A DNA stretch of 62,543 bases, from assembly GCA_017435665.1 (NCBI GenBank), contig JAFSEP010000025.1, positions 1 to 62,543 of the forward strand, written 5' to 3'. The position numbers and the translations under genes were made by a program. Shown in pieces: positions 1-62,543 of this stretch (position 1 is the stretch's first letter; each line of letters opens with the position of its first letter). The notes beneath the pieces were generated by a model that was given only the letters and a program-made list of their open reading frames with translations, was not told where the DNA came from and did not search any database. The stretch comes from Clostridia bacterium. GTDB lineage: Bacteria; Bacillota; Clostridia; Oscillospirales; Acutalibacteraceae.

Positions 1-141
1 TAAGATTTTTTTCGGAACGGATTTTTGGCAAATCAAGGCACAAAACGCAGTAAATCCTGTCGGATTTACGAGTATTTTAACGATGAGTTGACGGAAATCC
101 GCCCCGTAAAAAACGGGTTCGGATTACACCCGTCACCCTAA
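1..141. repeat. Right-hand part of a MITE-like repeat
   Basis: This stretch matches, over its whole length, one arm of the long inverted-repeat element at 1790-2066. Both share the ACGGATTTTTGG core and the end GATTACACCCGTCACCCTAA (GATTACACTTGTCACCCTAA in the other copy). It stops sharply at the CACCCTAA terminus at 134-141. The left part lies outside the window. Confidence 0.65.
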
Positions 142-212
142 ATGATATATTGAATAAATCCTCCTGATTTCACATAAGATAAAATGACTTATATGAAACG
201 GGAGGAGATTTT

Positions 213-695
213 ATGAAAAAAATAAAAAAACAGGATGTATTCACCCTGGCTTTTTATGTTATTTCGGCTGAATTGGTAGGTGGGTTATCGGCGTTACTGT
301 CGGGCGACTTCAAAGATTTCTTTGACAAATATGAGCAGCCGCCACTTCAACCGCCTCAATGGCTGTTTCCGGTGGTGTGGGTAATTCTTTATGCGATAAT
401 GGGCGTTTCTGCATATCTTATTCACACGGCAGAGACTGACAGCATAAGCCGGAAAAACGCCATGACCTTATATTGGGGACAGCTTGCGGTGAACTTTTCA
501 TGGAGCATTATATTTTTCAGATTTGAGCTGCTCTGGGCTGCGGTTGCGGCAATTCTTCTTTTGCTTGCACTTATTATATCAATGATTATAAGCTTCAGGA
601 AAATCCGCCCGTTGGCAGCCTATCTGAATTTGTCCTATCTTGCGTGGGTTGCGTTTGCAACATATCTCAATATTGCCATAGCAGTAATAAACTGA
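213..695 (+). CDS. TspO/MBR family membrane protein
   Basis: A 160-residue polytopic membrane protein with the size and pattern of the TspO/MBR (tryptophan-rich sensory protein, peripheral benzodiazepine receptor-like) family. It has five hydrophobic helices and an aromatic Pro/Trp-rich loop after helix 1 (QPPQWLFPVVWVILYAIMG, about residues 47-65), then WGQLAVNFSWSIIFF, matching the family's WxxQLxLNxxWxxxFF motif. Family members bind porphyrins and tetrapyrroles; the role in anaerobes is unclear. The ATG follows a GGGAGGAG Shine-Dalgarno site. It is a single gene ending at a shared convergent terminator. Confidence 0.9.
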   Translation: MKKIKKQDVFTLAFYVISAELVGGLSALLSGDFKDFFDKYEQPPLQPPQWLFPVVWVILYAIMGVSAYLIHTAETDSISRKNAMTLYWGQLAVNFSWSIIFFRFELLWAAVAAILLLLALIISMIISFRKIRPLAAYLNLSYLAWVAFATYLNIAIAVIN

Positions 696-702
696 AAAAA
701 AT

Positions 703-728
703 AAGGCAGTTACGTCGGTAACTGCCTT
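703..728. terminator. Bidirectional terminator between tspO and the epimerase gene
   Basis: Perfect 11-bp stem (AAGGCAGTTAC/GTAACTGCCTT) with a GTCG loop. An A-run lies on the left and AAACTTTT on the right, so it can serve both convergent genes. Confidence 0.8.
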
Positions 729-744
729 AAACTTTTGAAATTGA

Positions 745-1764
745 TTATTCACCCTTCATTTCAAGGAGCTTTGCTCTGCCGTCAAAAACAGCCTGGCTTA
801 CCTTGATTGAATCTGTGATAGCTGACTTGATATCGTCCTCTGTTGCACCGAGTTCAACTGCGAATCTTCTGTCGATGAAGAGGTTGATATCCATAATATC
901 TGCAAGTCCGTCAACGTCAATACCGCTTTCAATGCCCTTTTCAGCATATTCCTTCTTAACGCCGCCGAGACCCATTCTCATCATCCAGGGAGCAACGCTG
1001 ATGATAGTTCTGTTTTCACCCATACCTCTTGCAGCATAAACGATCTTGAGGAATTCCTTCCATGTCTGGTTATACATACTGATGGGCCAGCATCTTGCAC
1101 CCTTTGACTTTTCAGCTGCACCAACGATAACTTCGCCAACCTGACGGACTGTAAGCATTGCTGTGCCGCCGCCCGGATACATTGTGAACGGGAGCTTGTC
1201 CATTCTCTTGATCTGCTCGATAAGGATAACCCAAACAGGCTTTCTGCCCGGCTGAGTACCGAAAATGTAGGGCAGTTCAAGAACTGCTACATCAAAGTTG
1301 TCATCAGCATATGATAATGCAACCTCTTCCTGATCGATACGGCTTCTTATGTAGGGATGCTTTTCTGTGAGCTTCATTTCAGGACGCTGCTTTGCAAGAT
1401 ATGAGAAGTAAGAACCGAGAATAACGGCATTCTTCATGCCGGCTTCCTTACAAAGGGGAAGAATTCTCTTGAGAGGCTGGATGTTGTACTTGTCATAAGC
1501 ATCGTAAACGGGAGCAGGGAATTCAACTCTTTCGTCAATACCTGCAGCGAAAACAAAGCAATCGTAGCCTTCCATCATAGCCTTGATTTCTTCATCTGAC
1601 TTTTCATAAATGTTGCAGAATTCAAGTTCCATTTCTTCGGGGATGGGAGCTCCTTCGGGAAGAGGGGGGAGAGCAACGCTCTTTACCTGATGTCCTCTTT
1701 CAATGAAGATTCTTGCTGCTTCACAGCCAAGGAGACCTGTTCCGCCAATCATAAAGACTTTCAT
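745..1764 (-). CDS. NAD(P)-binding epimerase/dehydratase-like protein
   Basis: A 339-residue protein with an N-terminal Rossmann fold: MKVFMIGGTGLLGCEAAR gives the GGTGLLG dinucleotide-binding loop of extended short-chain dehydrogenases (NAD-dependent epimerase/dehydratase family). A YIRSR segment stands where the family often has YxxxK, so the catalytic dyad is altered and substrate or even catalysis is uncertain. The C-terminal third shows no motif I recognise. It is monocistronic, faces tspO, and its 5' side adjoins the MITE-like repeat. The product name is safe only at superfamily level. Confidence 0.75.
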   Translation of the reverse strand: MKVFMIGGTGLLGCEAARIFIERGHQVKSVALPPLPEGAPIPEEMELEFCNIYEKSDEEIKAMMEGYDCFVFAAGIDERVEFPAPVYDAYDKYNIQPLKRILPLCKEAGMKNAVILGSYFSYLAKQRPEMKLTEKHPYIRSRIDQEEVALSYADDNFDVAVLELPYIFGTQPGRKPVWVILIEQIKRMDKLPFTMYPGGGTAMLTVRQVGEVIVGAAEKSKGARCWPISMYNQTWKEFLKIVYAARGMGENRTIISVAPWMMRMGLGGVKKEYAEKGIESGIDVDGLADIMDINLFIDRRFAVELGATEDDIKSAITDSIKVSQAVFDGRAKLLEMKGE

Positions 1765-1789
1765 TTGTGTTTCCTCCTATAAAACATTC

Positions 1790-2066
1790 TTAGGGTGGCA
1801 AGTATAATCCGAATCCGTTTTTTATGAGCGCATTTTTGCTCATCCTTCGTTAAAATGCTCGTTAATCCGACAGGATTAACTTGCGCTTTTGCCTTGACTG
1901 ACCAAAAATCCGTCTCATAAAAAATCTTCGACCTGAAAGTGCGAATTTCAGATGGATTTTTGGATGTCGAGGATGCCGACAGGCTAACGCCTTTCAAATC
2001 TGAAACGCCGGAAAGCCGCTGAAATTCACGCTTTCAGGCGGGTTCTGATTACACTTGTCACCCTAA
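1790..2066. repeat. Long inverted-repeat (MITE-like) element, 277 bp
   Basis: Begins TTAGGGTGGCAAGTATAATC and ends GATTACACTTGTCACCCTAA, which are imperfect inverted repeats of each other. The two halves are roughly 140-nt diverged copies in opposite orientation, and one matches 1-141. No convincing target-site duplication is visible and no protein is encoded; the small minus-strand ORF inside is spurious. It fills most of the 559-bp gap before the phage module. The remaining 2067-2252 stretch is AT-rich with nothing I recognise. Confidence 0.65.
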
Positions 2067-2252
2067 GCTATTCTATTATGCTATTTTCTTTCGTCAATAT
2101 CAATAGCTAAAAACAATTTATCCATAAAAACTTAATTAAATTGTTGTCTAAAAGTGGTTAAATATGAATTTTTTGTTAATAAAACAAATTTACGGAGTTT
2201 TTGTTGCGGGAAAGAGACAACAAAGTCAGGTGTTACGGGTAAGTGTGGGGAG

Positions 2253-2290
2253 CCGCCCGCAGTCGTGGGCGGTGTGCGGCGAAGCCGCAC
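2253..2290. repeat. Two GC-rich hairpins in the phage-module leader
   Basis: Two adjacent stem-loops: CCGCCC/GGGCGG (2253-2272) and a perfect GTGCGGC-GAA-GCCGCAC (2274-2290) with a 3-nt loop. There is no U-tract. They sit just upstream of the terminase small subunit RBS, so they lie in its 5' leader. They resemble the triloop hairpins at 11902-11987. Confidence 0.5.
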
Positions 2291-2323
2291 GGGCAGACCA
2301 AAGCTAAAGAAGGAGATGAGAAA

Positions 2324-2815
2324 ATGAAAGATAAACCCCTGAGTGAGAAAGAAAAGCTTTTTTGCACATATTACAGCGTCACGGTAAATGCCGTTGAATC
2401 GGCGTATAAGGCAGGATATACAATCGCACCTGAAAGAGCTGCCATAAAACTGCTGAGAAGGGAAAGTATAAACGAATATATTTCCGGGCTGACCGCCGTA
2501 AGGAAGAGCAGTACAGATGAGGTGGTTGCAGGGCTGAGGAGACTTGCCTTCGGCTGTATAGGTGATGCGTTAAGGCTTGCTTTCGAGGAAAATATTGATA
2601 TCTCAGAGCTGAAAGAAATGGATCTCTTTGCTATTTCCGAAATAAAGGTAAACAAGGGCAAGGGTGTGGAAATAAAATTTTTCGACAGAATCAAAGCCCT
2701 TGAAAAGCTTTCGGGAATTGCCGAAAGAAAAGATGATGAAGGCAGGAGCGATATTTTCAGAGCTATTGAAGAGGGTGCGGAAGCATTGAGATACAGAAGT
2801 GATGCAGTTGAATAG
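2324..2815 (+). CDS. Phage terminase small subunit
   Basis: 163 residues from the ATG at 2324, which has an AGGAG site 8 nt upstream; the longer frame from 2243 runs through leader hairpins and is rejected. The start, SEKEKLFCTYYSVTVNAVES followed by AYKAGY, is the helix-turn-helix DNA-binding region of the Terminase_2 small subunit family (L-x-x-x-Q/K-x-x-F-x-x-x-Y). The rest is helical and would form the oligomerisation ring. It recognises phage DNA and loads the large subunit. Its 3' end overlaps terL by 14 nt. Confidence 0.85.
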   Translation: MKDKPLSEKEKLFCTYYSVTVNAVESAYKAGYTIAPERAAIKLLRRESINEYISGLTAVRKSSTDEVVAGLRRLAFGCIGDALRLAFEENIDISELKEMDLFAISEIKVNKGKGVEIKFFDRIKALEKLSGIAERKDDEGRSDIFRAIEEGAEALRYRSDAVE

Positions 2816-4076
2816 GAAAAACGGGTTTTGTCCCTTCAGCGAAAAACAGCTTATTGCAATGACCTGGTGGCATAACAGCTCCCCCTTCAGCAATAAGGAT
2901 GCAATAATCTGCGACGGTGCTGTGAGAAGCGGCAAAACAACATGTATGTCTTTGGGCTTTGCAGTCTGGAGTATACAGAATTTTAACGATACAAACTTTG
3001 CTCTTTGCGGAAAAACGGTAGCCTCCCTGAGAAGAAACGTTATTACTTCTCTGTTGCCTGCTTTGCGTAAGCTGGGCTTTGTGTGTAACGAAAAGCTTTC
3101 AAAAAATCTCATCGAAATCAGCTATGGCGGCAGAATGAACAGATATTACCTTTTCGGAGGCAGAGACGAGAGCTCTGCTTCTCTTATTCAGGGTATCACA
3201 TTGGGAGGCGTGCTTCTTGATGAGGTTGCCCTGATGCCCCGTTCCTTTGTGGAGCAGGCACTTGCCAGATGCTCTCTGGAAAAGGCAAAATTCTGGTTCA
3301 ACTGTAATCCCGAAAATCCGCAGCATTGGTTTTATAAGGAGTGGATAAGCAAAGCCAACGATAAGAACTGTTTGTACCTCCACTTCCTTATGAAGGACAA
3401 TCCGTCATTATCGGCAAAGGTTATTTCAAGGTATGAGAGCCTTTACAGCGGTGCTTTCTATGAGCGCTTTGTTCTTGGAAAATGGGTTGCCGTTGACGGT
3501 CTGGTTTATCCGGAGGCGGCCAACGGGAAATATGTCTGCGAGCCCCCGGAAAAGGATGCTTCCGAATTTTATGTTTCCTGCGATTACGGTACAGTCAACC
3601 CCACTTCAATGGGGTTATGGGGCAGATATGATGATTGCTGGTACCGTATAAGGGAATATTATTTTTCCTCAAGAAAAGAGGGAAGACAGAAAACAGACGA
3701 AGAGTATTACGAGGAGCTTTGTTACCTCTCAGAGGGCATACCAATAACAGCAGTTATCGTTGACCCTTCGGCTGCTTCATTTATGGAATGCATCAGACGG
3801 CACGGCAGATACAAGGTCATACCTGCCAGAAACGATGTTATGGACGGTATCAGAAAGGTGAGCGATGCAATGAGAATGGGAAGAATAAAAATCTCTCCCG
3901 ACTGCAGAGACATTCTCAGAGAATTCGGACTTTACCGCTGGGATCGTTCAGCACAAAAGGATACCCCGAAAAAAGAAAATGACCACGCTATGGACGATAT
4001 GCGCTACTTCGTTTCAACAGTTCTTTACGGAAACGAGGATGAGTTTTTTGCCATGGCGACAAAAAGAAAATCGTAA
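2802..4076 (+). CDS. Phage terminase large subunit
   Basis: A 424-residue packaging motor. The ATPase half has Walker A GAVRSGKTT (about residues 40-48) and Walker B GVLLDEVALM (about 135-144). The nuclease half has the acidic residues of the RNase H-like fold: CDYGTVNP, VDPSAASF and a C-terminal DDMRY. All catalytic elements are present, so the protein should be active. The ATG at 2802 lies inside the end of the small subunit gene and no strong RBS is visible, suggesting translational coupling. It translocates DNA into the prohead and cuts concatemers. Confidence 0.93.
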   Translation: MQLNRKNGFCPFSEKQLIAMTWWHNSSPFSNKDAIICDGAVRSGKTTCMSLGFAVWSIQNFNDTNFALCGKTVASLRRNVITSLLPALRKLGFVCNEKLSKNLIEISYGGRMNRYYLFGGRDESSASLIQGITLGGVLLDEVALMPRSFVEQALARCSLEKAKFWFNCNPENPQHWFYKEWISKANDKNCLYLHFLMKDNPSLSAKVISRYESLYSGAFYERFVLGKWVAVDGLVYPEAANGKYVCEPPEKDASEFYVSCDYGTVNPTSMGLWGRYDDCWYRIREYYFSSRKEGRQKTDEEYYEELCYLSEGIPITAVIVDPSAASFMECIRRHGRYKVIPARNDVMDGIRKVSDAMRMGRIKISPDCRDILREFGLYRWDRSAQKDTPKKENDHAMDDMRYFVSTVLYGNEDEFFAMATKRKS

Positions 4077-4090
4077 GAAAGGAGAAAATC

Positions 4091-5251
4091 TTGGCTTTCG
4101 GTAAAAAGAAAAACACGGAAAGTGTTGAAGAAGTTTTTGCTGTACCCCAGACGTATACTGACAGACACCCTTATGCTTCTTTGCTTTCTTTCAAGGGAAG
4201 CGAAAAGGCGAATATGAAGCTCTATGCCTCGCTCAAGGAAGCTATACCCATAATTGATGCTTCAATTTCAAAGCTCATAAGACTCACGGGAACCTTTGAG
4301 ATTAAATGTGGTGATGCCGGGACAGAGAAGGATATTAACACCTTCCTGAAAAACGTGAACGTAGGCTCTATGTCAAAGGGTATCAGCGTTTTTCTCAGCT
4401 CGTATCTCAATCAGCTTATGACCTACGGTACGGCTGTGGGCGAGATAGTCGTTGACGGAGACAGAATAGTTTCTCTTTATAACGCCGACCTGAACAGCGT
4501 TGAGCTGTCCCACGGGAGATCACCTCTTGATATTGTGGTTTCCTGTGATAACGGGGGCGGAGCCTTTGTGCCTGTGAAATACCCCGAACTCATTCTTCTC
4601 AGCACCCTGAACCCCGAGCCCGACAGCGTTTATGGTAATTCGTTGCTGAAGGGACTGCCCTTTGTATGCGATATACTGCTGAAAATCTATAACACTATCG
4701 GAACAAATTGGGAGAGAACGGGCAATATCAGGTATGCGGTTACGTATAAACCGCAGAATGACGGTAACGACAGAGCCTTTGCCAAGCAGAGAGCTCAGCA
4801 GGTCGCTGAGCAATGGGGCAAGGTTATGCAAAGCTCAGGCCCCGTAAAGGATTTTGTTGCTGTCGGCGACGTGAATATCAGGGTAATCGGTGCAGACAAT
4901 CAGATTATGGATAGCGAAATTCCCGTAAGACAGATGCTTGAACAGATTATTGCAAAGCTGGGTGTACCGCCCTATATCTTAGGAATAAGCTGGTCATCAA
5001 CAGAGCGTATGTCATCCCAGCAGGCTGATATCCTCACAAGCGAAATTGAGCATTACAGAGAAATTCTCAATCCCGTAATCAGAAAAATCTGCAGTCTTTA
5101 TCTGAGACTCAAGGGCTGTGAATGTGACACGGAAATCGTGTGGAACAACATAACGCTTCAGGATGAGCTTCAGCTTGCTCAGGCAAGATATCATAATGCT
5201 CAGGCTGAAAAAACAGAAAGAGAAACGGGAGGTGAGAAGGATGCAGAATAA
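4091..5251 (+). CDS. Phage portal protein
   Basis: A 386-residue protein in the usual position after terL. It shows portal features: an N-terminal wing with GTAVGEIVVDGDRIVSLYNAD, a central stem region, and the late segment LGVPPYILGISWSSTERMSS followed by helices contacting the capsid. It forms the dodecameric ring through which DNA enters. The start is TTG at 4091 with AAAGGAG 6-7 nt upstream. It overlaps the next gene by 11 nt. The fold is assigned from position and pattern, not from a search. Confidence 0.87.
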   Translation: MAFGKKKNTESVEEVFAVPQTYTDRHPYASLLSFKGSEKANMKLYASLKEAIPIIDASISKLIRLTGTFEIKCGDAGTEKDINTFLKNVNVGSMSKGISVFLSSYLNQLMTYGTAVGEIVVDGDRIVSLYNADLNSVELSHGRSPLDIVVSCDNGGGAFVPVKYPELILLSTLNPEPDSVYGNSLLKGLPFVCDILLKIYNTIGTNWERTGNIRYAVTYKPQNDGNDRAFAKQRAQQVAEQWGKVMQSSGPVKDFVAVGDVNIRVIGADNQIMDSEIPVRQMLEQIIAKLGVPPYILGISWSSTERMSSQQADILTSEIEHYREILNPVIRKICSLYLRLKGCECDTEIVWNNITLQDELQLAQARYHNAQAEKTERETGGEKDAE

Positions 5252-6173
5252 AATGGAGCTTATAAACAGGCTTTCAAGAAAACAGCTGACCGAGGATGAG
5301 GTTTACACCTTCAACATAACTCTCTGTGACAATGAGGTTGACCGTGATTACGAGGCTTTCAGCATAAAAGCTCTGGAGGAGATGGGCAAGCTGTTCGTAG
5401 GCAAGACGGGTATATCTGACCACAGTATGAGAAGCAGCGACCAGGCAGCGAGAATTTATAATGCGTGGGTGGAAACCGATTTCAGCAGAAAAACAACCTA
5501 CGGTGAAAGCTATACAGCACTGAGAGCATCCGCATATATGGTACGCACCTCTAAAAACGAGGATCTCATAAAGGAGATAGATGGAGGCATCAAAAAGGAA
5601 GTCAGCGTAGGCTGTGCGGTCAGCGAGCACATCTGCTCGGTCTGCGGAAAGCCCGCAGGCAAGGGTGGCTGCAACCACCTGAGGGGGAAAGTGTATAACG
5701 GCAAAACCTGTTATCACATCCTTTCGGGAGTGACAGACGCATATGAATGGTCTTTTGTTGCAGTTCCCGCCCAGAGAGAAGCAGGCGTAACAAAATCATT
5801 TAAAGCAAAGGAGAGAAATCTTTTGGAAAATCCCAAGGAATTATTCAAGTCGGCAAAGGAAGATATGGTAATTTCCAAGGCGCAGAGCGATAATATTCTC
5901 AGATATATTGAACAGCTCGAGGAAAAGGCAAGTCTTGGTGAAAGCTACCGACAGGAGCTTATAAAAGAGGTTAAGACTCTTGCTGCCTTAACACTTCCCG
6001 AAGTGCCGCAGAAGGCGTTTGAGGCTGTTTGTGAGGATATGAGCATTGAAACTCTCAAGCAGTTCAGAACAGGCCTTGAAAAGAAGAAAAGCACGGTTTT
6101 ACCCGTAACACCTCAGCTTTTCACAGGCAAAGAAAACAACTCTGCTCATAACAACAGTGAATACAGAATTTAA
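5241..6173 (+). CDS. Probable capsid maturation protease with scaffold-like C-terminus
   Basis: 310 residues from the ATG at 5241 (GGGAGGTGAGAAGG upstream). The first about 190 residues resemble phage prohead proteases: KTGISDHSM, then GGIKKEVSVGCAVS and the EWSFVAVPAQREAGV strand that usually closes the protease domain. Between those lies an inserted Cys/His segment (CSVCGKPAGKGGCNHL...CYHI) that looks like a small zinc ribbon. Residues about 200-290 are charged and helical, as expected of a fused scaffold. Position between portal and capsid supports the role; the protease class is inferred. Confidence 0.65.
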   Translation: MQNKMELINRLSRKQLTEDEVYTFNITLCDNEVDRDYEAFSIKALEEMGKLFVGKTGISDHSMRSSDQAARIYNAWVETDFSRKTTYGESYTALRASAYMVRTSKNEDLIKEIDGGIKKEVSVGCAVSEHICSVCGKPAGKGGCNHLRGKVYNGKTCYHILSGVTDAYEWSFVAVPAQREAGVTKSFKAKERNLLENPKELFKSAKEDMVISKAQSDNILRYIEQLEEKASLGESYRQELIKEVKTLAALTLPEVPQKAFEAVCEDMSIETLKQFRTGLEKKKSTVLPVTPQLFTGKENNSAHNNSEYRI

Positions 6174-6185
6174 GGAGGAAAAACA

Positions 6186-6539
6186 ATGAGTAAGATTTCA
6201 TTTGAAGGCTATAACGAAAACAGCCTCACATTCAACAAGGCAGAAGGTTCGGCAATCAAGAAGGGCGACTTTGTTGCTGTTTCTGCAAACGGTACGGTTA
6301 CCGTTGCTGCCGCAAACGGTGATATCATCGGCTACTGTGCAGATGTTGACGGTGACTATGTAACCGTTCAGACACAGGGCTATATCAAGGCAACACTCGG
6401 CTCAGGCGACGGCGTGGCCCTCGGCTATACTTCGCTTACAACAAATGCAAACCAGGAAATTATTTCTTCAACAACTGCAAGAAAGGTGCTTGTTGTTGAC
6501 ATTGATATTCCCGGAAGAACAGTCGGCTTCATTTTATAA
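6186..6539 (+). CDS. Head decoration / capsid cement-like protein
   Basis: A 117-residue all-beta-looking protein rich in Gly, Val and Thr (KKGDFVAVSANGTVTVAAAN, IIGYCADVDGDYVTVQTQGY), typical of the small decoration proteins (DUF2190-like) that sit immediately before the major capsid gene. These bind the outside of the expanded capsid and stabilise it. Start ATG follows AAGGAGGAAAAAC. The same RBS string precedes the capsid gene, implying high expression. Assignment rests on position, size and composition. Confidence 0.65.
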   Translation: MSKISFEGYNENSLTFNKAEGSAIKKGDFVAVSANGTVTVAAANGDIIGYCADVDGDYVTVQTQGYIKATLGSGDGVALGYTSLTTNANQEIISSTTARKVLVVDIDIPGRTVGFIL

Positions 6540-6551
6540 GGAGGAAAAACA

Positions 6552-7559
6552 ATGTCTAACTACGAAAACATCAAACTTGAAAAGGGTCTTTACACAACAG
6601 GCAAGAGCTTCACTCAGGCACTTGAAAGCCTTGACCCGTCAGAAAACTATGCAGGCACAGCTCTTGAGGGACTTGATGCATACCAGAGACAGCTCAAGCG
6701 CTTCGGTATTCACGTGAACGGCAAGAACAGCGATACGGTTGAAAAGTTCTTCAAGTCATCAGACAGTGCAGCACTTTTTCCTGAATATATAAACAGAGCA
6801 GTAAAGAAGGGTGCTGAAAGCGTGAATAAGGTTGACAGCATTGTTGCAACAACTACTAAGATTGACGGTCTCGACTACCGTTCAATCACATCTCTCGAGG
6901 ATGACGAAAGCAAGGAGCTCAAGGTTGTGAACGAGGGTGCGGCTATTCCCGCAACAACAATCAAGACCCAGGAAAACCTTGTGAAGCTTCACAAGAGAGG
7001 CCGTATGCTTGTGGCATCATATGAGGCTGTCAAGTTCCAGAGACTTGATCTCTTTACGGTAACACTCCGTCAGATCGGTGCATATATTGCCCGTTCACAG
7101 CTCAAGGATGCAGTTGACGTTATCATTAACGGTGACGGCAACAACAACGAGGCTGCAGTTATTGAAACAGCATCCTCAGGTGTTCTTACATATGCTGATC
7201 TTATCAGCCTCTGGACAAGCTTTGAGCCCCACCAGATGACAACTATGATCGTCGGTGCAGATATGATGAGCAAGCTCCTCAATATGCCCGAATTCAGAGA
7301 TGCTTCAGCAGGTCTTACCTTCCACGGCACGGGCAAGTGCATTACTCCCATGGGTGCTGAAATCATCCGTTGTGACAGCGTACCTGCAGGTAAGATTATT
7401 GCTCTTGATAAGAGCTGTGCTCTTGAAAAGGTTCAGGCCGGTGAAATCATTACCGACTTCGACAAGCTCATTGACAGACAGCTTGAAAGAGCAGCTATCA
7501 GCACTATTGCAGGCTTTGCAAAAATTTATCCCGATGCAGCAAAGGTTCTCGCATCATAA
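6552..7559 (+). CDS. Major capsid protein
   Basis: 335 residues, RBS AAGGAGGAAAAACA. Position, length and features fit an HK97-fold major capsid protein: a helical N-terminal arm, a long spine-helix region, the repetitive beta segment around VVNEGAAIPATTIKTQENLV (E-loop/P-domain) and the A-domain near the C-terminus with GMEI-like GAEIIRCDSVPAGKIIALD. A separate upstream protease supports processing of the arm. The frame is fully open, with no sign of decay. Confidence 0.85.
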   Translation: MSNYENIKLEKGLYTTGKSFTQALESLDPSENYAGTALEGLDAYQRQLKRFGIHVNGKNSDTVEKFFKSSDSAALFPEYINRAVKKGAESVNKVDSIVATTTKIDGLDYRSITSLEDDESKELKVVNEGAAIPATTIKTQENLVKLHKRGRMLVASYEAVKFQRLDLFTVTLRQIGAYIARSQLKDAVDVIINGDGNNNEAAVIETASSGVLTYADLISLWTSFEPHQMTTMIVGADMMSKLLNMPEFRDASAGLTFHGTGKCITPMGAEIIRCDSVPAGKIIALDKSCALEKVQAGEIITDFDKLIDRQLERAAISTIAGFAKIYPDAAKVLAS

Positions 7560-7575
7560 GGAGTGAAGAAAAATA

Positions 7576-7941
7576 ATGCTGACACCGTCAGACGTTTACA
7601 CACAGTTTCTTCTCATTACTCAGCCCGCAGATGACAAAGAGACACAGATAATTGTGTCTCTTTGCAAAAACGGTCTGGACTGGGTTATGAAGCACGTAAA
7701 AAGGGAGATAAGCCGTGACGATATCAGAATAAGTCAGGCGGCAGCAGGCATAGCTTATTATGACTATGCGATGAGTAAGCTGACAGATTCAGGAGACCCG
7801 AGATATTTCAAGGCAGGGGATGTTACCGTCCAGAAGAAAATTCAGGAGGATATTCTTGTGGCAGAGAAAATAAAAAGGTCACGCCTTGATGCCATAGCCG
7901 ATATTCTTGAGGATACCTCGTTCGGAGCGTGGAATGTATGA
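7576..7941 (+). CDS. Head-tail connector protein (gp6-like)
   Basis: 121 residues, mostly helical, immediately after the capsid gene. The pattern LTPSDVYTQFLLITQPADDK followed by helices ending in ISQAAAGIAYYDYAM matches small connector proteins (HK97 gp6/SPP1 gp15 type) that bind the portal and extend the neck. A GGAG lies 12 nt before the ATG. Its stop overlaps the next start as ATGA. The family call is made from order and pattern. Confidence 0.6.
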   Translation: MLTPSDVYTQFLLITQPADDKETQIIVSLCKNGLDWVMKHVKREISRDDIRISQAAAGIAYYDYAMSKLTDSGDPRYFKAGDVTVQKKIQEDILVAEKIKRSRLDAIADILEDTSFGAWNV

Positions 7942-8291
7942 ATACCGACAGAATATTTGAAAAATACGGGCAGGATGCAGTTCTGCGTGATTATTCGGGA
8001 GACGGTGCCGTTTCCGTCAGCTTCAGGGCATTCGTTCAGGCTCTGAGATATAAAAATAAAATTTATCTGAGGGGCACATATACGGAGCTGGGAAAAAATC
8101 AACAGGACTATTATCTTTATATCGGCCCGGCGGATATAGACGTCAGCAATGTGGACGGAGCTGAAAGAATGCTTACCATAAACGGCACAAGCTATATGGT
8201 TGACAGAACAGAGAAGCATTATATCGGAAACGGGAATACATATACCTGGGCGATAATACGTCCTGTGGTGACCGACAGTCAGGAGGCATAA
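7938..8291 (+). CDS. Phage head closure/neck-like protein
   Basis: 117 residues from the ATG at 7938, which overlaps the preceding stop (ATGA); an in-frame GTG at 7929 is less likely. The sequence is beta-rich (KNKIYLRGTYTELGKNQQDY, YYLYIGPADIDVS, TINGTSYMVDRTEKHYIG), which fits head-completion or stopper proteins that plug the portal after packaging. No catalytic motif is seen. The role is inferred from its place between connector and tail terminator. Confidence 0.5.
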   Translation: MNTDRIFEKYGQDAVLRDYSGDGAVSVSFRAFVQALRYKNKIYLRGTYTELGKNQQDYYLYIGPADIDVSNVDGAERMLTINGTSYMVDRTEKHYIGNGNTYTWAIIRPVVTDSQEA

Positions 8292-8699
8292 ATGGAAAGC
8301 TTTGAAAATATAACAAGAAGAATCAGGGACGTTCTTGCCGCAAACGAGGAGTTTGCCGGAAGCAACATTGTGACCCTCGGCTTCGTTCCCCGAACTCTCC
8401 CGAATCCTCTCAGGTCTCTTTATACGGTGGTGAAGCCGGTTAAAATGACAGTAGAGGAAAATACTGAGGAAGGCTCAACATATTCCAAGGTTGTCAGATA
8501 TACCGTTGGAATAAGTCTGCACAAAGCAGAAAGACGTGACCCCTCAGAGCTTCTGACACGCTTTACCATTGCTCTTGAAGTCTTTGAGGAAAGCAACGAT
8601 TTCACCGTATTTGATGCAGGCTTTGACAGTATGAAGCGTGATCCTGACACGAACTCGATTGTTCTTCCTGCATATATAACCCTCAAAATGTATTACTGA
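8292..8699 (+). CDS. Tail terminator/neck-like phage protein
   Basis: 135 residues with an AGGAGG site 5 nt before the ATG. The fold pattern, an N-terminal helix, then YTVVKPVKMTVEEN, VVRYTVGISLHK and a helix before FDAGFDSMKRD, resembles tail terminator or minor neck proteins. It is the last phage gene: where tail tube and tape measure genes would follow there is instead a promoter for dCMP deaminase. Function is inferred from order and could be wrong. Confidence 0.5.
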   Translation: MESFENITRRIRDVLAANEEFAGSNIVTLGFVPRTLPNPLRSLYTVVKPVKMTVEENTEEGSTYSKVVRYTVGISLHKAERRDPSELLTRFTIALEVFEESNDFTVFDAGFDSMKRDPDTNSIVLPAYITLKMYY

Positions 8700-8703
8700 C
8701 ATC

Positions 8704-8732
8704 TTGCTTTAGTCTTTTGTTTGTGTTAGAAT
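8704..8732 (+). promoter_or_regulatory. Sigma-A-type promoter for dCMP deaminase
   Basis: TTGCTT (8704-8709), 17-nt spacer, TAGAAT (8727-8732). It begins 5 nt after the last phage stop codon and gives the deaminase its own transcript. Confidence 0.65.
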
Positions 8733-8762
8733 TAAAGCACGAAACAAAAAGGAGATGTGAAT

Positions 8763-9260
8763 ATGCCGAAAAGAGAAGATTATCTGACATGGGACGAATA
8801 CTTTATGGGGGTTGCAATTCTGTCAGCATACAGAAGCAAGGATCCCAATACTCAGGTGGGAGCCTGCATCGTAAATGACCGCAACCACATTATGAGCGTT
8901 GGCTATAACGGCCTGCCTATGGGTTGCAGCGATGACGAGTATCCTTGGGAGAGAGACGGGGATTCCTTTAACACAAAGTACCCCTATGTCTGCCATGCAG
9001 AGCTTAATGCAATACTTAACAATGCGGGAGCTTCTCTTGAGGGCTGCAGAATATACGTTGCTCTTTTCCCGTGTAACGAGTGCGCAAAGGCGATTATCCA
9101 GAGTGGAATAAGAAAGGTCGTTTATCTCAGCGATAAGTATGCATCCTCCGCTTCCACCAGAGCCTCAAAGAGAATGTTTGATTCGGCAGGAGTTGAATAC
9201 ACTCAGCTGAAGCTTGACAGAAAGAATCTGATTATCAATTTTGATGAGAAGAGCATATAA
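8763..9260 (+). CDS. dCMP deaminase (cytidine/deoxycytidylate deaminase family)
   Basis: 165 residues from the ATG at 8763 (GGAG 8 nt upstream; the GTG at 8757 is too close to the RBS). Zinc-dependent deaminase motifs are complete: CHAELNAILN, with the His ligand and catalytic Glu, and PCNECAKAI with the two Cys ligands. It converts dCMP to dUMP for dTMP synthesis. Its size fits ComEB-type enzymes. The gene directly follows the phage module but has its own promoter and terminator, so I treat it as chromosomal, although phages also carry such genes. Confidence 0.92.
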   Translation: MPKREDYLTWDEYFMGVAILSAYRSKDPNTQVGACIVNDRNHIMSVGYNGLPMGCSDDEYPWERDGDSFNTKYPYVCHAELNAILNNAGASLEGCRIYVALFPCNECAKAIIQSGIRKVVYLSDKYASSASTRASKRMFDSAGVEYTQLKLDRKNLIINFDEKSI

Positions 9261-9264
9261 AACC

Positions 9265-9301
9265 AAGGGAATGTGTCCTCTGAGGGTGCATTCCCTTTTT
9301 G
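9265..9301 (+). terminator. Rho-independent terminator after dCMP deaminase
   Basis: AAGGGAATG ... CATTCCCTT stem followed by a T-run. Confidence 0.8.
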
Positions 9302-9369
9302 TTTTTCCTGTTTTGTTGTGCAAATCCGTTGCATTCGGCTTTACGGGTTATAAAAATAACTGAAAATAC

Positions 9370-9399
9370 TTGCAAAACTTTGTATATATAGTGTATAAT
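9370..9399 (+). promoter_or_regulatory. Promoter of the GH3 gene
   Basis: TTGCAA (9370-9375), 18-nt spacer, TATAAT (9394-9399), 38 nt before the start codon. Confidence 0.7.
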
Positions 9400-9437
9400 T
9401 GACGAGATAAATATTTATTGCAATAGGAGGAATTGTG

Positions 9438-11882
9438 ATGAAATATCAGGAAATAATCGACCAGTTAACCTTAGAAGAAAAAATCAAGCTCTGTTCAGGT
9501 AAGAATTTCTGGAGCATGAACGGCGTTGAACGCCTTGGCATTCCCGAAATCTGCCTTACAGACGGACCTCACGGTCTGCGTAAGAAGAACCCCGATGCAA
9601 AGGGCAGCTCCCTTGACAACTCAGTTCCGTCAACCTGCTTCCCCACAGCAGTTACAACTGCATGTAGCTGGGACCCCGAGCTTCTTTATGAAATGGGTGT
9701 TGCACTCGGTGAGGAATGCTTACAGGAAAAGGTAAGTGTTATCCTCGGCCCCGGCGTTAATATGAAGCGTTCGCCTCTTTGCGGAAGAAACTTTGAGTAT
9801 TTCTCAGAGGATCCCCTTCTTGCAGGTGAGGTTGCCGCAGGTCTTATCAACGGCGTTCAGTCAAAGGGCATAGGCACATCACTTAAACATTTTGCAGCCA
9901 ACAACCAGGAAGCAAGAAGAATGAAGATAGACACAATTGTTGACGAAAGAACTCTCCGTGAAATCTATCTTACAGGCTTTGAGATTGCTGTTAAGAAGGC
10001 TCAGCCCTGGACGGTAATGAATGCATACAACAGGCTTAACGGTGAATACTGCTCAGACAGCCATTGGCTTCAGACAAAGGTGCTTCGTGACGAATGGGGC
10101 TTTGAAGGCATAGTTGTAAGCGACTGGGGTGCAGCAAACGAAAGAGCAAGAGGCGTTTATGCAGGTAACGATCTTGAAATGCCCTCATCAGGCGGCTATA
10201 ACTCAGATAAGCTTTATAAGGCAGTAACATCAGGTGAGCTTGATGAAGCAGATCTTGATAAGGTTGTTGACAGACTCCTTGATCTCATTATGAAGTCAAA
10301 GGAAAGTCTTTGCGACTATACATATGACAAGCAGGCACACCATGACCTTGCAAGAAAGATTGCAGGCGCTTCAATGGTGCTTATGAAGAACGAGGGAGGC
10401 ATCCTTCCCGTTTCTGCAGACAAGAAGATTGCTGTTATCGGCGATATGGCAAAGGCTCCCAGATATCAGGGTGCAGGTTCATCTAACATCAATCCCAACA
10501 AGCTTGACTGTGCTTATGATGCATTTGTGGAAGCAGGCTTTGCTCCTGTTTATGCTCCCGGATATAACGGCAAGTCAGATAAGCCCGATTATGCTCTTAT
10601 TGCTGATGCAGTTAAGGCAGCAGAGAGTGCAGACGTTGTATTTGTTTTTGCAGGTCTTACATCAGAATACGAATCAGAAGGCTACGACAGAGAGCATATG
10701 GATATTCCCGCTTCTCACAACGAGCTTATTGATGCAGTCTGCGGTGCAAATGAAAACGTGGTTATCGTTCTTGCAGGCGGTTCTCCCGTTGCTATGCCCT
10801 GGCTCGGCAAGGTTAAGGGTGTTCTTAACTCATATCTCGGCGGTCAGGCAGGCGGAAGTGCAGTCGTTGATATCATCACAGGTAAGGTTAATCCCTCAGG
10901 TAAGCTTGCCGAAACATATCCCGTTTCACTTGATACCAACCCCAGCTACAACTTCTTCCCCGGCGGAACAAAGTCAGTTCGCTATAATGAAAGTATCTAT
11001 ATCGGTTACAGATATTATGACACAGCAGAAAAGGAAGTTCTCTTCCCCTTCGGCTTCGGTCTTTCATACACAAGCTATGAATATTCAGACCTCAAGCTCA
11101 GTGCTGACAGCATAAAGGATACAGATACTCTTACGGTTTCTTTCAAGATCAAGAACACAGGCGCAGTAGCAGGTGCAGAAATAGCACAGGTTTACGTTGC
11201 CGACAAGGAAAGCACAATCTACCGTCCCAAGAAGGAGCTCAAGGGCTTTACAAAGGTATGGCTTGAGCCGGGCGAAGAAAAGGAAGTATCTGTTGAGCTT
11301 TCAAAGAGAGCTTTCGCTTATTACAATATCAACATTGCTGATTGGCACGTTGAAAGCGGTGACTTCGGTATTCTTGTAGGTGCTTCATCTCAGGATATCA
11401 GACTTGAAGGCACAGTTAACGTTGAAAGCACGGTTGAGGCAGAAATTCCCGATTACAGAATTTCAGCTCCCAAGTATTACACGGCTGATATTATGGAAAT
11501 TGAAGACAGCCAGTTTGTAGCTGTTCTCGGCAAGGAGCTTCCCGAGCTCAACCGTAATCCGGCAGTACCCCTTGATTATACCTGTTCACTTGAGGATGCA
11601 GTTAATTCAAAGTGGGGCAAGAGAATCAACGGCCTTATTGACAAGGTTATGGGTCTTAACTTTGTTGCAGGCGGTTCAACAACAGGTATGATGAAGGCTA
11701 TGGCACTTCAGATTCCTGTACGTAACTTTGTTACAATGAGTGGCGGCGTTATGTCAACTGAAATGGCAGACGGTCTTATGATGATTCTTAACGGAGACAG
11801 CGCAGGCAAGGGCTTCGGTAAGATTGTCAAGGGTCTTGGCGGTGCGCTCAAGAAGCTTCCGGCAATGCTTAAAGAAATTTAA
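9438..11882 (+). CDS. Beta-glucosidase-type glycoside hydrolase family 3
   Basis: 814 residues from ATG 9438 (AGGAGG 7 nt upstream; a GTG at 9435 is also in frame). The GH3 barrel carries SLKHFAANNQEARR and the nucleophile segment GIVVSDWGA with Asp about residue 229. A C-terminal alpha/beta sandwich follows (GAGSSNINP), then a fibronectin-III-like domain typical of beta-glucosidases (LFPFGFGLSYTSYEY, KNTGAVAGAEIAQVYV). The last about 110 residues, helical after SAPKYYTADIM, are an extension I do not recognise. No signal peptide, so it hydrolyses imported beta-glucosides in the cytoplasm. Confidence 0.92.
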   Translation: MKYQEIIDQLTLEEKIKLCSGKNFWSMNGVERLGIPEICLTDGPHGLRKKNPDAKGSSLDNSVPSTCFPTAVTTACSWDPELLYEMGVALGEECLQEKVSVILGPGVNMKRSPLCGRNFEYFSEDPLLAGEVAAGLINGVQSKGIGTSLKHFAANNQEARRMKIDTIVDERTLREIYLTGFEIAVKKAQPWTVMNAYNRLNGEYCSDSHWLQTKVLRDEWGFEGIVVSDWGAANERARGVYAGNDLEMPSSGGYNSDKLYKAVTSGELDEADLDKVVDRLLDLIMKSKESLCDYTYDKQAHHDLARKIAGASMVLMKNEGGILPVSADKKIAVIGDMAKAPRYQGAGSSNINPNKLDCAYDAFVEAGFAPVYAPGYNGKSDKPDYALIADAVKAAESADVVFVFAGLTSEYESEGYDREHMDIPASHNELIDAVCGANENVVIVLAGGSPVAMPWLGKVKGVLNSYLGGQAGGSAVVDIITGKVNPSGKLAETYPVSLDTNPSYNFFPGGTKSVRYNESIYIGYRYYDTAEKEVLFPFGFGLSYTSYEYSDLKLSADSIKDTDTLTVSFKIKNTGAVAGAEIAQVYVADKESTIYRPKKELKGFTKVWLEPGEEKEVSVELSKRAFAYYNINIADWHVESGDFGILVGASSQDIRLEGTVNVESTVEAEIPDYRISAPKYYTADIMEIEDSQFVAVLGKELPELNRNPAVPLDYTCSLEDAVNSKWGKRINGLIDKVMGLNFVAGGSTTGMMKAMALQIPVRNFVTMSGGVMSTEMADGLMMILNGDSAGKGFGKIVKGLGGALKKLPAMLKEI

Positions 11883-11901
11883 TCTGATACGGATTGGCAA
11901 A

Positions 11902-11987
11902 GCCCCGGCGCGCAGCGCCGGGGCATCTTTCTGCGAAGCAGAAAGATGCCGAGGCTACGCCTCGGGCGTAGTGGCGGCTTCGCCGCC
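11902..11987. repeat. Four tandem perfect triloop hairpins
   Basis: Four back-to-back perfect stems, each with a 3-nt loop: GCCCCGGCGC-GCA (11902-11924), ATCTTTCTGC-GAA (11925-11947), CCGAGGC-TAC (11949-11965) and GGCGGC-TTC (11973-11987). The stems are 10, 10, 7 and 6 bp. It starts 20 nt past the GH3 stop, so it probably ends that mRNA or protects it. No poly-T follows. Confidence 0.7.
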
Positions 11988-12035
11988 CTGCAAACCTGAA
12001 TTTATATAAAAACTATTAACATTCTCGATAAATCG

Positions 12036-12064
12036 TTGACAATAGTTTCCAATTGAGATATACT
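12036..12064 (+). promoter_or_regulatory. Promoter of the aminotransferase gene
   Basis: TTGACA (12036-12041), 17-nt spacer, TATACT (12059-12064), a near-consensus promoter matching the apparently high-expression codon use of the gene. Confidence 0.8.
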
Positions 12065-12068
12065 TATA

Positions 12069-12100
12069 CAGATAGTGAACGGTTACTTACCGTAAATCTG
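12069..12100 (+). promoter_or_regulatory. Dyad at the transcription start of the aminotransferase gene
   Basis: Nested inverted repeats CAGAT...ATCTG enclosing ACGGT-TACTT-ACCGT, starting 5 nt after the -10 box. It could be a repressor operator or a 5' UTR stem-loop. No regulator is identified. Confidence 0.4.
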
Positions 12101-12126
12101 AAAAATTATAATTATGGAGGAAAAAG

Positions 12127-13611
12127 ATGATGGATACAAGATTCGCAATATCAAACTATCCCGACGCAAGAGCTATTGATGCTCAGCTTAGTGAGCTTAT
12201 CAAGAAGCCCATTCACTCAATCGCTCCCGATGCATTGGCAAAATATGAGGCAGAATACTTCGATAAGAAGTGTGCTAAGTCAAAGGAAATGGTTACAGAA
12301 GCAAAGAAGATCATCCCCGGCGGTGTTCAGCATAACCTTGCTTTCAACTATCCGTTCCCTCTTGCTTTCGTTAAGGCTGAAGGCGCAAAGCTTTATGACG
12401 TTGACGGAAACGAATACTATGACTTCTTACAGGCAGGCGGCCCCACAGTTCTCGGCTCAAACCCCATAGAAGTCCGTGAACAGGTTATCGACCTTCTCAA
12501 TACTTGCGGTCCCTCAACAGGTCTTTTCCACGAATTTGAATATAAGCTCGCAAAGAAGATCGCTGACAGCGTTCCCACAGTTGATATGTTCAGAATGTTA
12601 GGTTCAGGTACAGAAGCATGTATGTGCGCTGCACGTATTGCACGTCTTGCAACAAAGAAGAAGAACATAGTTAAAATGGGTGGCGCATACCACGGTTGGT
12701 CAGATCAGATGGGCTACGGTATCCGTATCCCCGGCTCAAAGGGCACTCAGGCTGTTGGTGTTCCCGGTCGTATTATGAGAGATACTCAGGAATTCTTCCC
12801 CAATGACCTCGATTCACTTGAAAGAGTTCTCAGAATGAACCAGTTCAAGGGCGGCACAGCTGCTGTTTATCTTGAACCCCTCGGTCCCGAAAGCGGTTCT
12901 CGTCCCGTTGATGCAGATTTCTGCAAGGGCGTTGAAAGACTTTGCCGTAAGTACGGCGCACTCCTCGTATTTGATGAGGTTGTTACAGGCTTCCGTGTAG
13001 GTATGGCAGGTGCTCAGGGCTACTTCGGTGTTGAACCCGACCTTACAATCTTCGGTAAGGTTATCGCAGGCGGTTATCCCGGTGCAGGCGGCGTAGGCGG
13101 TAAGAGAGAATATATGAAGTACCTCGGTGCAGGTCTTGACGCAACAGGCGAAAAGATCAAGAAGGCATTCTGCGGCGGTACAATGAGCGCTAACCCCCTC
13201 AGCTGTGTTGCAGGTTACTATACTCTTGAAGAAATCGATAAGCAGAACGCTTGCCAGAAGGCAGGTCTTATGGGTGACAGACTTACAGCAGGTCTTAACG
13301 AAATCATCCAGAGAAGAAACCTTCCCTTCGTAGCATTCAACCAGGGCTCAATCGTTCATATGGAAACAGTTGCAACTCTTCAGTTCGCTATCGACTGGTC
13401 AAAGCTCTGGACAGTACCTCACGTTCTTTCACAGACAAGCAAGAGAAAGACAGCTATGACTCATATGGGTGCTGCTTATATGGCAGAAGGTCTCGTAACT
13501 CTCGCAGGTTCAAGACTTTACACATCAGCTGCATACAATGAAGAAATGATCGACGATGCACTTTCTCGCTTCGATAAGGTATTCTCACAGATCGCAGTTG
13601 TTGAAGACTGA
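12127..13611 (+). CDS. Class III (PLP) aminotransferase, GSA-aminomutase-like
   Basis: 494 residues, GGAGG site before ATG 12127. The N-terminal KKIIPGGVQHNL, then GAKLYDVDGNEYYDFLQ, the mid-protein GSGTEACMCAARIARLAT, KMGGAYHGWSDQ, the Asp segment LLVFDEVVTGFRVG and the PLP lysine in LTIFGKVIAGGYP place it with glutamate-1-semialdehyde aminomutase-like class III aminotransferases. It is longer than true HemL (about 430) and no haem genes are nearby, so it probably acts on another substrate. Located 78 bp upstream of a class II aldolase, which suggests a shared pathway. Confidence 0.85.
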   Translation: MMDTRFAISNYPDARAIDAQLSELIKKPIHSIAPDALAKYEAEYFDKKCAKSKEMVTEAKKIIPGGVQHNLAFNYPFPLAFVKAEGAKLYDVDGNEYYDFLQAGGPTVLGSNPIEVREQVIDLLNTCGPSTGLFHEFEYKLAKKIADSVPTVDMFRMLGSGTEACMCAARIARLATKKKNIVKMGGAYHGWSDQMGYGIRIPGSKGTQAVGVPGRIMRDTQEFFPNDLDSLERVLRMNQFKGGTAAVYLEPLGPESGSRPVDADFCKGVERLCRKYGALLVFDEVVTGFRVGMAGAQGYFGVEPDLTIFGKVIAGGYPGAGGVGGKREYMKYLGAGLDATGEKIKKAFCGGTMSANPLSCVAGYYTLEEIDKQNACQKAGLMGDRLTAGLNEIIQRRNLPFVAFNQGSIVHMETVATLQFAIDWSKLWTVPHVLSQTSKRKTAMTHMGAAYMAEGLVTLAGSRLYTSAAYNEEMIDDALSRFDKVFSQIAVVED

Positions 13612-13630
13612 TAATTATTAAAATTCCACA

Positions 13631-13653
13631 GGGCGGAAACTCTCCGCCCTTTT
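13631..13653 (+). terminator. Hairpin between aminotransferase and aldolase genes
   Basis: GGGCGGA-AACTC-TCCGCCC stem followed by TTTT. It is short, so it may only partly terminate and tune aldolase expression. Confidence 0.65.
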
Positions 13654-13689
13654 CGGATATTTTGTAACTCTATAAAAGGAGAAAAAACA

Positions 13690-14895
13690 ATGGATATTTT
13701 AACAGCAAAAGAAACCGTTGTTGAAGCAGGTAAACAGCTTGTAAAATACGGACTCATTGCAAGAACCTGGGGCAACGTAAGCTGCAGAATCAGTGACACA
13801 CAGTTTGTTATCACACCCTCAGGTAAGCCTTATGAAAGCCTTACTGCTGATGATATTGTTACAGTTAATATTGCAGACCTTGAATATGAAGGCGATATCA
13901 AGCCCTCAAGCGAAAAGGGTGTTCACGCTGAGTGCTATAAGCACCGTCCCGACGTTAACTTTGTTATTCACACACACCAGATGAACGCTTCTATTGTAAG
14001 TGCTCTCGGTGCAGACATCACAGGTATTGAAGGACGTTCAGCTGAAATCGTAGGCAATGAGCTTGTTATTGCAGGATACGGTCTCCCCGGCACCAAGACT
14101 CTCAGAAAGGGCGTTATTGCTGCTCTTGAAAGAACAAGCTCAAATGCAGTTATTATGGCTCACCACGGTGCAGTCTGCATGGGTAAGGATTACGAGGAAG
14201 CATTTTCGGTTGCAAATGAGGTTGAAATCATTTGTGAAAAGTATGTGCTTCGTAAGTATAAGGAAGCATCAGGCAAGGTTGGCGAAAGCATCCTTGACGT
14301 TGCTAACTACATTTCAGATATGTTCAGAACAGGCGATATCTGCGAAGAAATTGATAAGTATGACAGTAAGCGTGAAGGTACTGTTATGACTATGATGGAT
14401 AAGCAGGGCAAGGACGTTGCAACAGTAAACGTAATGTGCGGCTGCGCAAAGGGAGAGATTCCCGCAGAAGCAAAGCTCCATATGGCTGTTTATAACAAGA
14501 GAAAAGACGTCAATTATATTATCCATTCAGATATAGGCGAGGTTCAGGCTGCTTCCGCTATGGGCAAGACTATGAAGCCTCTTCTTGATGATTTTGCTCA
14601 GATAGCCGGCCCCACAGTCAAGTGTGTCAAGTATGCAACAGACTGTGCAAAGAGTCTCAAGCAGGTTCAGAAGGCTCTCAGGGGTGGAAGAAATGCCGTT
14701 ATGCTCAAGGACAACAGTGCGCTCTGCTGCGGTCCCGATCAGTTTAATGCTCAGGCAACGGAAATGGTTGTTGAGAAGAACTGCAAAACATATGCAGGTG
14801 CTGAGCTCTTCGGTAATGTTAAGCCTATCAACGCAATTGAAAGCCACCTTATGAATATTGTTTACAGACTCAAGTATTCAAAGCAGGCTAAGTGA
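13690..14895 (+). CDS. Tandem two-domain class II aldolase/adducin protein
   Basis: 401 residues with two consecutive class II aldolase/adducin domains (about 1-200 and 210-400). The first keeps the family's features: ARTWGNVSCRISD, VITPSG, SSEKGVHAECYK, metal-binding HTHQ and MAHHGAVCMG. The second (VNVMCGCAKGEIPAE, VNYIIHSDIGEVQAAS, GGRNAVMLKDNSALCCG) has His-Ser-Asp at the HTH position and lacks the second His pair, so it is probably not catalytic. Single-domain enzymes are about 215 residues, making this a duplication or fusion. It cleaves or forms a phosphorylated sugar or hydroxy-acid; substrate unknown. It lies behind the aminotransferase. Confidence 0.8.
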   Translation: MDILTAKETVVEAGKQLVKYGLIARTWGNVSCRISDTQFVITPSGKPYESLTADDIVTVNIADLEYEGDIKPSSEKGVHAECYKHRPDVNFVIHTHQMNASIVSALGADITGIEGRSAEIVGNELVIAGYGLPGTKTLRKGVIAALERTSSNAVIMAHHGAVCMGKDYEEAFSVANEVEIICEKYVLRKYKEASGKVGESILDVANYISDMFRTGDICEEIDKYDSKREGTVMTMMDKQGKDVATVNVMCGCAKGEIPAEAKLHMAVYNKRKDVNYIIHSDIGEVQAASAMGKTMKPLLDDFAQIAGPTVKCVKYATDCAKSLKQVQKALRGGRNAVMLKDNSALCCGPDQFNAQATEMVVEKNCKTYAGAELFGNVKPINAIESHLMNIVYRLKYSKQAK

Positions 14896-14901
14896 TAAGA
14901 G

Positions 14902-14936
14902 AAGCTATCTGAATTTTCAGATAGCTTTATTTTTTT
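14902..14936 (+). terminator. Terminator after the aldolase gene
   Basis: AAGCTATCTGA/TCAGATAGCTT 11-bp stem followed by TATTTTTTT. Confidence 0.88.
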
Positions 14937-14962
14937 GCCGGTTTTGACGTGTAACTAAAGCA

Positions 14963-14991
14963 TTGAATGTTTTGTGAATATGTGTTACAAT
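14963..14991 (+). promoter_or_regulatory. Promoter of the membrane protein/lipoprotein pair
   Basis: TTGAAT (14963-14968), 17-nt spacer, TACAAT (14986-14991). Confidence 0.6.
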
Positions 14992-15061
14992 CAGTATGAT
15001 AATGTAGTTTTGCTACGAAAATTGCAATTTGTATTTGAGAAAACAAAAGGAGATGAATAAA

Positions 15062-15901
15062 ATGCAATACCTAGTGGAAGTTAGCGGTGAGGTGGCATCT
15101 AGGAAAAACAAAACTTATGTCATAAATTCCTCATCAGAGGGAAATGCTCAATTGATTGCTACACAAAGGTTCAATGATGAGTATTACATAGTGGGTGAGC
15201 CAGTTAGCTCAAAACCGAAAATGAGAACAAAGAAGGCTATTGTTTCATTTGTTTTAATGGCAATAGCAATAGTGATTTCATTTATTCCTTGGTTCATTGA
15301 AGGCACACATGAGCCTGTATCAATTCGACCTGACGTGTTTTCGCTATTATATTCAGTGGCATTTTATTGTGCATATTTTTTGCGTTTTAAAGGAATTAAG
15401 CAAACCTTTGATTCTTGGATAGACGTGACATCAGTTGTATTTTTGACATTGTTGGTGTCAACCTTTGTTAAGGCTATTACATTGCCTGCAAAAATAAATT
15501 TATTTGGCTTAGTTTCCTTTGATATCAACCCAATGATAATACTAATTTTTGCGTTGCTTCTTTCTGTGCTGGGTGTAAAACTAGCTAGTGTACTAGCGTT
15601 TGCTATTCTTGGAATGTTTGCCGCATCTCAAATGATTCAACTTAGTGATGCTATGGCAATTTGGGGGATAGTTTATGTTTTGTGTGCTTTTATTGGATTG
15701 GGAATGAATTTTTCAATAGAACCGGCGATTTCCGAAACATTCTCAGCGCTTAAATTAACTGCATCAAGTGGTATGAAATTTTTATCTAACGATGTTGCGA
15801 TAGCCAAAAGTCAATTGTCAGGCATTAAAGTTACTGGTGTTGTTAACAAAGAAAAAGTACTTGAACAAAATGCAGAAGATAAAGAAGATAAAAAAGAATG
15901 A
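15062..15901 (+). CDS. Polytopic membrane protein of unknown function
   Basis: 279 residues from ATG 15062 (GGAG 9 nt upstream; the ATG at 15053 is too close to it). A soluble N-terminal segment (about 1-50, YLVEVSGEVASRKNKTYVIN) has a small beta-rich look, followed by about six hydrophobic helices between residues 58 and 220 and a charged cytoplasmic tail ending in DKEDKKE. No recognised family. The gene is more AT-rich and uses different codons from its neighbours (CAA, TTA and GTT are common), suggesting transfer. Its stop overlaps an ATG linked to the lipoprotein gene. Confidence 0.7.
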   Translation: MQYLVEVSGEVASRKNKTYVINSSSEGNAQLIATQRFNDEYYIVGEPVSSKPKMRTKKAIVSFVLMAIAIVISFIPWFIEGTHEPVSIRPDVFSLLYSVAFYCAYFLRFKGIKQTFDSWIDVTSVVFLTLLVSTFVKAITLPAKINLFGLVSFDINPMIILIFALLLSVLGVKLASVLAFAILGMFAASQMIQLSDAMAIWGIVYVLCAFIGLGMNFSIEPAISETFSALKLTASSGMKFLSNDVAIAKSQLSGIKVTGVVNKEKVLEQNAEDKEDKKE

Positions 15902-15921
15902 CAAGAAAGGGTGTGCTAGAA

Positions 15922-16353
15922 GTGAAAAAGATATGTTCTTGCGTTTTTGCGATAATTGTGGTTTTGACAGTCGGGTTTAGTTTAACTGCCTGTTCTTCAA
16001 AAACAAATGAAAAGGCGGAAAAAGACACGGCAGGTCGTTATCTTACAATTATTAACAAAACTGAGCAAGTGATTAATGAAGTACACGTTTATGTTGGAGA
16101 AGGAACAGAAATTGAAAGCATGGAAAAAGAAAATCCAGATGAAACAAGTTTCTCAATAAAAATACCGGTTGCTTATGCCAAGTATTCGGAATTTATTGTA
16201 GAGTTGATTGACAGATATGGCTTGAAATACCAAAAAGAAGTGCAAAACGTAGGGCTCTTGGGTAGAACAGAAGTTGTGATATCAGAAGATGATTATGTTA
16301 AGCAAAACGGAGACTTTTGGAACAAAGTAGATCAATTCTTCAATGGTGATTAA
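15922..16353 (+). CDS. Small secreted lipoprotein
   Basis: 143 residues from a GTG at 15922, chosen because it gives a clean signal peptide (VKKICSCVFAIIVVLTVGFS) with lipobox LTAC and has AAAGG 11 nt upstream. An ATG at 15898 overlapping the preceding stop would add eight residues. After the lipid-attached Cys comes a charged linker and a compact domain (YLTIINKTEQVINEVHVYVG) of unknown function. Same AT-rich composition as the membrane protein before it; the two probably work together in the envelope. Confidence 0.7.
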   Translation: MKKICSCVFAIIVVLTVGFSLTACSSKTNEKAEKDTAGRYLTIINKTEQVINEVHVYVGEGTEIESMEKENPDETSFSIKIPVAYAKYSEFIVELIDRYGLKYQKEVQNVGLLGRTEVVISEDDYVKQNGDFWNKVDQFFNGD

Positions 16354-16359
16354 ATTTAA

Positions 16360-16389
16360 ACCGCAGTACCGGTTATCCGATACTGCGGT
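16360..16389. terminator. Bidirectional terminator between lipoprotein and GH36 genes
   Basis: ACCGCAGTA/TACTGCGGT stem with a 12-nt loop, placed between convergent genes with AAATTTAA to the left and CTTTC to the right. Confidence 0.65.
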
Positions 16390-16410
16390 CTTTCTATGCT
16401 TTTGTTAAAC

Positions 16411-18090
16411 TCAGATGCAGTCAAAAATTGTGCTTTCGCCTGTGTTGAGGTTGAATGTGAGGTTTTTCTCTTCGCCGTTTTCTTTATAGATAAGCTCGAT
16501 AACCTCTTCATCAAGCTGCTCCGCTGAGAGAATTTCGTATTCCTTGTTTTCAAAGAAATCCTTGAGATATTTAAGCTCGTTGTCCGTGTACCATTCAGCG
16601 TTGTCTGATACGAAGAGAACATTGCCGCAGATTGCGTTGATCTTACCGAGAAGAAGCTTCTGGGGCCATGTGAACTTGAGGTTGATGTCTCTGAGGAAGA
16701 ATACATCAGGGTCATTACAGAATGCTCTGCCGTCAAGATGTGAACGGAAGATGGCATTCTTCATTGAGTTCTGTGCAGAGGGGATTTCGTTGTTAACCTT
16801 GATCTTGTTGGGGAAGTCACCCTCGAATACAGGGTTAACGTCACAGCCGATACGGCAGGCATCGAAGATACCCATACATGCACCGAGAGGTACACCGCAA
16901 CCGAGGATGAGCTTGTCACCGCAGACCTCACGGAGAAGGTCAACACCGTCACACATAATTTCGCCTCTTGTCTTGCCGTTTCTGGGCTTGATACATTCTG
17001 TGTAAAGGAAGTCGAGCTTAACCATATCGAAGCCCCATTCGTTGAGAATGGTGTGGAAAACGGTCTTGAGGTATTCTCTTACCTCAGGGTTGTAGATATC
17101 AAGTGCATATGAGCCGCCCCAACCAAGGTGAACGAAGAAGTTTCTGCCCTTTTCGTCCTTGATGAGCCAATCGGGATGTTCTCTTACGATTTTTGAAGTG
17201 AGCTGAACACAGAAGGGAGCAAGCCATATACCTGCCTTATAGCCTTCACCGTGGATTTTATCTGCAATATACTTAACACCGTGGGGGAACTTCTTCTTGT
17301 CGATTGAAAGCCAGTCGCCTGTTGCTGTCTGATAACCGTCATCAATCTGGAAGATGTCTGTGCATTCCTTTGCTCTGCCGATACCTGCAAGGTCACGCAG
17401 GAGGATTTCCTCGTTGATGTTTGCAAAGTAGTTGTACCATGAGGTATAGCCTGCAAGGTGCTGAATTCTGGGTTTTTCAAGACCCATAAAGTCGAAGAAA
17501 TACTTATCAAAAGCCTTGTTGTATTCAGCCTCAATTACTGCAATATCGAAAAGGTCATATTCCTCGTCCTTCTTGAGCATAAGACCTTCAACATCCTTTA
17601 CGATTGAAAAGATGTTTTTATTCATATCAACCTTGAAGATAGTGTAGCCCTTTCTTTCGGACTTTGAACCGTAAAGAGTAATCTTGCGGTCGCCCTTTTT
17701 TCTGAAATATGTATAGGTGTAGGAGTGGAAAATGCCGGTTTTGCCGTATTCTGTGAGACCGAAGCTGTAATCGCTCATAGCACCTGTGCAGAAGCGGGCA
17801 AACTTTCCTATGTTGCTGATGGGCATAAGGTCATTTGTTTTTTCGTATCTTGCGTATTCCTTTGTTGTTGACCATGACTGATAGCCGTTAGCAAAGAAAA
17901 GGTCATTCCGGTCAAAGGCTCTTTCTGTTGTAAGCTCGAGAGCCTTCATTGTGATAGCCTTCTTTGCTGTGAGGGTTGCCTTGAGTGAACCCTTCTTTTC
18001 CTTTAATGTGAGGGTGAAATAATCGTTGTCATAATCTGTGCAGGGGACGATACATCCGCCTAAATTTAACTTTGCGTTAAGTAAGTACAT
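16411..18090 (-). CDS. Alpha-galactosidase-type glycoside hydrolase family 36
   Basis: 559 residues. The N-terminal beta-supersandwich has FANGYQSWSTT. The barrel has DIFQIDDGYQTATGDW, GIWLAPFCV, the nucleophile region WGFDMVKLDFLY (Asp360) and the acid/base segment DACRIGCDVNP (Asp417), the GH36 arrangement. It is shorter than the about 730-residue raffinose-type GH36 enzymes and has a reduced C-terminal domain, so specificity is open. It lacks a signal peptide and is cytoplasmic. RBS GGAG precedes the ATG. It is monocistronic with a palindromic site at its promoter. Confidence 0.88.
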   Translation of the reverse strand: MYLLNAKLNLGGCIVPCTDYDNDYFTLTLKEKKGSLKATLTAKKAITMKALELTTERAFDRNDLFFANGYQSWSTTKEYARYEKTNDLMPISNIGKFARFCTGAMSDYSFGLTEYGKTGIFHSYTYTYFRKKGDRKITLYGSKSERKGYTIFKVDMNKNIFSIVKDVEGLMLKKDEEYDLFDIAVIEAEYNKAFDKYFFDFMGLEKPRIQHLAGYTSWYNYFANINEEILLRDLAGIGRAKECTDIFQIDDGYQTATGDWLSIDKKKFPHGVKYIADKIHGEGYKAGIWLAPFCVQLTSKIVREHPDWLIKDEKGRNFFVHLGWGGSYALDIYNPEVREYLKTVFHTILNEWGFDMVKLDFLYTECIKPRNGKTRGEIMCDGVDLLREVCGDKLILGCGVPLGACMGIFDACRIGCDVNPVFEGDFPNKIKVNNEIPSAQNSMKNAIFRSHLDGRAFCNDPDVFFLRDINLKFTWPQKLLLGKINAICGNVLFVSDNAEWYTDNELKYLKDFFENKEYEILSAEQLDEEVIELIYKENGEEKNLTFNLNTGESTIFDCI

Positions 18091-18122
18091 TGTTTTATCT
18101 CCTATCTTCCATAGTTATTACC

Positions 18123-18161
18123 ATTATAGAATAACTCCCTTAATAATTCAATTAAGGGAGT
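18123..18161 (-). promoter_or_regulatory. GH36 promoter with palindromic operator candidate
   Basis: On the minus strand, TTGAAT (18146-18151), a 17-nt spacer and TATAAT (18123-18128). A palindrome, ACTCCCTTAAT-6 nt-ATTAAGGGAGT (18134-18161), covers the -35 box. It could be a sugar-responsive repressor site, or also a terminator stem for the ABC genes upstream, though the expected T-run is missing. Confidence 0.6.
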
Positions 18162-18195
18162 GTGAACTTTATATAATTTTTACCGTATATGATTT

Positions 18196-20136
18196 TTATT
18201 CAAGCTCAAAAGCACCTGTGTAAAGCTGATAATATACGCCTTTTTCTGCAATCAGCTTTTCGTGGTTGCCTCTTTCTATAATTCTTCCGTGGTCGAGCAC
18301 CATAATAACATCGGAATTCATAATAGTTGAAAGCCTGTGAGCGATAACGAATACTGTCCTGCCTTCCATGAGCTTATCCATGCCTCTTGAAACGATAGCC
18401 TCGGTTCTGGTATCGATTGATGAGGTTGCTTCATCAAGTATAAGGCAGGGAGGATCGGCAACTGCGGCTCTTGAAATAGCAATAAGCTGACGCTGTCCCT
18501 GAGAAAGATTTGAACCGTTGTTTTTAAGCTGAGTATTATATCCGTCGGGAAGTCTTGTTATGAAGTCGTCAGCGCCCGTGAGCTTTGCAGCTTCAATGCA
18601 TTCTTCGTCTGTTGCATCAAGTCTTCCGTAACGGATGTTATCCATAACCGTACCTGTGAAGAGGGTGGTTTCCTGAAGAACAAGACCCAGAGAGCGTCTC
18701 AGGTCAGACTTCTTAATCTTGTTTATATTGATACCGTCATATCTGATTTTTCCGTCCTCAATGTCATAGAAGCGGTTAACAAGGTTTGTGATTGTTGTTT
18801 TGCCTGCACCTGTTGCACCTACAAAGGCGACCTTCTGTCCCGGCTCTGCAAATACGGAAACATCGTGAAGAATGGTTTTGCCTTCTTCATATGCGAAGTC
18901 AACCTCCGTCATTCTCAGGTCACCACGAAGAAGGGTGTAGGTAACTGTGCCGTCGGCCTTGTGAGGATGCTTCCATGCCCAATGTCCTGTACGCTTATCG
19001 GTTTCGGTGATTGTGCCATCCTCGGCAATTTCTGCATTGACCAGAGTTACGTAGCCGTCATCAGCCTCGGGCTGCTGATCCATAAGCTCGAACACACGGC
19101 TTGCGCCTGCAAGAGCCATAACGATTGAGCTTGCCTGCTGTGAAACCTGATTGACGTTACCCGTGAATTGCTTGGTCATATTGAGGAAGGGGACAACTAT
19201 GCTTATTCCCAGAGCCATACCAGAAAGAGAAAGGTTCGGAACTTCGAAGTAGAGAAGAATACCGCCGAAAAGTGCAACAAGAACGTAAAGAATATTACCT
19301 ATATTCATAATAATCGGACCCATCATATTTGCGTATGCGTGAGCCTTATAGCTGTCACGGAAAAGAGCCTCATTGATTTCATCGAAATCCTTCTTGCTTT
19401 CCTCCTCGTGGTTGAAAACCTTAACAACCTTCTGTCCGTTCATCATTTCCTGAATGAAGCCCTCGGTCTTACCTGTTGCAATCTGCTGCTTGACGAAATA
19501 TTTTGCTGAGCCGCCGCCGATTGTCTTGGCAACGAATATCATAAGGATAACACCGGTCACAACAAGCAGGGTAAGCCACACGCTGAAATAAATCATAATG
19601 GAGAATACCGTTATAACAATTACACCTGCCATAAGAAGGTTGGGTAATGACTGAGAAACAAGCTGACGTATGGTGTCAATATCGTTTGTGTAGTGGCTCA
19701 TAATGTCGCCGTGCTTATGGGTGTCAAAGAACTTGATAGGAAGATTCTGCATACCGTTAAACATCTGCTGACGGAGCTTACTCAGGAAGCCCTGCGTAAT
19801 AACCGCCATAAGCTGATGATAGACTGTAATGGATATAAGAGAGAGAACGTAAAGTCCCACAAGTATTCCGATAAGGGGGATGATTTCTTCTTTTGCACCT
19901 GTCCAGTCACCTGAACGGATATACTTTTCAATTACTGCGGTTACATTCTGAATGAAAAGAGAGGGAATAGACGAAACGATTGACGAGAATAGTATGCAGA
20001 CTATCGTAAGAGGTACAAGCCGGGGATAATAGCTGAATAAAAGCTTTATAATTCTTTTGAGTGTGCCCTTTTTTGCTCTCGGTCTTTCCTTGGGACCTCC
20101 CGGCATTCCTTCAGGCATTTTTTTGTTCTTACTCAA
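18196..20136 (-). CDS. ABC exporter half-transporter, canonical-site subunit
   Basis: 646 residues starting at TTG 20136, which sits 8 nt after GGGAGG and overlaps the end of the partner gene; the longer frame reads back into that gene. A six-helix exporter membrane domain (about 60-370) is followed by an ATPase domain with Walker A GATGAGKTT, signature LSQGQRQLI and Walker B CLILDEATSSID. An about 40-residue insertion (DGYVTLVNAEIAEDGTITET) precedes the ATPase. It pairs with the 20129-21871 product as a heterodimeric multidrug-type exporter. Confidence 0.9.
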   Translation of the reverse strand: MSKNKKMPEGMPGGPKERPRAKKGTLKRIIKLLFSYYPRLVPLTIVCILFSSIVSSIPSLFIQNVTAVIEKYIRSGDWTGAKEEIIPLIGILVGLYVLSLISITVYHQLMAVITQGFLSKLRQQMFNGMQNLPIKFFDTHKHGDIMSHYTNDIDTIRQLVSQSLPNLLMAGVIVITVFSIMIYFSVWLTLLVVTGVILMIFVAKTIGGGSAKYFVKQQIATGKTEGFIQEMMNGQKVVKVFNHEEESKKDFDEINEALFRDSYKAHAYANMMGPIIMNIGNILYVLVALFGGILLYFEVPNLSLSGMALGISIVVPFLNMTKQFTGNVNQVSQQASSIVMALAGASRVFELMDQQPEADDGYVTLVNAEIAEDGTITETDKRTGHWAWKHPHKADGTVTYTLLRGDLRMTEVDFAYEEGKTILHDVSVFAEPGQKVAFVGATGAGKTTITNLVNRFYDIEDGKIRYDGININKIKKSDLRRSLGLVLQETTLFTGTVMDNIRYGRLDATDEECIEAAKLTGADDFITRLPDGYNTQLKNNGSNLSQGQRQLIAISRAAVADPPCLILDEATSSIDTRTEAIVSRGMDKLMEGRTVFVIAHRLSTIMNSDVIMVLDHGRIIERGNHEKLIAEKGVYYQLYTGAFELE

Positions 20137-21871
20137 CTGCGGCACCTCCCTTTGTCTGCTGCTCATAAATTTCACGGTAAATCTCATTGCTCTGCATAAG
20201 CTGCTCGTGAGTGCCGATTGCATTGATTTTACCTGATTGCATAACAATTATCTTGTCTGCGTCCTGAACCGAAGCAACACGCTGTGCAATAATAATTTTT
20301 GTTGTTTCGGGAATGAATTTTTTAAAGCCCTGTCTGATGAGCGCATCCGTTTTCATATCAACGGCACTTGTTGAGTCGTCAAGTATGAGAATCTTAGGCT
20401 TCTTGAGGAGAGCTCTTGCTATGCAGAGTCTCTGCTTCTGACCGCCGGATACGTTTGTGCCGCCCTGCTCAATCCATGTGTTGTATTTATCGGGGAACTG
20501 CTGAATGAATTCATCAGCCTGAGCAAGTCTGCAGGCTTCCTCAATTTCAGCGTCTGAGGCATCTTTATTACCCCAGCGAAGATTATCCTTTATCGTTCCT
20601 GCAAAAAGAACATTTTTCTGCAAAACAACGGAAACCTCGTCACGAAGTGACTTTATATCATAATCTCTTACATCAAGACCGCCCACCTTCACGCTGCCTT
20701 GTGTTGTATCGTAGAGACGGGAGAGAAGCTGAATAAGGGTGGTTTTTGATGAACCGGTTCCTCCGAGAATACCTATTGTCTCGCCTGAATCAATGTGAAG
20801 ATTGATGTCTGAGAGAGCAAAAGCCTCGGCATCCTTTGAATATTTGAAGCTGACATTTTCGAAGTCGATTGAGCCGTCCTTGACGTCGTATACGGGGTTT
20901 TCGGGGTTGGTTACAGAAGGCTTCTCCCTGAGAACCTCAACAATTCTCTTTGCAGATTCCATACTCATTGTAAGCATAACGAATATCATTGAAAGCATAT
21001 TAAGAGACATAAGAATCTGCATACCGTAAGTGAGCAGGGCGGAAATCTGACCCACATTCAGCTCAACACCCATAGTCTCAATGGTTATTTTTGAGCCGAA
21101 AAGGAGAACCACAACCATAACAGTATAAAGGCAGAATTGGAATACGGGGGCAATACAGGAAACTATTCTTTCTGCTCTTGTAAAGTCCGCCTGAATATCA
21201 ACGGAAGCCTTTTTGAATTTTTTCTTTTCATAGCCCTCTCTTGCAAAGCCCTTGACAGCTCTTATGGACATTACGTTTTCCTCAATGGATTCATTGAGCT
21301 TATCGTATTTTTTGAAAACTCTTTTGAAAGAGGGTAATGCGTTCAAGCCGATTATGATAAGTCCGAATGCCAATATGGGCATAACAATAACAAAAAGGAA
21401 AGCCAGCTTGCCGCCCATAATAAATGCCATAATAACGGCAAAAATCATCATAAGAGGCGCACGGATAGCGATACGAATAAGCATCATATATGCCATCTGA
21501 ACATTGTTTATGTCGGTTGTCATTCTTGTAACCAATGATGAGGATGAAAACTTATCAATGTTTTCAAAGGAGTAATCCTGAATGCGATAGTATAAATCTT
21601 TTCTGAGATTTTTTGCAAATCCTCCGCTTGCCTTTGCAGATGTAAAACCGCCCAGGCCGCCGAAGAAAAGGGAAATGCAGGCACAGATAAAAAGCACACC
21701 GCCGTATTTGAGAATAACCTCTATCTCACAGCCTTCACTTATTCTGTTTACAAGCTGGGCGATGATAAAAGGAATTGTTACCTCCAGGATAACTTCACCT
21801 ATCATCAGTATAGGGGTGAGGATAGAAACTTTTTTGTATTCTCTGATTGACTTTGATAATTCTTTAATCAT
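20129..21871 (-). CDS. ABC exporter half-transporter, degenerate-site subunit
   Basis: 580 residues: six membrane helices (about 15-310) and an ATPase with Walker A GGTGSSKTT, signature VSGGQKQRL and Walker B ILILDDSTSAVD. Here Asp replaces the catalytic Glu after Walker B, whereas the partner has LDEATS. This asymmetry is typical of heterodimeric exporters such as BmrCD or TM287/288, which have one active ATP site. It lies 17 bp after the MarR gene and overlaps the partner gene by 8 nt. The substrate is unknown; drug or peptide export is likely. Confidence 0.92.
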   Translation of the reverse strand: MIKELSKSIREYKKVSILTPILMIGEVILEVTIPFIIAQLVNRISEGCEIEVILKYGGVLFICACISLFFGGLGGFTSAKASGGFAKNLRKDLYYRIQDYSFENIDKFSSSSLVTRMTTDINNVQMAYMMLIRIAIRAPLMMIFAVIMAFIMGGKLAFLFVIVMPILAFGLIIIGLNALPSFKRVFKKYDKLNESIEENVMSIRAVKGFAREGYEKKKFKKASVDIQADFTRAERIVSCIAPVFQFCLYTVMVVVLLFGSKITIETMGVELNVGQISALLTYGMQILMSLNMLSMIFVMLTMSMESAKRIVEVLREKPSVTNPENPVYDVKDGSIDFENVSFKYSKDAEAFALSDINLHIDSGETIGILGGTGSSKTTLIQLLSRLYDTTQGSVKVGGLDVRDYDIKSLRDEVSVVLQKNVLFAGTIKDNLRWGNKDASDAEIEEACRLAQADEFIQQFPDKYNTWIEQGGTNVSGGQKQRLCIARALLKKPKILILDDSTSAVDMKTDALIRQGFKKFIPETTKIIIAQRVASVQDADKIIVMQSGKINAIGTHEQLMQSNEIYREIYEQQTKGGAAVE

Positions 21872-21888
21872 TTAATCCACCTCACAAT

Positions 21889-22320
21889 TTATCTTTTAAC
21901 ATTGTTATACACAATATTCAGCATTCTTTCAAGCTCGTTTATTTCGCTTTCCGTAAGGCCCTTCAGCAGTAGCTCCTCAATCTGCCTGCGCTGGTTTTCC
22001 ATCTGTATGGAAAGAGCCACGGCTTTTTCGTCTTCACTGATAATCTTTCGGCGCTTGTCGCCCTTATCAAAATGTGTTTTGATAAAGCCGTTTTTTTCGA
22101 GTCTGTTTATCAGCCCTACAACCGTAGGATGTGAAACGCCGAGGAAGTCCTCAATCTTTTTTTGCGTGATGCTTCCGCCGTTTTTATTAAGATAGCCGAG
22201 TATGCGAAGCTGTGAGCAGGTAAGGTCGTGTTCTTTGACGTTTGTGTCAATTTTTGCCCTGATGCCGTCTGATATCAGCTTGAACATATGGCCTGTATCT
22301 TTCTTTTCCAACCTTTTCAT
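21889..22320 (-). CDS. MarR family transcriptional regulator
   Basis: 143 residues with the winged-helix layout of MarR proteins: helix-turn-helix SITQKKIEDFLGVSHPTVVG, then LEKNGFIKTHFDKGDKRRKI as the wing (DxRxxxx-type motif) and a long C-terminal helix for dimerisation. It is the first gene of an operon with the two ABC subunits, and probably represses all three through the inverted repeat at 22332-22345. The inducer is likely a compound the exporter removes. Confidence 0.92.
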   Translation of the reverse strand: MKRLEKKDTGHMFKLISDGIRAKIDTNVKEHDLTCSQLRILGYLNKNGGSITQKKIEDFLGVSHPTVVGLINRLEKNGFIKTHFDKGDKRRKIISEDEKAVALSIQMENQRRQIEELLLKGLTESEINELERMLNIVYNNVKR

Positions 22321-22331
22321 CTCCTTTAAAG

Positions 22332-22374
22332 TGTAGCAGGCTACATTTTACCATTTACCCCAAGACTTTGTCAA
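22332..22374 (-). promoter_or_regulatory. marR-ABC promoter with overlapping inverted repeat
   Basis: On the minus strand: TTGACA (22369-22374), 18-nt spacer, TAAAAT (22345-22350), followed directly by the inverted repeat TGTAGC-CT-GCTACA (22332-22345) at the expected start of transcription, just before the GGAG. This is the usual place for an autorepressor operator. Confidence 0.75.
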
Positions 22375-22475
22375 TAGAAAACAGGCTATTTGCCGCTTAA
22401 TTTTCTTGATAAAGTCCTTGCATTTGATTAATTTATATATTAAAATAATAATGGGTCGGATTGGAGTGAATTCAT

Positions 22476-23816
22476 ATGCTCGATGAAATTAATTCAAAGG
22501 AATTCCTTGACAGGATTACATCTGTTGTTCCTTCCGGAAAGCAGATAGAATTTCAGAATATGGAATATTATAATTTCATACATTTCGGTCTTAATACCTT
22601 TACGGGAAAAGAGTGGGGAGACGGAAAGACCGACCCTTCAGTTTTTACCGTGAAGGAAATTAACACTGATAAATGGGTGCTTCAGCTTAAAGCAACGGGC
22701 AGTAAGGGCATAATTTTTACTGCAAAGCACCACGACGGCTTTTGCCTTTTTGCAAGTGAATATACTGATTATAATATAAGAAAAACCGCATACAAGGATG
22801 GCAAAGGGGACCTTGTGAGGGACCTTGCCGAAGCCTGCAAAAGGCACGGTATGAAGCTGGGAATATATCTTTCACCCTGGGACAGGCACGAAAGTACCTA
22901 CGGCACTCAGGAGTATAACGATTACTTCTGCAATCAGCTTACGGAGCTTTGCACTTCATACGGAGATATTTTCTGTTTCTGGTTTGACGGTGCCTGCGGT
23001 GAAGGCCCCAACGGCAAAAAGCAAAGCTATGATTGGGAAAGATATTTTGAAATAATTAACAGACTTCAGCCTGACGCAGTAATTGCAAACTGCGGTCCTG
23101 ATGTGCGCTGGATAGGAAACGAACAGGGCAAGGGGCGTGTCAGCGAATACAGCGTTGTCAGCACAAGGCTCAGGGACAGACTGAAAATAGCCGAAATGTC
23201 TCAGCAGAAGGAAGGCGCAGCTGTTATGAGCCGTATGCCTGCCGAGAGAGATAAGAGTCTCGGAGAACGGGAACAGCTTATAGGCGAGGAGCTTTGCTGG
23301 TATCCTGCCGAGATGGATATATCCGTTACGGAGCAGGGCTGGTTCTGGAGAAAATCATTTGAGCTGTTTAAACTACGCTCGGTTGATAATCTTATGCAGT
23401 GCTATTACGAATCAGTAGGCAATAACGCCACACTGCTTCTTAACGTTGCGCCGAACAATAAAGGAGAGCTTCCCGAACGGTATGTGAAAAGGCTTATGCA
23501 GTTCAGGGCAAGGCTTGACAGGCAGTTTGCCAACGAGGTTGAGGGAGTGAAAATTTCTCAGGACGGAAACAGCTTTCGCATAACCTTTCTGGAGTCAGAG
23601 ATCAAGACGGTGGTCATATGTGAGGACGTAACCCGAAGTCAGAGAATAGAAAAATTCAGACTCACCGCAAACGGGGAAGCTGTTTATTCAGGTACAACAG
23701 TAGGCTTCAAGAAAATCTGCAACCTGAAAAAAGCTGTAAAATGCAGCGAGATTGTGCTTTATACAGATAAATGCAGAAACGAGCCTTATCTTTACAGAGT
23801 AAGGCTGTTCAGATAA
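22476..23816 (+). CDS. Alpha-L-fucosidase, glycoside hydrolase family 29
   Basis: 446 residues, GGAG 9 nt before the ATG. The GH29 barrel is clear: YYNFIHFGLNTFTGKEWG, IIFTAKHHDGFCLF, GIYLSPWDRHE and the nucleophile segment FCFWFDGACGEG (Asp171). A C-terminal beta-sandwich follows (about 340-446). There is no signal peptide. It releases L-fucose from glycoconjugates or oligosaccharides in the cytoplasm. It starts an operon with NagA, a ROK kinase and an acyltransferase, pointing to use of fucosylated, GlcNAc-containing host glycans. Confidence 0.92.
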   Translation: MLDEINSKEFLDRITSVVPSGKQIEFQNMEYYNFIHFGLNTFTGKEWGDGKTDPSVFTVKEINTDKWVLQLKATGSKGIIFTAKHHDGFCLFASEYTDYNIRKTAYKDGKGDLVRDLAEACKRHGMKLGIYLSPWDRHESTYGTQEYNDYFCNQLTELCTSYGDIFCFWFDGACGEGPNGKKQSYDWERYFEIINRLQPDAVIANCGPDVRWIGNEQGKGRVSEYSVVSTRLRDRLKIAEMSQQKEGAAVMSRMPAERDKSLGEREQLIGEELCWYPAEMDISVTEQGWFWRKSFELFKLRSVDNLMQCYYESVGNNATLLLNVAPNNKGELPERYVKRLMQFRARLDRQFANEVEGVKISQDGNSFRITFLESEIKTVVICEDVTRSQRIEKFRLTANGEAVYSGTTVGFKKICNLKKAVKCSEIVLYTDKCRNEPYLYRVRLFR

Positions 23817-23830
23817 TCGGAGGTATTGCT

Positions 23831-24973
23831 ATGAAATGTATTATTAACGGAAGAGTTGTTCTGCCCGATTGCGTGGCAGATAATCTTGCAGTTATATTTT
23901 CAGACAAAATCGAAAAGATTATTCCGGCGAATGAGATAAGTCTGTCGGACTATGAGGTTATCGATGCCAAGGGGAACTACGTTGCTCCGGGACTTATCGA
24001 TATACATATTCACGGATATATGGGCGAGGATGCCTCGGACGCAGATGCAGAGGGACTCAGAAAAATGGCTGAGGGTCTTGTGGCAAACGGCGTTACCTCC
24101 TGGTGCCCCACCACAATGACCATTGCCAAGGAGGATATCCTGAAGGCATATGACTGTATCCGTGCAGTAAAGAATTCAGGAGAATACTACGGAGCAAAAA
24201 TCCTCGGTGTAAACAGCGAAGGTCCCTTTATTAATCCTTCAAAGAAGGGCGCTCAGGCTGAGGAGCATATTCTCCGTCCCGATGCAGATTTTATTCTTGA
24301 TAATAAGGATATAGTAAAGCTCTTCACGGTGGCTCCGGAGGTTGACGGTGCAAAGGAATGCGTTGAGAAGGTAAGAGCAAACTCGGATATTACCGTTTCA
24401 ATGGGTCACACGGATGCAACCTATGAGGAGGCAAACGCAGGTATCAGCTGGGGCGTGACACACGCAACACATCTTTTCAATGCAATGACTGCTCTTATGC
24501 ACAGAAATCCCGGTGTTGTAGGCGCAGCACTTTCCGATGACAACGTAAGCTGTGAGCTTATTGCGGATACCTTCCACGTAAACAAGGGCTTATTCAGTCT
24601 TGTAAGCAAGATAAAGGGAGATAAGCTCTGTATTATAACAGACTGTCTTCGTTCAGGAGGTATGCCTGACGGTGACTACACCTTAGGCGGTCAGCCCATA
24701 ACCAAGAAGGGCATTGAGTGCAGACTTGCTGACGGAACTATCGCAGGTAGCGTGCTGACGCTCAATAAGGGCGTATACAATCTTTTGGCAAATACGGATT
24801 TAAGTGTAAGTCAGGCAGTTAACTGTGCTTCCCTCAATCCTGCAAAAGCAATAAAGTCAGACAGGGAAATCGGCTCCATAGAGGTGGGCAAAAAGGCAGA
24901 TATAATAATTGCTGACGGTGAGTTTGAAATCATTTCAACAATCATTGACGGCGAAATAAGATATAACAGATAA
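23831..24973 (+). CDS. nagA: N-acetylglucosamine-6-phosphate deacetylase
   Basis: 380 residues from ATG 23831 (CGGAGG upstream); a longer frame runs into the fucosidase gene and is rejected. Amidohydrolase motifs are present: PGLIDIHIHG, the metal Glu in VNSEGPFINP, MGHTDATYEE, THLFNAM and the catalytic Asp in IITDCLRSGG. It converts GlcNAc-6-P to GlcN-6-P and acetate for glycolysis or wall synthesis. It sits 14 bp after the fucosidase and 15 bp before the kinase. Confidence 0.95.
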   Translation: MKCIINGRVVLPDCVADNLAVIFSDKIEKIIPANEISLSDYEVIDAKGNYVAPGLIDIHIHGYMGEDASDADAEGLRKMAEGLVANGVTSWCPTTMTIAKEDILKAYDCIRAVKNSGEYYGAKILGVNSEGPFINPSKKGAQAEEHILRPDADFILDNKDIVKLFTVAPEVDGAKECVEKVRANSDITVSMGHTDATYEEANAGISWGVTHATHLFNAMTALMHRNPGVVGAALSDDNVSCELIADTFHVNKGLFSLVSKIKGDKLCIITDCLRSGGMPDGDYTLGGQPITKKGIECRLADGTIAGSVLTLNKGVYNLLANTDLSVSQAVNCASLNPAKAIKSDREIGSIEVGKKADIIIADGEFEIISTIIDGEIRYNR

Positions 24974-24988
24974 ACGGAGGAAAAAACA

Positions 24989-26362
24989 ATGATTAATGCA
25001 AAGCTTGATTCACAGTTTCAACCTATGATTAAGGTTATCAACGATTATAAGGCAAGAGTTGCTGAGACCGAAAGCACTCTGCTTACAATCGCTCTTGAAA
25101 GAGAAAACGGATATATCGCCACATACAGTATGGATATCTTCCCTGACGGAACAGGTCACGATGAGGAAAACTACGGTATAGTTGAGCGTATCATCAAGAC
25201 ACTTGTGTGGCTCAAGGGCGGCTGGAAGGTTTACGTTTCGGGCTCAGAGAAAATTTATGAGGGCATAAAGGCAGCATACAGCAAGGGCGGAGCAAGAGCC
25301 TTCGATGCTAATCATATGAGAAAAACCTATGAAAAAGAATTTGAGGTTGTATATGTTGAAAATGCAGAGGATATGCCCAAGGAGATTTCATCTGCAAAGC
25401 CTATCGGCAGACATCTTGACGGTTGCCGTATTGGCTTTGATGCAGGCGGAAGCGACAGAAAGGTAAGTGCTGTTATTGACGGTGAAACCGTATACTCAGA
25501 GGAGGTAGTATGGTTCCCCAAGCTTCAGTCCGATCCCATGTATCATTATAACGGAATTCTTGAGGCTATGAAGACAGCTGCATCAAAGATGCCCAGAGTT
25601 GATGCTATCGGTATTTCTTCAGCAGGTATCTATATCAACAACAGAATTATGGCGGCTTCTCTGTTTATCAACGTTTCCGAGGAAGATTGCGATAAATACG
25701 TTAAGGATATGTATCTCAACGTAGCAAAAGAAATCGGTGATGTTCCCGTTGAGGTTGCAAATGACGGAGACGTTACTGCTCTTGCAGGTGCAATGAGCCT
25801 TGAGGACAACAATATTCTCGGTATCGCTATGGGTACAAGTGAAGCTGCAGGCTACGTTGACGGTGACGGTAACATTACCGGCTGGCTCAATGAACTTGCA
25901 TTCGTTCCCGTTGATTATTGCAAGGATTCAATGGTAGACGAATGGAGTGGTGACTATGGCTGCGGTGTTAAGTATTTCTCACAGGACGCAGTTATCAAGC
26001 TTGCTCCTGCAGCAGGAATTGAGCTTGACGAAAGCCTTTCACCTGCCGAAAAGCTGAAGATAGTTCAGGGTCTTATGGCTGAGGGCGACAAGAGAGCAGC
26101 AGACATCTATGAAACAATCGGTGTTTACTTCGGCTATGCGATTGCATACTATTCAATGTTTTATGATATAAAGCACGTACTTATTATGGGCAGAGTTACA
26201 AGCGGAGACGGCGGCGTTATCATTCTCGAAAAGGCAAATGAGGTTCTCTCAGCCGAATTCCCTGAGGTTGCCGCTAAGACTGAGCTTCATATCCCCGACG
26301 AAAAAGCTCGTCGTGTAGGTCAGTCGGTAGCAGCAGCAAGCCTTCCCGAAATCAAGAGATGA
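24989..26362 (+). CDS. ROK-like sugar kinase with N-terminal extension
   Basis: 457 residues, RBS CGGAGG. Residues about 145-455 form an actin-fold kinase: phosphate-1 loop CRIGFDAGGSDRKV, VDAIGISSAG, the ANDGDVTALAG segment carrying the catalytic Asp, and GIAMGTSEAAGYVDGDGNI. The ROK zinc motif (CxCGxxGCxE) is absent. The first about 140 residues are a separate alpha/beta segment (TLLTIALERENGYIATY) not found in ordinary about 310-residue ROK kinases. Next to nagA, a GlcNAc or other amino-sugar kinase is likely, but the substrate is inferred. Confidence 0.75.
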   Translation: MINAKLDSQFQPMIKVINDYKARVAETESTLLTIALERENGYIATYSMDIFPDGTGHDEENYGIVERIIKTLVWLKGGWKVYVSGSEKIYEGIKAAYSKGGARAFDANHMRKTYEKEFEVVYVENAEDMPKEISSAKPIGRHLDGCRIGFDAGGSDRKVSAVIDGETVYSEEVVWFPKLQSDPMYHYNGILEAMKTAASKMPRVDAIGISSAGIYINNRIMAASLFINVSEEDCDKYVKDMYLNVAKEIGDVPVEVANDGDVTALAGAMSLEDNNILGIAMGTSEAAGYVDGDGNITGWLNELAFVPVDYCKDSMVDEWSGDYGCGVKYFSQDAVIKLAPAAGIELDESLSPAEKLKIVQGLMAEGDKRAADIYETIGVYFGYAIAYYSMFYDIKHVLIMGRVTSGDGGVIILEKANEVLSAEFPEVAAKTELHIPDEKARRVGQSVAAASLPEIKR

Positions 26363-27471
26363 GCAGTATAAAAAAGGGTGGAGAGGGCAGAACCTTCTTC
26401 ACCCTTGCTGATACCAACGCATTGAAGGGGCTTGCTGTAATTCTGATGCTTTATCATCACCTTTTCGCTTTCCCCGAAAGGCTTCCCAAGGGTATAAGGT
26501 TTGAGGCATTGTTTGAGATTTCGGGCATTTCTTCGGCGTATGCTCTTGCGGTAATCGGCAAAATCTGCGTTGCAATCTTTGTTTTTCTCGGTGGCTACGG
26601 CACGTATATTTCCTGCACACGCACAGACTTCAAAAGAGTAATAATAAAAAGAGCCCGCCGAATGTACGATTCTCTCTGGGGCGTCTTTGTGATATTTATT
26701 CCTCTTTGCATTGCTTTTGACGTTAAGAGGGTAACGGAAAATTATGACGATCTGCTTCTGAATTTTCTGGGAATTAAGACTAATTACAACAGAGAATGGT
26801 GGTTTTTTGCGCCGTATCTGATTTTGGTTGCACTCATACCTCTGATAAAGAAGCTTGTTGACAAAAGTAAGGGTCTTATCATAGACATCGGTATGGTCTG
26901 CGCCGTGGCCTTGTTTTCGGAATTTGCCTTTCCTTATCTTACAGAGGTGTCGGGATTGGTTGAATATGAAAAAAGTCTCATATATGTTCTTGTAAGAAAC
27001 ACGGTTAAAATCCTCCCCGGTTTTCTCGGAGGATGTGTTTTTGCCAAACACGACCTTCTGACAAAAATCAAAAGACGTTTTTCGTCAAACACCGGATACA
27101 GCTTAGGTGCCCTTATTATTGTCTGCGTGCTTGTTGTGGTGAGAGGCTTCACGGGAGACAGTCTTGACTATCTTCTGGTGATGCTTTTTGTTCCGTCGGC
27201 AACAGTTGCGCTTGACAGCAGGGTCGGAGGATACGTGCATACGCTTCTGAACAAAATCGGAAAAGAAAGCACAAATATGTGGCTGATGCACAGCTTTTTC
27301 TGCTTTTATATTTTCCCTAAGGTTATTTATGCTCCCCGATATACGCCATTGATTTTTCTCTGGCTTTTTGCAGTAACCTTTGTCACGTCAAAGTTGCTGA
27401 CGTTTCTGAAGAAAAAGGCAAGTCTTATTTTTTACAGGTTGAAGGGACGTTTCGAAGCCTATAAAGCATAA
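26359..27471 (+). CDS. Acyltransferase family 3 membrane protein
   Basis: 370 residues; its ATG overlaps the kinase stop (ATGA), so it belongs to the same operon. It has about ten hydrophobic helices and the family's first-helix pattern NALKGLAVILMLYHHLFAFP, with the conserved His in YHH, then GGYGTYIS and a RRMYDSLW stretch. Acyltransferase-3 proteins O-acylate cell-surface sugars. Coupling to sugar-salvage genes is unusual and suggests modification of an amino-sugar-derived glycan; target unknown. Confidence 0.85.
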   Translation: MSSIKKGGEGRTFFTLADTNALKGLAVILMLYHHLFAFPERLPKGIRFEALFEISGISSAYALAVIGKICVAIFVFLGGYGTYISCTRTDFKRVIIKRARRMYDSLWGVFVIFIPLCIAFDVKRVTENYDDLLLNFLGIKTNYNREWWFFAPYLILVALIPLIKKLVDKSKGLIIDIGMVCAVALFSEFAFPYLTEVSGLVEYEKSLIYVLVRNTVKILPGFLGGCVFAKHDLLTKIKRRFSSNTGYSLGALIIVCVLVVVRGFTGDSLDYLLVMLFVPSATVALDSRVGGYVHTLLNKIGKESTNMWLMHSFFCFYIFPKVIYAPRYTPLIFLWLFAVTFVTSKLLTFLKKKASLIFYRLKGRFEAYKA

Positions 27472-27475
27472 AAAT

Positions 27476-27512
27476 AAACCGATGTGAAGGTTTGATTTCA
27501 CATCGGTTTTTC
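27476..27512. terminator. Bidirectional terminator between acyltransferase and metA
   Basis: AAACCGATGTGAA/TTCACATCGGTTT 13-bp stem with TTT after it, located between convergent genes. Confidence 0.85.
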
Positions 27513-27513
27513 T

Positions 27514-28431
27514 TTATCGGATTTCTTCTATTTTATACGGTGTGGTCTGATAAACAAAATAGTTCAGCCAGTTGGAGAAGAAAAGGTTTGCACAGCTTCT
27601 CCACTTAACAAGGGGTTCCTTTGTATCGTCGTCATCGGGGAAATAGTTCTTCGGCACGTCAATGGGACGTCCGGCCTCCTTATCCCTGAGATATTCCTTT
27701 TTGAGAGTATCGGCATCGTACTCCGAATGGCCGGTTACGAAAATCTGCTTACCCTTTTCCGTTGCGCAAACAAAAACTCCTGCTTCCTGGCTGCTGGCAA
27801 GAATTTTCAGCTCGGGTACAGCCTCAATATCCTCTCTCCTGCAGGTTGTGTGCCTTGAGTGGGGGATAAGGAAGGTGTCGTCAAAGCCTCTGAACAAAAT
27901 TGCCTGCTTACGGTCAAGAGTGTGTTCAAACACGCCGAAAAGCTTTTTTTCAAGGGTATATTTTTTCACGCCGAAGTAATAGTAAAGAGCTGCCTGAGCA
28001 CTCCAGCAGATATGAAGGGTGCTTGTCACGTGGGTCTTGCTCCATTCCATTATTTCACAAAGCTCATCCCAGTATTCAACCTCTTCAAATTCAAGAAGCT
28101 CAACGGGGGCACCCGTTATAATCATACCGTCATATTTGTTGTGCTTGATTTCATCGAAGGTCTTATAGAAAGCAAGCATATGGTCGGCAGATGTATGCTT
28201 AGGCTTGTGGGTTGCAGTCTGAAGAAGCTCCAGCTCAACCTGCAAAGGCGTGTTTCCGATAAGTCTTGCAATCTGTGTTTCGGTTTCAATTTTTTTCGGC
28301 ATCAGATTGAGCATCAGTATTTTAAGAGGACGGATATCCTGAGTGATTGCACGGGTTTCCGTCATAACAAAGATGTTTTCATCAAGCAAGGTCTGTGTTG
28401 CCGGAAGCAAATCGGGTATTTTTATGGGCAT
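27514..28431 (-). CDS. metA: Homoserine O-acetyl/succinyltransferase
   Basis: 305 residues, the usual MetA length. It opens with [11 protein letters not shown] and has the class I amidotransferase-like core: [26 protein letters not shown], catalytic Cys in [12 protein letters not shown], His in VTGHSEYD and nearby Glu. It activates homoserine with an acyl group for methionine synthesis. Paired with an O-acetylhomoserine sulfhydrylase, acetyl-CoA is the likelier donor, as in many Firmicutes MetA proteins. It is 17 bp downstream of metY with GGAGG RBS. Confidence 0.95.
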
Positions 28432-28448
28432 TATATCGCCTCCGTTTC

Positions 28449-29732
28449 TTATTTCTGGCTTGCTTCAAGAGCCTGTTCGATATCTGCGATGATATCCTCT
28501 GCGTTCTCAATACCTACTGAGAAACGGACAAGGTCAGGTGTGATGCCTGCATCAATAAGCTGTTCGTCCGTAAGCTGTCTGTGAGTTGTGCTTGCGGGGT
28601 GAAGGACTGATGTTCTTGCATCAGCAACGTGAACAACGATTGCAGCAAGCTTTAGGCTGTCCATAAACTTGACAGCAGCCTCTCTGCCGCCCTTTACGCC
28701 GAAGGAGATAACACCGCAGGCACCCTTGGGCAGATATTTCTTAGCAAGCTCATACTGGTCGTTTCCTTCAAGAAGGGGGTAATTGACCCATGATACGTTT
28801 TCGTTGCTTTCAAGATATTTTGCAACCTTGAGTGCGTTTTCACAATGACGCTCCATACGAAGATGAAGTGTCTCAAGACCAAGGTTGAGAAGATATGAGC
28901 TCATCGGTGTGAGAGGTACACCGAAGTCACGCATAAGCTGAACACGGAGCTTTGTGTAATAAGCATGCTCAAGACCGAAGTCCTTTGTGTATCTTACGCC
29001 GTGATAGCTTTCGTCAACCTCTGTAAGCTCGGGATATTTGCCGTTTGTCCAGTCGAACTTACCGCCGTCAACAACAACGCCGCCGACAACCTGAGCGTGA
29101 CCGTCCATATACTTTGTTGTTGAGTGAACAACAATGTCTGCACCGTGCTCAAAGGGTCTGCAGAGAACGGGAGTTGCAAAGGTATTATCTATAACCAGAG
29201 GAATGTTATGTGAGTGAGCGAGCTTTGCATACCTTTCAATATCAAAAACTACAAGGGCAGGGTTTGCGATTGTCTCACCGAAGAAGAGTCTTGTGTTTTC
29301 ATCAATCATTGCGCTGATTTCTTCATCAGTCATTTCGGGAGTTACAAATCTTACCTCAACGCCTATTTTCTTGAGAGTAACAGCAAAAAGGTTTATTGTA
29401 CCGCCATAGATTGAAGACATACTTATAATGTTCTGACCTGCGCTTGTGATGTTGAGAATGGCAAGAAGGTTTGCAGCCTGTCCTGAGGAGCAGAGAACTG
29501 CACCTGTACCGCCTTCAAGGTCGGCAATTTTGTTTTCAACCTGTTCAACCGTGGGGTTGGAAATTCTTGTATACATATGACCGGGAGCTTTAAGGTCAAA
29601 CAGATCTCCTAAATGAGTTGAACTGTCATATTTATATGTTGTACTCTGATAAATGGGGAGAACTCTGGGTTCACCGTTTCCGGGCTTGTAGCCGGACTGA
29701 ATACATTTGGTTTCAATTTTGTAATCTGACAT
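28449..29732 (-). CDS. metY: O-acetylhomoserine sulfhydrylase (aminocarboxypropyltransferase)
   Basis: 427 residues from ATG 29732 (AAGGGG 8 nt upstream; a GTG three codons earlier is less likely). A Cys/Met-metabolism PLP enzyme: [35 protein letters not shown] and the PLP lysine in [10 protein letters not shown]. At about 427 residues it fits the MetY/OAH sulfhydrylase subgroup rather than MetB or MetC (about 380). It makes homocysteine from O-acetylhomoserine and sulfide. It heads an operon with metA. Confidence 0.93.
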
Positions 29733-29764
29733 AAGGAACACCCCTTGTTTAAAAATATCATCTT

Positions 29765-29793
29765 ATTATACCACAGCCTGAAGAACTTGTAAA
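29765..29793 (-). promoter_or_regulatory. Promoter of metY-metA
   Basis: Minus strand: TTTACA (29788-29793), 17-nt spacer, TATAAT (29765-29770). The leader is about 30 nt, too short for a SAM riboswitch or T-box, and neither is visible. Confidence 0.7.
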
Positions 29794-29823
29794 GGCTTTT
29801 AATCGGGAGGATTAAAAGCCTTT
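29791..29823 (-). terminator. Terminator downstream of the XRE gene
   Basis: AAAGGCTTTTAATC/GATTAAAAGCCTTT 14-bp stem with 5-nt loop. It abuts the -35 box of metY. Confidence 0.75.
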
Positions 29824-29834
29824 AAGTAAGCCGG

Positions 29835-30152
29835 TTATATTAACTTAATTATTCTTTGAACTATTTCTGTGATTTCCTCTTGCTTGTCCTCCGGAACGGA
29901 TTTGAGCATTGCTTCCACCAAAGAATCTTCAAGGGAAGCCTCTTTTCCGAAAACAATACTGTCGGCAGAAACATGCAGTCCGTTGCATATTTTCCTCAGA
30001 GTGGTGACTGTCATTCCTTTTTTGCCGTATTCAATGTCTGCAAGAAACTGAGTGGATATGTTTGATTTTTCTGCCAAAGCCTCACGGCTCAGCTTCTGAA
30101 ACTCACGGAAATCTCTTATTCTTTTTCCTATAATTTGATTATCTGCGTTCAT
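29835..30152 (-). CDS. XRE-type helix-turn-helix regulator
   Basis: 105 residues. The Cro/C1 helix-turn-helix occupies residues about 9-65: IRDFREFQKLSREALAEKS, FLADIEYGKKGMTVTTLRKI. The C-terminal tail (DKQEEITEIVQRIIKLI) is a short dimerisation helix. RBS GGAG 8 nt before ATG. It is divergent from the secreted protein gene, with three copies of an ACTATTGAT half-site between them, so it probably regulates both itself and its neighbour. Confidence 0.88.
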   Translation of the reverse strand: MNADNQIIGKRIRDFREFQKLSREALAEKSNISTQFLADIEYGKKGMTVTTLRKICNGLHVSADSIVFGKEASLEDSLVEAMLKSVPEDKQEEITEIVQRIIKLI

Positions 30153-30184
30153 ACGACCACTCCTTTCGATATAGTATATCCTAA

Positions 30185-30243
30185 ACTATTGATTATAAAA
30201 ATCATCAATAGATATTGACAAAGTATAACTATTGATGTATAAT
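30185..30243 (+). promoter_or_regulatory. Consensus promoter with three ACTATTGAT operator half-sites
   Basis: TTGACA (30215-30220), 17-nt spacer and TATAAT (30238-30243), both perfect consensus, drive the secreted protein. ACTATTGAT occurs at 30185-30193 and 30228-30236 and inverted as ATCAATAGA at 30204-30212; the last direct copy lies in the spacer. A strong promoter with sites blocking it indicates repression by the divergent XRE protein. Confidence 0.8.
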
Positions 30244-30317
30244 CCACTTAGATTTGTTTGTGCACAAGATGAATCGGAAAGAAAATATTATAGTATACAG
30301 AAAGGAAAACATTAATA

Positions 30318-31781
30318 ATGAAAACAAAGAAAACATTAGCAATATTATTATCAGTTATGATGATTTTATCCGTTGTGCCTATGTTTGCAAGTGCGGCAGA
30401 ACCTATAGTTCCTGTAATTTCAGTAGTGCCTGTTGCAAGTGCGGTAGAAGCAAACAGTACACTTCGCAAATCAACTTTATCCGGCGGTGTGGCAATTGAT
30501 CCTAATACCGGAGAAGAAGTTTCCGGCGATTGGGTTTGGGACAGACGCAGTACAGTAGTAACAAAAAATGGTTATTTTTTAGGATATTTTGTTGCTGATA
30601 ATAGTTCGGTTTATGACAATGACCCCGTATTCTTCTACGCATTAGTTAATGTAATAGGCGACACATCTGAGCCTGAAATACCTGAAGATATGGTTATTAC
30701 GGGCAAGATTAACTCCTGGCCAACAATAGCTGAGACAGAGTGGAAAGTTGGTATGACAGTTGCAGATTTGACACTTGCAGGCGGTGAAGCAACGGTAGCA
30801 GGTAAATTCTCAATATTAACGTCTGCCGATACACTTGTTGTTCCGGGAGAAAACAGTGTGAGATTGGAATTTACACCTGATAACCCGAAAGTTGAAATGT
30901 TATCAAGTACTGTTAAAGCAATAGAGTACAAAGTTGCTGTAACAACTGAAGATTTTACAGCAACAATTGATCCTGACTTCGTTTACACTTATGAATACGG
31001 CTCAAAATATCTAGGTAAGATAAATGGCGATCCTTCAATCTTCGGGATCGCAACAGATATTCCCTCTGACATTAAAGTAACTGCAGGCATTGCTTCGGCA
31101 GTTGATAAGGACGGGAATCCGGTTGATACACAGGACTATTATCTTGCTCCCGGTGAATATACCGCAAGAGTTTTTCTGAGTGTTGAACCTATTAACGTTG
31201 ACGGTATCGGAAAAATACAGTTCTATAACAGTCCTAAGTTTATTGATAATATTCCTCTTATTATCACAAAGAAAACAACAACATCAGATTTCGGTATCCT
31301 TGATATCGCAGGCACAACCAACGGTGAAGGACAGTCAACAGCAAGCATTTATTATAAGTTCCACAATACAAAGGGCGTAAACGGACATTGTGTTCTCAAG
31401 GTAAATGGTGAAACGGTTGTTGACAACATTGTTCCAACAGCAACAACATATTCATTTGTAACAGACACAAGTGGAAAGTTCACAGCAACACTTGAATATA
31501 TTCCTGCTGAAACAGATTATGTTGAGTTCACCGGAACACTTCTTACAGAAGAATTTGAACTCGACGTTCTTGAACCTGAAAATCCCATTATCCCCGGCGG
31601 AGATGATGAGGGCGACGAAGACACAGACATCGACCTTGACCTTGATTTTGACGGCTCACACAAGTTTGATTTTGTTAATCTCATTCAGAATCTTATTGCA
31701 AAGCTCAAGGCATTCATTCAGCAGATTGGTGATTTTTTCAGCAATATGAGCCTTGAGGGTCTCGGTAATATAATGGGTTAA
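30318..31781 (+). CDS. Secreted repeat-like beta protein of unknown function
   Basis: 487 residues. A clear signal peptide (about 1-26, MKTKKTLAILLSVMMILS... ending FASA) with RBS AGAAAGG. The mature part is Thr/Val-rich and beta-like, with no recognised domain. After an acidic linker (GGDDEGDEDTDIDLDLDFD, about residues 428-446) comes an amphipathic C-terminal helix (FVNLIQNLIAKLKAFIQQIG). No LPXTG motif. The tail may bind membrane or a partner. Expression appears to be under the adjacent XRE regulator. Confidence 0.75.
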   Translation: MKTKKTLAILLSVMMILSVVPMFASAAEPIVPVISVVPVASAVEANSTLRKSTLSGGVAIDPNTGEEVSGDWVWDRRSTVVTKNGYFLGYFVADNSSVYDNDPVFFYALVNVIGDTSEPEIPEDMVITGKINSWPTIAETEWKVGMTVADLTLAGGEATVAGKFSILTSADTLVVPGENSVRLEFTPDNPKVEMLSSTVKAIEYKVAVTTEDFTATIDPDFVYTYEYGSKYLGKINGDPSIFGIATDIPSDIKVTAGIASAVDKDGNPVDTQDYYLAPGEYTARVFLSVEPINVDGIGKIQFYNSPKFIDNIPLIITKKTTTSDFGILDIAGTTNGEGQSTASIYYKFHNTKGVNGHCVLKVNGETVVDNIVPTATTYSFVTDTSGKFTATLEYIPAETDYVEFTGTLLTEEFELDVLEPENPIIPGGDDEGDEDTDIDLDLDFDGSHKFDFVNLIQNLIAKLKAFIQQIGDFFSNMSLEGLGNIMG

Positions 31782-31934
31782 ATTATAAGTTCCTTTCATA
31801 AAATCTCTATCCGAGAGATATCTCCTAAACAACGGTAAAGTCCATGAAGTAATTCGTGGGCTTTGCTGTTTTTATACGCCCCTATCGTCAAATGCTGCGC
31901 ATTTGCCACTTCCCCCTGAAGGGGGAAGCATTTT

Positions 31935-32132
31935 ACTCCTTCCACCGCAAGCGGTCCTCCCTTTCTCAGTGAGGAAGGTATAAGGCTCCCTCCCTGAGGG
32001 AGCTGGCAAAATCGGATAGCGATTTTGACTGAGGGAGTGTGAACGGATGCGTTTTATCGGCGGTATCGGACTTGAAATCCGTATACACCAAATCGGATAC
32101 AATTTGCCGACCGCAGGTCCCGCAATTCTGCA
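31935..32132. repeat. Direct repeat copy A (198 bp)
   Basis: Begins ACTCCTTCCACCGCAAGCGG and ends GGTCCCGCAATTCTGCA. It is near-identical, with scattered substitutions, to copy B at 32517-32713. Confidence 0.75.
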
Positions 32133-32436
32133 CTCTGCATTCTGCGTTCTGCATTTAAAAGGCGTCCCTTTTAGGGGATGCTGTCGCTCTGTGACTGAAG
32201 GGGCTTTTAAGTGCAAGACGCAAAACAAGCCTTTTCGTCCGCAGGGGGCACAAAGCCTTCTCTGAAAGGGAAGGTGCCCGATAGGGCGGATGGGTGCTCC
32301 AACAGCACCGAAAGGTGCTGAGATAAAACGTAGGAATGTACTATTTCCCCCAACGCCCTTGGCGTTGCTTAGGCGACCTCTCCGTCTGCTCCCGTTGGTC
32401 GCATCCACCTCTCCTTTCAGGAGAGGCTTTTGTCAG

Positions 32437-32511
32437 TATCAACCAAATCGGATATAAATTGCTGACCGCAGGTCCCGCAATTCTGCACTCTGCATTTTGC
32501 TTTCTGCATTT
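32437..32511. repeat. Partial third copy of the direct repeat
   Basis: Contains only the right end shared by copies A and B (ACCAAATCGGATATAAATTG to CCGCAATTCTGCA) and runs on into the CTCTGCATT string also seen after copy A. Confidence 0.65.
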
Positions 32512-32516
32512 TAAAA

Positions 32517-32713
32517 ACTCCTTCCACCGCAAGCGGTCCCCCTTCCTCAGTGAGGAAGGTATAAGGCTCCCTCCCTGAGGAAGCCGGCAAAATCGGATTG
32601 CGATTTTGACTGAGGGAGTATGAATGGATGCCTTTTATCGGTGGTATCAGACTTGAAATCTGCATACACCAAATCGGATATAAATTGCTGACCGCAGGTC
32701 CCGCAATTCTGCA
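32517..32713. repeat. Direct repeat copy B (197 bp)
   Basis: Second full copy of the 31935-32132 unit, same orientation, about 385 bp away. Confidence 0.75.
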
Positions 32714-32871
32714 GCGGCTCTCCCTGAAAGGGGAGCTGTCAGCGAAGCTGACTGAGGGGTCTTGTCCTCTGTATTCTGCATTCAATCCTATTTCCCACTA
32801 ATTTTGTAGACTTTACCTAATTTTACCAAGAAAACCTATGGTAATTTCTACACATAATAATTCATATTAAC

Positions 32872-32900
32872 TTGCTATGATTTAGGAACTGTGGTATTAT
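32872..32900 (+). promoter_or_regulatory. Promoter of the isc operon
   Basis: TTGCTA (32872-32877), 17-nt spacer, TATTAT (32895-32900); TATAAT at 32898-32903 overlaps it. Confidence 0.6.
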
Positions 32901-32931
32901 AATACTGCAATAACTATCGGAGGTGATTGAT

Positions 32932-33366
32932 TTGAAAATTTCAACTAAAGGCAGATACGGTTTGCGTATTATGATCGACCTTGCAATAAACGGCAAAGAA
33001 AATCCCGTTTCAATAAAGGATATTGCCGAGCGTGGAAATCTTTCGGACAAGTATCTGGAACAGATAATCAATCTTCTCAGCAAGTACGGACTGGTTAAAA
33101 GTGTGAGAGGTGCCAGAGGCGGTTACCTTCTGACAAAAGAACCGGACAAAATCACCGTTGAGGATATTCTTATGGCAACAGAAGGCAGTCTTGCTCCCGT
33201 TGCCTGTGCGGAAAACAACGATAGCTGTGAAAAATTCTGTGATTGCGCAACATCGGTAATATGGGCAGAGATTTACACAGCCGTTGTGGGTGTGGTGAGA
33301 AACATCACGCTGGAGGATCTTGTTGAAAGAACAAACGGCGGTGCTTGTGTTAATTGTAATATGTAA
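32932..33366 (+). CDS. iscR: Rrf2 family regulator (IscR-like)
   Basis: 144 residues from TTG 32932, chosen because GGAGG is 8 nt upstream and the product then begins KISTKGRYGLRIMIDLA, the standard Rrf2 start. The winged helix (IKDIAERGNLSDKYLEQIIN, VRGARGGYLL) is followed by a Cys-rich segment CAENNDSCEKFCDCA able to hold an Fe-S cluster, as in IscR, and an extra C-terminal CVNCNM. It leads the cysteine desulfurase and scaffold genes and probably senses Fe-S status to control them. Confidence 0.88.
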   Translation: MKISTKGRYGLRIMIDLAINGKENPVSIKDIAERGNLSDKYLEQIINLLSKYGLVKSVRGARGGYLLTKEPDKITVEDILMATEGSLAPVACAENNDSCEKFCDCATSVIWAEIYTAVVGVVRNITLEDLVERTNGGACVNCNM

Positions 33367-33396
33367 TATAGGAAAATACGGAAAGGATGAAAATAT

Positions 33397-34581
33397 ATGA
33401 GATTTGTTTATGCGGACAATGCAGCTACAACAAAGGTATCTCCCAAGGTTGTTGAAGCTATGATTCCATATATGACAGAGGGCTACGGTAACCCCTCAAG
33501 CCTTTATGCCTTCGGTCAGAAGGCTCACAGGGCAATAGAAAATGCCAGACAGCAGGTTGCTGATGTTCTCGGCTGTGACAAGGGTGAGGTTTACTTCACC
33601 TCCGGCGGCTCCGAGGCTGATAACTGGGCAATCAGGGGTGCGGCAATCTTAGGTGCAAAGAAGGGTAAGAAGCACATTATCACATCAAAGATTGAGCATC
33701 ACGCAGTTCTTCACACTCTTTCAAAGCTGGAGAAGGAAGGCTTCACGGTAACTTATCTTGATGTTTATGAAAACGGTATCGTTAAGGTTGAGGACGTGGA
33801 AAAGGCAATTACAGATGAGACCTGTCTCGTAACCGTTATGTATGCCAATAATGAAATCGGCACAATTCAGCCGATTAAGGAAATCGGTGCTCTCTGCAAG
33901 GAGAAGGGTGTTCTCTTCCACACAGATGCAGTTCAGGCAGTAGGTCACGTTAAAATTGACGTAAAGGCTGAAAATATTGATATGCTGTCTCTTTCGGGAC
34001 ATAAATTCCACGCTGTTAAGGGCACAGGTGCCTTATATTGCAGGAAGGGTATCCGCCTTGAAAATCTTATTGAGGGCGGCTCTCAGGAAAGCGGAAGAAG
34101 AGCCGGTACTGAGAATGTACCCGGCATTGTGGGACTTGGCGTTGCGATTACCGAAATGGCTGAGCATATGGAAGAAAACGCTGAAAAGGTCAGCGCACTT
34201 CGTGACAGACTTTTTGAGGGCGCAAGCAAAATTTCTCATTCACGCATTAACGGTGACACGGAGAAAAGACTGCCCGGCAACTTCAGTATGTGCTTCGAGG
34301 GCGTTGAGGGCGAAAGCCTTCTGCTTTATCTTGATATGCAGGGTGTATGCGCTTCAAGCGGTTCTGCCTGCACATCGGGCTCACTTGACCCCAGCCATGT
34401 GCTTCTTGCAATAGGCCTCAAGCATGAGGTAGCCCACGGTTCGCTGAGACTGTCATTGGGCGAAGAAAACACTCAGGAGGATGTTGACCACATTCTTCAG
34501 GTGCTTCCCGGTATTGTTGAAAGACTCCGTAATATGTCACCCCTCTGGGAACACATTATGGAAAATGAAAATAAAGCCTGA
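33397..34581 (+). CDS. nifS: Cysteine desulfurase (NifS/IscS family)
   Basis: 394 residues. Class V aminotransferase fold: [18 protein letters not shown] at the start, [16 protein letters not shown] lysine in [12 protein letters not shown] and the catalytic Cys loop [18 protein letters not shown]. The long Cys loop marks the IscS/NifS group that hands sulfur to IscU. It removes sulfur from cysteine and supplies Fe-S assembly. It lies between the Rrf2 regulator and the scaffold in one operon. Confidence 0.95.
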
Positions 34582-34607
34582 TATATAACTGAAAGGATGA
34601 AACATAA

Positions 34608-35039
34608 ATGGAATACAGCGAAAAAGTAATGGAACATTTTGCCAACCCTCATAATGTTGGTAAGCTTGACGATGCTAATGCAATCGGTGAAATCGGCAAC
34701 GCAAAGTGCGGAGATATTATGAAGATGTATCTCAAGATAGAGAACGACATCATTGTTGATGCAAAGTTCAATACCTACGGCTGCGCTTCAGCTATTGCAA
34801 CATCGTCAATCGCAACAGACATGATTATCGGTCAGCCTATAAGCGAAGCTCTCAAGCTGACAAATAAGGCTGTTGTTGAAGCTCTTGACGGACTTCCTGC
34901 AGTAAAGATTCACTGCTCGGTTCTTGCAGAGCAGGCAATCAAGGCAGCTATTGCCGATTACTATAAGCGTCAGGGCATTGACCCCGAGCCCATAGTCGGC
35001 AAGATTGATGACTGTGAAGACGATCATTGTCATATGTAA
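34608..35039 (+). CDS. iscU: Fe-S cluster assembly scaffold IscU/NifU N-domain
   Basis: 143 residues: YSEKVMEHFANPHNVGKL, then the three cluster-binding cysteines in NAKCGDIMKMYL (with the conserved Asp), TYGCASAIATSS and KIHCSVLAEQAI. It builds transient [2Fe-2S] clusters with sulfur from the upstream desulfurase. A His/Asp/Cys-rich C-terminal tail (DDCEDDHCHM) could bind metal. Pipelines often call such clostridial proteins NifU. Confidence 0.95.
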   Translation: MEYSEKVMEHFANPHNVGKLDDANAIGEIGNAKCGDIMKMYLKIENDIIVDAKFNTYGCASAIATSSIATDMIIGQPISEALKLTNKAVVEALDGLPAVKIHCSVLAEQAIKAAIADYYKRQGIDPEPIVGKIDDCEDDHCHM

Positions 35040-35059
35040 AACCGAACAGATAAAAAGGG

Positions 35060-35096
35060 CAGCATCGATTGAAAAAATCGGTGCTGTTGTTTTTTG
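35060..35096 (+). terminator. Terminator of the isc operon
   Basis: CAGCATCGATT/AATCGGTGCTG stem followed by TTGTTTTTTG. Confidence 0.85.
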
Positions 35097-35193
35097 TATT
35101 CTTTTTTCTTGATGTGTAGACAGAAGTTTTTCTTGCAAAAAATCTTGCACAAAGCAGAAAGAAAAAAGTCGGAAAAAATCGTCAAATAAATTG

Positions 35194-35222
35194 TTGATAA
35201 GCATGATGGATTAGTGTATACT
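35194..35222 (+). promoter_or_regulatory. Promoter of the MBOAT/DHHW operon
   Basis: TTGATA (35194-35199), 17-nt spacer, TATACT (35217-35222). The 247-bp gap otherwise holds only the preceding terminator. Confidence 0.65.
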
Positions 35223-35286
35223 ATGTAATGCGTAAAAGTGCGAAGAAATATAATGATAATTTTGCATCAGAAAGGGAGGTCAGACT

Positions 35287-36756
35287 GTGGTTTTTTCAAA
35301 CTTGTTATTCATATACATATTTTTACCGCTTAATCTGGCCTGTTATTTTCTGGCTAAAGATATAAAGATAAAGAATGCGGTTCTGCTCATTTTTTCTTTG
35401 ATTTTCTATACCTGGGGAGAGCCTGTTTATGTGCTTCTGCTTATAGGTATGTGCCTTGCGGATTGGTTTTTCGCAAAGCAGATTGAGAAGCATCGGGGAA
35501 CGGGCAAGGCTAAGGCAGCTATGCTTGCGGCGGCTGTTGTCAGCATAGGACTTATCGGCGTGTTCAAATACGGTACTTTCGTATGCGCAAACCTTAATTC
35601 TGCCTTCGGGTTCCCTGAAAGTATACCGAATATTGCTTTGCCTATCGGTATTTCATTTTATACCTTCCAGCTTCTGTCTTATGTTGTTGACGTATACAGA
35701 GGGGATGTTCAGGCTCAGGACAAATTCACAAGGGTTCTGCTTTACGCCAGCCTGTTCCACCAGTGTATCGCAGGTCCCATTGTCCGCTATAAGGATGTAA
35801 GCGAGGAGATTGCCTGCCGTTCAACGGATGTAGTGGAAACGGGTAAGGGCATAAACAGATTTACTGTGGGTCTTGCAAAGAAGGTTCTTTTTGCAAACGT
35901 ATGCGGCAGCCTTTGTGACGGACTTCTGCTCAGCGATGCTACGGCAAATGATGCATCCTTGTTTGCAGAAAATATGGAGGTTCTGGCATCAAGACCTGCT
36001 CTTGCACTCTGGCTTGGTATGCTGTTTTATATGCTTCAGATTTACCTTGACTTCTCAGCCTATTCCGATATGGCAATCGGTATGGGCCAGATGATAGGCT
36101 TCCATTATAAAGAAAACTTCGACTATCCCTATATGTCAAAAACAGTCAGCGAGTTCTGGCGCAGGTGGCATATGTCACTCGGTTCATTTTTCAGAGATTA
36201 CGTCTATATACCTCTCGGAGGTAACCGCAAGGGAAAGGCAAGAATGTTTCTCAATATGTTCGTTGTCTGGGCGCTTACGGGCTTGTGGCACGGTGCAAGC
36301 TGGAACTTTGTTTTATGGGGACTTTATTTCTTCGTATTCCTTGTGATTGAAAGATTGTTCCTTGCAAAGCTTCTTGAGAAGCTGCCCTCCGTATTTTCAA
36401 GGATATACCTTCTTATGGTTGTATTCTTCGGATGGGTTATATTCAAATTCCAGTCCCTGCCTATGTGCTTTACGGTGCTTAAAGGTATGTTCGGACTTAA
36501 CGGTAACAGCTTCACAAACTTTGAAGCAACAGCTATGCTTCAGAATAATATATTCTTCCTCATTGTTGCTGTTATTGCTTGCACACCTCTTGTCAGAAGG
36601 ATGGGAGAAATTCTCAGCAAGAATGCTGATAACGAAATCAGATTTGCCAATATTCAGGGAGTTCTGCAGATAATTCTGCCGATTATTCTGCTGCTTGTTT
36701 CAACTCTCGGACTTGTGGGAGACAGCTATAATCCCTTCCTTTATTTCCAGTTCTGA
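35287..36756 (+). CDS. MBOAT family O-acyltransferase (AlgI-like)
   Basis: 489 residues starting at GTG 35287 (GGGAGG 7 nt upstream). About ten or more membrane helices with the MBOAT signatures: FYTFQLLSYVVDVYRG, YLDFSAYSDMAIGMG, EFWRRWHMSLGSFFRDYVYI and the catalytic His in LTGLWHGASWNFVLWG. AlgI-like proteins pass acetyl groups across the membrane to an extracellular SGNH-type partner. The next gene encodes such a partner, so the pair should O-acetylate a surface polysaccharide or teichoic polymer. Confidence 0.93.
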   Translation: MVFSNLLFIYIFLPLNLACYFLAKDIKIKNAVLLIFSLIFYTWGEPVYVLLLIGMCLADWFFAKQIEKHRGTGKAKAAMLAAAVVSIGLIGVFKYGTFVCANLNSAFGFPESIPNIALPIGISFYTFQLLSYVVDVYRGDVQAQDKFTRVLLYASLFHQCIAGPIVRYKDVSEEIACRSTDVVETGKGINRFTVGLAKKVLFANVCGSLCDGLLLSDATANDASLFAENMEVLASRPALALWLGMLFYMLQIYLDFSAYSDMAIGMGQMIGFHYKENFDYPYMSKTVSEFWRRWHMSLGSFFRDYVYIPLGGNRKGKARMFLNMFVVWALTGLWHGASWNFVLWGLYFFVFLVIERLFLAKLLEKLPSVFSRIYLLMVVFFGWVIFKFQSLPMCFTVLKGMFGLNGNSFTNFEATAMLQNNIFFLIVAVIACTPLVRRMGEILSKNADNEIRFANIQGVLQIILPIILLLVSTLGLVGDSYNPFLYFQF

Positions 36757-36795
36757 TAAAAGATTAAAGCTATTAACGAAAGGATGTGAGTAAAG

Positions 36796-38262
36796 ATGAA
36801 AAAAACAAGGAGAAACAAAATGCGTAAGGATAAAATGCGCTATGTGAACCTTGTTGGTCAGCCTGAAAAGCGTTGGTATCATACCAATAAGCGAAAAATC
36901 GAAACTGCATCATTTTTTGTTGTTCTGGCAATAGGCTTTATTGTGTCTTTGCTCATTCCCTTGAGACCGACATTTTCCGAATCTGAGAAAAGAGAGCTTG
37001 CAAAGTTCCCTGAATTCAGAGTTGAAGCCTTACTTGAAGGTGAATATTTTGCTCAGATAGATACCTGGTTTGCAGATACATTTCCCTTCAGAGAGTTCCT
37101 TACAAATGCAAACAGTAAGCTGACCTCATGGTACGGCTTCGGTGACAGAGTATCTTCTCTCAACAGCATTGTAGCAGATGAAATTCCCGACGCTCCGACA
37201 ACAACCGAGCCCGAGAGCACAACTATGCCTCCTGTAACGGACGAGCCGTCAACCCAAGATGCCGAGGAGAGCACTTCGGAAACCACAGAGATAACAGATC
37301 CGCCTACCTCCTTATCACCAACCGAGCCTTCAACTGAGGGGACAACGGCACCTCCGAAAAAAACACAGTCCCTCGGAGGCATACTTGTTGTAGGTAACAA
37401 GGCTTATGAGTATTATAACTTCAGTCAGACGGCTGCGGATTTATATGCGAAGAGTATTAACAGAGTGGCAAAAGCCCTGAACGGTACCGGGGTACAGGTT
37501 TACGATATGATTGTTCCTACAAGCATAGACGTAATTCTTGATGAGAGCACACGCAAATCCGTGCAAAGCTCTGACCAGCAGAAGGCAATTAATTATATGT
37601 ATGCCTCAATGGACAGCAGCATCAGAAAGGTGGATATATTGCCTGTTCTCAGAAGCCACTCAGACGAATATATCTATTACAGAACCGATCACCATTGGAC
37701 AGCTCTGGGTGCATACTATGCTTATGCTGAACTGATGAGGGCAAAAGGAGCTGAGCCCTTAGACCTTAAAGCCGATTTCACGGAAAAGAGCTACGGCGAT
37801 TTCCTTGGCTCATTTTATACCGATACAAATAAAAACAAGAAGCTCGAAAAGAAGCCTGATGAACTGATTGCATATGTTCCGGAATTCAAGACGGAAATGT
37901 ATTACTATGAATCTGACGGTGATAAGATAATCTGGCCTCTGGTTTATGACGTTTCATCATATCCCATCGGATATAAATACAGTGCCTTTGCAGGCGGCGA
38001 TAACAAATACACCCGTGTTCACAATCTGACCGAGGGGGCAAAGGGTTCCTGCATAGTCGTAAAGGAAAGCTTCGGAAACGCTATGATACCGTTTATTGCA
38101 GGTAATTATAAATATGTATATGTTATAGATTATCGCTATTGGGAGGGCAGTCTTTCAAAGCTGGCAGAAGTAAAGGGCGCAACGGATATTATTTTCATAA
38201 ATAATGTATCGGCCACAAGAAACGAGATCCTTATGGATACGTTGAATAAAATATGCAAATAA
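36796..38262 (+). CDS. DHHW/AlgX-like extracellular acetyltransferase partner
   Basis: 488 residues, RBS GAAAGGATGTG. One N-terminal membrane helix (about 38-58) anchors an extracellular domain. A Thr/Ser/Pro/Glu-rich linker (about 133-190, TTEPESTTMPPVTDEPST) leads to the SGNH-like catalytic domain with the DHHW motif (YRTDHHWTALGAYYAYAE) and a late Ser segment KESFGNAMIPF. In alginate-type systems, this protein places the acetyl group on the polymer. It lies 39 bp after the MBOAT gene in one operon. Confidence 0.9.
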   Translation: MKKTRRNKMRKDKMRYVNLVGQPEKRWYHTNKRKIETASFFVVLAIGFIVSLLIPLRPTFSESEKRELAKFPEFRVEALLEGEYFAQIDTWFADTFPFREFLTNANSKLTSWYGFGDRVSSLNSIVADEIPDAPTTTEPESTTMPPVTDEPSTQDAEESTSETTEITDPPTSLSPTEPSTEGTTAPPKKTQSLGGILVVGNKAYEYYNFSQTAADLYAKSINRVAKALNGTGVQVYDMIVPTSIDVILDESTRKSVQSSDQQKAINYMYASMDSSIRKVDILPVLRSHSDEYIYYRTDHHWTALGAYYAYAELMRAKGAEPLDLKADFTEKSYGDFLGSFYTDTNKNKKLEKKPDELIAYVPEFKTEMYYYESDGDKIIWPLVYDVSSYPIGYKYSAFAGGDNKYTRVHNLTEGAKGSCIVVKESFGNAMIPFIAGNYKYVYVIDYRYWEGSLSKLAEVKGATDIIFINNVSATRNEILMDTLNKICK

Positions 38263-38264
38263 GT

Positions 38265-38288
38265 AACAGCGTGGGAACACGCTGTTTG
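38265..38288 (+). terminator. Hairpin after the DHHW gene
   Basis: AACAGCGTG-GGAA-CACGCTGTT 9-bp stem followed by TGCTTT, so weak. Confidence 0.6.
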
Positions 38289-38316
38289 CTTTATAATGTA
38301 AAAAAGGAGAATTGTT

Positions 38317-38619
38317 ATGGTAAAACATATTGTAATGTGGAAATTCAAGGATGAGGCAGAGGGACTCACAAGAGAAGAAAATCTTATGAAGGTAAAGGCT
38401 ATGCTTGAGGCATTGCCTGAGAAAATTGACTTTATAAGACATATGGAGGTACAGCTTAACGCCAATTTTAACGGCAGTAATTTTGATGCTGTTTTAATCA
38501 GCGAGTTTGATTCACTTGAGGATGTAAACCGTTACAGAGTGCATCCCGATCATAAGCAGATTTCAAGTTATGTCTCATTGGTAAGAGAAGCAAGAGCAAG
38601 CGTTGATTACATTTGTTAA
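38317..38619 (+). CDS. Dabb (stress-responsive alpha/beta barrel) domain protein
   Basis: 100 residues covering a single Dabb ferredoxin-like domain: MVKHIVMWKFKDEA at the start, the conserved V-K-H-I/V-x-x-W/F-K pattern, and a later His in YRVHPDHKQISSYV. These proteins dimerise and are found in stress or catabolic settings; no enzyme activity is assured. RBS AAAGGAG before ATG. It has no evident link to the neighbours. Confidence 0.85.
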   Translation: MVKHIVMWKFKDEAEGLTREENLMKVKAMLEALPEKIDFIRHMEVQLNANFNGSNFDAVLISEFDSLEDVNRYRVHPDHKQISSYVSLVREARASVDYIC

Positions 38620-38711
38620 TCTTTTGTTAAACTTGTTTTTATGACTATACTTTTATATTTCTTTATGTTAGAATTACTTTATATTTTTGGCAATACGGAG
38701 GAAATACATTG

Positions 38712-39956
38712 ATGAAAAAATTAGCACAGAACCATGATCAGATGCTCGATTCTTGCACCGAGTATTCTGTTAAAACTATCACAGAAATCTGTGAGAAAAT
38801 CGGACCTCGTGAATCCGGTAGTGCGGCAGAAAGAAAGGCTCAGGAATATTGGGCAAACGAAATGAAGAAATATGCTGACAAGGTTGAAATGGAGGAATTT
38901 GATGTACATCCCCACGCATTTATGTCATGGGTTGTTATTGACGCAGTTCTTGTTCTTATCGGTCTGGTATTTTATTTCCTGAAGTTACCTGTTATAACAC
39001 TTATTGCAACAATAATATGTTTTGTTTTATTGGTTGCTGAGTTCCTTTTCTATAGGCCGTTTCTTGATCCTCTTTTTAAGAAAAAGACATCATGTAATGT
39101 TATAGGCAGAAGAGCACCTACCGGTGAAGTTAAGCAGAGAATTATCTTCAGCGGTCATACAGACTCATCATGGGAATGGCATTTTACATATCTCGGAACA
39201 CACATTTTCCTCAAGCTTATGCTTATTCCTGCTGTTGTCGGTCTCTTTGTTGTAACGGCAGCATCACTTGCAGCAGTTATCACAGCAGGTCCTACGGCAC
39301 TTCCCACAGAGGGCTTTGCAAAGGTTTTGGGTTATGTTCAGTTAGCCTTCCTTCCTTTCTTCTTGGGATTATTCGGTTTTGTTAAATGGGATGAAATCGT
39401 TCCCGGTGCAAACGATAACCTTACAGGCTGCGCATCATCTGTAGCAATTCTGAAGTATCTTGAAGAAAACGATATTCGCTTTGAAAATACTGAAGTTATA
39501 GCTATGACTTCAGGCTGCGAAGAAGCAGGTCTCAGAGGCTCAACAGCTTATGCAAGAAGACACAAGGAAGAACTTCTGGAAATCCCCTCAGTTTTCTATG
39601 GTCTTGAAACCTTTACAGATTATGATGATTTCGCTATTTATAAGCGTGATATGACCTTCATGGTTAAGAACGATGAAAGAGTATGCGCACTTATGAAGGC
39701 AGGTGCAAAGAAGGCAGGCAGAGACCTTAAATATGAAGCCGTATTCCTCGGTGCATCTGACGCAGCTGCTGTTTCAAGAGAGGGTATACCCGCAGCAACT
39801 CTTGCAGGTATGAACCCCAACCCGCCCAGATATTATCATACAAGACTTGATAATCCCGATGCCCTCGTTCCCAAGTCAATCAGATTTGGTATTGATACTG
39901 CTATTCAGTCTCTCTTTATTTTCGATGAGCAGGGCTTGAAAAAAGAATACGATTGA
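38712..39956 (+). CDS. Membrane-embedded M28 family metallopeptidase
   Basis: 414 residues from ATG 38712 (a TTG three nt earlier is equally near the GGAGG). An N-terminal helical part, two pairs of membrane helices (about 75-115 and 170-225) and the M28 aminopeptidase zinc core: FSGHTDSSWEWH, GANDNLTGCASSVAIL, the catalytic Glu pair in TSGCEEAGLRGSTAYA and a late His in RYYHTRLDNPD. The inserted helices inside the peptidase fold are unusual. It probably cleaves peptides at the membrane; substrate unknown. Confidence 0.85.
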   Translation: MKKLAQNHDQMLDSCTEYSVKTITEICEKIGPRESGSAAERKAQEYWANEMKKYADKVEMEEFDVHPHAFMSWVVIDAVLVLIGLVFYFLKLPVITLIATIICFVLLVAEFLFYRPFLDPLFKKKTSCNVIGRRAPTGEVKQRIIFSGHTDSSWEWHFTYLGTHIFLKLMLIPAVVGLFVVTAASLAAVITAGPTALPTEGFAKVLGYVQLAFLPFFLGLFGFVKWDEIVPGANDNLTGCASSVAILKYLEENDIRFENTEVIAMTSGCEEAGLRGSTAYARRHKEELLEIPSVFYGLETFTDYDDFAIYKRDMTFMVKNDERVCALMKAGAKKAGRDLKYEAVFLGASDAAAVSREGIPAATLAGMNPNPPRYYHTRLDNPDALVPKSIRFGIDTAIQSLFIFDEQGLKKEYD

Positions 39957-39966
39957 TATATAATTT

Positions 39967-39990
39967 AGAGGTCGCATATATGCGGCCTCT
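39967..39990 (+). terminator. Weak terminator after the M28 gene
   Basis: AGAGGTCGCAT/ATGCGGCCTCT stem followed by TAGTTTAT. Confidence 0.55.
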
Positions 39991-40016
39991 TAGTTTATAA
40001 AAAGGAGAAGCTTATT

Positions 40017-41675
40017 ATGAAAAATGTTAAGTATTGTCCTGTTTGTGCAGCTAAAAAGGTTGTGCATGCCTTCAAGCTGAACAAGACTGCAACACAGCCG
40101 TATAACAACGGTGTTGCCATTACTCCGCCTATGGGCTGGTCAAGCTGGAATTTGTTCAGATATAAGATAAACGAACAGCTTTTCAGAGAAATTGCCGAGG
40201 CAATGGTTAAAAGCGGACTCAGGGATGCAGGATATAAATATGTTAATATTGATGACTGCTGGCAGAGCTCACAGAGGGATAAAGACGGAAGACTGCAGGC
40301 TGATTTTATAACCTTCCCATCGGGTATGAAAAAGCTGGCTTCCGATATGAATGATATGGGGCTTGAGCTGGGTATCTATTCTTCAAACGGAACCCTTACC
40401 TGCGAAGAATATCCCGGTTCCCTCGGATATGAGGCTATTGATGCAGATACCTTTGCCGAGTGGGGCGTAGGCTATTTCAAATATGATTTCTGCCACCACG
40501 TTTATATTTCCACAAAGGCACCGTTGATATCAACAGTTTCTGTCGGCAAGAAGGGTGAAAAGGATTTCTATACAGCCTTTGCAGCCGATGCAAAGCTTGA
40601 CGGAAACGCAAGGCTTGTTAAGGAGCCTAAAATGGATGGCGGATATTACATCAAAGGTCTTTCGAGTTATAGCGGTACCGCAACCTTCACGGGTATAGAA
40701 GCTCCCGAGGACGGCGAGTATGTTCTTACCCTCACAATCAAAAAGGACGGTAAATACGAAAAGTTTGCTCTTGCAGTTGTCAACGGTGACGAGGCTTTTG
40801 AAATAAAAGCTCCGCTTACAAGAGGCTTCAGCCTTCTGGGCAGAGTGCAGACAATCGTGAAGCTCAGAAAAGGTGAAAACACCATTAAGATTTATAATCC
40901 TATCGGCTCAAAGATGGACAGCACCTTTATGCAGTATAAGAATATGGGACTTGAGCTTAAAAGAGCAACAAAGGAATATGCCGAGAAGAACGGGGTTCCC
41001 GAGAAGCCTATTGTATATTCAATATGTGAGTGGGGCTGGAACAAGCCTTATAAGTGGGGTGCAGAGGCAGGCAATCTCTGGAGAACCACACCTGATATAG
41101 TTGAAAACTGGGCAAGTATAATGGGTATTTATGAGCATAACGTGAAGCTTAATAAGTATTCTGTACCCGGCGGATGGAATGACCCCGATATGCTTGAGGT
41201 CGGAAACGGAAAGCTTACATATGACGAAAACAAGAGCCACTTTTCACTCTGGTGTATGATGTGTGCTCCGCTTATTCTGGGAAATGACATAAGAAAGTTT
41301 ATCAAGGCTGACGGAACAGTAGACACAGACAGCAAGGTTTATCAGATTCTCACCAATAAACATCTTATAGCAATCAATCAGGACTCCCTCGGTATAGCCT
41401 GCCGCAGGGAAAGAAGTCTGTCAAACTCACTGCTTGTTGATGTTCTTGTCAAGCCCCTTGACAACGCAAGGGTTGCTGTATGCGTGTTCAATAAGGACTC
41501 AAAGGAAAGAAAGCTTGAGCTGGAGATTGATAAGATAATCAACCTTTCAGGCATCAATGTTAAAAAGAAGGATAAATATCACGTTCACGATTGTTGGGAA
41601 AACAGACATTTTGATGCAAAGAGGATAATCTGTGAGCCGGAAAAACACGGCTGTGAGGTTTATGTAATTGAATAA
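40017..41675 (+). CDS. GH27 alpha-galactosidase with inserted beta-sandwich domain
   Basis: 552 residues. The GH27 barrel begins at ITPPMGWSSWNLF and carries VNIDDCWQ, the nucleophile in GYFKYDFCHH (Asp157) and the acid/base region GGWNDPDMLEVGN (Asp391). Between them, residues about 165-315 do not belong to the barrel and look like a carbohydrate-binding beta-sandwich of the CBM35/CBM6 kind (GGYYIKGLSSYSGTATFTG, GEYVLTLTIKKDGKYEKF). An N-terminal CPVCAAKK segment could bind metal. The C-terminal beta domain is normal. No signal peptide. Confidence 0.9.
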   Translation: MKNVKYCPVCAAKKVVHAFKLNKTATQPYNNGVAITPPMGWSSWNLFRYKINEQLFREIAEAMVKSGLRDAGYKYVNIDDCWQSSQRDKDGRLQADFITFPSGMKKLASDMNDMGLELGIYSSNGTLTCEEYPGSLGYEAIDADTFAEWGVGYFKYDFCHHVYISTKAPLISTVSVGKKGEKDFYTAFAADAKLDGNARLVKEPKMDGGYYIKGLSSYSGTATFTGIEAPEDGEYVLTLTIKKDGKYEKFALAVVNGDEAFEIKAPLTRGFSLLGRVQTIVKLRKGENTIKIYNPIGSKMDSTFMQYKNMGLELKRATKEYAEKNGVPEKPIVYSICEWGWNKPYKWGAEAGNLWRTTPDIVENWASIMGIYEHNVKLNKYSVPGGWNDPDMLEVGNGKLTYDENKSHFSLWCMMCAPLILGNDIRKFIKADGTVDTDSKVYQILTNKHLIAINQDSLGIACRRERSLSNSLLVDVLVKPLDNARVAVCVFNKDSKERKLELEIDKIINLSGINVKKKDKYHVHDCWENRHFDAKRIICEPEKHGCEVYVIE

Positions 41676-41687
41676 AAGCAAATTTGC

Positions 41688-41722
41688 GGCGGCACTTTTG
41701 GTAAGTGCCGCCCGGTTTTTTT
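41688..41722 (+). terminator. Terminator after GH27
   Basis: GGCGGCACTT/AAGTGCCGCC 10-bp stem followed by CGGTTTTTTT. Confidence 0.88.
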
Positions 41723-41738
41723 CTTTTTCCTTCCCGAA

Positions 41739-41772
41739 TACGACAATAATTGCTCCGCTTCATAATTATAAT
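41739..41772 (+). promoter_or_regulatory. Possible Spo0A-dependent promoter of spoIIGA
   Basis: TACGACA (41739-41745), one mismatch from the Spo0A box TTCGACA, lies 21 nt before TATAAT (41767-41772). The over-long spacing of a -35-like element with a 0A box is the arrangement known for Bacillus spoIIGA. Confidence 0.4.
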
Positions 41773-41792
41773 AGGCGTATGGGGTGTTGCTG

Positions 41793-42653
41793 ATGGTGAT
41801 TTATGCTGATGTACTTATTATTCTGAATACATATATAAATTTTATCCTTCTCAGGCTGAGTGGATATTTTGTCGGTGCCGAAATAAATCGGTTAAGGTTA
41901 TTTTCAGGGGCATTGGCAGGAGGGGTTTATTCGCTTGTTATTCTTGCAGACGGAATGCCTCGGGGTGTGTCGGTTATTCTTAAAATAGCCGTGTCTGCTT
42001 TGATTGTGATTATCAGCTTCAGGCAACATGGCATAAGATATTTTCTCAGATGCTTTCTCTCGTTTTATACCGTCAGCTTTGTTTTTGCCGGATTAATGCT
42101 CGCACTATGGATTTTTGTCTCACCTGATACAATGATGTATAATAACGGGGAGGTTTATTTCGGCTTTGATACAATGACACTTCTTGTTACGGCAACGGTT
42201 TGCTACGGCTTGTTAAGACTGATTTATTTCTTTATAGAAAAGCGTACAGCCAAGGCGAGTCTGTTCAACATTGAAATTTATTTTCTTGATAAAGTGATAA
42301 GCTGCAGAGCTCTCCTTGACAGCGGAAACAATCTCAGGGATTATTTCACCTCCTTGCCCGTTATACTTGTCAGCGAGGAAAAGCTGAGGGAGCTTATACA
42401 GGATGATATTACAAGAGAAAAGCTGAAGGTAAGGTACATACCTTTTTCTACAATCGGCGGAGAAGGGCTCGTTCCCGTTTTCAGACCTGACAGGGTAAGA
42501 ATATATTCCGTCAGCTCCGATTTTGAAACGTCGGATGTGCTTATAGGTCAGAGCAGAACAAGAATCAAGAACGGTGAGTTTGAAGCGATTTTGCCTTGCG
42601 ATGTATTACAGGAGGGAAAGATTAATGAAGACAGATTTATTGCAAAGAATTAA
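41793..42653 (+). CDS. spoIIGA: Sigma-E processing peptidase SpoIIGA
   Basis: 286 residues from ATG 41793 (GGGGTG upstream), giving [20 protein letters not shown], the typical SpoIIGA start. About five membrane helices (residues 1-145) are followed by an aspartic-protease-like domain with [13 protein letters not shown] (catalytic DSGN) and [10 protein letters not shown]. It cleaves the pro-sequence from sigma-E in the mother cell when signalled by SpoIIR. Its 3' end overlaps sigE by 29 nt, as in other spore formers. Confidence 0.93.
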
Positions 42654-43329
42654 GAGATGGATATCGGCGCTGAAGGGGGAGAGCGTTTATTATATAAACG
42701 GCCCCGAAAATTTGCCTCCGCCATTGACAAAGGAGGAAGAAACAAGAATTCTTGACGAAATTGAAAGAGGAAACGATGCAGAGAGAGAAAAGCTGATAAT
42801 ACACAATCTGCGTCTGGTGGTATACATATCTAAAAAGTTTGAAAATACGGGAATAGGCATTGAGGATTTGATTTCCATAGGTACAATCGGTCTCATCAAG
42901 GCTGTCAATACCTTCTGTCCGTCAAAGAATATCAAGCTGGCCACTTATGCTTCAAGGTGCATTGAAAATGAAATTTTAATGTACCTGAGAAAGAATTCCC
43001 AACAAAAGAATGAGGTTTCTATTGATGAACCGCTTAATGTGGACTGGGACGGAAACGAGCTTCTGCTTTCCGATGTTCTGGGAAGTGATGCCGATGAAAT
43101 AAACAGGGGGATAGAATCGGAGGACGAGAGGAGCATACTTCTTTCATCCGTGGAAAAGCTCAGCGAAAGAGAAAGGGTAATTATGACCATGCGCTTCGGT
43201 CTTGAAGGGACAAGAGAGTATACGCAAAAGCAGGTTGCGGATATTCTCGGTATTTCGCAAAGCTACATTTCAAGACTTGAAAAAAGAATAATAGCCAAGC
43301 TGAAAAGAGAAATCGAAAAGGCAGGATGA
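42625..43329 (+). CDS. sigE: RNA polymerase sporulation sigma factor SigE
   Basis: 234 residues from ATG 42625 (AGGAGGG upstream); the longer frame is an artefact of the spoIIGA overlap. A pro-sequence with the cleavage neighbourhood [19 protein letters not shown] is followed by sigma region 2 ([38 protein letters not shown]) and region 4 ([17 protein letters not shown], then the [22 protein letters not shown]). It directs early mother-cell transcription. The usual downstream sigG is not next to it. Confidence 0.96.
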
Positions 43330-43352
43330 TTTCTGAAAAGTAATAATTACTA

Positions 43353-43390
43353 AAAGAAGACTTTTACTATTGCAAAGGTCTTCTTTTTTG
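43353..43390 (+). terminator. Terminator after sigE
   Basis: AAAGAAGAC/GTCTTCTTT stem followed by TTTTG. Confidence 0.8.
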
Positions 43391-43625
43391 TGTATAATGT
43401 ATACGGAAAATTGGGTTAGGGTGATATATTTTACAGCAGTCAGTAATTATGATGACAGAAGAAAGAGAAAAGTGAAACAGATACATCAAACCCGATTTCA
43501 AAGAAGAGAGAATAAATCAAAAGGGGGAATCAGATGAAATAAGATTTAATCACATAACACGGAACAATAACAGAAAACAACTTGAATTTTTATAAATTAG
43601 ACATCGTACAGATGTAGGAGGCAAA
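43391..43625. other. Intergenic leader before the GT8-VTT gene
   Basis: An AT-rich gap of about 235 nt. A GTGTATAATGTATACGG stretch near 43391-43407 offers a -10-like box. At 43534 an ATG AAA TAA mini-ORF follows AAAGGGGGAATCAG, a good ribosome-binding context. No riboswitch that I recognise. Confidence 0.4.
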
Positions 43626-45170
43626 ATGAGAATAAATTTATTGGCTACCATTGACAGAAATTATCTGCCACCGTTAATTACGATGCTTGTGTCAATCGGT
43701 CAGTCCGACGATTATAATGAGCTTCACGTTTATGTTGCTCATTCAGCTCTTGAGCAGGAGGATTTTGATAAAATTCAGGCTGCCATAGATGAATATAAGA
43801 ATATCATAATTCATCCCACAAGGGTGGGGGATGAATTGTTCCACGATACCCCGGTAATTGAAAGACTTCCCAAGGAGTCTTTTTACAGACTTCTTGCTTT
43901 TGCATACCTTCCCGAGGAGGTGGAAAGGTGTATCTATCTTGATCCCGATACATATATCCTCCGTCCTCTTGATGGGCTTTTCTCAATGGAGATGAACGGA
44001 AATATTATCGGAGCATCAAGCCACGTTTACAGCTTTATGACACCCCTTAACCAGAAGCGTCTCGGAATGGGCAAGAAGGCTGAGTATATCAATTCAGGCA
44101 TTATGCTTATGGATATCAAGCGTATGCGTGAATACAGAACTGTTGAAGAAATCATCACTTATGTAAATGATAATATTCAGAAGCTTTATCTCGGCGATCA
44201 GGATGCTATGAACGCTATTTTCTGGGCAAAGACCTTCAATATTGACGAAAGACTTTACAATATGGACGAAAAAACCGTAAAGCGTCATAAGGTTGACCTG
44301 GATTATGTTAAGGAAAACACCGTTATAGTTCATTATAATGGTAAGTATAAGCCTTGGAACGAGGGCTACAAGGGTATACTTGATGAGCTTTATCCCCCCG
44401 TTGAAAACAAGGGACCTGCTCCTAAGGGCAAGCTGAAGAAGCAGGCAAAGGCATTTCTCAACATTACAAAGCTGAACAAGCAGCAGAAGGTTGTGCTTTC
44501 TGTTGGTGCAGTTGTGTGGGCTTGTCTGCTGTTTGTATATTTCAGATTCGGCGGCGCACTTTGGGAAATCGTAAAAGATCCCGTTATTTTCAAACAATGG
44601 CTTGACCGTGCAGGCGGTTTTGACGATTTGGTTTATATCCTGATAAGAGCTGTGCAGACGGTAGTTAAAATTGTACCGGCAGAGCCTCTTGAAATAGGTG
44701 CAGGCTACGCATACGGTATTTTCGGCGGTACGCTGTATTGCCTTCTGGGTAATATTATCGGTTCCATAGCTATACTTGCCCTGACCAGGAAGTTCGGCAG
44801 AAAGTTTGTTGATATTTTCTATTCTTCAAGTAAAATTGACGATATGAGGATATTCAGAGACCAGAGTAAGGTTTACTCTCTTCTTTTCATTCTCTACCTT
44901 ATTCCGGGCTCGCCCAAGGACGGCTTTACGTATCTTGTGGGACTTACGCCTATCAACTCCACGGCCTTTCTTATTGTAACGTCCATTGCAAGAATACCCT
45001 CAATTATTTCATCCACCTGGTGCGGATACTATCTTGCAGAGCAGAACTATATATTTGCGGCAATAGTTTTCATTGTAACCTTCCTGGTTGGTATCATTGG
45101 CGGAATAATCTATAATAAGATTATGAATAAAAAGAAAGAAGAAGCCGATGAGAAAAAAGTAAACGTATAA
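43626..45170 (+). CDS. GT8 glycosyltransferase fused to a VTT (TVP38/DedA-like) membrane domain
   Basis: 514 residues, RBS AGGAGG. Residues about 1-260 form a family 8 glycosyltransferase with the metal-binding DxD in RCIYLDPDTYIL, YINSGIMLMDIKRMRE and the sugar-binding GDQDAMNAIFW, ending with VHYNGKYKPW. After a basic linker, residues about 295-500 are a VTT domain: EPLEIGAGYAYGIFGGTLYC, GNIIGSIAILALTRKFG and LYLIPGSPKDGFTYLVGLT. Such domains occur in membrane lipid-handling proteins. The fusion suggests glycosylation of a lipid or membrane-linked acceptor coupled to its movement. Confidence 0.88.
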   Translation: MRINLLATIDRNYLPPLITMLVSIGQSDDYNELHVYVAHSALEQEDFDKIQAAIDEYKNIIIHPTRVGDELFHDTPVIERLPKESFYRLLAFAYLPEEVERCIYLDPDTYILRPLDGLFSMEMNGNIIGASSHVYSFMTPLNQKRLGMGKKAEYINSGIMLMDIKRMREYRTVEEIITYVNDNIQKLYLGDQDAMNAIFWAKTFNIDERLYNMDEKTVKRHKVDLDYVKENTVIVHYNGKYKPWNEGYKGILDELYPPVENKGPAPKGKLKKQAKAFLNITKLNKQQKVVLSVGAVVWACLLFVYFRFGGALWEIVKDPVIFKQWLDRAGGFDDLVYILIRAVQTVVKIVPAEPLEIGAGYAYGIFGGTLYCLLGNIIGSIAILALTRKFGRKFVDIFYSSSKIDDMRIFRDQSKVYSLLFILYLIPGSPKDGFTYLVGLTPINSTAFLIVTSIARIPSIISSTWCGYYLAEQNYIFAAIVFIVTFLVGIIGGIIYNKIMNKKKEEADEKKVNV

Positions 45171-45172
45171 TA

Positions 45173-45202
45173 TTGACATTCAGCCCGATATTGTGATACA
45201 AT
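45173..45202 (+). promoter_or_regulatory. Promoter of tRNA-Leu overlapping a hairpin
   Basis: TTGACA (45173-45178), 18-nt spacer, TACAAT (45197-45202). An inverted repeat TTCAGCCCGATA/TATCGGGCTGAA spans the spacer and -10 and may act as terminator for the GT8-VTT gene. Confidence 0.65.
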
Positions 45203-45223
45203 TATCGGGCTGAAATTATATAA

Positions 45224-45310
45224 GCCGGTGTGTTGGAATTGGCAGACGAGACGGACTCAAAATCCGTTGGTAGCAATACCGTGCGGGTTCGACCCCCGCC
45301 ACCGGCACCA
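45224..45310 (+). tRNA. tRNA-Leu (CAA)
   Basis: 87 nt with encoded CCA. Acceptor stem GCCGGTG/CACCGGC, anticodon loop CTCAAAA giving anticodon CAA (45258-45260), a long class II variable arm and T-arm GCGGGTTCGACCCCCGC. It decodes UUG. Confidence 0.96.
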
Positions 45311-45312
45311 AC

Positions 45313-45353
45313 AAAAAAGTCTCTTTTGTCTACCGGACAAAAGAGACTTTTTT
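45313..45353 (+). terminator. Perfect terminator after tRNA-Leu
   Basis: AAAAAAGTCTCTTTTGTC-TACCG-GACAAAAGAGACTTTTTT, an 18-bp perfect stem. A close relative occurs at 46321-46359. Confidence 0.9.
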
Positions 45354-45355
45354 GA

Positions 45356-45477
45356 GTGATGCGTTCCTTCGGAACGAGATGCACACTTTGTGCGTGATGC
45401 AGGCTTCGCCTGTGATGCACGCTTTCGGCGCGTGGGTGGAACGCATCGCATCACCTATCACAGCGCAGCTGCATCAC
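45356..45477. repeat. Stem-loop array punctuated by GTGATGC units
   Basis: GTGATGC (or GAGATGC) at 45356, 45376, 45394 and 45412 alternates with small hairpins: GTTCC-TTC-GGAAC, GCACA-CTT-TGTGC, AGGC-TTC-GCCT and CACGC-7 nt-GCGTG. The array closes with inverted units GCATCAC at 45448 and 45471. The first unit plus hairpin arm (GTGATGCGTTCC) can pair with GGAACGCATC at 45438-45447, so the whole array could fold into a multi-branched cruciform. It lies directly upstream of the S23 gene promoter. Confidence 0.75.
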
Positions 45478-45488
45478 TTATCACGTAT

Positions 45489-45517
45489 TTGCAAACGAGT
45501 TTAATTTATGATATAAT
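45489..45517 (+). promoter_or_regulatory. Promoter of the four-helix bundle gene
   Basis: TTGCAA (45489-45494), 17-nt spacer, TATAAT (45512-45517). Confidence 0.75.
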
Positions 45518-45539
45518 ATTAAAAAGTGAGGTGTGTATT

Positions 45540-45893
45540 ATGTCGGAATCGAAACTTAAAAATCTTTCTATGGAATTCTCCGTCGATATTATTGAATTGG
45601 TAAAGAATCTAAAATCCGCCAAGGAGTCTATCATCTCCAATCAAATCGGCAGAAGCGGTACAAGTATTGGTGCCAATATCCACGAAGCGCAGTATGCACA
45701 AGGCAAAAAGGATTTTATTTCCAAACTTGAAATCGCCTTGAAAGAAGCGAGCGAAACAGGGTATTGGCTTGAACTCTTGTACAGGACGAAATATATTGAT
45801 GAGCAAACGTTCAAAGCCCTTTCATCCAAATGCACTTCCCTAAGAGCAATGTTGATCGCATCCTGCAGAACTGCAAAGGAGAATACAAAATGA
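45540..45893 (+). CDS. Four-helix bundle protein (S23/23S rRNA-intervening-sequence family)
   Basis: 117 residues from ATG 45540 (GTGAGGTG upstream). The sequence is wholly helical with the family's landmarks: LVKNLKSAKESIISNQIGRS, GTSIGANIHEAQYAQGKKDF, ISKLEIALKEASETGYWLEL. Members include proteins encoded in 23S rRNA intervening sequences and the Avd proteins of diversity-generating retroelements; they bind nucleic acid as pentamers. No reverse transcriptase or rRNA is nearby. It is coupled by ATGA overlap to the next gene. Confidence 0.92.
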   Translation: MSESKLKNLSMEFSVDIIELVKNLKSAKESIISNQIGRSGTSIGANIHEAQYAQGKKDFISKLEIALKEASETGYWLELLYRTKYIDEQTFKALSSKCTSLRAMLIASCRTAKENTK

Positions 45894-46252
45894 AATCAAA
45901 GCGGATAATAACAATTGCTGTTATTGTTATTTTGATACCAATCATATTTTGGGTATCATCGTTGATCAAATGCGAGATACTTACTCAAAAATATTTTGAT
46001 GATTTTGAGCAGGCATATACACAAAACACAATGCTTGGAGAAATGGAGTGTTTCAAAGTATTAAATTGCAACGGAAGCACGGCTGAAGTTTACTATGTCA
46101 GCAAAGAAATGACAGATGCCAACGTCTTGACATTCGAGAACAAAAGTGACACTTGGACAGAGATATCATGGCGGACAATCTGGTCTGCCTCGGGAAGTGC
46201 ATCTGAAGTTATATATCCATATTGGTGGCATTTTGTTTACAGTTGCTTCTGA
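45890..46252 (+). CDS. Small single-pass membrane protein
   Basis: 120 residues; its ATG overlaps the S23 stop. One N-terminal hydrophobic helix (about 6-27, IITIAVIVILIPIIFWVSSL) precedes an extracellular domain (CEILTQKYFDDFEQAYTQN, MECFKVLNCNGSTAEVYYVS). No family recognised. Translational coupling to the S23 gene suggests a shared cassette, although it may be an older resident gene whose start was captured. Confidence 0.6.
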   Translation: MKSKRIITIAVIVILIPIIFWVSSLIKCEILTQKYFDDFEQAYTQNTMLGEMECFKVLNCNGSTAEVYYVSKEMTDANVLTFENKSDTWTEISWRTIWSASGSASEVIYPYWWHFVYSCF

Positions 46253-46320
46253 CTTTAACATTACTTTATGTTGTTCATTTCCCGGCTACACACAATTTAC
46301 CCCTATTACCCTCTGAATAT

Positions 46321-46359
46321 AAAAAGCCTCTTTTGTCTATCGGATAAAAGAGGCTTTTT
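46321..46359 (+). terminator. Terminator closing the S23 cassette
   Basis: AAAAAGCCTCTTTTGTC-TATCG-GATAAAAGAGGCTTTTT. Stem and loop closely match the 45313-45353 terminator, with compensatory changes. A second small hairpin, ATATCGC-ACAA-GCGATAT, follows at 46376-46393. Confidence 0.88.
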
Positions 46360-46397
46360 AAAACTATATAGCACCATATCGCACAAGCGATATATCA

Positions 46398-46426
46398 TTG
46401 AAAATCTTCACCGTTTGTGATATAAT
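46398..46426 (+). promoter_or_regulatory. Promoter of the GH13 gene
   Basis: TTGAAA (46398-46403), 17-nt spacer, TATAAT (46421-46426). Confidence 0.7.
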
Positions 46427-46464
46427 ATAATAAAGCAAAATACACTTTCCCCAAGGAGCAGACT

Positions 46465-47775
46465 ATGTGGTACAACAACAGCACGATTTATCAGATATAT
46501 CCCTTAGGCTACTGCGGTGCGCCTAAGGCCAATGACGGAATAGCGGTCTCACGCATTAAAAGAATTGCAGATGCAATACCTCACCTTGTAAAGCTGAACG
46601 TAGGTGCGGTTTATTTCTGCCCTGTTTTTGAAAGCTCAACCCACGGATACGATACGGCTGACTTCTCAAAAATTGACGTAAGACTTGGCAGTAACGAGGA
46701 ATTCAGAGAGCTTTGCAATAAGCTTCACGAAAACGGCATAAGAGTTATTCTCGACGGTGTGTTCAACCACGTTGGCCGTGATTTTTGGGCGTTTAAAGAC
46801 GTGAGGGAAAAGAAGTGGGATTCTCAGTATAAGGATTGGTTCAGAATAAGCTTTGACGGAAACAGCGGATATAACGACGGTTTCTGGTACGAAGGTTGGG
46901 AAGGTCATTATGAGCTTGTGAAGCTGAATCTTGATAACTCTCAGGTCAGAAGCTATCTTCTTGAGTGTGTCGGTGAGTGGATTGATTATTTCGGTATTGA
47001 CGGACTGAGGCTTGATGTAGCGTATATGGTCAACCGTCAGTTTATGCATGAGCTTTCCGCTTTCTGCCTTTCAAAGAAAAATGACTTTTTCCTTGCAGGT
47101 GAAATGATACACGGAGATTATAACGAGATTGTCCGTGAGGATATGCTTCACAGCGCAACGAATTATGAGTGCTACAAGGGAATTTATTCTTCCCTGAACT
47201 GTATGAATATGTTTGAAATAGGCTATTCGCTGAACAGACAGTTCGGCCCTGAGAATTGGTGTCTTTACAGAGGAAAGCAGTTGATTTCTTTTGTTGACAA
47301 TCACGATGTGAGCCGAATTGCATCAATTCTCACGAATAAGAAGCATATTTACTCTGCCTACGGATTGCTGTTCGGTATGCCGGGAATTCCCTGCATTTAT
47401 TACGGAAGCGAGTGGGGGATAGAGGGCAGAAAGGAAGACGGAGACTATGCTCTCCGTCCTGAAATCGATAAGCCTGTATTCAACGAAATAAGTGAGTATA
47501 TATCAGCCTTGTCAAAAATCCGTCAGGACAGCAGGGCGCTTTCTATGGGCTCTCTTTATGTGCTTCACACCACCAACAAGCAGCTCATTTTCGAGCGCAG
47601 ATATGAGAATGATCGTGTGCTTGTTATGATAAACATTGATGAAAACGAATATACCGCATACTTTGATGCTAAGGCGGAAAAGGGTGTTGACCTGATTTCA
47701 GGTGAGGAAATCAACCTGAGCCAAGGCTGTTTGCTCGAGCCTTATGCGGTTAAATATGTACGTGTGGATGTGTAA
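46465..47775 (+). CDS. Alpha-amylase family glycoside hydrolase (GH13)
   Basis: 436 residues, RBS AAGGAG. GH13 conserved regions are complete: VILDGVFNHVG, GLRLDVAYM (nucleophile Asp184), AGEMIHGDY (Glu213) and FVDNHDVSR (Asp281). It is short, with the minimal C-terminal beta domain, like intracellular maltogenic/neopullulanase-type or cyclomaltodextrinase-like enzymes, but lacks their N-terminal domain. No signal peptide; it acts on imported malto-oligosaccharides. It is 2 bp upstream of a dehydrogenase gene. Confidence 0.92.
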   Translation: MWYNNSTIYQIYPLGYCGAPKANDGIAVSRIKRIADAIPHLVKLNVGAVYFCPVFESSTHGYDTADFSKIDVRLGSNEEFRELCNKLHENGIRVILDGVFNHVGRDFWAFKDVREKKWDSQYKDWFRISFDGNSGYNDGFWYEGWEGHYELVKLNLDNSQVRSYLLECVGEWIDYFGIDGLRLDVAYMVNRQFMHELSAFCLSKKNDFFLAGEMIHGDYNEIVREDMLHSATNYECYKGIYSSLNCMNMFEIGYSLNRQFGPENWCLYRGKQLISFVDNHDVSRIASILTNKKHIYSAYGLLFGMPGIPCIYYGSEWGIEGRKEDGDYALRPEIDKPVFNEISEYISALSKIRQDSRALSMGSLYVLHTTNKQLIFERRYENDRVLVMINIDENEYTAYFDAKAEKGVDLISGEEINLSQGCLLEPYAVKYVRVDV

Positions 47776-47777
47776 AT

Positions 47778-48725
47778 ATGAAAATTGTAGTTCTTGATAA
47801 ATGCACCGTTACAAACGGAGATGTAGATTTAAGTCCCATTGAAAAGTTCGGTCAGGTGGAATATTACGATATTCTCCCTAAGGACGAAATCATCAGGGTT
47901 CTTCAGGGTGCAGATGCGGTTATCTGCAATAAGGCTGTTATCGACAGGGAAATTATAGATAAAACTCAGCTTAAATTCATCGGGCTTTTTGCAACGGGCT
48001 ACAACATAATCGATATTGATTATGCAAAAGAAAAGGGGATACCCGTCTGCAATGTGCCGGGTTATTCAACGGATTCTGTTGCACAGCTTACAATTTCCCT
48101 GCTGCTTGAGCTTGCGGGAAAAACATCAAGGTATTCCTCAATGGTTGCTGACGGCGGTTGGATGAAAAACGGCAAGGTCGAATATTTCAAATACCCCATA
48201 ACCGAAATTTCAGGCAAAACTATCGGTATATACGGTCTTGGAGCCATAGGCTCCGCAGTTGCAAAAATTGCGCTTGCCTTAGGCATGAGGGTTATAGCTT
48301 ATTCAAGAACGCCTAAGGAGGCTGACGGTGTTGAATTCGTTACAGAAAAAGAGCTTTTTGAAAGAAGCGACTTCCTTTCAATTCACTGTCCTCTTACCGA
48401 TGAAACTGCAAGTCGTGTGAATGAAAGGACATTGTCCCTTATGAAGCCCACAGCCTTTATTATCAATACCGCAAGAGGCGGTGTGATTGATGAAGAAGCA
48501 CTTGCAGAAGCCCTGAACTCAGGCGGAATAGCAGGTGCGGCTCTTGACGTGCTTACTGCCGAGCCCATGGCAGAGGACTGTCCTCTGAGAAATGCAAGGA
48601 ATTGCATAATTACACCCCATATCGGTTGGGGCTCCCTTGATGCCAGAAACAGACTCATTTCAATGGTCTGCCATAATCTTCAGGCGTTTATTTCGGGCGA
48701 ACCGATAAACGTGGTGAACGGATAA
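47778..48725 (+). CDS. D-2-hydroxyacid dehydrogenase
   Basis: 315 residues, with the typical two-domain D-isomer fold. NAD-binding loop GIYGLGAIGSAVAK, and catalytic residues in NTARGGVIDEEAL (Arg region), AALDVLTAEP (Glu) and ITPHIGWGS (His). After the loop, YSRTP suggests possible NADP use. Length and NVPGYSTDSVAQLTISL place it near glycerate dehydrogenase/hydroxypyruvate reductase proteins. Its physiological substrate is not clear. In an operon with the amylase. Confidence 0.88.
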   Translation: MKIVVLDKCTVTNGDVDLSPIEKFGQVEYYDILPKDEIIRVLQGADAVICNKAVIDREIIDKTQLKFIGLFATGYNIIDIDYAKEKGIPVCNVPGYSTDSVAQLTISLLLELAGKTSRYSSMVADGGWMKNGKVEYFKYPITEISGKTIGIYGLGAIGSAVAKIALALGMRVIAYSRTPKEADGVEFVTEKELFERSDFLSIHCPLTDETASRVNERTLSLMKPTAFIINTARGGVIDEEALAEALNSGGIAGAALDVLTAEPMAEDCPLRNARNCIITPHIGWGSLDARNRLISMVCHNLQAFISGEPINVVNG

Positions 48726-48731
48726 AAAGTA

Positions 48732-48757
48732 CCCCACCGATTTTTTCGGTGGGGTTT
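48732..48757. terminator. Terminator between dehydrogenase and lipoprotein genes
   Basis: CCCCACCGA-TTTTT-TCGGTGGGG stem followed by TTTG, between convergent genes. Confidence 0.85.
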
Positions 48758-48763
48758 GTGTGT

Positions 48764-49570
48764 TTAATCTACATATCCTGTTAAACTTTGGAATTCATAA
48801 TTTACAACGTTAATCGTGCTGACCAAAGCTCCCTTGGGTATTTTGGCTGATATTTGATCACCAGATGTATAAGAAACATTGCCATGAGGCTCTACGGTTA
48901 TAACTATGCATTTGTCAGTATCGAGTTCTTCTGAAACGGTATAACTAGCTTTTAGATGCTTTATTTCACCAGTAAACTCGTTGTATATCTGGATGTCTGT
49001 GTTTCCAGATGACTTTTTCATTTTTTTACCGAAATCGTCCGCCGGTACTGTAACAACAATCGTATTTGTTTCAGTATCGACACTAGTAGAGGTATCTCCC
49101 GGATCAACACTTACATAAGAGGTTTTTCTTGTTGTCTCAACCTCTTCCTTCTTTGTTGTGCTGTTATTTCCGCCCTGCGTAGACTGGGTAGGAACATAGT
49201 TCTGAGGCGGGTTGACATATGTAGTGTGAACGGGAGGCTTCGTAGTGGATATATCCAGAGGAGTATAGTCAACTGTTGAAAACTCCGTTGTATTTCCAGT
49301 TGTGACAACTGTGGGAACTGTTCCGCCGGGAACGGTTGTGAGGGGGATGAGCACGGTTGTTGCCGTATTTGACTCTGTTGTGGGAGCCGTGGTTGAGCTT
49401 GTGCTGTTAAGGTCTATCGGTGCATTTGAGGGAGACGTGGTAGTTGTTGAACTGTCTTCGGGGAAGTCACCGGTATAGGAGATTACATCGTCCCCGCCGC
49501 CGCAGGCTGAAAAGCATACAGCAAGGGAAAGCACAAGCATAATTATAATTGCTTTTTTCACGCATTTCAC
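48764..49570 (-). CDS. Thr/Ser-rich lipoprotein
   Basis: 268 residues. Signal peptide with lipobox (KKAIIIMLVLSLAVCFSAC), then a long low-complexity Thr/Ser/Pro linker (about 35-150, e.g. TTTTSPSNAPIDLNSTSST) that probably spans the wall, and a compact C-terminal beta domain (IVVTVPADDFGKKMKKS, DKCIVITVEPHGNVSYTSG). The linker is a likely O-glycosylation target. No enzyme motif. It stands alone, convergent with the dehydrogenase gene. Confidence 0.8.
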   Translation of the reverse strand: MKCVKKAIIIMLVLSLAVCFSACGGGDDVISYTGDFPEDSSTTTTSPSNAPIDLNSTSSTTAPTTESNTATTVLIPLTTVPGGTVPTVVTTGNTTEFSTVDYTPLDISTTKPPVHTTYVNPPQNYVPTQSTQGGNNSTTKKEEVETTRKTSYVSVDPGDTSTSVDTETNTIVVTVPADDFGKKMKKSSGNTDIQIYNEFTGEIKHLKASYTVSEELDTDKCIVITVEPHGNVSYTSGDQISAKIPKGALVSTINVVNYEFQSLTGYVD

Positions 49571-49781
49571 TCCATACTAAATCATTTTTCATTATTCCAA
49601 ACAGAATTATACAACTATCGAAAAACTAAGTCAATAAACGAATTATTAATATCTTAACAAATAAATGTGGTGAACTTGTGTATAAATTTGTTAAAGACCC
49701 ATATTCCTGCAAAAAGGGGAAGGAAAACCTTGTTCGGCAGATATAAAATGTCAGATATAGGCGATTCGGGTGCATATATAA

Positions 49782-49810
49782 TTGACAACTTTGTCATATT
49801 GTTATAAAAT
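49782..49810 (+). promoter_or_regulatory. Promoter of the flavin/Fe-S transhydrogenase operon
   Basis: TTGACA (49782-49787), 17-nt spacer, TAAAAT (49805-49810). TGACA-4 nt-TGTCA overlaps the -35 and may be an operator. The 289-bp gap before the gene is otherwise AT-rich without recognised elements. Confidence 0.7.
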
Positions 49811-49859
49811 ATATAAGTTATAATTCCTATATAAAACTATAAAACAAAGGAGAAGAAGT

Positions 49860-50351
49860 ATGTGTAAATGTAATTGTGAAAACAGCGATCTTACCCTTCT
49901 TGAAGACGTGCTTAATAAGTATGCTTCCGTGAAGGGAAGCCTTATCACTATTCTTCAGAAGGCTCAGGATATATACGGTTATCTTCCCGTTGACGTTATG
50001 TATCACATAGCTGCTGCAGTAGGAACAACACCTGCAGAGGTTATGGGCGTTGCCACATTCTATACTCAGTTCAGACTGCAACCCGTGGGCAAGTATCTGA
50101 TAATGCTTTGCCAGGGTACCGCCTGCCACGTAGACGGCTCGGAGAGAATAGAAACTGCAATCTGTGAGCATCTCGGAATAAAGGACGGAGAAACAACTCA
50201 GGACGGTCTGTTCACGCTCAAGAACGTGGCCTGTCTCGGCTGCTGCAGCCTTTCTCCTGTTATGATGATAAACGGCGAAACCTACGGAAGCCTTACTCCC
50301 GATAAGGCAATATCCGTTCTTGAAGAGCTGAGAAAGGAGAGCACAGAATGA
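49860..50351 (+). CDS. nuoE: NuoE/HydC-like [2Fe-2S] subunit
   Basis: 163 residues, RBS AAAGGAG. A helical N-terminus (LLEDVLNKYASVKGSLITIL, IYGYLPVDVMYHIA) and thioredoxin-like domain with the four [2Fe-2S] cysteines: CQGTAC and CLGCC. It begins with an extra CKCNC. Related to the 24-kDa subunit of complex I and HydC of bifurcating hydrogenases. No other complex I genes occur here, so it is a soluble flavoprotein-complex subunit. Its stop overlaps the next start. Confidence 0.92.
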   Translation: MCKCNCENSDLTLLEDVLNKYASVKGSLITILQKAQDIYGYLPVDVMYHIAAAVGTTPAEVMGVATFYTQFRLQPVGKYLIMLCQGTACHVDGSERIETAICEHLGIKDGETTQDGLFTLKNVACLGCCSLSPVMMINGETYGSLTPDKAISVLEELRKESTE

Positions 50352-52084
50352 GAATAGTTATAGGTGAAGGCAGCTGCGGTATTGCCGCAGGTGCTCATAA
50401 GGTATATGAAGCTATTGAAAAGCTGGGGATAAAGCCCGATGTAACCGGCTGTATCGGTATGTGCTTCCTTGAGCCCATTGTTGATATTTACGGTGAAAAC
50501 GGTGAGCTTGTGCGCAGACTTGTCAGAGTAACGGCAGGGGATGCGGAAAAGATAGTCACCGCAGTAAAAAACGGCGAGCTTTCTCTGCTTGACAGTATCA
50601 CGATTTCTGCAGATGACAGCGCTTTTCTTGAAAAGCAGACAAGAATAGCACTTCGCAACTGCGGTGTTATAGACCCGACGGATATTGATGCATATATAAG
50701 CCGTGGCGGATATTCGGCGCTGGGTAAGGTGCTTAAAATGACACCCGAGCAGGTTATCGATGAAATCAAAATTTCAGGTCTTGCAGGTCGTGGCGGTGCC
50801 GGTTTCCCCACCTGGTTCAAGTGGAATGCCGCCCGTCAGTCAGTTTCAGATACGAAGTATCTTATCTGTAATGCAGACGAGGGAGACCCGGGTGCATTTA
50901 TGGACAGAGCTGTTATCGAAAGCGACCCCCATAATCTTATTGAAGGTATGCTTATAGGTGCATATGCTATCGGTGCAAAGGAAGCTGTGGTTTATGTAAG
51001 AGCTGAGTATCCCCTTGCAATCGTCAGACTTGAAGAAGCAATCAGACAGGCTGAGGAGAAGGGATATCTGGGTGAAAATATCCTTGGAAGCGGTTTCTCC
51101 TGCCATATGAGAATCAAGGCAGGTGCAGGTGCTTTCGTATGCGGTGAGGAAACTGCACTTATTGAATCTCTTGAAGGCAAGCGTGGTATGCCGAGACTCA
51201 AGCCTCCCTTCCCTGCGCAGAGAGGTTATAATGACGAGCCTTCTAATATAAACAATGTTGAAACCTTCGCAAACGTTGCCTGGATAATCAATAACGGCGG
51301 TGAAGCCTTTGCCGCTATGGGTACGGAAAACAGCAAGGGCACAAAGGTGTTTGCTCTGACAGGCAAAATACGCCGAGGCGGTCTTGTGGAAGTACCTATG
51401 GGAATGACCATCAGAGACATAATTTATGATATAGGCGGAGGTATCCGTGGTGACCGTGAATGCAAGGCTGTTCAGCTGGGCGGTCCCTCAGGAGGCTGTA
51501 TTCCCTCAGACAAGTTCGATACGCTTATTGATTATAAAGAGCTTGCCGCAACGGGCGCAATCATGGGCTCAGGCGGTATGGTTGTTATGGATGACACTAC
51601 CTGTATGGTAGGTATGGCTAAATTCTTCCTTGATTTTACTGCAAAGGAATCCTGCGGTAAGTGCGTTCATTGCCGTATAGGTACAAAGCGCCTTCTTGAA
51701 ATCCTTGACAGAATAACAAAGGGCGAGGGCAAGGACGGAGATATAGAGCTTCTTGAAGAGCTGTGTGTTGCAGTTAAGGACGGAGCTCTCTGCGGTCTGG
51801 GTCAGACTGCACCCAACCCTGTGCTTTCAACTATCAGATACTTCCGTGACGAATACGAAGCTCACATAAACGAAAAGAGATGTCCCACCTGCGAATGCGC
51901 TGACCTTGTGACATATTATATTGAAGCTGAGAAGTGCAAGGGTTGCACGCTCTGCTCCAAAAAGTGTCCCGTTTCGGCAATAAGCGGTGATGTGAAACAG
52001 CCTCATATTATTGATATGGATAAGTGTATCAAGTGCGGTCAGTGTAAGTCTGTATGCCGATTTGATGCAGTATTTGTAAGATAA
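50348..52084 (+). CDS. nuoF: NuoF/HydB-like NADH-binding flavoprotein subunit
   Basis: 578 residues. A thioredoxin-like N-domain (GEGSCGIAAGAHKV, TGCIGMCFLEP) shows only three of four usual Cys. The NuoF core follows, with FMN/NADH loops GRGGAGFPTWFKWN and DEGDPGAFMDRAVIESDPHN, GAFVCGEETALI, and the [4Fe-4S] set ESCGKCVHCRIGT plus ALCGLGQ. The C-terminus holds two ferredoxin clusters (CKGCTLCSKKCP, CIKCGQCKSVC). This is the NAD(H) and flavin site of the complex. Confidence 0.93.
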   Translation: MRIVIGEGSCGIAAGAHKVYEAIEKLGIKPDVTGCIGMCFLEPIVDIYGENGELVRRLVRVTAGDAEKIVTAVKNGELSLLDSITISADDSAFLEKQTRIALRNCGVIDPTDIDAYISRGGYSALGKVLKMTPEQVIDEIKISGLAGRGGAGFPTWFKWNAARQSVSDTKYLICNADEGDPGAFMDRAVIESDPHNLIEGMLIGAYAIGAKEAVVYVRAEYPLAIVRLEEAIRQAEEKGYLGENILGSGFSCHMRIKAGAGAFVCGEETALIESLEGKRGMPRLKPPFPAQRGYNDEPSNINNVETFANVAWIINNGGEAFAAMGTENSKGTKVFALTGKIRRGGLVEVPMGMTIRDIIYDIGGGIRGDRECKAVQLGGPSGGCIPSDKFDTLIDYKELAATGAIMGSGGMVVMDDTTCMVGMAKFFLDFTAKESCGKCVHCRIGTKRLLEILDRITKGEGKDGDIELLEELCVAVKDGALCGLGQTAPNPVLSTIRYFRDEYEAHINEKRCPTCECADLVTYYIEAEKCKGCTLCSKKCPVSAISGDVKQPHIIDMDKCIKCGQCKSVCRFDAVFVR

Positions 52085-52098
52085 GGAGGCGGAAAAAG

Positions 52099-54126
52099 AT
52101 GGAAATGATAAAGATTAAAATTAATTCAAAGGAATGTGTCGGTCAGAAGGGACAGACCATTCTTGATATAGCCAAGGCAAACGGTATAGAAATTCCCACT
52201 CTCTGCCACCACGAAAGTGTGAAGCTTTACGGTGCCTGCGGAATCTGTCTCGTTGAGGGAGAAAATATGCCCAAGCTTATGCGTGCCTGTTCAACGGTTG
52301 CTTCAGACGGAATGGTGCTTTATACAGATTCCGAAAGAGTGAAGAAGGTTCGTGCAGTTGCGCTTGAGCTGCTTATGAGTGACCACGAAGGCGATTGCAA
52401 GGGTCCCTGCACGCTCAACTGTCCTGCCGGAACCGACTGTCAGGGCTATGTAAAGCAGATTGCTCTGGGCAACGATAGAGAAGCAGTAAAAATCATAAAG
52501 GATAAGCTTCCTCTTCCTGCTTCAATCGGCAGAGTGTGTCCTCACCCCTGTGAAACAGCCTGCAGAAGAACAAAGGTTGAAGAGCCTATCTCGATTGCAT
52601 ATCTTAAATACTTTGCAGCCGACAGAGTTCTTGCAGATAACCCATATATTCCTCAGCCTGAGAAGTCAAGCGGCAAAAGCGTTGCAATAATCGGCGGCGG
52701 TCCTGCTGGTCTTACTGCTGCATATTTCCTTGCACTCAAGGGTCACGCTGTTAAGATTTACGATACTATGCCTAAAATGGGCGGTATGCTCCGTTACGGT
52801 ATTCCCGAATACCGTCTTCCCAAGAAGGTTCTTGATGCTGAAATCGCAGAAATAGCATCTGTTGGCGTTGAGATGATAAACAATGTGAAAATCGGTGCTG
52901 ATATTACTCTTGCTCAGCTTCGGGAGGAAAATTGTGCTGTTCTTGTTGCTATCGGTGCATGGAAAAACACAGGCTTACGCTGTAAAGGCGAAGAACTTGA
53001 CGGCGTAATGGGCGGTATAGAATTTCTCCGTCACGTTGCACTCGGTGAAGATGCAAAAATCGGCAACAAGGTTGCAGTAGTCGGCGGCGGTAACACCGCT
53101 ATGGACGCCTGCAGAACGGCAGTTCGTCTCGGTGCAGAGAAGGTTTATGTGATTTACAGAAGAACAAGAGATGAAATGCCTGCTGAAAAAATAGAAATCA
53201 GCGAGGCTATGGAAGAGGGCGTTGAGTTCAAATTCCTCACAAACCCTGCTGAAATTATCGATGAAAACGGAAAAGTTACTTCAGTTAAGCTTCAGGTTAT
53301 GGAGCTTGGGGAGCCCGATGCAAGCGGAAGACGTTCTCCTGTTGCTGTTGAAGGTAAGTTTGAGACACTTGAGGTTGATAATGTTATCTGTGCTATCGGC
53401 CAGAAGGTCAATGTAGCAGGATTTGAAGAAATTGAGCTTAACCGTTGGGGAATTATCTCTGCAGATGAAAAATATTTCACCACATCTCTTGAAGGTGTGT
53501 TCGCAGTAGGCGATGCCACAAACAAGGGCGCATCCATTGCCATTGATGCAATCGGTGAAGCAAACAAGGCAGCTAGCGTTATTGACGGCTATCTCAACGG
53601 TATGGACACACCTTATGTTGCACCCGTACTGTCAAAGAGAGAGCCGGAGGACAGCTATTTCGAGCAGTTTGAAAAGGCTGAACGCATTAAGATGCCCGTC
53701 AGACCTGCTGAAGAACGCAAGCACGATTTCAAGGAAATCAACCTGGGCTTTGAGGAAGAAAAAGCACGTGCTGAGGCTGCAAGATGCCTTGAGTGCGGCT
53801 GCCACGACTATGCTGACTGCAAGCTCATCAGATATGCCGACAGATACAGGGTTGATACCTGTAAGCTTGCAGGTGAAAAGCACCAATGCTTCACGGAAAA
53901 AAGGCTCGAGGTTATTGAAAGAGACCAGGGCAAGTGCATACTTTGTAATCTTTGTGTACGTGCGTGCCGTGAGGATGCAAAGCAGGGCATACTGGGACTT
54001 GTGGGCAGAGGCTTCGGTACGGTCATTCGTCCCGAGTTCAATAAGCCTGAGACGATACACGTTTGTGCTGATTGTCACAAGTGCGTAGATGTTTGTCCCA
54101 CAGGTGCGCTGAAGCTTCTTAAATAA
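52099..54126 (+). CDS. GltD-like FAD/NAD(P)H oxidoreductase fused to ferredoxin domains
   Basis: 675 residues, RBS AAGGAGG. Order: a plant-type [2Fe-2S] domain (about 1-80, KLYGACGICLVEG), a Cys-rich GltD-type N-domain (CKGPCTLNCPAGTDCQGY), an FAD loop (AIIGGGPAGLTAAYFLA), an NAD(P)H loop (VAVVGGGNTAMDACRTAV) with YRRTRDEMPA, whose arginines fit NADPH, and a C-terminal pair of [4Fe-4S] clusters (CILCNLCVRAC, CADCHKCVDVCP). This resembles NfnB with extra ferredoxin domains. With the NuoE/NuoF partners it could bifurcate electrons between NADPH, NADH and ferredoxin. Confidence 0.88.
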   Translation: MEMIKIKINSKECVGQKGQTILDIAKANGIEIPTLCHHESVKLYGACGICLVEGENMPKLMRACSTVASDGMVLYTDSERVKKVRAVALELLMSDHEGDCKGPCTLNCPAGTDCQGYVKQIALGNDREAVKIIKDKLPLPASIGRVCPHPCETACRRTKVEEPISIAYLKYFAADRVLADNPYIPQPEKSSGKSVAIIGGGPAGLTAAYFLALKGHAVKIYDTMPKMGGMLRYGIPEYRLPKKVLDAEIAEIASVGVEMINNVKIGADITLAQLREENCAVLVAIGAWKNTGLRCKGEELDGVMGGIEFLRHVALGEDAKIGNKVAVVGGGNTAMDACRTAVRLGAEKVYVIYRRTRDEMPAEKIEISEAMEEGVEFKFLTNPAEIIDENGKVTSVKLQVMELGEPDASGRRSPVAVEGKFETLEVDNVICAIGQKVNVAGFEEIELNRWGIISADEKYFTTSLEGVFAVGDATNKGASIAIDAIGEANKAASVIDGYLNGMDTPYVAPVLSKREPEDSYFEQFEKAERIKMPVRPAEERKHDFKEINLGFEEEKARAEAARCLECGCHDYADCKLIRYADRYRVDTCKLAGEKHQCFTEKRLEVIERDQGKCILCNLCVRACREDAKQGILGLVGRGFGTVIRPEFNKPETIHVCADCHKCVDVCPTGALKLLK

Positions 54127-54136
54127 AGGGATTTTT

Positions 54137-54172
54137 ATCGGTCTTCGCAAGCCAACGGAGACCGATTTTTTT
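54137..54172 (+). terminator. Terminator of the transhydrogenase operon
   Basis: ATCGGTCT/AGACCGAT stem, extended by imperfect pairs, followed by TTTTTTT. Confidence 0.8.
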
Positions 54173-54274
54173 GCTGTTACAAGGGCATAAATTCGTCATT
54201 TTGAGAGTAAAATATTGCTGTCGGGAGTTTGCGCTGTATGTCAAAAAATAAAATAAAAAATTTCGGAAATTCTC

Positions 54275-54303
54275 TTGACAAACGCCTTGGTTTTTGATAT
54301 AGT
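54275..54303 (+). promoter_or_regulatory. Promoter of the tRNA cluster
   Basis: TTGACA (54275-54280), 17-nt spacer, TATAGT (54298-54303), 33 nt before tRNA-Val. Confidence 0.85.
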
Positions 54304-54336
54304 ATTCAAGCACTACGGAATACGTGTGTAACAAAT

Positions 54337-54412
54337 GGGAGCATAGCTCAGCTGGGAGAGCATCTGCCTTACAAGCAGAGGGTCATAGGTTCGAGCCCTA
54401 TTGTTCCCACCA
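54337..54412 (+). tRNA. tRNA-Val (TAC)
   Basis: Acceptor GGGAGCA/TGTTCCC, anticodon loop CTTACAA with anticodon TAC, encoded CCA. Confidence 0.97.
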
Positions 54413-54417
54413 AGGAT

Positions 54418-54494
54418 GGCCCGGTAGTTCAGTTGGTTAGAACGCTAGCCTGTCACGCTAGAGGTCGACGGTTCGAGCCCGTTCCGGGTCGCCA
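54418..54494 (+). tRNA. tRNA-Asp (GTC)
   Basis: Acceptor GGCCCGG/CCGGGTC, anticodon loop CTGTCAC with anticodon GTC, discriminator G and encoded CCA. Confidence 0.97.
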
Positions 54495-54501
54495 TTCTTA
54501 T

Positions 54502-54577
54502 GCGGATGTAGCTCATCTGGTAGAGCGCCACCTTGCCAAGGTGGAGGTAGCGGGTTCGAGCCCCGTCATCCGCTCCA
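54502..54577 (+). tRNA. tRNA-Gly (GCC)
   Basis: Acceptor GCGGATG/CATCCGC, anticodon loop TTGCCAA with anticodon GCC, encoded CCA. Confidence 0.97.
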
Positions 54578-54586
54578 GTTAAATAT

Positions 54587-54661
54587 GGTACCATAGCCAA
54601 GTGGTAAGGCCACGGTCTGCAAAACCGTTATTCCCCGGTTCAAATCCGGGTGGTACCTCCA
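54587..54661 (+). tRNA. tRNA-Cys (GCA)
   Basis: Acceptor GGTACCA/TGGTACC, anticodon loop CTGCAAA with anticodon GCA, T-arm CCCGGTTCAAATCCGGG and encoded CCA. It is the last tRNA before the accessory region. Confidence 0.97.
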
Positions 54662-54663
54662 TG

Positions 54664-54892
54664 ATGAGGTCTCACTTTAGAACCTCTCCCCGAAAACCCT
54701 TGAGAAATCAAGGGTTTTCAGCATTTTTAAGGACAATTTTTTGACCTTTTACCGATAGAACCAAAATCGCCATTTTTTAAGACCACTCGGTTTTGAACTG
54801 GGGAATTAACTAAAAATTGAATATTTCCATACATAAGACCTATTTTTAAAGAAGTTAAGCTTCTAAAAAATAGATCTTTTTTATTACCAAAC
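54664..54892. repeat. Left direct repeat flanking the GNAT gene
   Basis: Starts TGAGGTCTCACTTTAGA and ends with CATAAGACCTATTTTTAA...AATAGATCTTTTTT, a terminator-like hairpin. It matches 55516-55669 in the same orientation, but has about 80 extra nt inside. Read backwards, the middle contains TTCCCCAGTTCAAAACCG, similar to the tRNA-Cys T-arm. Confidence 0.7.
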
Positions 54893-54966
54893 GCATACCC
54901 TTGTAAAATAACAATTGTTGTGCTATAATCAGCCCGACAAATAAGAATTTGATGGAGTATGAAGAG

Positions 54967-55437
54967 ATGGATATAAAAGAGAAACAATCATTGGTGATTC
55001 AAAAAGTTAATAGAGATACTGAACTTGCAAAACGCTTGTTGGACTTCATTAAAAATTTCTCATGGTTAGAAGTTAAAGAACATACTATGCGTACAATTGA
55101 AAATTGGGAATTTGAGGCGTGGGAAACTCCTTTTGTCGCAATGGTTGACGACTGTATTGTTGGAATGGTAACTATCATGAAATCTGACTATTATCCGTTA
55201 CCGGAAATATTTCCGTGGATATCAACTTTGTTCGTAAGCGAAGAATATCGTGGTAATAGAATCAGCGAAAAACTTATTAATTTCGCAAATCAGTATGCAA
55301 AAGAGATTGGTTTTGACAAAACATATATTCCAACAGAATATATCGGCTTATATGAAAAATTCGGATATTCTTATGTTAGGGATATCGTTAATTACGGAAA
55401 CGGTATAGACCGCCTGTATGCTAAAGAATTAAACTGA
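54967..55437 (+). CDS. GNAT family N-acetyltransferase
   Basis: 156 residues from ATG 54967 (GGAG 9 nt upstream; earlier in-frame ATG/TTG codons overlap that site). GNAT fold with strand ETPFVAMVDDCIVGMVTIM, acetyl-CoA motif A in LFVSEEYRGNRISEKLINFA (Gln/Arg-x-x-Gly-x-x type) and the late YEKFGYSY segment. Substrate unknown; related proteins acetylate small amines or antibiotics. The gene is AT-rich and bracketed by direct repeats, which suggests acquisition as a cassette. Confidence 0.85.
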   Translation: MDIKEKQSLVIQKVNRDTELAKRLLDFIKNFSWLEVKEHTMRTIENWEFEAWETPFVAMVDDCIVGMVTIMKSDYYPLPEIFPWISTLFVSEEYRGNRISEKLINFANQYAKEIGFDKTYIPTEYIGLYEKFGYSYVRDIVNYGNGIDRLYAKELN

Positions 55438-55515
55438 TTTTATTTGACAAATTCAAATTTATCGGGCTGTTTTGAGTGATTTCAATTTTTGACAAAAACA
55501 AGTTGTAAACACAGG

Positions 55516-55669
55516 TGAGGTCTTAATTTAGACCAAAAGTCTTAAAATTACCATTTTATTAACAACTCGGATTTGAACCGGTGAAATCACTAAAGTTTAA
55601 TATTTTCTTACATAAGACCTATTTTTAAGGAAGATTAACTTCTGAAAAAATAGGTCTTTTTTTTATGCC
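55516..55669. repeat. Right direct repeat flanking the GNAT gene
   Basis: TGAGGTCTTAATTTAGACC to AATAGGTCTTTTTTTT. Same orientation as 54664-54892. Its reverse complement contains CACCGGTTCAAATCCGAG, near the tRNA-Cys T-arm CCCGGTTCAAATCCGGG. Its own terminal hairpin (AAGACCTATTTTT...AAAAAATAGGTCTT) can terminate the GNAT transcript. Confidence 0.7.
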
Positions 55670-55703
55670 TTAAAACCCCTACCTCATATCAACAAAGTTA
55701 CAT

Positions 55704-55734
55704 AGCTGTTACGAAAAAAAGTAACGGCTTTTTT
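55704..55734 (+). terminator. Hairpin before the mobile-element genes
   Basis: AGCTGTTAC/GTAACGGCT stem with a GAAAAAAA loop, followed by TTTTT. It insulates the element from upstream reading, or could be an attenuator. Confidence 0.7.
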
Positions 55735-55753
55735 AGTAAAGGAGGTAAACCGA

Positions 55754-55852
55754 ATGATTACAACAGCAATCATTTATAACATCGGTAGAGGTTTGGCATT
55801 TAATGTTGTGCTTCCTCTTTGGTATGTGTTCAATCAGATTATCGGCATTTAG
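55754..55852 (+). CDS. 32-residue hydrophobic peptide
   Basis: ATG 55754 with GGAGG 8 nt upstream, ending TAG 55852. The product (MITTAIIYNIGRGLAFNVVL, then PLWYVFNQIIGI) is one hydrophobic stretch. The very good RBS argues that it is translated. It may be a membrane peptide of the element or a leader for parAB. No family recognised. Confidence 0.5.
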   Translation: MITTAIIYNIGRGLAFNVVLPLWYVFNQIIGI

Positions 55853-55893
55853 TTTGGTTGAGAAGAAACATTTCTTTGAAAAGGAGGAATGTA

Positions 55894-55923
55894 ATGTCGC
55901 AGATATTTGCACATGAATATTAG
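55894..55923 (+). CDS. Nine-residue leader peptide candidate
   Basis: ATG after AAGGAGGAATGTA, encoding MSQIFAHEY and stopping 24 nt before the parA start. Possible translational leader; may also be chance. Confidence 0.3.
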   Translation: MSQIFAHEY

Positions 55924-55947
55924 CAATTAACTTTAGGAGGTATGCAC

Positions 55948-56637
55948 TTGAATAATTGCAAAGTAATTGCAATCGCAAATCAAAAAGGCGGTGTAGGTAA
56001 AACTACAACTGCAGCAAACTTGGGAGCAGGACTTGTACGACAAGGCAAAAAAGTTTTGTTGATTGATGCCGACCCACAAGGAAGTCTTACGCTCTCATTA
56101 GGTGTTAAAAATCCAGACGAACTCGATTCAACACTCGCAAATGTTATGGAGAGGATTGTTGACGATAAAGAGTTTAAATCGGGATTTGCTCTTTTAAGGA
56201 CAGAAGAAGGAATTGATTTAATGCCTTCAAATATCGAATTATCAGGCATTGAAGTCCGATTAGTTAATGAAATGAGCCGAGAAAGAGTATTGAAATCTTA
56301 TGTTGATACAGTAAGGGACAAATACGACTATATCCTCATAGATTGTATGCCCTCACTCGGTATGATGACCTTTAATGCTCTTTGTTCGGCAGATAGCGTC
56401 ATTATTCCTACAACACCGGAGTTTTTATCGGCAAAGGGACTTGAACAGCTTCTCGGAACAATAAACAGAGTAAAAAGGCGTATAAACCCCGACCTTAAAA
56501 TTGACGGCATTCTTATAACTATGGTCGATAATCGTACAAGGTTCGGCAGAGGTTTAGAAAGCCTTATAAGACAACAGTACGGTAAATACCCAACTGTTTT
56601 TAACACTGTTATTCCCCGTTCAATAAGAGCTGTTTAA
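55948..56637 (+). pseudogene. parA: ParA family partition ATPase, C-terminus cut by a stop codon
   Basis: Starts at TTG 55948 (AGGAGG 7 nt upstream; the ATG at 55942 is too close to it). 229 residues with deviant Walker [17 protein letters not shown], Walker A' region [16 protein letters not shown] and Walker [15 protein letters not shown]. The frame meets TAA at 56635-56637 right after PRSIRAV. Downstream, the same frame continues with TAAEGKSIYLHDKNGKVAEA and TKEVMND, the normal ParA C-terminus, to 56778. A single GAA-to-TAA change explains it. The last helix is lost, so activity is doubtful. Confidence 0.85.
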
Positions 56638-56725
56638 ACAGCAGCAGAAGGCAAAAGCATTTATCTTCACGATAAAAACGGTAAAGTGGCTGAAGCCTAT
56701 GCAAATTTTACGAAGGAGGTAATGA

Positions 56726-57679
56726 ATGATGGCAAAACAAGACAGCGTGTCAAAAGTTCATCTGAGCTCATTCGATGATTTGTTTCAAACAGATGAAAGT
56801 CGTGAAGACTTAAAGAGAGAAAGGCTTATGGAAATCCCCATTTCTTTAATTCACGATTTCCCTGACCATCCGTACAAGGTTAAAGACGATGAAAATATGT
56901 TTGAACTTGTTGAAAGTATAAAGACAAGAGGGTTAATTCAACCCGTACTTGTAAGACCACTTGATGACGGGACATACGAAATGGTGTCCGGACACAGAAG
57001 AAAAAGAGCATTTGAACTTGCGAATATCGAAAAGATACCTGCAAGAGTTCAGGAACTTACAAAGGATGAAGCAATACTTTCAATGGTGGACAGTAATCTG
57101 CAACGAGATGAAATACTCCCCTCAGAAAAAGCCTTCGCTTTCAAGATGCGACTTGATGCTATGAAAAGACAAGGTTATCGTACAGATTTAACTTCTCGAC
57201 CAATGGGCGACAAGTCAGACAACAAAAGAGCTGGCGAAATATTAGGAGAAGCAGTTGGCGAAAGTGAACGGCAAGTTCAGCGATATATTCGTCTTACTAA
57301 CCTAATTCCTGAAATTCTTGACCTTGTTGATGAAAAACTGATTGCTATGCGACCCGCAGTTGAAATCTCATATTTTGCACCTGAAGCACAAAAGTGGCTT
57401 TACGATGCTATTGGTGCAGCAGATGCAACACCTTCCCACGCACAAACTCTGCGAATGAGAAAATTCGCAGAACAAGGCAGATTGTCAGAAGATGTTATAA
57501 CTGCGATTATGGATGAAGAAAAACCGAACCAAAAGGAAAAATCTCCGTTCAGGGACAATCGTATATCAAATGCAATTCCAAAATCAATTCCAAAAGAAAA
57601 ACAGTGCGAATATGTATTAAAAGCTATCGACTACTATAACCGAATGTTGCAAAAACGTCGGGAAAGAGAAGCTCGATAG
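56726..57679 (+). CDS. parB: ParB/Spo0J family partition protein
   Basis: 317 residues; two adjacent ATGs (56726, 56729) follow AGGAGG. ParB N-domain: PISLIHDFPDHPYKVKDDEN, GLIQPVLVRPLDDGTYEMVS and the CTP-binding GHRRKRA motif, then a helix-turn-helix (NKRAGEILGEAVGESERQVQRYIRL). The C-terminal part is charged. It loads onto parS-like sites. No parS consensus was found nearby by eye. In the intact ancestor parA overlapped this start, so the pair was translationally coupled. Confidence 0.93.
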   Translation: MMAKQDSVSKVHLSSFDDLFQTDESREDLKRERLMEIPISLIHDFPDHPYKVKDDENMFELVESIKTRGLIQPVLVRPLDDGTYEMVSGHRRKRAFELANIEKIPARVQELTKDEAILSMVDSNLQRDEILPSEKAFAFKMRLDAMKRQGYRTDLTSRPMGDKSDNKRAGEILGEAVGESERQVQRYIRLTNLIPEILDLVDEKLIAMRPAVEISYFAPEAQKWLYDAIGAADATPSHAQTLRMRKFAEQGRLSEDVITAIMDEEKPNQKEKSPFRDNRISNAIPKSIPKEKQCEYVLKAIDYYNRMLQKRREREAR

Positions 57680-57686
57680 CTTTTTT
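57621..57686 (+). terminator. Long-loop hairpin at the end of parB
   Basis: AAGCTATCGA (57621-57630) pairs with TCGATAGCTT (57673-57682), followed by TTTTC. The loop includes the end of parB, so it forms after translation ends. Confidence 0.5.
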
Positions 57687-57788
57687 CTTTCCCCCTCTCA
57701 CACTCTCCCCTTTATTAAATACTAACTGTACTAACCGAGAATAAGAAATATTAACTCTGTTAGTAACTACAAGAAAGGAAAATGCAAA

Positions 57789-58067
57789 ATGAATATCAAA
57801 GTAGAAATCAAGAAAATCCTCAAAGGTGATAAGCCTACAAAGGCTTATGCAAACATTGTTATCGATGATGCAGTCGTAATTCACGGTGTTGGCGTTGTCG
57901 AAAACGAAAAAGGCAGATATATGTCTATGCCCATGACAAGTTGGAAGACAGCCAAGGGTGAAGAAGTAACAAGACCCGTATGCCATCCAATTTCTTCTTC
58001 GGCTCGTAAAGAACTTGAAGAAGCACTCTTCTCTGCCTATGAGCAGGAAATCAACAAAAACAACTAA
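57789..58067 (+). CDS. SpoVG-like regulatory protein
   Basis: 92 residues, RBS AAAGGAAAATG. It resembles SpoVG along its whole length: short strands VEIKKILKGDKPTKAYANIV, DDAVVIHGVGVVENEKGRY, the MSMPMTSW segment (SpoVG: FVAMPS), HPISSSARKELEEALFSAY (SpoVG: HPINS...R). SpoVG is a small DNA/RNA-binding regulator. This copy belongs to the mobile element and is probably an element-specific paralogue. Such genes are common in Firmicutes conjugative elements. Confidence 0.82.
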   Translation: MNIKVEIKKILKGDKPTKAYANIVIDDAVVIHGVGVVENEKGRYMSMPMTSWKTAKGEEVTRPVCHPISSSARKELEEALFSAYEQEINKNN

Positions 58068-58095
58068 ATTTTAAGAAAGAACGAGGTAAAAAAAT

Positions 58096-58353
58096 ATGTT
58101 TAACAAAGCAAAGACATTCATTCAGACAAAGGTTCAGGCAGTAAAGGACTTCTGTGCAGAAAAGGTTTCTCAGAAGGCTCACGAAGTTCTCGATGGTACA
58201 ATCGCAGAAGCGTATGTAGATACCGGTGTTAAGATTCTCATTGCCGTAGTTATCGGTGCTCTTCTTCTCGGCGGTCTTTACGCTCTCTTCAATTCAACCA
58301 TTATGCCTACAGTCACAAGCAAAATCATAGAGCTTTTCAACTACGCAGGTTAA
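58096..58353 (+). CDS. Pilin-like small membrane protein 1
   Basis: 85 residues, RBS AACGAGGT. A charged N-terminal helix, then DGTIAEAYVDTGVKILIAVV leading into one membrane helix, and a short tail ending FNYAG. The GT-x-A-E block before the hydrophobic stretch resembles a prepilin cleavage site (G|xxxE), one residue shorter than the Flp standard. A prepilin peptidase lies three genes on. It is the most divergent of three paralogues. Comparable proteins in gut elements go under DUF6133 (from memory). Confidence 0.7.
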   Translation: MFNKAKTFIQTKVQAVKDFCAEKVSQKAHEVLDGTIAEAYVDTGVKILIAVVIGALLLGGLYALFNSTIMPTVTSKIIELFNYAG

Positions 58354-58384
58354 AGCTCAATAAAACAAAACAATCTATCACAAA

Positions 58385-58413
58385 AGAGCATCCGAAAAAA
58401 ATACGGGTGCTCT
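58385..58413 (+). terminator. Hairpin between pilin-like genes 1 and 2
   Basis: AGAGCATCCG/CGGGTGCTCT stem followed by AAATTTTT. Probably a partial terminator or RNA-stabilising hairpin setting the ratio of pilin 1 to the later genes. Confidence 0.7.
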
Positions 58414-58444
58414 AAATTTTTAAGAAAGAATGAGGTAAAAAATT

Positions 58445-58711
58445 ATGTTTAACAAGATTAAGTCAATCGCAACAGGTGTTGCAAACAAGGTAAAGGGTTT
58501 CGTTTCAGCAAAGGAAACAGAAATGGCAGCAAAGGCTCACGCAGTTCTTGACGGTACTGTTGCTGAAGCCTATGTGGACACAGGCGTTAAGATTCTCATC
58601 GCCGTTGTAATCGGTGCTCTTCTTCTCGGCGGTCTTTACGCTCTCTTCAACACAACCATTATGCCCACAGTCACAAGCAAGATTCAGGGACTTTTCAACT
58701 ACGCAGGTTAA
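58445..58711 (+). CDS. Pilin-like small membrane protein 2
   Basis: 88 residues. MFNKIKSIATGVANKVKGFV, then the shared DGTVAEAYVDTGVKILIAVV block and membrane helix GALLLGGLYALF, ending FNYAG. The first 20 residues equal those of paralogue 3, and the leader before the start (AAGAAAGAANGAGGTAAAAA) is shared by all three genes, so this is a recent tandem duplication. Confidence 0.72.
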   Translation: MFNKIKSIATGVANKVKGFVSAKETEMAAKAHAVLDGTVAEAYVDTGVKILIAVVIGALLLGGLYALFNTTIMPTVTSKIQGLFNYAG

Positions 58712-58748
58712 GCGAAAACAAAAATAAGAAAGAACGAGGTAAAAAATT

Positions 58749-59015
58749 ATGTTTAACAAGATTAAGTCAATCGCAACAGGTGTTGCAAACAAGGTAAAGG
58801 GTTTCGTTTCTGCAAAGGAAACAGAAATGATGGCAAAGGCACACGCAGTTCTTGACGGTACTGTTGCAGAAGCCTATGTTGACACAGGCGTTAAGATTCT
58901 CATCGCCGTTGTAATCGGTGCTCTTCTTCTCACACTTCTCTATGCACTCTTCAACGACACAATCATGCCTACCGTAACCGAAAAGGTCGAAGGTCTTTTT
59001 AACTACGCAGGCTAA
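58749..59015 (+). CDS. Pilin-like small membrane protein 3
   Basis: 88 residues, paralogue of the two preceding genes. The DGTVAEAYVDTGVKILIAVV block is identical to copy 2, but the end of the membrane helix and tail differ (LTLLYALFNDTIMPTVTEKV). Divergence confined to the helix end and tail suggests distinct packing positions, for example major and minor subunits. Followed by a strong hairpin. Confidence 0.72.
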   Translation: MFNKIKSIATGVANKVKGFVSAKETEMMAKAHAVLDGTVAEAYVDTGVKILIAVVIGALLLTLLYALFNDTIMPTVTEKVEGLFNYAG

Positions 59016-59026
59016 ATAATTTAAAC

Positions 59027-59053
59027 GGGCGGAGCAGAAAAACTGCTTCGCCC
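59027..59053 (+). terminator. Hairpin after the third pilin-like gene
   Basis: GGGCGGAGCAG-AAAAA-CTGCTTCGCCC 11-bp stem, then CATATTTG. It lacks a good T-run, so more likely attenuates or protects the pilin mRNA. Confidence 0.6.
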
Positions 59054-59075
59054 ATATTTGTGAGGACTGATAACT

Positions 59076-59747
59076 ATGACTAAATATATACAACCAATAG
59101 GACCGATAAGACCGATTTCACCTGAAAGGTTAATGGAACTCAATCCTGAAGAAGTAATAACCACCATTGTGAAGCTCGCTTGTATTTTTCTTTTCTACTT
59201 GGCAGTTCACAAGATTTCAAAAGTTGTAATCAGTAAAACACCCGGTTACAACAAAGAAAGCAAAAAAATCCCAATATATCATTGCATCAGTATTGTTCTT
59301 GTGTCAAGTCTGCTAATTGCCTTCGGTTGGTCAATAGAACTTCTCAAAGGCATTATTCTTTTGCAAATATTACTCTATGCTTCGGTATCAGATATTCAGA
59401 CACACGAGGTTAAAGATTTCATTTCAGTTTTGATATTCATTACAGGCTTCATAGGTGTAACACTTTCAGATATTCCAATGATGCTTTTCAGTGGCTTGGC
59501 TATCGGAGGAGTGTTGTTAATCTGTGCTATGGTAAGCGGAAACAGACTTGGCGGAGCAGATGTTAAGTTATCTGCTGCCTGTGCTTTCTTGCTTGGCTTT
59601 TCAAAGAGTATAGCAGGTCTTGTTATCGGTCTTTTCCTTGCGATAATTTGCAATATATATTTCAGCCATAAAAACAAAACAAAAGGCAAAGCTTTTCCGC
59701 TTGTGCCGTATTTGTCAATAGGCTTTATGGCTTTGTACTTCATATAA
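59076..59747 (+). CDS. A24 family prepilin peptidase (CpaA/TadV-like)
   Basis: 223 residues. After an N-terminal segment and membrane helix, the core has the two aspartate motifs of type IV prepilin peptidases: LLYASVSDIQTHEVKD and NRLGGADVKLSAACAFLLG (GxGD-like, here GGAD). Six or so helices, no methylase domain, as in Tad-type CpaA. It would cleave the pilin-like proteins encoded just upstream. RBS GTGAGG. Confidence 0.85.
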   Translation: MTKYIQPIGPIRPISPERLMELNPEEVITTIVKLACIFLFYLAVHKISKVVISKTPGYNKESKKIPIYHCISIVLVSSLLIAFGWSIELLKGIILLQILLYASVSDIQTHEVKDFISVLIFITGFIGVTLSDIPMMLFSGLAIGGVLLICAMVSGNRLGGADVKLSAACAFLLGFSKSIAGLVIGLFLAIICNIYFSHKNKTKGKAFPLVPYLSIGFMALYFI

Positions 59748-59761
59748 GGAGGAAAATCACA

Positions 59762-60496
59762 ATGAAAAACAGAACAGCGATAGGTATCGTCTGTATTATT
59801 CTTGCGGTGGCAGTAACCTTTGTTGTGTCACCCCTTGTAAACAACATCTCTGATAAGAAAACTGAGGTAGTCCGCTTTGTAGCTGATGTATCTCACGGAA
59901 CAGCGATTAAAGACACAGATGTTGAGATTGTAAAAATCTCAAATTCAGCACTCCCCGAAAAGGTAATTAAGGACAAGAAATCAGTTGTCGGTAAATTCGC
60001 AACAGCAGATATATTCAAAGGCGACTTTGCAACCGAAAGCAAGGTAACTGATAATGCAAATACAGCTAATGATGTTATGGCTTCACTTAAAGGTGATAAG
60101 GTTGCTATGAGTATAACTATAAACTCATTTGCGGGCGGTCTTTCAGGTAAGCTTGAAAACGGTGATATTGTAAGCATTTATGTTACCGATAAAGATAACC
60201 ACACAGAAGTCCCGGCATCCCTTAAATATGTTAAAGTAATCACAACAACCACATCAGGCGGCATTGACGAAAACGATGTTGTTGAAAATGAGGACGGCAG
60301 CTTTGAGCTTCCTACAACAATTACGGTTCTTGTGTCTGTTGAACAGGCAAAAATCCTTGCAAACTACGAGGAAAGTGCAATAATGCACGTTGCTCTCGTT
60401 TACAGAGGTGACGATGCTACTGCTGATAAGTTCCTTAAAGCACAGGATGATTACTTCACAAAAAAGATTGTAAGTGAGGCTGATAAGAATGGCTAA
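59762..60496 (+). CDS. CpaB/RcpC-like pilus assembly protein (SAF domain)
   Basis: 244 residues, RBS AAGGAGG. One N-terminal membrane helix (about 7-26) followed by a SAF-like domain (TEVVRFVADVSHGTAIKDTD, KSVVGKFATADIFKGDFAT) and a beta domain (AMSITINSFAGGLSGKLENG, GDIVSIYV). This is the CpaB/RcpC layout of Tad secretion systems, where it helps the pilus cross the envelope. In a Gram-positive it must act in the wall. Its end overlaps the next gene by 8 nt. Confidence 0.82.
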   Translation: MKNRTAIGIVCIILAVAVTFVVSPLVNNISDKKTEVVRFVADVSHGTAIKDTDVEIVKISNSALPEKVIKDKKSVVGKFATADIFKGDFATESKVTDNANTANDVMASLKGDKVAMSITINSFAGGLSGKLENGDIVSIYVTDKDNHTEVPASLKYVKVITTTTSGGIDENDVVENEDGSFELPTTITVLVSVEQAKILANYEESAIMHVALVYRGDDATADKFLKAQDDYFTKKIVSEADKNG

Positions 60497-61214
60497 GATT
60501 ATTGCTGTAATCGGTTCACCCGGTAGCGGTAAAACAACCGTTACCCTCAAATTGGCACAGGAGCTTTACTGCGCCACTACAAGCGGAGCGGTAATTTATC
60601 TTTCACCTTCATTGAAAGTCCCTGCTTTAGGTGTTCTTTTCCCGAACTACACGCCTGATAGTATATTCTCTCTCGGTACGATGTTTGATAAGACAGACAT
60701 CTATGAGGAGGATGTTCTTAATCACCTTGTAACAGTTAAGGCGATGAACAACTTCGGTTGTCTTGGCTACAAGGCGGGAGAAAACAAATACGACTTTGCA
60801 ACACTGACGGAAGATAAGGTAAATGCACTTTTTGAAGTGCTTCACAAAATGGCAGGATATGTCTTTGTTGATTGCACAGATGAAGAAAATGACCTTATCT
60901 CACAGATTGCATTGAGAAATGCACACGAGGTTATTATGGTGCTTTCACCTGACCTTAAAAGTATGGTCTATCTTGCATCAAACGAGGAACTTTTCGGAAA
61001 CAATGCTGAAAGAGCAATGAGAATTCTTAATGTGAATGAGAATGAACTTTATTCACCTGTTGATGATGTAAGAACCAATGTGAAGAACATTTCATATATC
61101 TTGCCTTACAGTAAGCAGATAAGAGGTCAGCACCTTGACGGTCTGCTTTACGAAAGAGCAAAGGATAAGAAATATCGCACAGAGCTTTCAAAGATTATAA
61201 ACAAGATTATGTAA
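60489..61214 (+). CDS. CpaE/TadZ-like P-loop ATPase
   Basis: 241 residues from ATG 60489, GAGG 9 nt upstream; the GTG at 60474 lies within that site. Walker A IGSPGSGKTTVTLKLA at the very N-terminus and a switch-like region GYVFVDCTDEENDLI place it in the ParA/MinD-like P-loop group. It lacks the MinD signature lysine of classic ParA. In the Tad context it would localise or energise the pilus machine. It could also be called an AAA ATPase. Confidence 0.72.
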   Translation: MAKIIAVIGSPGSGKTTVTLKLAQELYCATTSGAVIYLSPSLKVPALGVLFPNYTPDSIFSLGTMFDKTDIYEEDVLNHLVTVKAMNNFGCLGYKAGENKYDFATLTEDKVNALFEVLHKMAGYVFVDCTDEENDLISQIALRNAHEVIMVLSPDLKSMVYLASNEELFGNNAERAMRILNVNENELYSPVDDVRTNVKNISYILPYSKQIRGQHLDGLLYERAKDKKYRTELSKIINKIM

Positions 61215-61233
61215 GAGAAAGGAAGAATTCAGA

Positions 61234-61728
61234 ATGAAAAAGATTATTGGTGTCCTTATTGCTATGGCAGTTATTGCAACTGCATCTTCTGTTGTAGCTT
61301 CTGCTACAAATAACGAAGAAACTCCCAATATTCCCGAAACGGGAACAACCGAAAAAGATACAACAATCCCCGAAGAAACAACAGCCGAGGAAGTGAGTGA
61401 TAATGCCGAAACTGCAACTACTGATGTGGAAACATCTACCGAAGCAGATGAAACAACAATGCCTGAATCTTCCGAAGGAGCTGAAGGTTCCGACAATACA
61501 GATAGCGAAAGCAATGAGGAAGTTGAAAGTGCTACTTTTGAAGTTCTTGAGGACGGCGAAACCGTGGAAGATGATAGTGAAGCGGTAAATGATGAAGTCC
61601 CCGAAATTCCGCAGACAGGAGATAAAAGAAAGTTTTTCCCTGCTATTGCTACTTTCATCGTGTCCGGTATTGCTCTTGCATATTGCGTTGTAAAGGGTAA
61701 AAAGATTAAGAAAACAAAATCAAAGTGA
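61234..61728 (+). CDS. Sortase-sorted acidic surface protein
   Basis: 164 residues. A signal peptide (MKKIIGVLIAMAVIATASS... ending ASA), a low-complexity Glu/Thr/Ser-rich stalk, and a C-terminal sorting signal: IPQTGDKRKFFPAIATFIVS, a hydrophobic helix and the basic tail KGKKIKKTKSK. IPQTG is a variant of LPXTG. An earlier IPETGTTEKDTT near residue 33 repeats the motif without a membrane helix. Lying between CpaE and CpaF genes, it may be a wall-linked pilus accessory. Confidence 0.8.
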   Translation: MKKIIGVLIAMAVIATASSVVASATNNEETPNIPETGTTEKDTTIPEETTAEEVSDNAETATTDVETSTEADETTMPESSEGAEGSDNTDSESNEEVESATFEVLEDGETVEDDSEAVNDEVPEIPQTGDKRKFFPAIATFIVSGIALAYCVVKGKKIKKTKSK

Positions 61729-61742
61729 ACGGAGATTAAGTA

Positions 61743-62543
61743 ATGCAGAAAATCATTGATTTTGTGCCGCTGTTATCGATGATTCAGGAGCATATCTCCT
61801 CTCGTTATGCGGCGGCACTTTCCGATTCAAGTAAATTGCCACAGCTCAGGTCATATATAGACAAATATCTTCTTGACACCGGTTATGTAGTTGAAGGACT
61901 TACACAAACCGAACTGAGCAATAAACTTTATTCTGAAATGGCTGAATACTCCATTCTTACTAAATATCTCGGCAGAGATAACATTGAAGAAATCAACATC
62001 AATGCTTGGAATGATATTGCTATTACCTATACTTCGGGTAGAACAATAAAAGCAAAGGAGCATTTCTATTCTCCCTCACACGCTGTCGATATTGTTAAGC
62101 GTTTGCTTCATCATTCAGGTATGATTATTGATAACTCCACTCCCATGTCACAAGGTCATTTGCCTAATAATACCCGTATTACGGCACTCAAAGAACCTCT
62201 TGTTGACGATGAAGTGGGTGTTAGTGTTTCTATCCGTCTTTTGCATCCGTCAAGAATTAACAGAAAGCAGATTATTTCTTCCGGTAATGCAACTGAAAAG
62301 ATGATTGATTTCCTTTGTATGTGTATGCGTTACGGTGTTTCTATGGTTGTTGCGGGTGCAACAAGTTCAGGTAAAACAACACTGCTTAATGCACTACTCA
62401 CAACAATTCCCGATGGTAAGCGAGTGTTCACCATTGAAACAGGTTCAAGAGAACTTTCACTTGTCCGAAAAAAGAAAGGCAAGGTAGTAAACAATGTAGT
62501 CCATACTCTTTCCCGTCCTTCCGATAACCCTGCATTTGATATA
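61743..62543 (+). CDS. CpaF/TadA-like secretion ATPase (partial, runs off the window)
   Basis: Open from ATG 61743 to the last base (267 codons, no stop), RBS CGGAGA. N-terminal helical region, then LGRDNIEEININAWNDIAIT and RITALKEPLVDDEVGVSVSI, typical of the CpaF N-domain, and Walker A VVAGATSSGKTTLLNALL with the following VFTIETGSREL (usually TIEDxxEL). This hexameric ATPase powers Tad pilus or conjugative export. The C-terminal third is missing only because the window ends. Confidence 0.92.
   Translation, partial: MQKIIDFVPLLSMIQEHISSRYAAALSDSSKLPQLRSYIDKYLLDTGYVVEGLTQTELSNKLYSEMAEYSILTKYLGRDNIEEININAWNDIAITYTSGRTIKAKEHFYSPSHAVDIVKRLLHHSGMIIDNSTPMSQGHLPNNTRITALKEPLVDDEVGVSVSIRLLHPSRINRKQIISSGNATEKMIDFLCMCMRYGVSMVVAGATSSGKTTLLNALLTTIPDGKRVFTIETGSRELSLVRKKKGKVVNNVVHTLSRPSDNPAFDI

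Follow-up and report, generated by a model that had tools for sequence, protein, structure and literature searches.

Small, probably mobile elements with an S23 gene and heptamer-array ends: a copy behind tRNA-Leu(CAA) in a Clostridia bacterium

Introduction

The closest described systems to the locus analysed here are intervening sequences of 23S rRNA that carry S23p, a gene of the same family (Pfam accession PF05635), and that have inverted termini able to form a stem. In Coxiella, S23p is preceded by GACAGAT heptamers in tandem, located at the RNase III site, and RNase III excision of the intervening sequence was shown in vitro (PMC4990558). The accessible text of that report notes the heptamers for that element only (PMC4990558). 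S23 shares a superfamily with Avd of diversity-generating retroelements, and PF05635 is said to resemble Avd (PMC10053308). S23 genes have also been reported inside cas loci (PMC3936711). Their annotation, ‘four helix bundle protein’, conveys no function.

Two further groups of sequences are similar in anatomy. Gut-1 RNA (Rfam accession RF01706) consists of hairpins with UUCG-type loops separated by GUGAAAU units and is listed as a noncoding RNA found in environmental sequence only (PMC2864571). Orphan heptamer repeats, including cyanobacterial STRRs, TAACTGA of Beggiatoaceae, GGGNATC of Xanthomonas and Nostoc and the class 3 sites of Geobacter, are tandem 7-nt units that are largely intergenic. 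Slippage or unknown binding proteins have been proposed for such repeats (PMC4679880, PMC4692102), and we found no mention of S23 in the accessible text of three of the reports (PMC4679880, PMC4692102, PMC2700814). Heptamer tandem repeats, Gut-1 RNA and rRNA intervening sequences have long been unexplained, and one anatomy may account for all of them.

Here we analyse a 62,543-nt stretch of DNA (the window) from a Clostridia bacterium of the Acutalibacteraceae (GenBank assembly GCA_017435665.1, contig JAFSEP010000025.1). The window contains what is probably one copy of a family of tiny mobile elements in which S23 is the sole common gene and the ends are heptamer arrays particular to each element. 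We know of no mobile element that has variable-heptamer array ends and a four-helix bundle as its only gene, and for this reason we set the family apart as a new kind. The family is apparently undescribed, and it is widespread; a cautious alternative is to regard it as a form of the rRNA intervening sequence, its nearest kin.

Results

A heptamer/hairpin array precedes an S23 gene behind tRNA-Leu(CAA)

The locus lies outside 23S rRNA, unlike the 23S rRNA intervening sequence: an array of about 130 nt follows tRNA-Leu(CAA) and its terminator-like repeat (Table 1). A sequence-only reading of the window had presented 45356..45893 as a stem-loop array feeding an S23-like gene; the array reaches to about 45484, and the remainder is promoter plus gene. 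Within the array, GTGATGC units alternate with small hairpins and inverted GCATCAC units close the structure, much as that reading described. Exact GTGATGC copies start at 45356, 45394 and 45412, with a one-mismatch copy at 45376. Exact GCATCAC copies start at 45448 and 45471, and a one-mismatch copy at 45443 overlaps the next by two bases. These seven units in 135 nt compare with a maximum of three in any other 135-nt stretch of the window.

Table 1. Features of the locus and related sequences in the window.
Feature	Position	Strand	Remarks
Orphan plain heptamer array (ATTCTGC), right-end type, no S23 gene	32120..32159	+	
tRNA-Leu(CAA)	45224..45310	+	Host transcription unit upstream of the element; ARAGORN; Rfam tRNA 49.3 bits
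Homology with second copy (L004)	45306..45893	+	83.8% over 592 nt
Terminator-like inverted repeat of tRNA-Leu(CAA)	45312..45354	+	19-bp perfect stem, T-tract
Array half 1, GTGATGC units alternating with small hairpins	45356..45437	+	
Closing stem, 5' arm	45358..45367	+	Partner 45438-45447
Closing stem, 3' arm	45438..45447	+	Partner 45358-45367
Array half 2, inverted GCATCAC units and truncated TATCAC copies	45443..45484	+	
Promoter TTGCAA-17-TATAAT	45489..45517	+	Promoter scan; directly 3' of the array
S23 / four-helix-bundle gene	45540..45893	+	PF05635, TIGR02436; 117 aa
Array right-end stretch like L006 (ATATCA type), without S23	46361..46420	+	By eye

The multi-branched fold proposed for the array is likewise supported by predicted folds. 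Three hairpins between the direct units fold alone (45363-45375, 45401-45411 and 45419-45434), and a fourth, near 45380-45392, is present only in the fold of the whole stretch. The closing stem pairs at 10 of 10 bases, and the equivalent stem covaries in related arrays (helix 1 of the covariation test below). The minimum-energy fold of the whole stretch additionally pairs direct with inverted units and has an energy of -57.3 kcal/mol, against -43.7 (sd 3.55) in 200 shuffles (z -3.8, better than all 200). An Rfam scan of 44500-47000 found only the tRNA at threshold.

The inverted repeat in front of the array is probably a property of the host rather than of the element, because similar repeats follow tRNA-Leu(CAA) in relatives that have no array (e.g. 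L329 and L324). The terminator scan called no terminator at this repeat. Behind the array, the good promoter that had been claimed for the gene matches 10 of 12 consensus positions; the same scan returned 8 sites in 1.4 kb against 4.0 in shuffles. Since this promoter lies directly behind the array, S23 could be transcribed without the array.

The encoded protein matches PF05635 over nearly its full length (100.6 bits, cut-off 33.8) and TIGR02436 (109.8 bits, cut-off 24), which places it in the S23 family. Each of the solved relatives 2rld and 2gsc is made up of five chains. No catalytic domain is recognised in S23. Neither of the Avd models matches the window protein, while 8 of 48 aligned S23 proteins match Pfam bAvd and one (L009) matches the PHROG entry ‘Avd protein of DGR’. 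The absence of a reverse transcriptase, remarked on from the window, holds across the whole draft genome (about 99% completeness) in an RVT_1 profile search; RVT_1 is present in 13 of 59 relatives. A diversity-generating retroelement, or another retroelement, is thus unsupported as a reading of this locus. Three S23 proteins gave no PADLOC match, and we rejected a defence system.

We also considered a second element gene. An ORF at 45890-46249 overlaps the S23 stop codon (ATGA) and has a hydrophobic N-terminal stretch and no Pfam match. Homology with L004, a second copy of the element in this genome, does not extend past the S23 stop codon. The sequence of L004 differs at the place of this ORF, so the ORF may be a passenger or belong to the host.

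S23 genes are flanked by repeats of period seven

S23 genes are widely flanked by repeats of period 7, and rarely by repeats of other periods. We scored an array where the self-match at distance 7 reached 21/28. From this genome and its relatives we took 102 S23 matches in 97 loci, leaving out duplicates (identical protein and identical 60 nt upstream). Some broken genes in this set count as two pieces (L025, L047 and L071), and these loci, like those of the tree and of the target-site comparison below, include orthologues, so that the counts are not all independent. Distance 7 passed upstream of 51/102 and downstream of 41/101 matches, against 8/110 upstream regions of control ORFs taken from the same loci. 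Distances 4-6 and 8-13 gave 0 in S23 regions and controls alike; distance 14, a multiple of 7, passed in 20/102 upstream, 15/101 downstream and 0/110 control regions.

The same period is found across phyla. Among named loci, the best 80 of 567 confirmed stretches, distance 7 passed upstream in 45/80, downstream in 45/80 and on either side in 58/80; other distances passed in 0-3 loci, with 14 again high. By record title, these best 80 of 567 belong to 14 phylum-level groups plus two unplaced records, and 12 of the 14 groups include a passing locus (for example, Bacillota 24/35, Bacteroidota 12/16 and Chloroflexota 9/9). The strict threshold was failed by 22 of the best 80, including the sole Treponema and the sole Desulfobulbaceae loci. 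Phage contigs had period 7 in 19/23 cases and period 8 once. We viewed seven plasmid loci among 30 records (six cyanobacterial, one flavobacterial), and six have arrays by eye (the exception is L306); five of the six cyanobacterial S23 genes are flanked by heptamer arrays.

Arrays are in turn concentrated near S23. The 95 S23-selected loci (408 kb) contain 113 strong period-7 arrays. The 111 kb within 400 nt of an S23 match account for 94 of them, and the other 297 kb for 19. Loci fetched with an amylase query (104.6 kb) hold two strong arrays; one of these loci (L128) is the window's own, with its S23, and the others are without S23. Arrays equally frequent away from S23 had been named as the outcome that would speak against a link. 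These counts show a strong concentration at S23, with an exception in the Gut-1 loci described below, most of which are S23-less.

In the plain form, inverted ends share a unit that goes with the protein

Plain arrays typically consist of about five direct heptamers before S23 and a similar number of inverted heptamers after it, placed in gene junctions of operons, with the left array mostly lying after the upstream gene's stop codon and before the start of S23.

The two ends of an element usually share their unit. Among 100 S23 matches (E<1e-6, >=95 aa), 35 have both arrays, and the similarity of left units to inverted right units is 5.26 for own pairs and 3.75 for other pairs (best of 10,000 permutations, 4.27). 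The members of the best 80 of 567 with both arrays above score give 5.33 for own and 3.55 for other pairs (best permutation 4.33; n=24). The inverted match clearly fails in 3/35 elements (L060, L093 and L011).

The unit also follows the protein. Canonical S23 proteins pair with units of the form Y-A-G-K-N-N-N, and other plain-array proteins with units around A-A-T-K-C-A. Across 94 elements with a clear left array, unit similarity declines with protein distance (r=-0.416; strongest of 2,000 permutations, -0.080): near-related S23 proteins have units in common, and distant ones do not.

Unit number centres on five. Counting AG cores spaced 7 nt apart in the best 80 of 567, we most often found chains of five to the left on the S23-sense strand (18/80), then of six (15) or four (14). 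To the right, on the other strand, five is again commonest (17/80), closely followed by 2 to 4. Chains in shuffles, on opposite strands and at other spacings are mostly 1 to 3 cores long (opposite strands mostly 1-2). The match between five units and the five subunits seen in solved relatives is suggestive. The range in the best 80 of 567 is 2 to 24 units on the left and 1 to 18 on the right, and long arrays (24 chained AG cores in L223 and 13 in L205; nine or more units in L010) indicate that unit number can expand.

The order of units is weakly kept between the two ends (0.847 against 0.823, n=70, a difference that the choice of best register partly favours). This weak order speaks for recognition of units over a strictly paired stem. 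We rejected a strict RNA stem between the two arrays on the same weak effect of permuting unit order.

The hairpin form is one S23 clade and includes Gut-1 RNA

In the derived form, hairpins separate the heptamers, both half-arrays lie upstream of S23, the gene is served by a promoter of its own, and the element follows a terminator, in most cases that of a tRNA gene. A tree of 101 unique S23 proteins (100-139 aa) placed 35 of 36 hairpin-labelled proteins, with one unlabelled row, in a single clade (support 100/98). This clade is nested among plain-array proteins, and the labels need 5 changes against 32.3 for shuffles; its sister clade has plain arrays of ATTATTC type. The plain form is probably ancestral. 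The sequence-only reading had asked whether other stand-alone S23 genes are preceded by hairpin arrays. Most do have arrays, hairpin-spaced in this one clade and made of plain heptamers elsewhere.

The hairpin form covaries and includes Gut-1, an orphan RNA of Rfam. The Gut-1 model matches the first half of hairpin arrays, with the unit GUGAAAU and similar units. At E 0.001 it matches 49 of the 291 genomes searched from the class, with 33 above threshold, and it occurs 13 times in this genome; 14 control genomes gave one match, below threshold, in E. coli. The array in the window scores 22.8 bits, below the gathering score of 50, and Gut-1 passes threshold upstream of S23 in 4/20 hairpin-class S23 loci, including L006 of this genome. 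Conversely, 7/30 Gut-1 loci have an S23 gene (one a fragment), and in 23/30 S23 is absent from the examined stretch, some of which end at contig ends. We read these S23-less Gut-1 loci as candidate non-autonomous copies.

For a covariation test we selected by eye 11 Gut-1 loci (out of 30) that looked full-length, and we based the structure mainly on a single one. Across the 11 arrays, pairing holds in 91.3% of cells (in only about 70% for helices 2 and 6), and 27/38 pairs have changed on both sides. The covariation score is 0.468, against 0.168 in shuffles (0/500 reach it) and 0.03-0.11 in slid controls. Between array and S23, 24/36 hairpin-class loci have a promoter-like site with at least nine matches, compared with 9% of shuffles. 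Rfam scans of 20 hairpin-class loci found no intron family at threshold.

Target sites differ by clade, and sites exist with and without the element

The target also follows the S23 tree. We found a tRNA or tmRNA gene within 650 nt upstream on the same strand at 22/36 hairpin-class loci, 5/11 sister-clade loci and 0/54 other loci. With clade lists taken from the tree (L075 and L069 placed in the clade where they fall), hairpin and sister clades together give 27/47 against 0/54 (Fisher 3.7e-12 with loci treated as independent; some of them are orthologues). On the opposite strand, no locus has a tRNA or tmRNA within 650 nt.

Canonical elements mostly follow a gene of the same orientation. Of 58 upstream neighbours in the canonical set, 50 lie on the same strand and 8 on the opposite strand; the count leaves out loci with weak arrays on both sides or without an ORF in reach, which gives 58 upstream and 56 downstream neighbours. 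Most arrays of this set begin no more than about 50 nt from the upstream gene's stop codon. Cyanobacterial examples opposite in orientation to the upstream neighbour exist. On an Anabaena sp. 90 plasmid (L304, 1195-1563), an S23 element lies between cas6 and cas4; S23 genes at CRISPR/cas loci may be insertions in an operon junction.

Three junctions compared across genomes suggest movement. First, among 20 loci read at parA|parB, one genome (G029) carries an S23 element. ParA appears to take its end from the left array of this element, and the right array directly adjoins the ribosome-binding site of ParB. Two genomes (G012 and G016) have S23-less elements with inverted ends of AATTCGG type, and remnants are seen in G001, G010 and perhaps G013 and G019; the last of these, the nearest S23-less relative, may itself hold a remnant. 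By eye, G004, G020, G023, G026 and others have no array. Second, at dgt|dnaG, G017, G018 and G022 have S23 elements, while G008, G005 and G006 have S23-less elements with three different units; by eye G015, G011, G031, G007 and others have no array. Finally, at tRNA-Leu(CAA) we read 30 loci (one, L320, ends 26 nt past the tRNA), and eight have an array behind the terminator by eye: GTGATGC (the window), GTGAAGT, ATGAAGT, GTGATGT, GTATATCATC, two ATT-type pairs and one solo. The other loci have no array by eye, and within the stretches examined S23 is present only at the window's locus. Orphan inverted pairs without S23 occur elsewhere in the fetched loci, and orphan right ends occur in the window.

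A target-site duplication could not be defined at parA|parB or dgt|dnaG, since at these junctions the divergence between the genomes compared is about 8% or more. Mobile elements are indicated jointly by empty sites, by copies that lack S23 but have like ends, and by different units at the same junctions. As judged from these comparisons, it is very likely that the S23/heptamer-array unit is mobile.

Discussion

What S23 may do

Two readings of the array had been offered, as the cognate RNA or DNA of the protein or as the recombination site of a small mobile unit. Both are compatible with the evidence at the same time: the array appears to be an end-structure of a mobile unit, and, as far as sequence comparison can tell, both the unit and the architecture of the array go with the S23 protein.

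We consider it likely that S23 recognises the heptamer units; that it is necessary for movement is, on balance, somewhat favoured. In the mechanism we propose, an S23 pentamer would recognise the array, at about one heptamer per subunit, and would mark or fold both ends of the element. Recognition of the ends could thereby enable mobilisation, in trans also of S23-less copies. The strand-transfer chemistry would probably be supplied by the host. A resident reverse transcriptase seems not to be required, as RVT_1 has no match in this genome and is found in a minority of its relatives. RNase III may process transcripts of the plain form.

A broader proposal is more tentative. A protein-only pentameric ring might read about five heptamers per end in a code of each lineage's own, and might move the element and S23-less satellites without any transposase, integrase, ribozyme or reverse transcriptase carried by the element. 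Ribosomal RNA intervening sequences, Gut-1 and many orphan heptamer repeats (cyanobacterial STRRs and others) could then be traces of a separate kind of mobile element spread over many phyla.

It is unlikely that S23 is a passenger, with the arrays moved by a host or phage enzyme and the protein doing another job such as RNA protection or processing. The protein has no catalytic signature, S23-less copies are common, and some Coxiella rRNA intervening sequences are described as persisting despite a large deletion in S23p (PMC4990558), all of which would suit a passenger. Against this, S23 is the gene between the two arrays, and unit, array architecture and target type follow S23 phylogeny; a passenger would show this only through co-inheritance with the element.

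Also doubtful is a purely cis-regulatory role, in which an S23 ring binds about five heptamers and controls its own or neighbouring expression, as the ring-shaped regulator TRAP might suggest, and the elements spread with host genes only. The position of the arrays is consistent with this, as the plain-form left array mostly precedes the S23 start within the same junction and the hairpin-form array lies directly upstream of the S23 promoter; so is the tracking of unit with protein. This reading sits poorly with the inverted array behind S23, which has no obvious regulatory role, and with the different units at the same tRNA site in different genomes. An autoregulatory leader alone is not preferred, since S23-less copies with both ends occupy the same junctions and sites without any array exist.

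That the heptamers are slippage products, and that S23 genes merely sit in junctions where such repeats build up, is highly improbable: bacterial heptanucleotide repeats are over-represented and have been ascribed to polymerase slippage (PMC4692102, PMC4679880), but the occurrence of the same unit inverted on both sides of S23 contradicts this origin, the YAG or AAT cores are conserved, and arrays are rare in the amylase-query loci.

Relation to described systems

The relation of S23 elements to the rRNA intervening sequence is close. Read as CAGATGA, the Coxiella heptamer fits the YAG-type unit of S23 elements in our reading. S23 elements differ from the intervening sequence in that they sit behind tRNA terminators or in mRNA junctions and have S23-less copies, and in that the heptamer array is general across them and particular to each. 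The hairpin form further differs in having its own promoter and both half-arrays upstream of S23. In open-licence literature, from which subscription journals are mostly missing, we found no link between S23 and heptamers in print beyond Coxiella.

Gut-1 has the architecture of the hairpin form; the window unit is GUGAUGC, and the Gut-1 model covers the first half of the array only. The Avd proteins share the superfamily, while the window genome has no RVT_1. Among orphan heptamers, TAACTGA and MTYCTGA hold a CAG core on the other strand, again in our reading.

Other parallels are functional. In REP/RAYT systems and MITEs, short palindromic or inverted units in many copies are moved in trans by a single-copy gene. 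S23 elements would work in a like manner; they differ in their four-helix bundle, which has no known transposase domain, and in their heptamer-array ends. Group IIC introns insert directly behind intrinsic terminators, and the hairpin class seems placed behind T-tracts in the same way; RVT_1 has no match in this genome, and the 20 hairpin-class loci scanned have no Rfam intron match at threshold.

If S23 does move these elements, they would represent a mobilisation system without any known recombination enzyme, and the many protein-heptamer pairs would amount to a naturally occurring code by which a small ring protein recognises sequence. A shared anatomy would also predict that each S23 protein binds its own heptamer, and not that of another.

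Other copies and relics in this genome and window

The draft genome (2.23 Mb, 64 contigs) encodes eight PF05635 genes by profile search. All eight have an upstream array by eye, six hairpin-spaced and two plain (L001 and L005). The only two S23 loci that share a unit are the window locus (L003) and L004, and the pattern GTGATGC-N6-20-GTGATGC occurs in the genome at these two loci, plus one chance-like match on contig C12; the reversed control pattern has zero matches in the genome. Homology between the two copies ends at the S23 stop codon. L004 sits behind tRNA-Tyr, and L003 behind tRNA-Leu(CAA).

The window holds further traces. The S23-less right-end stretch downstream of the S23 gene (Table 1) is a probable relic of a hairpin array. 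A second terminator-like repeat (within 46320-46420), 90% identical to 45314-45352, precedes this stretch. The right-hand end motif of S23-less heptamer elements, CCGCAATTCTGC, has copies at 32120, 32475 and 32701, all within a single long intergenic region that precedes an ORF at 32923.

At L008, a further hairpin array with unit ACTTCATT lies downstream of S23, directly behind a terminator-like repeat, and an array resembling it is found behind tRNA-Leu in G017 (L322). The window also contains a 304-bp tandem duplication at 58421-59015 (two copies, 88% matches; Tandem Repeats Finder).
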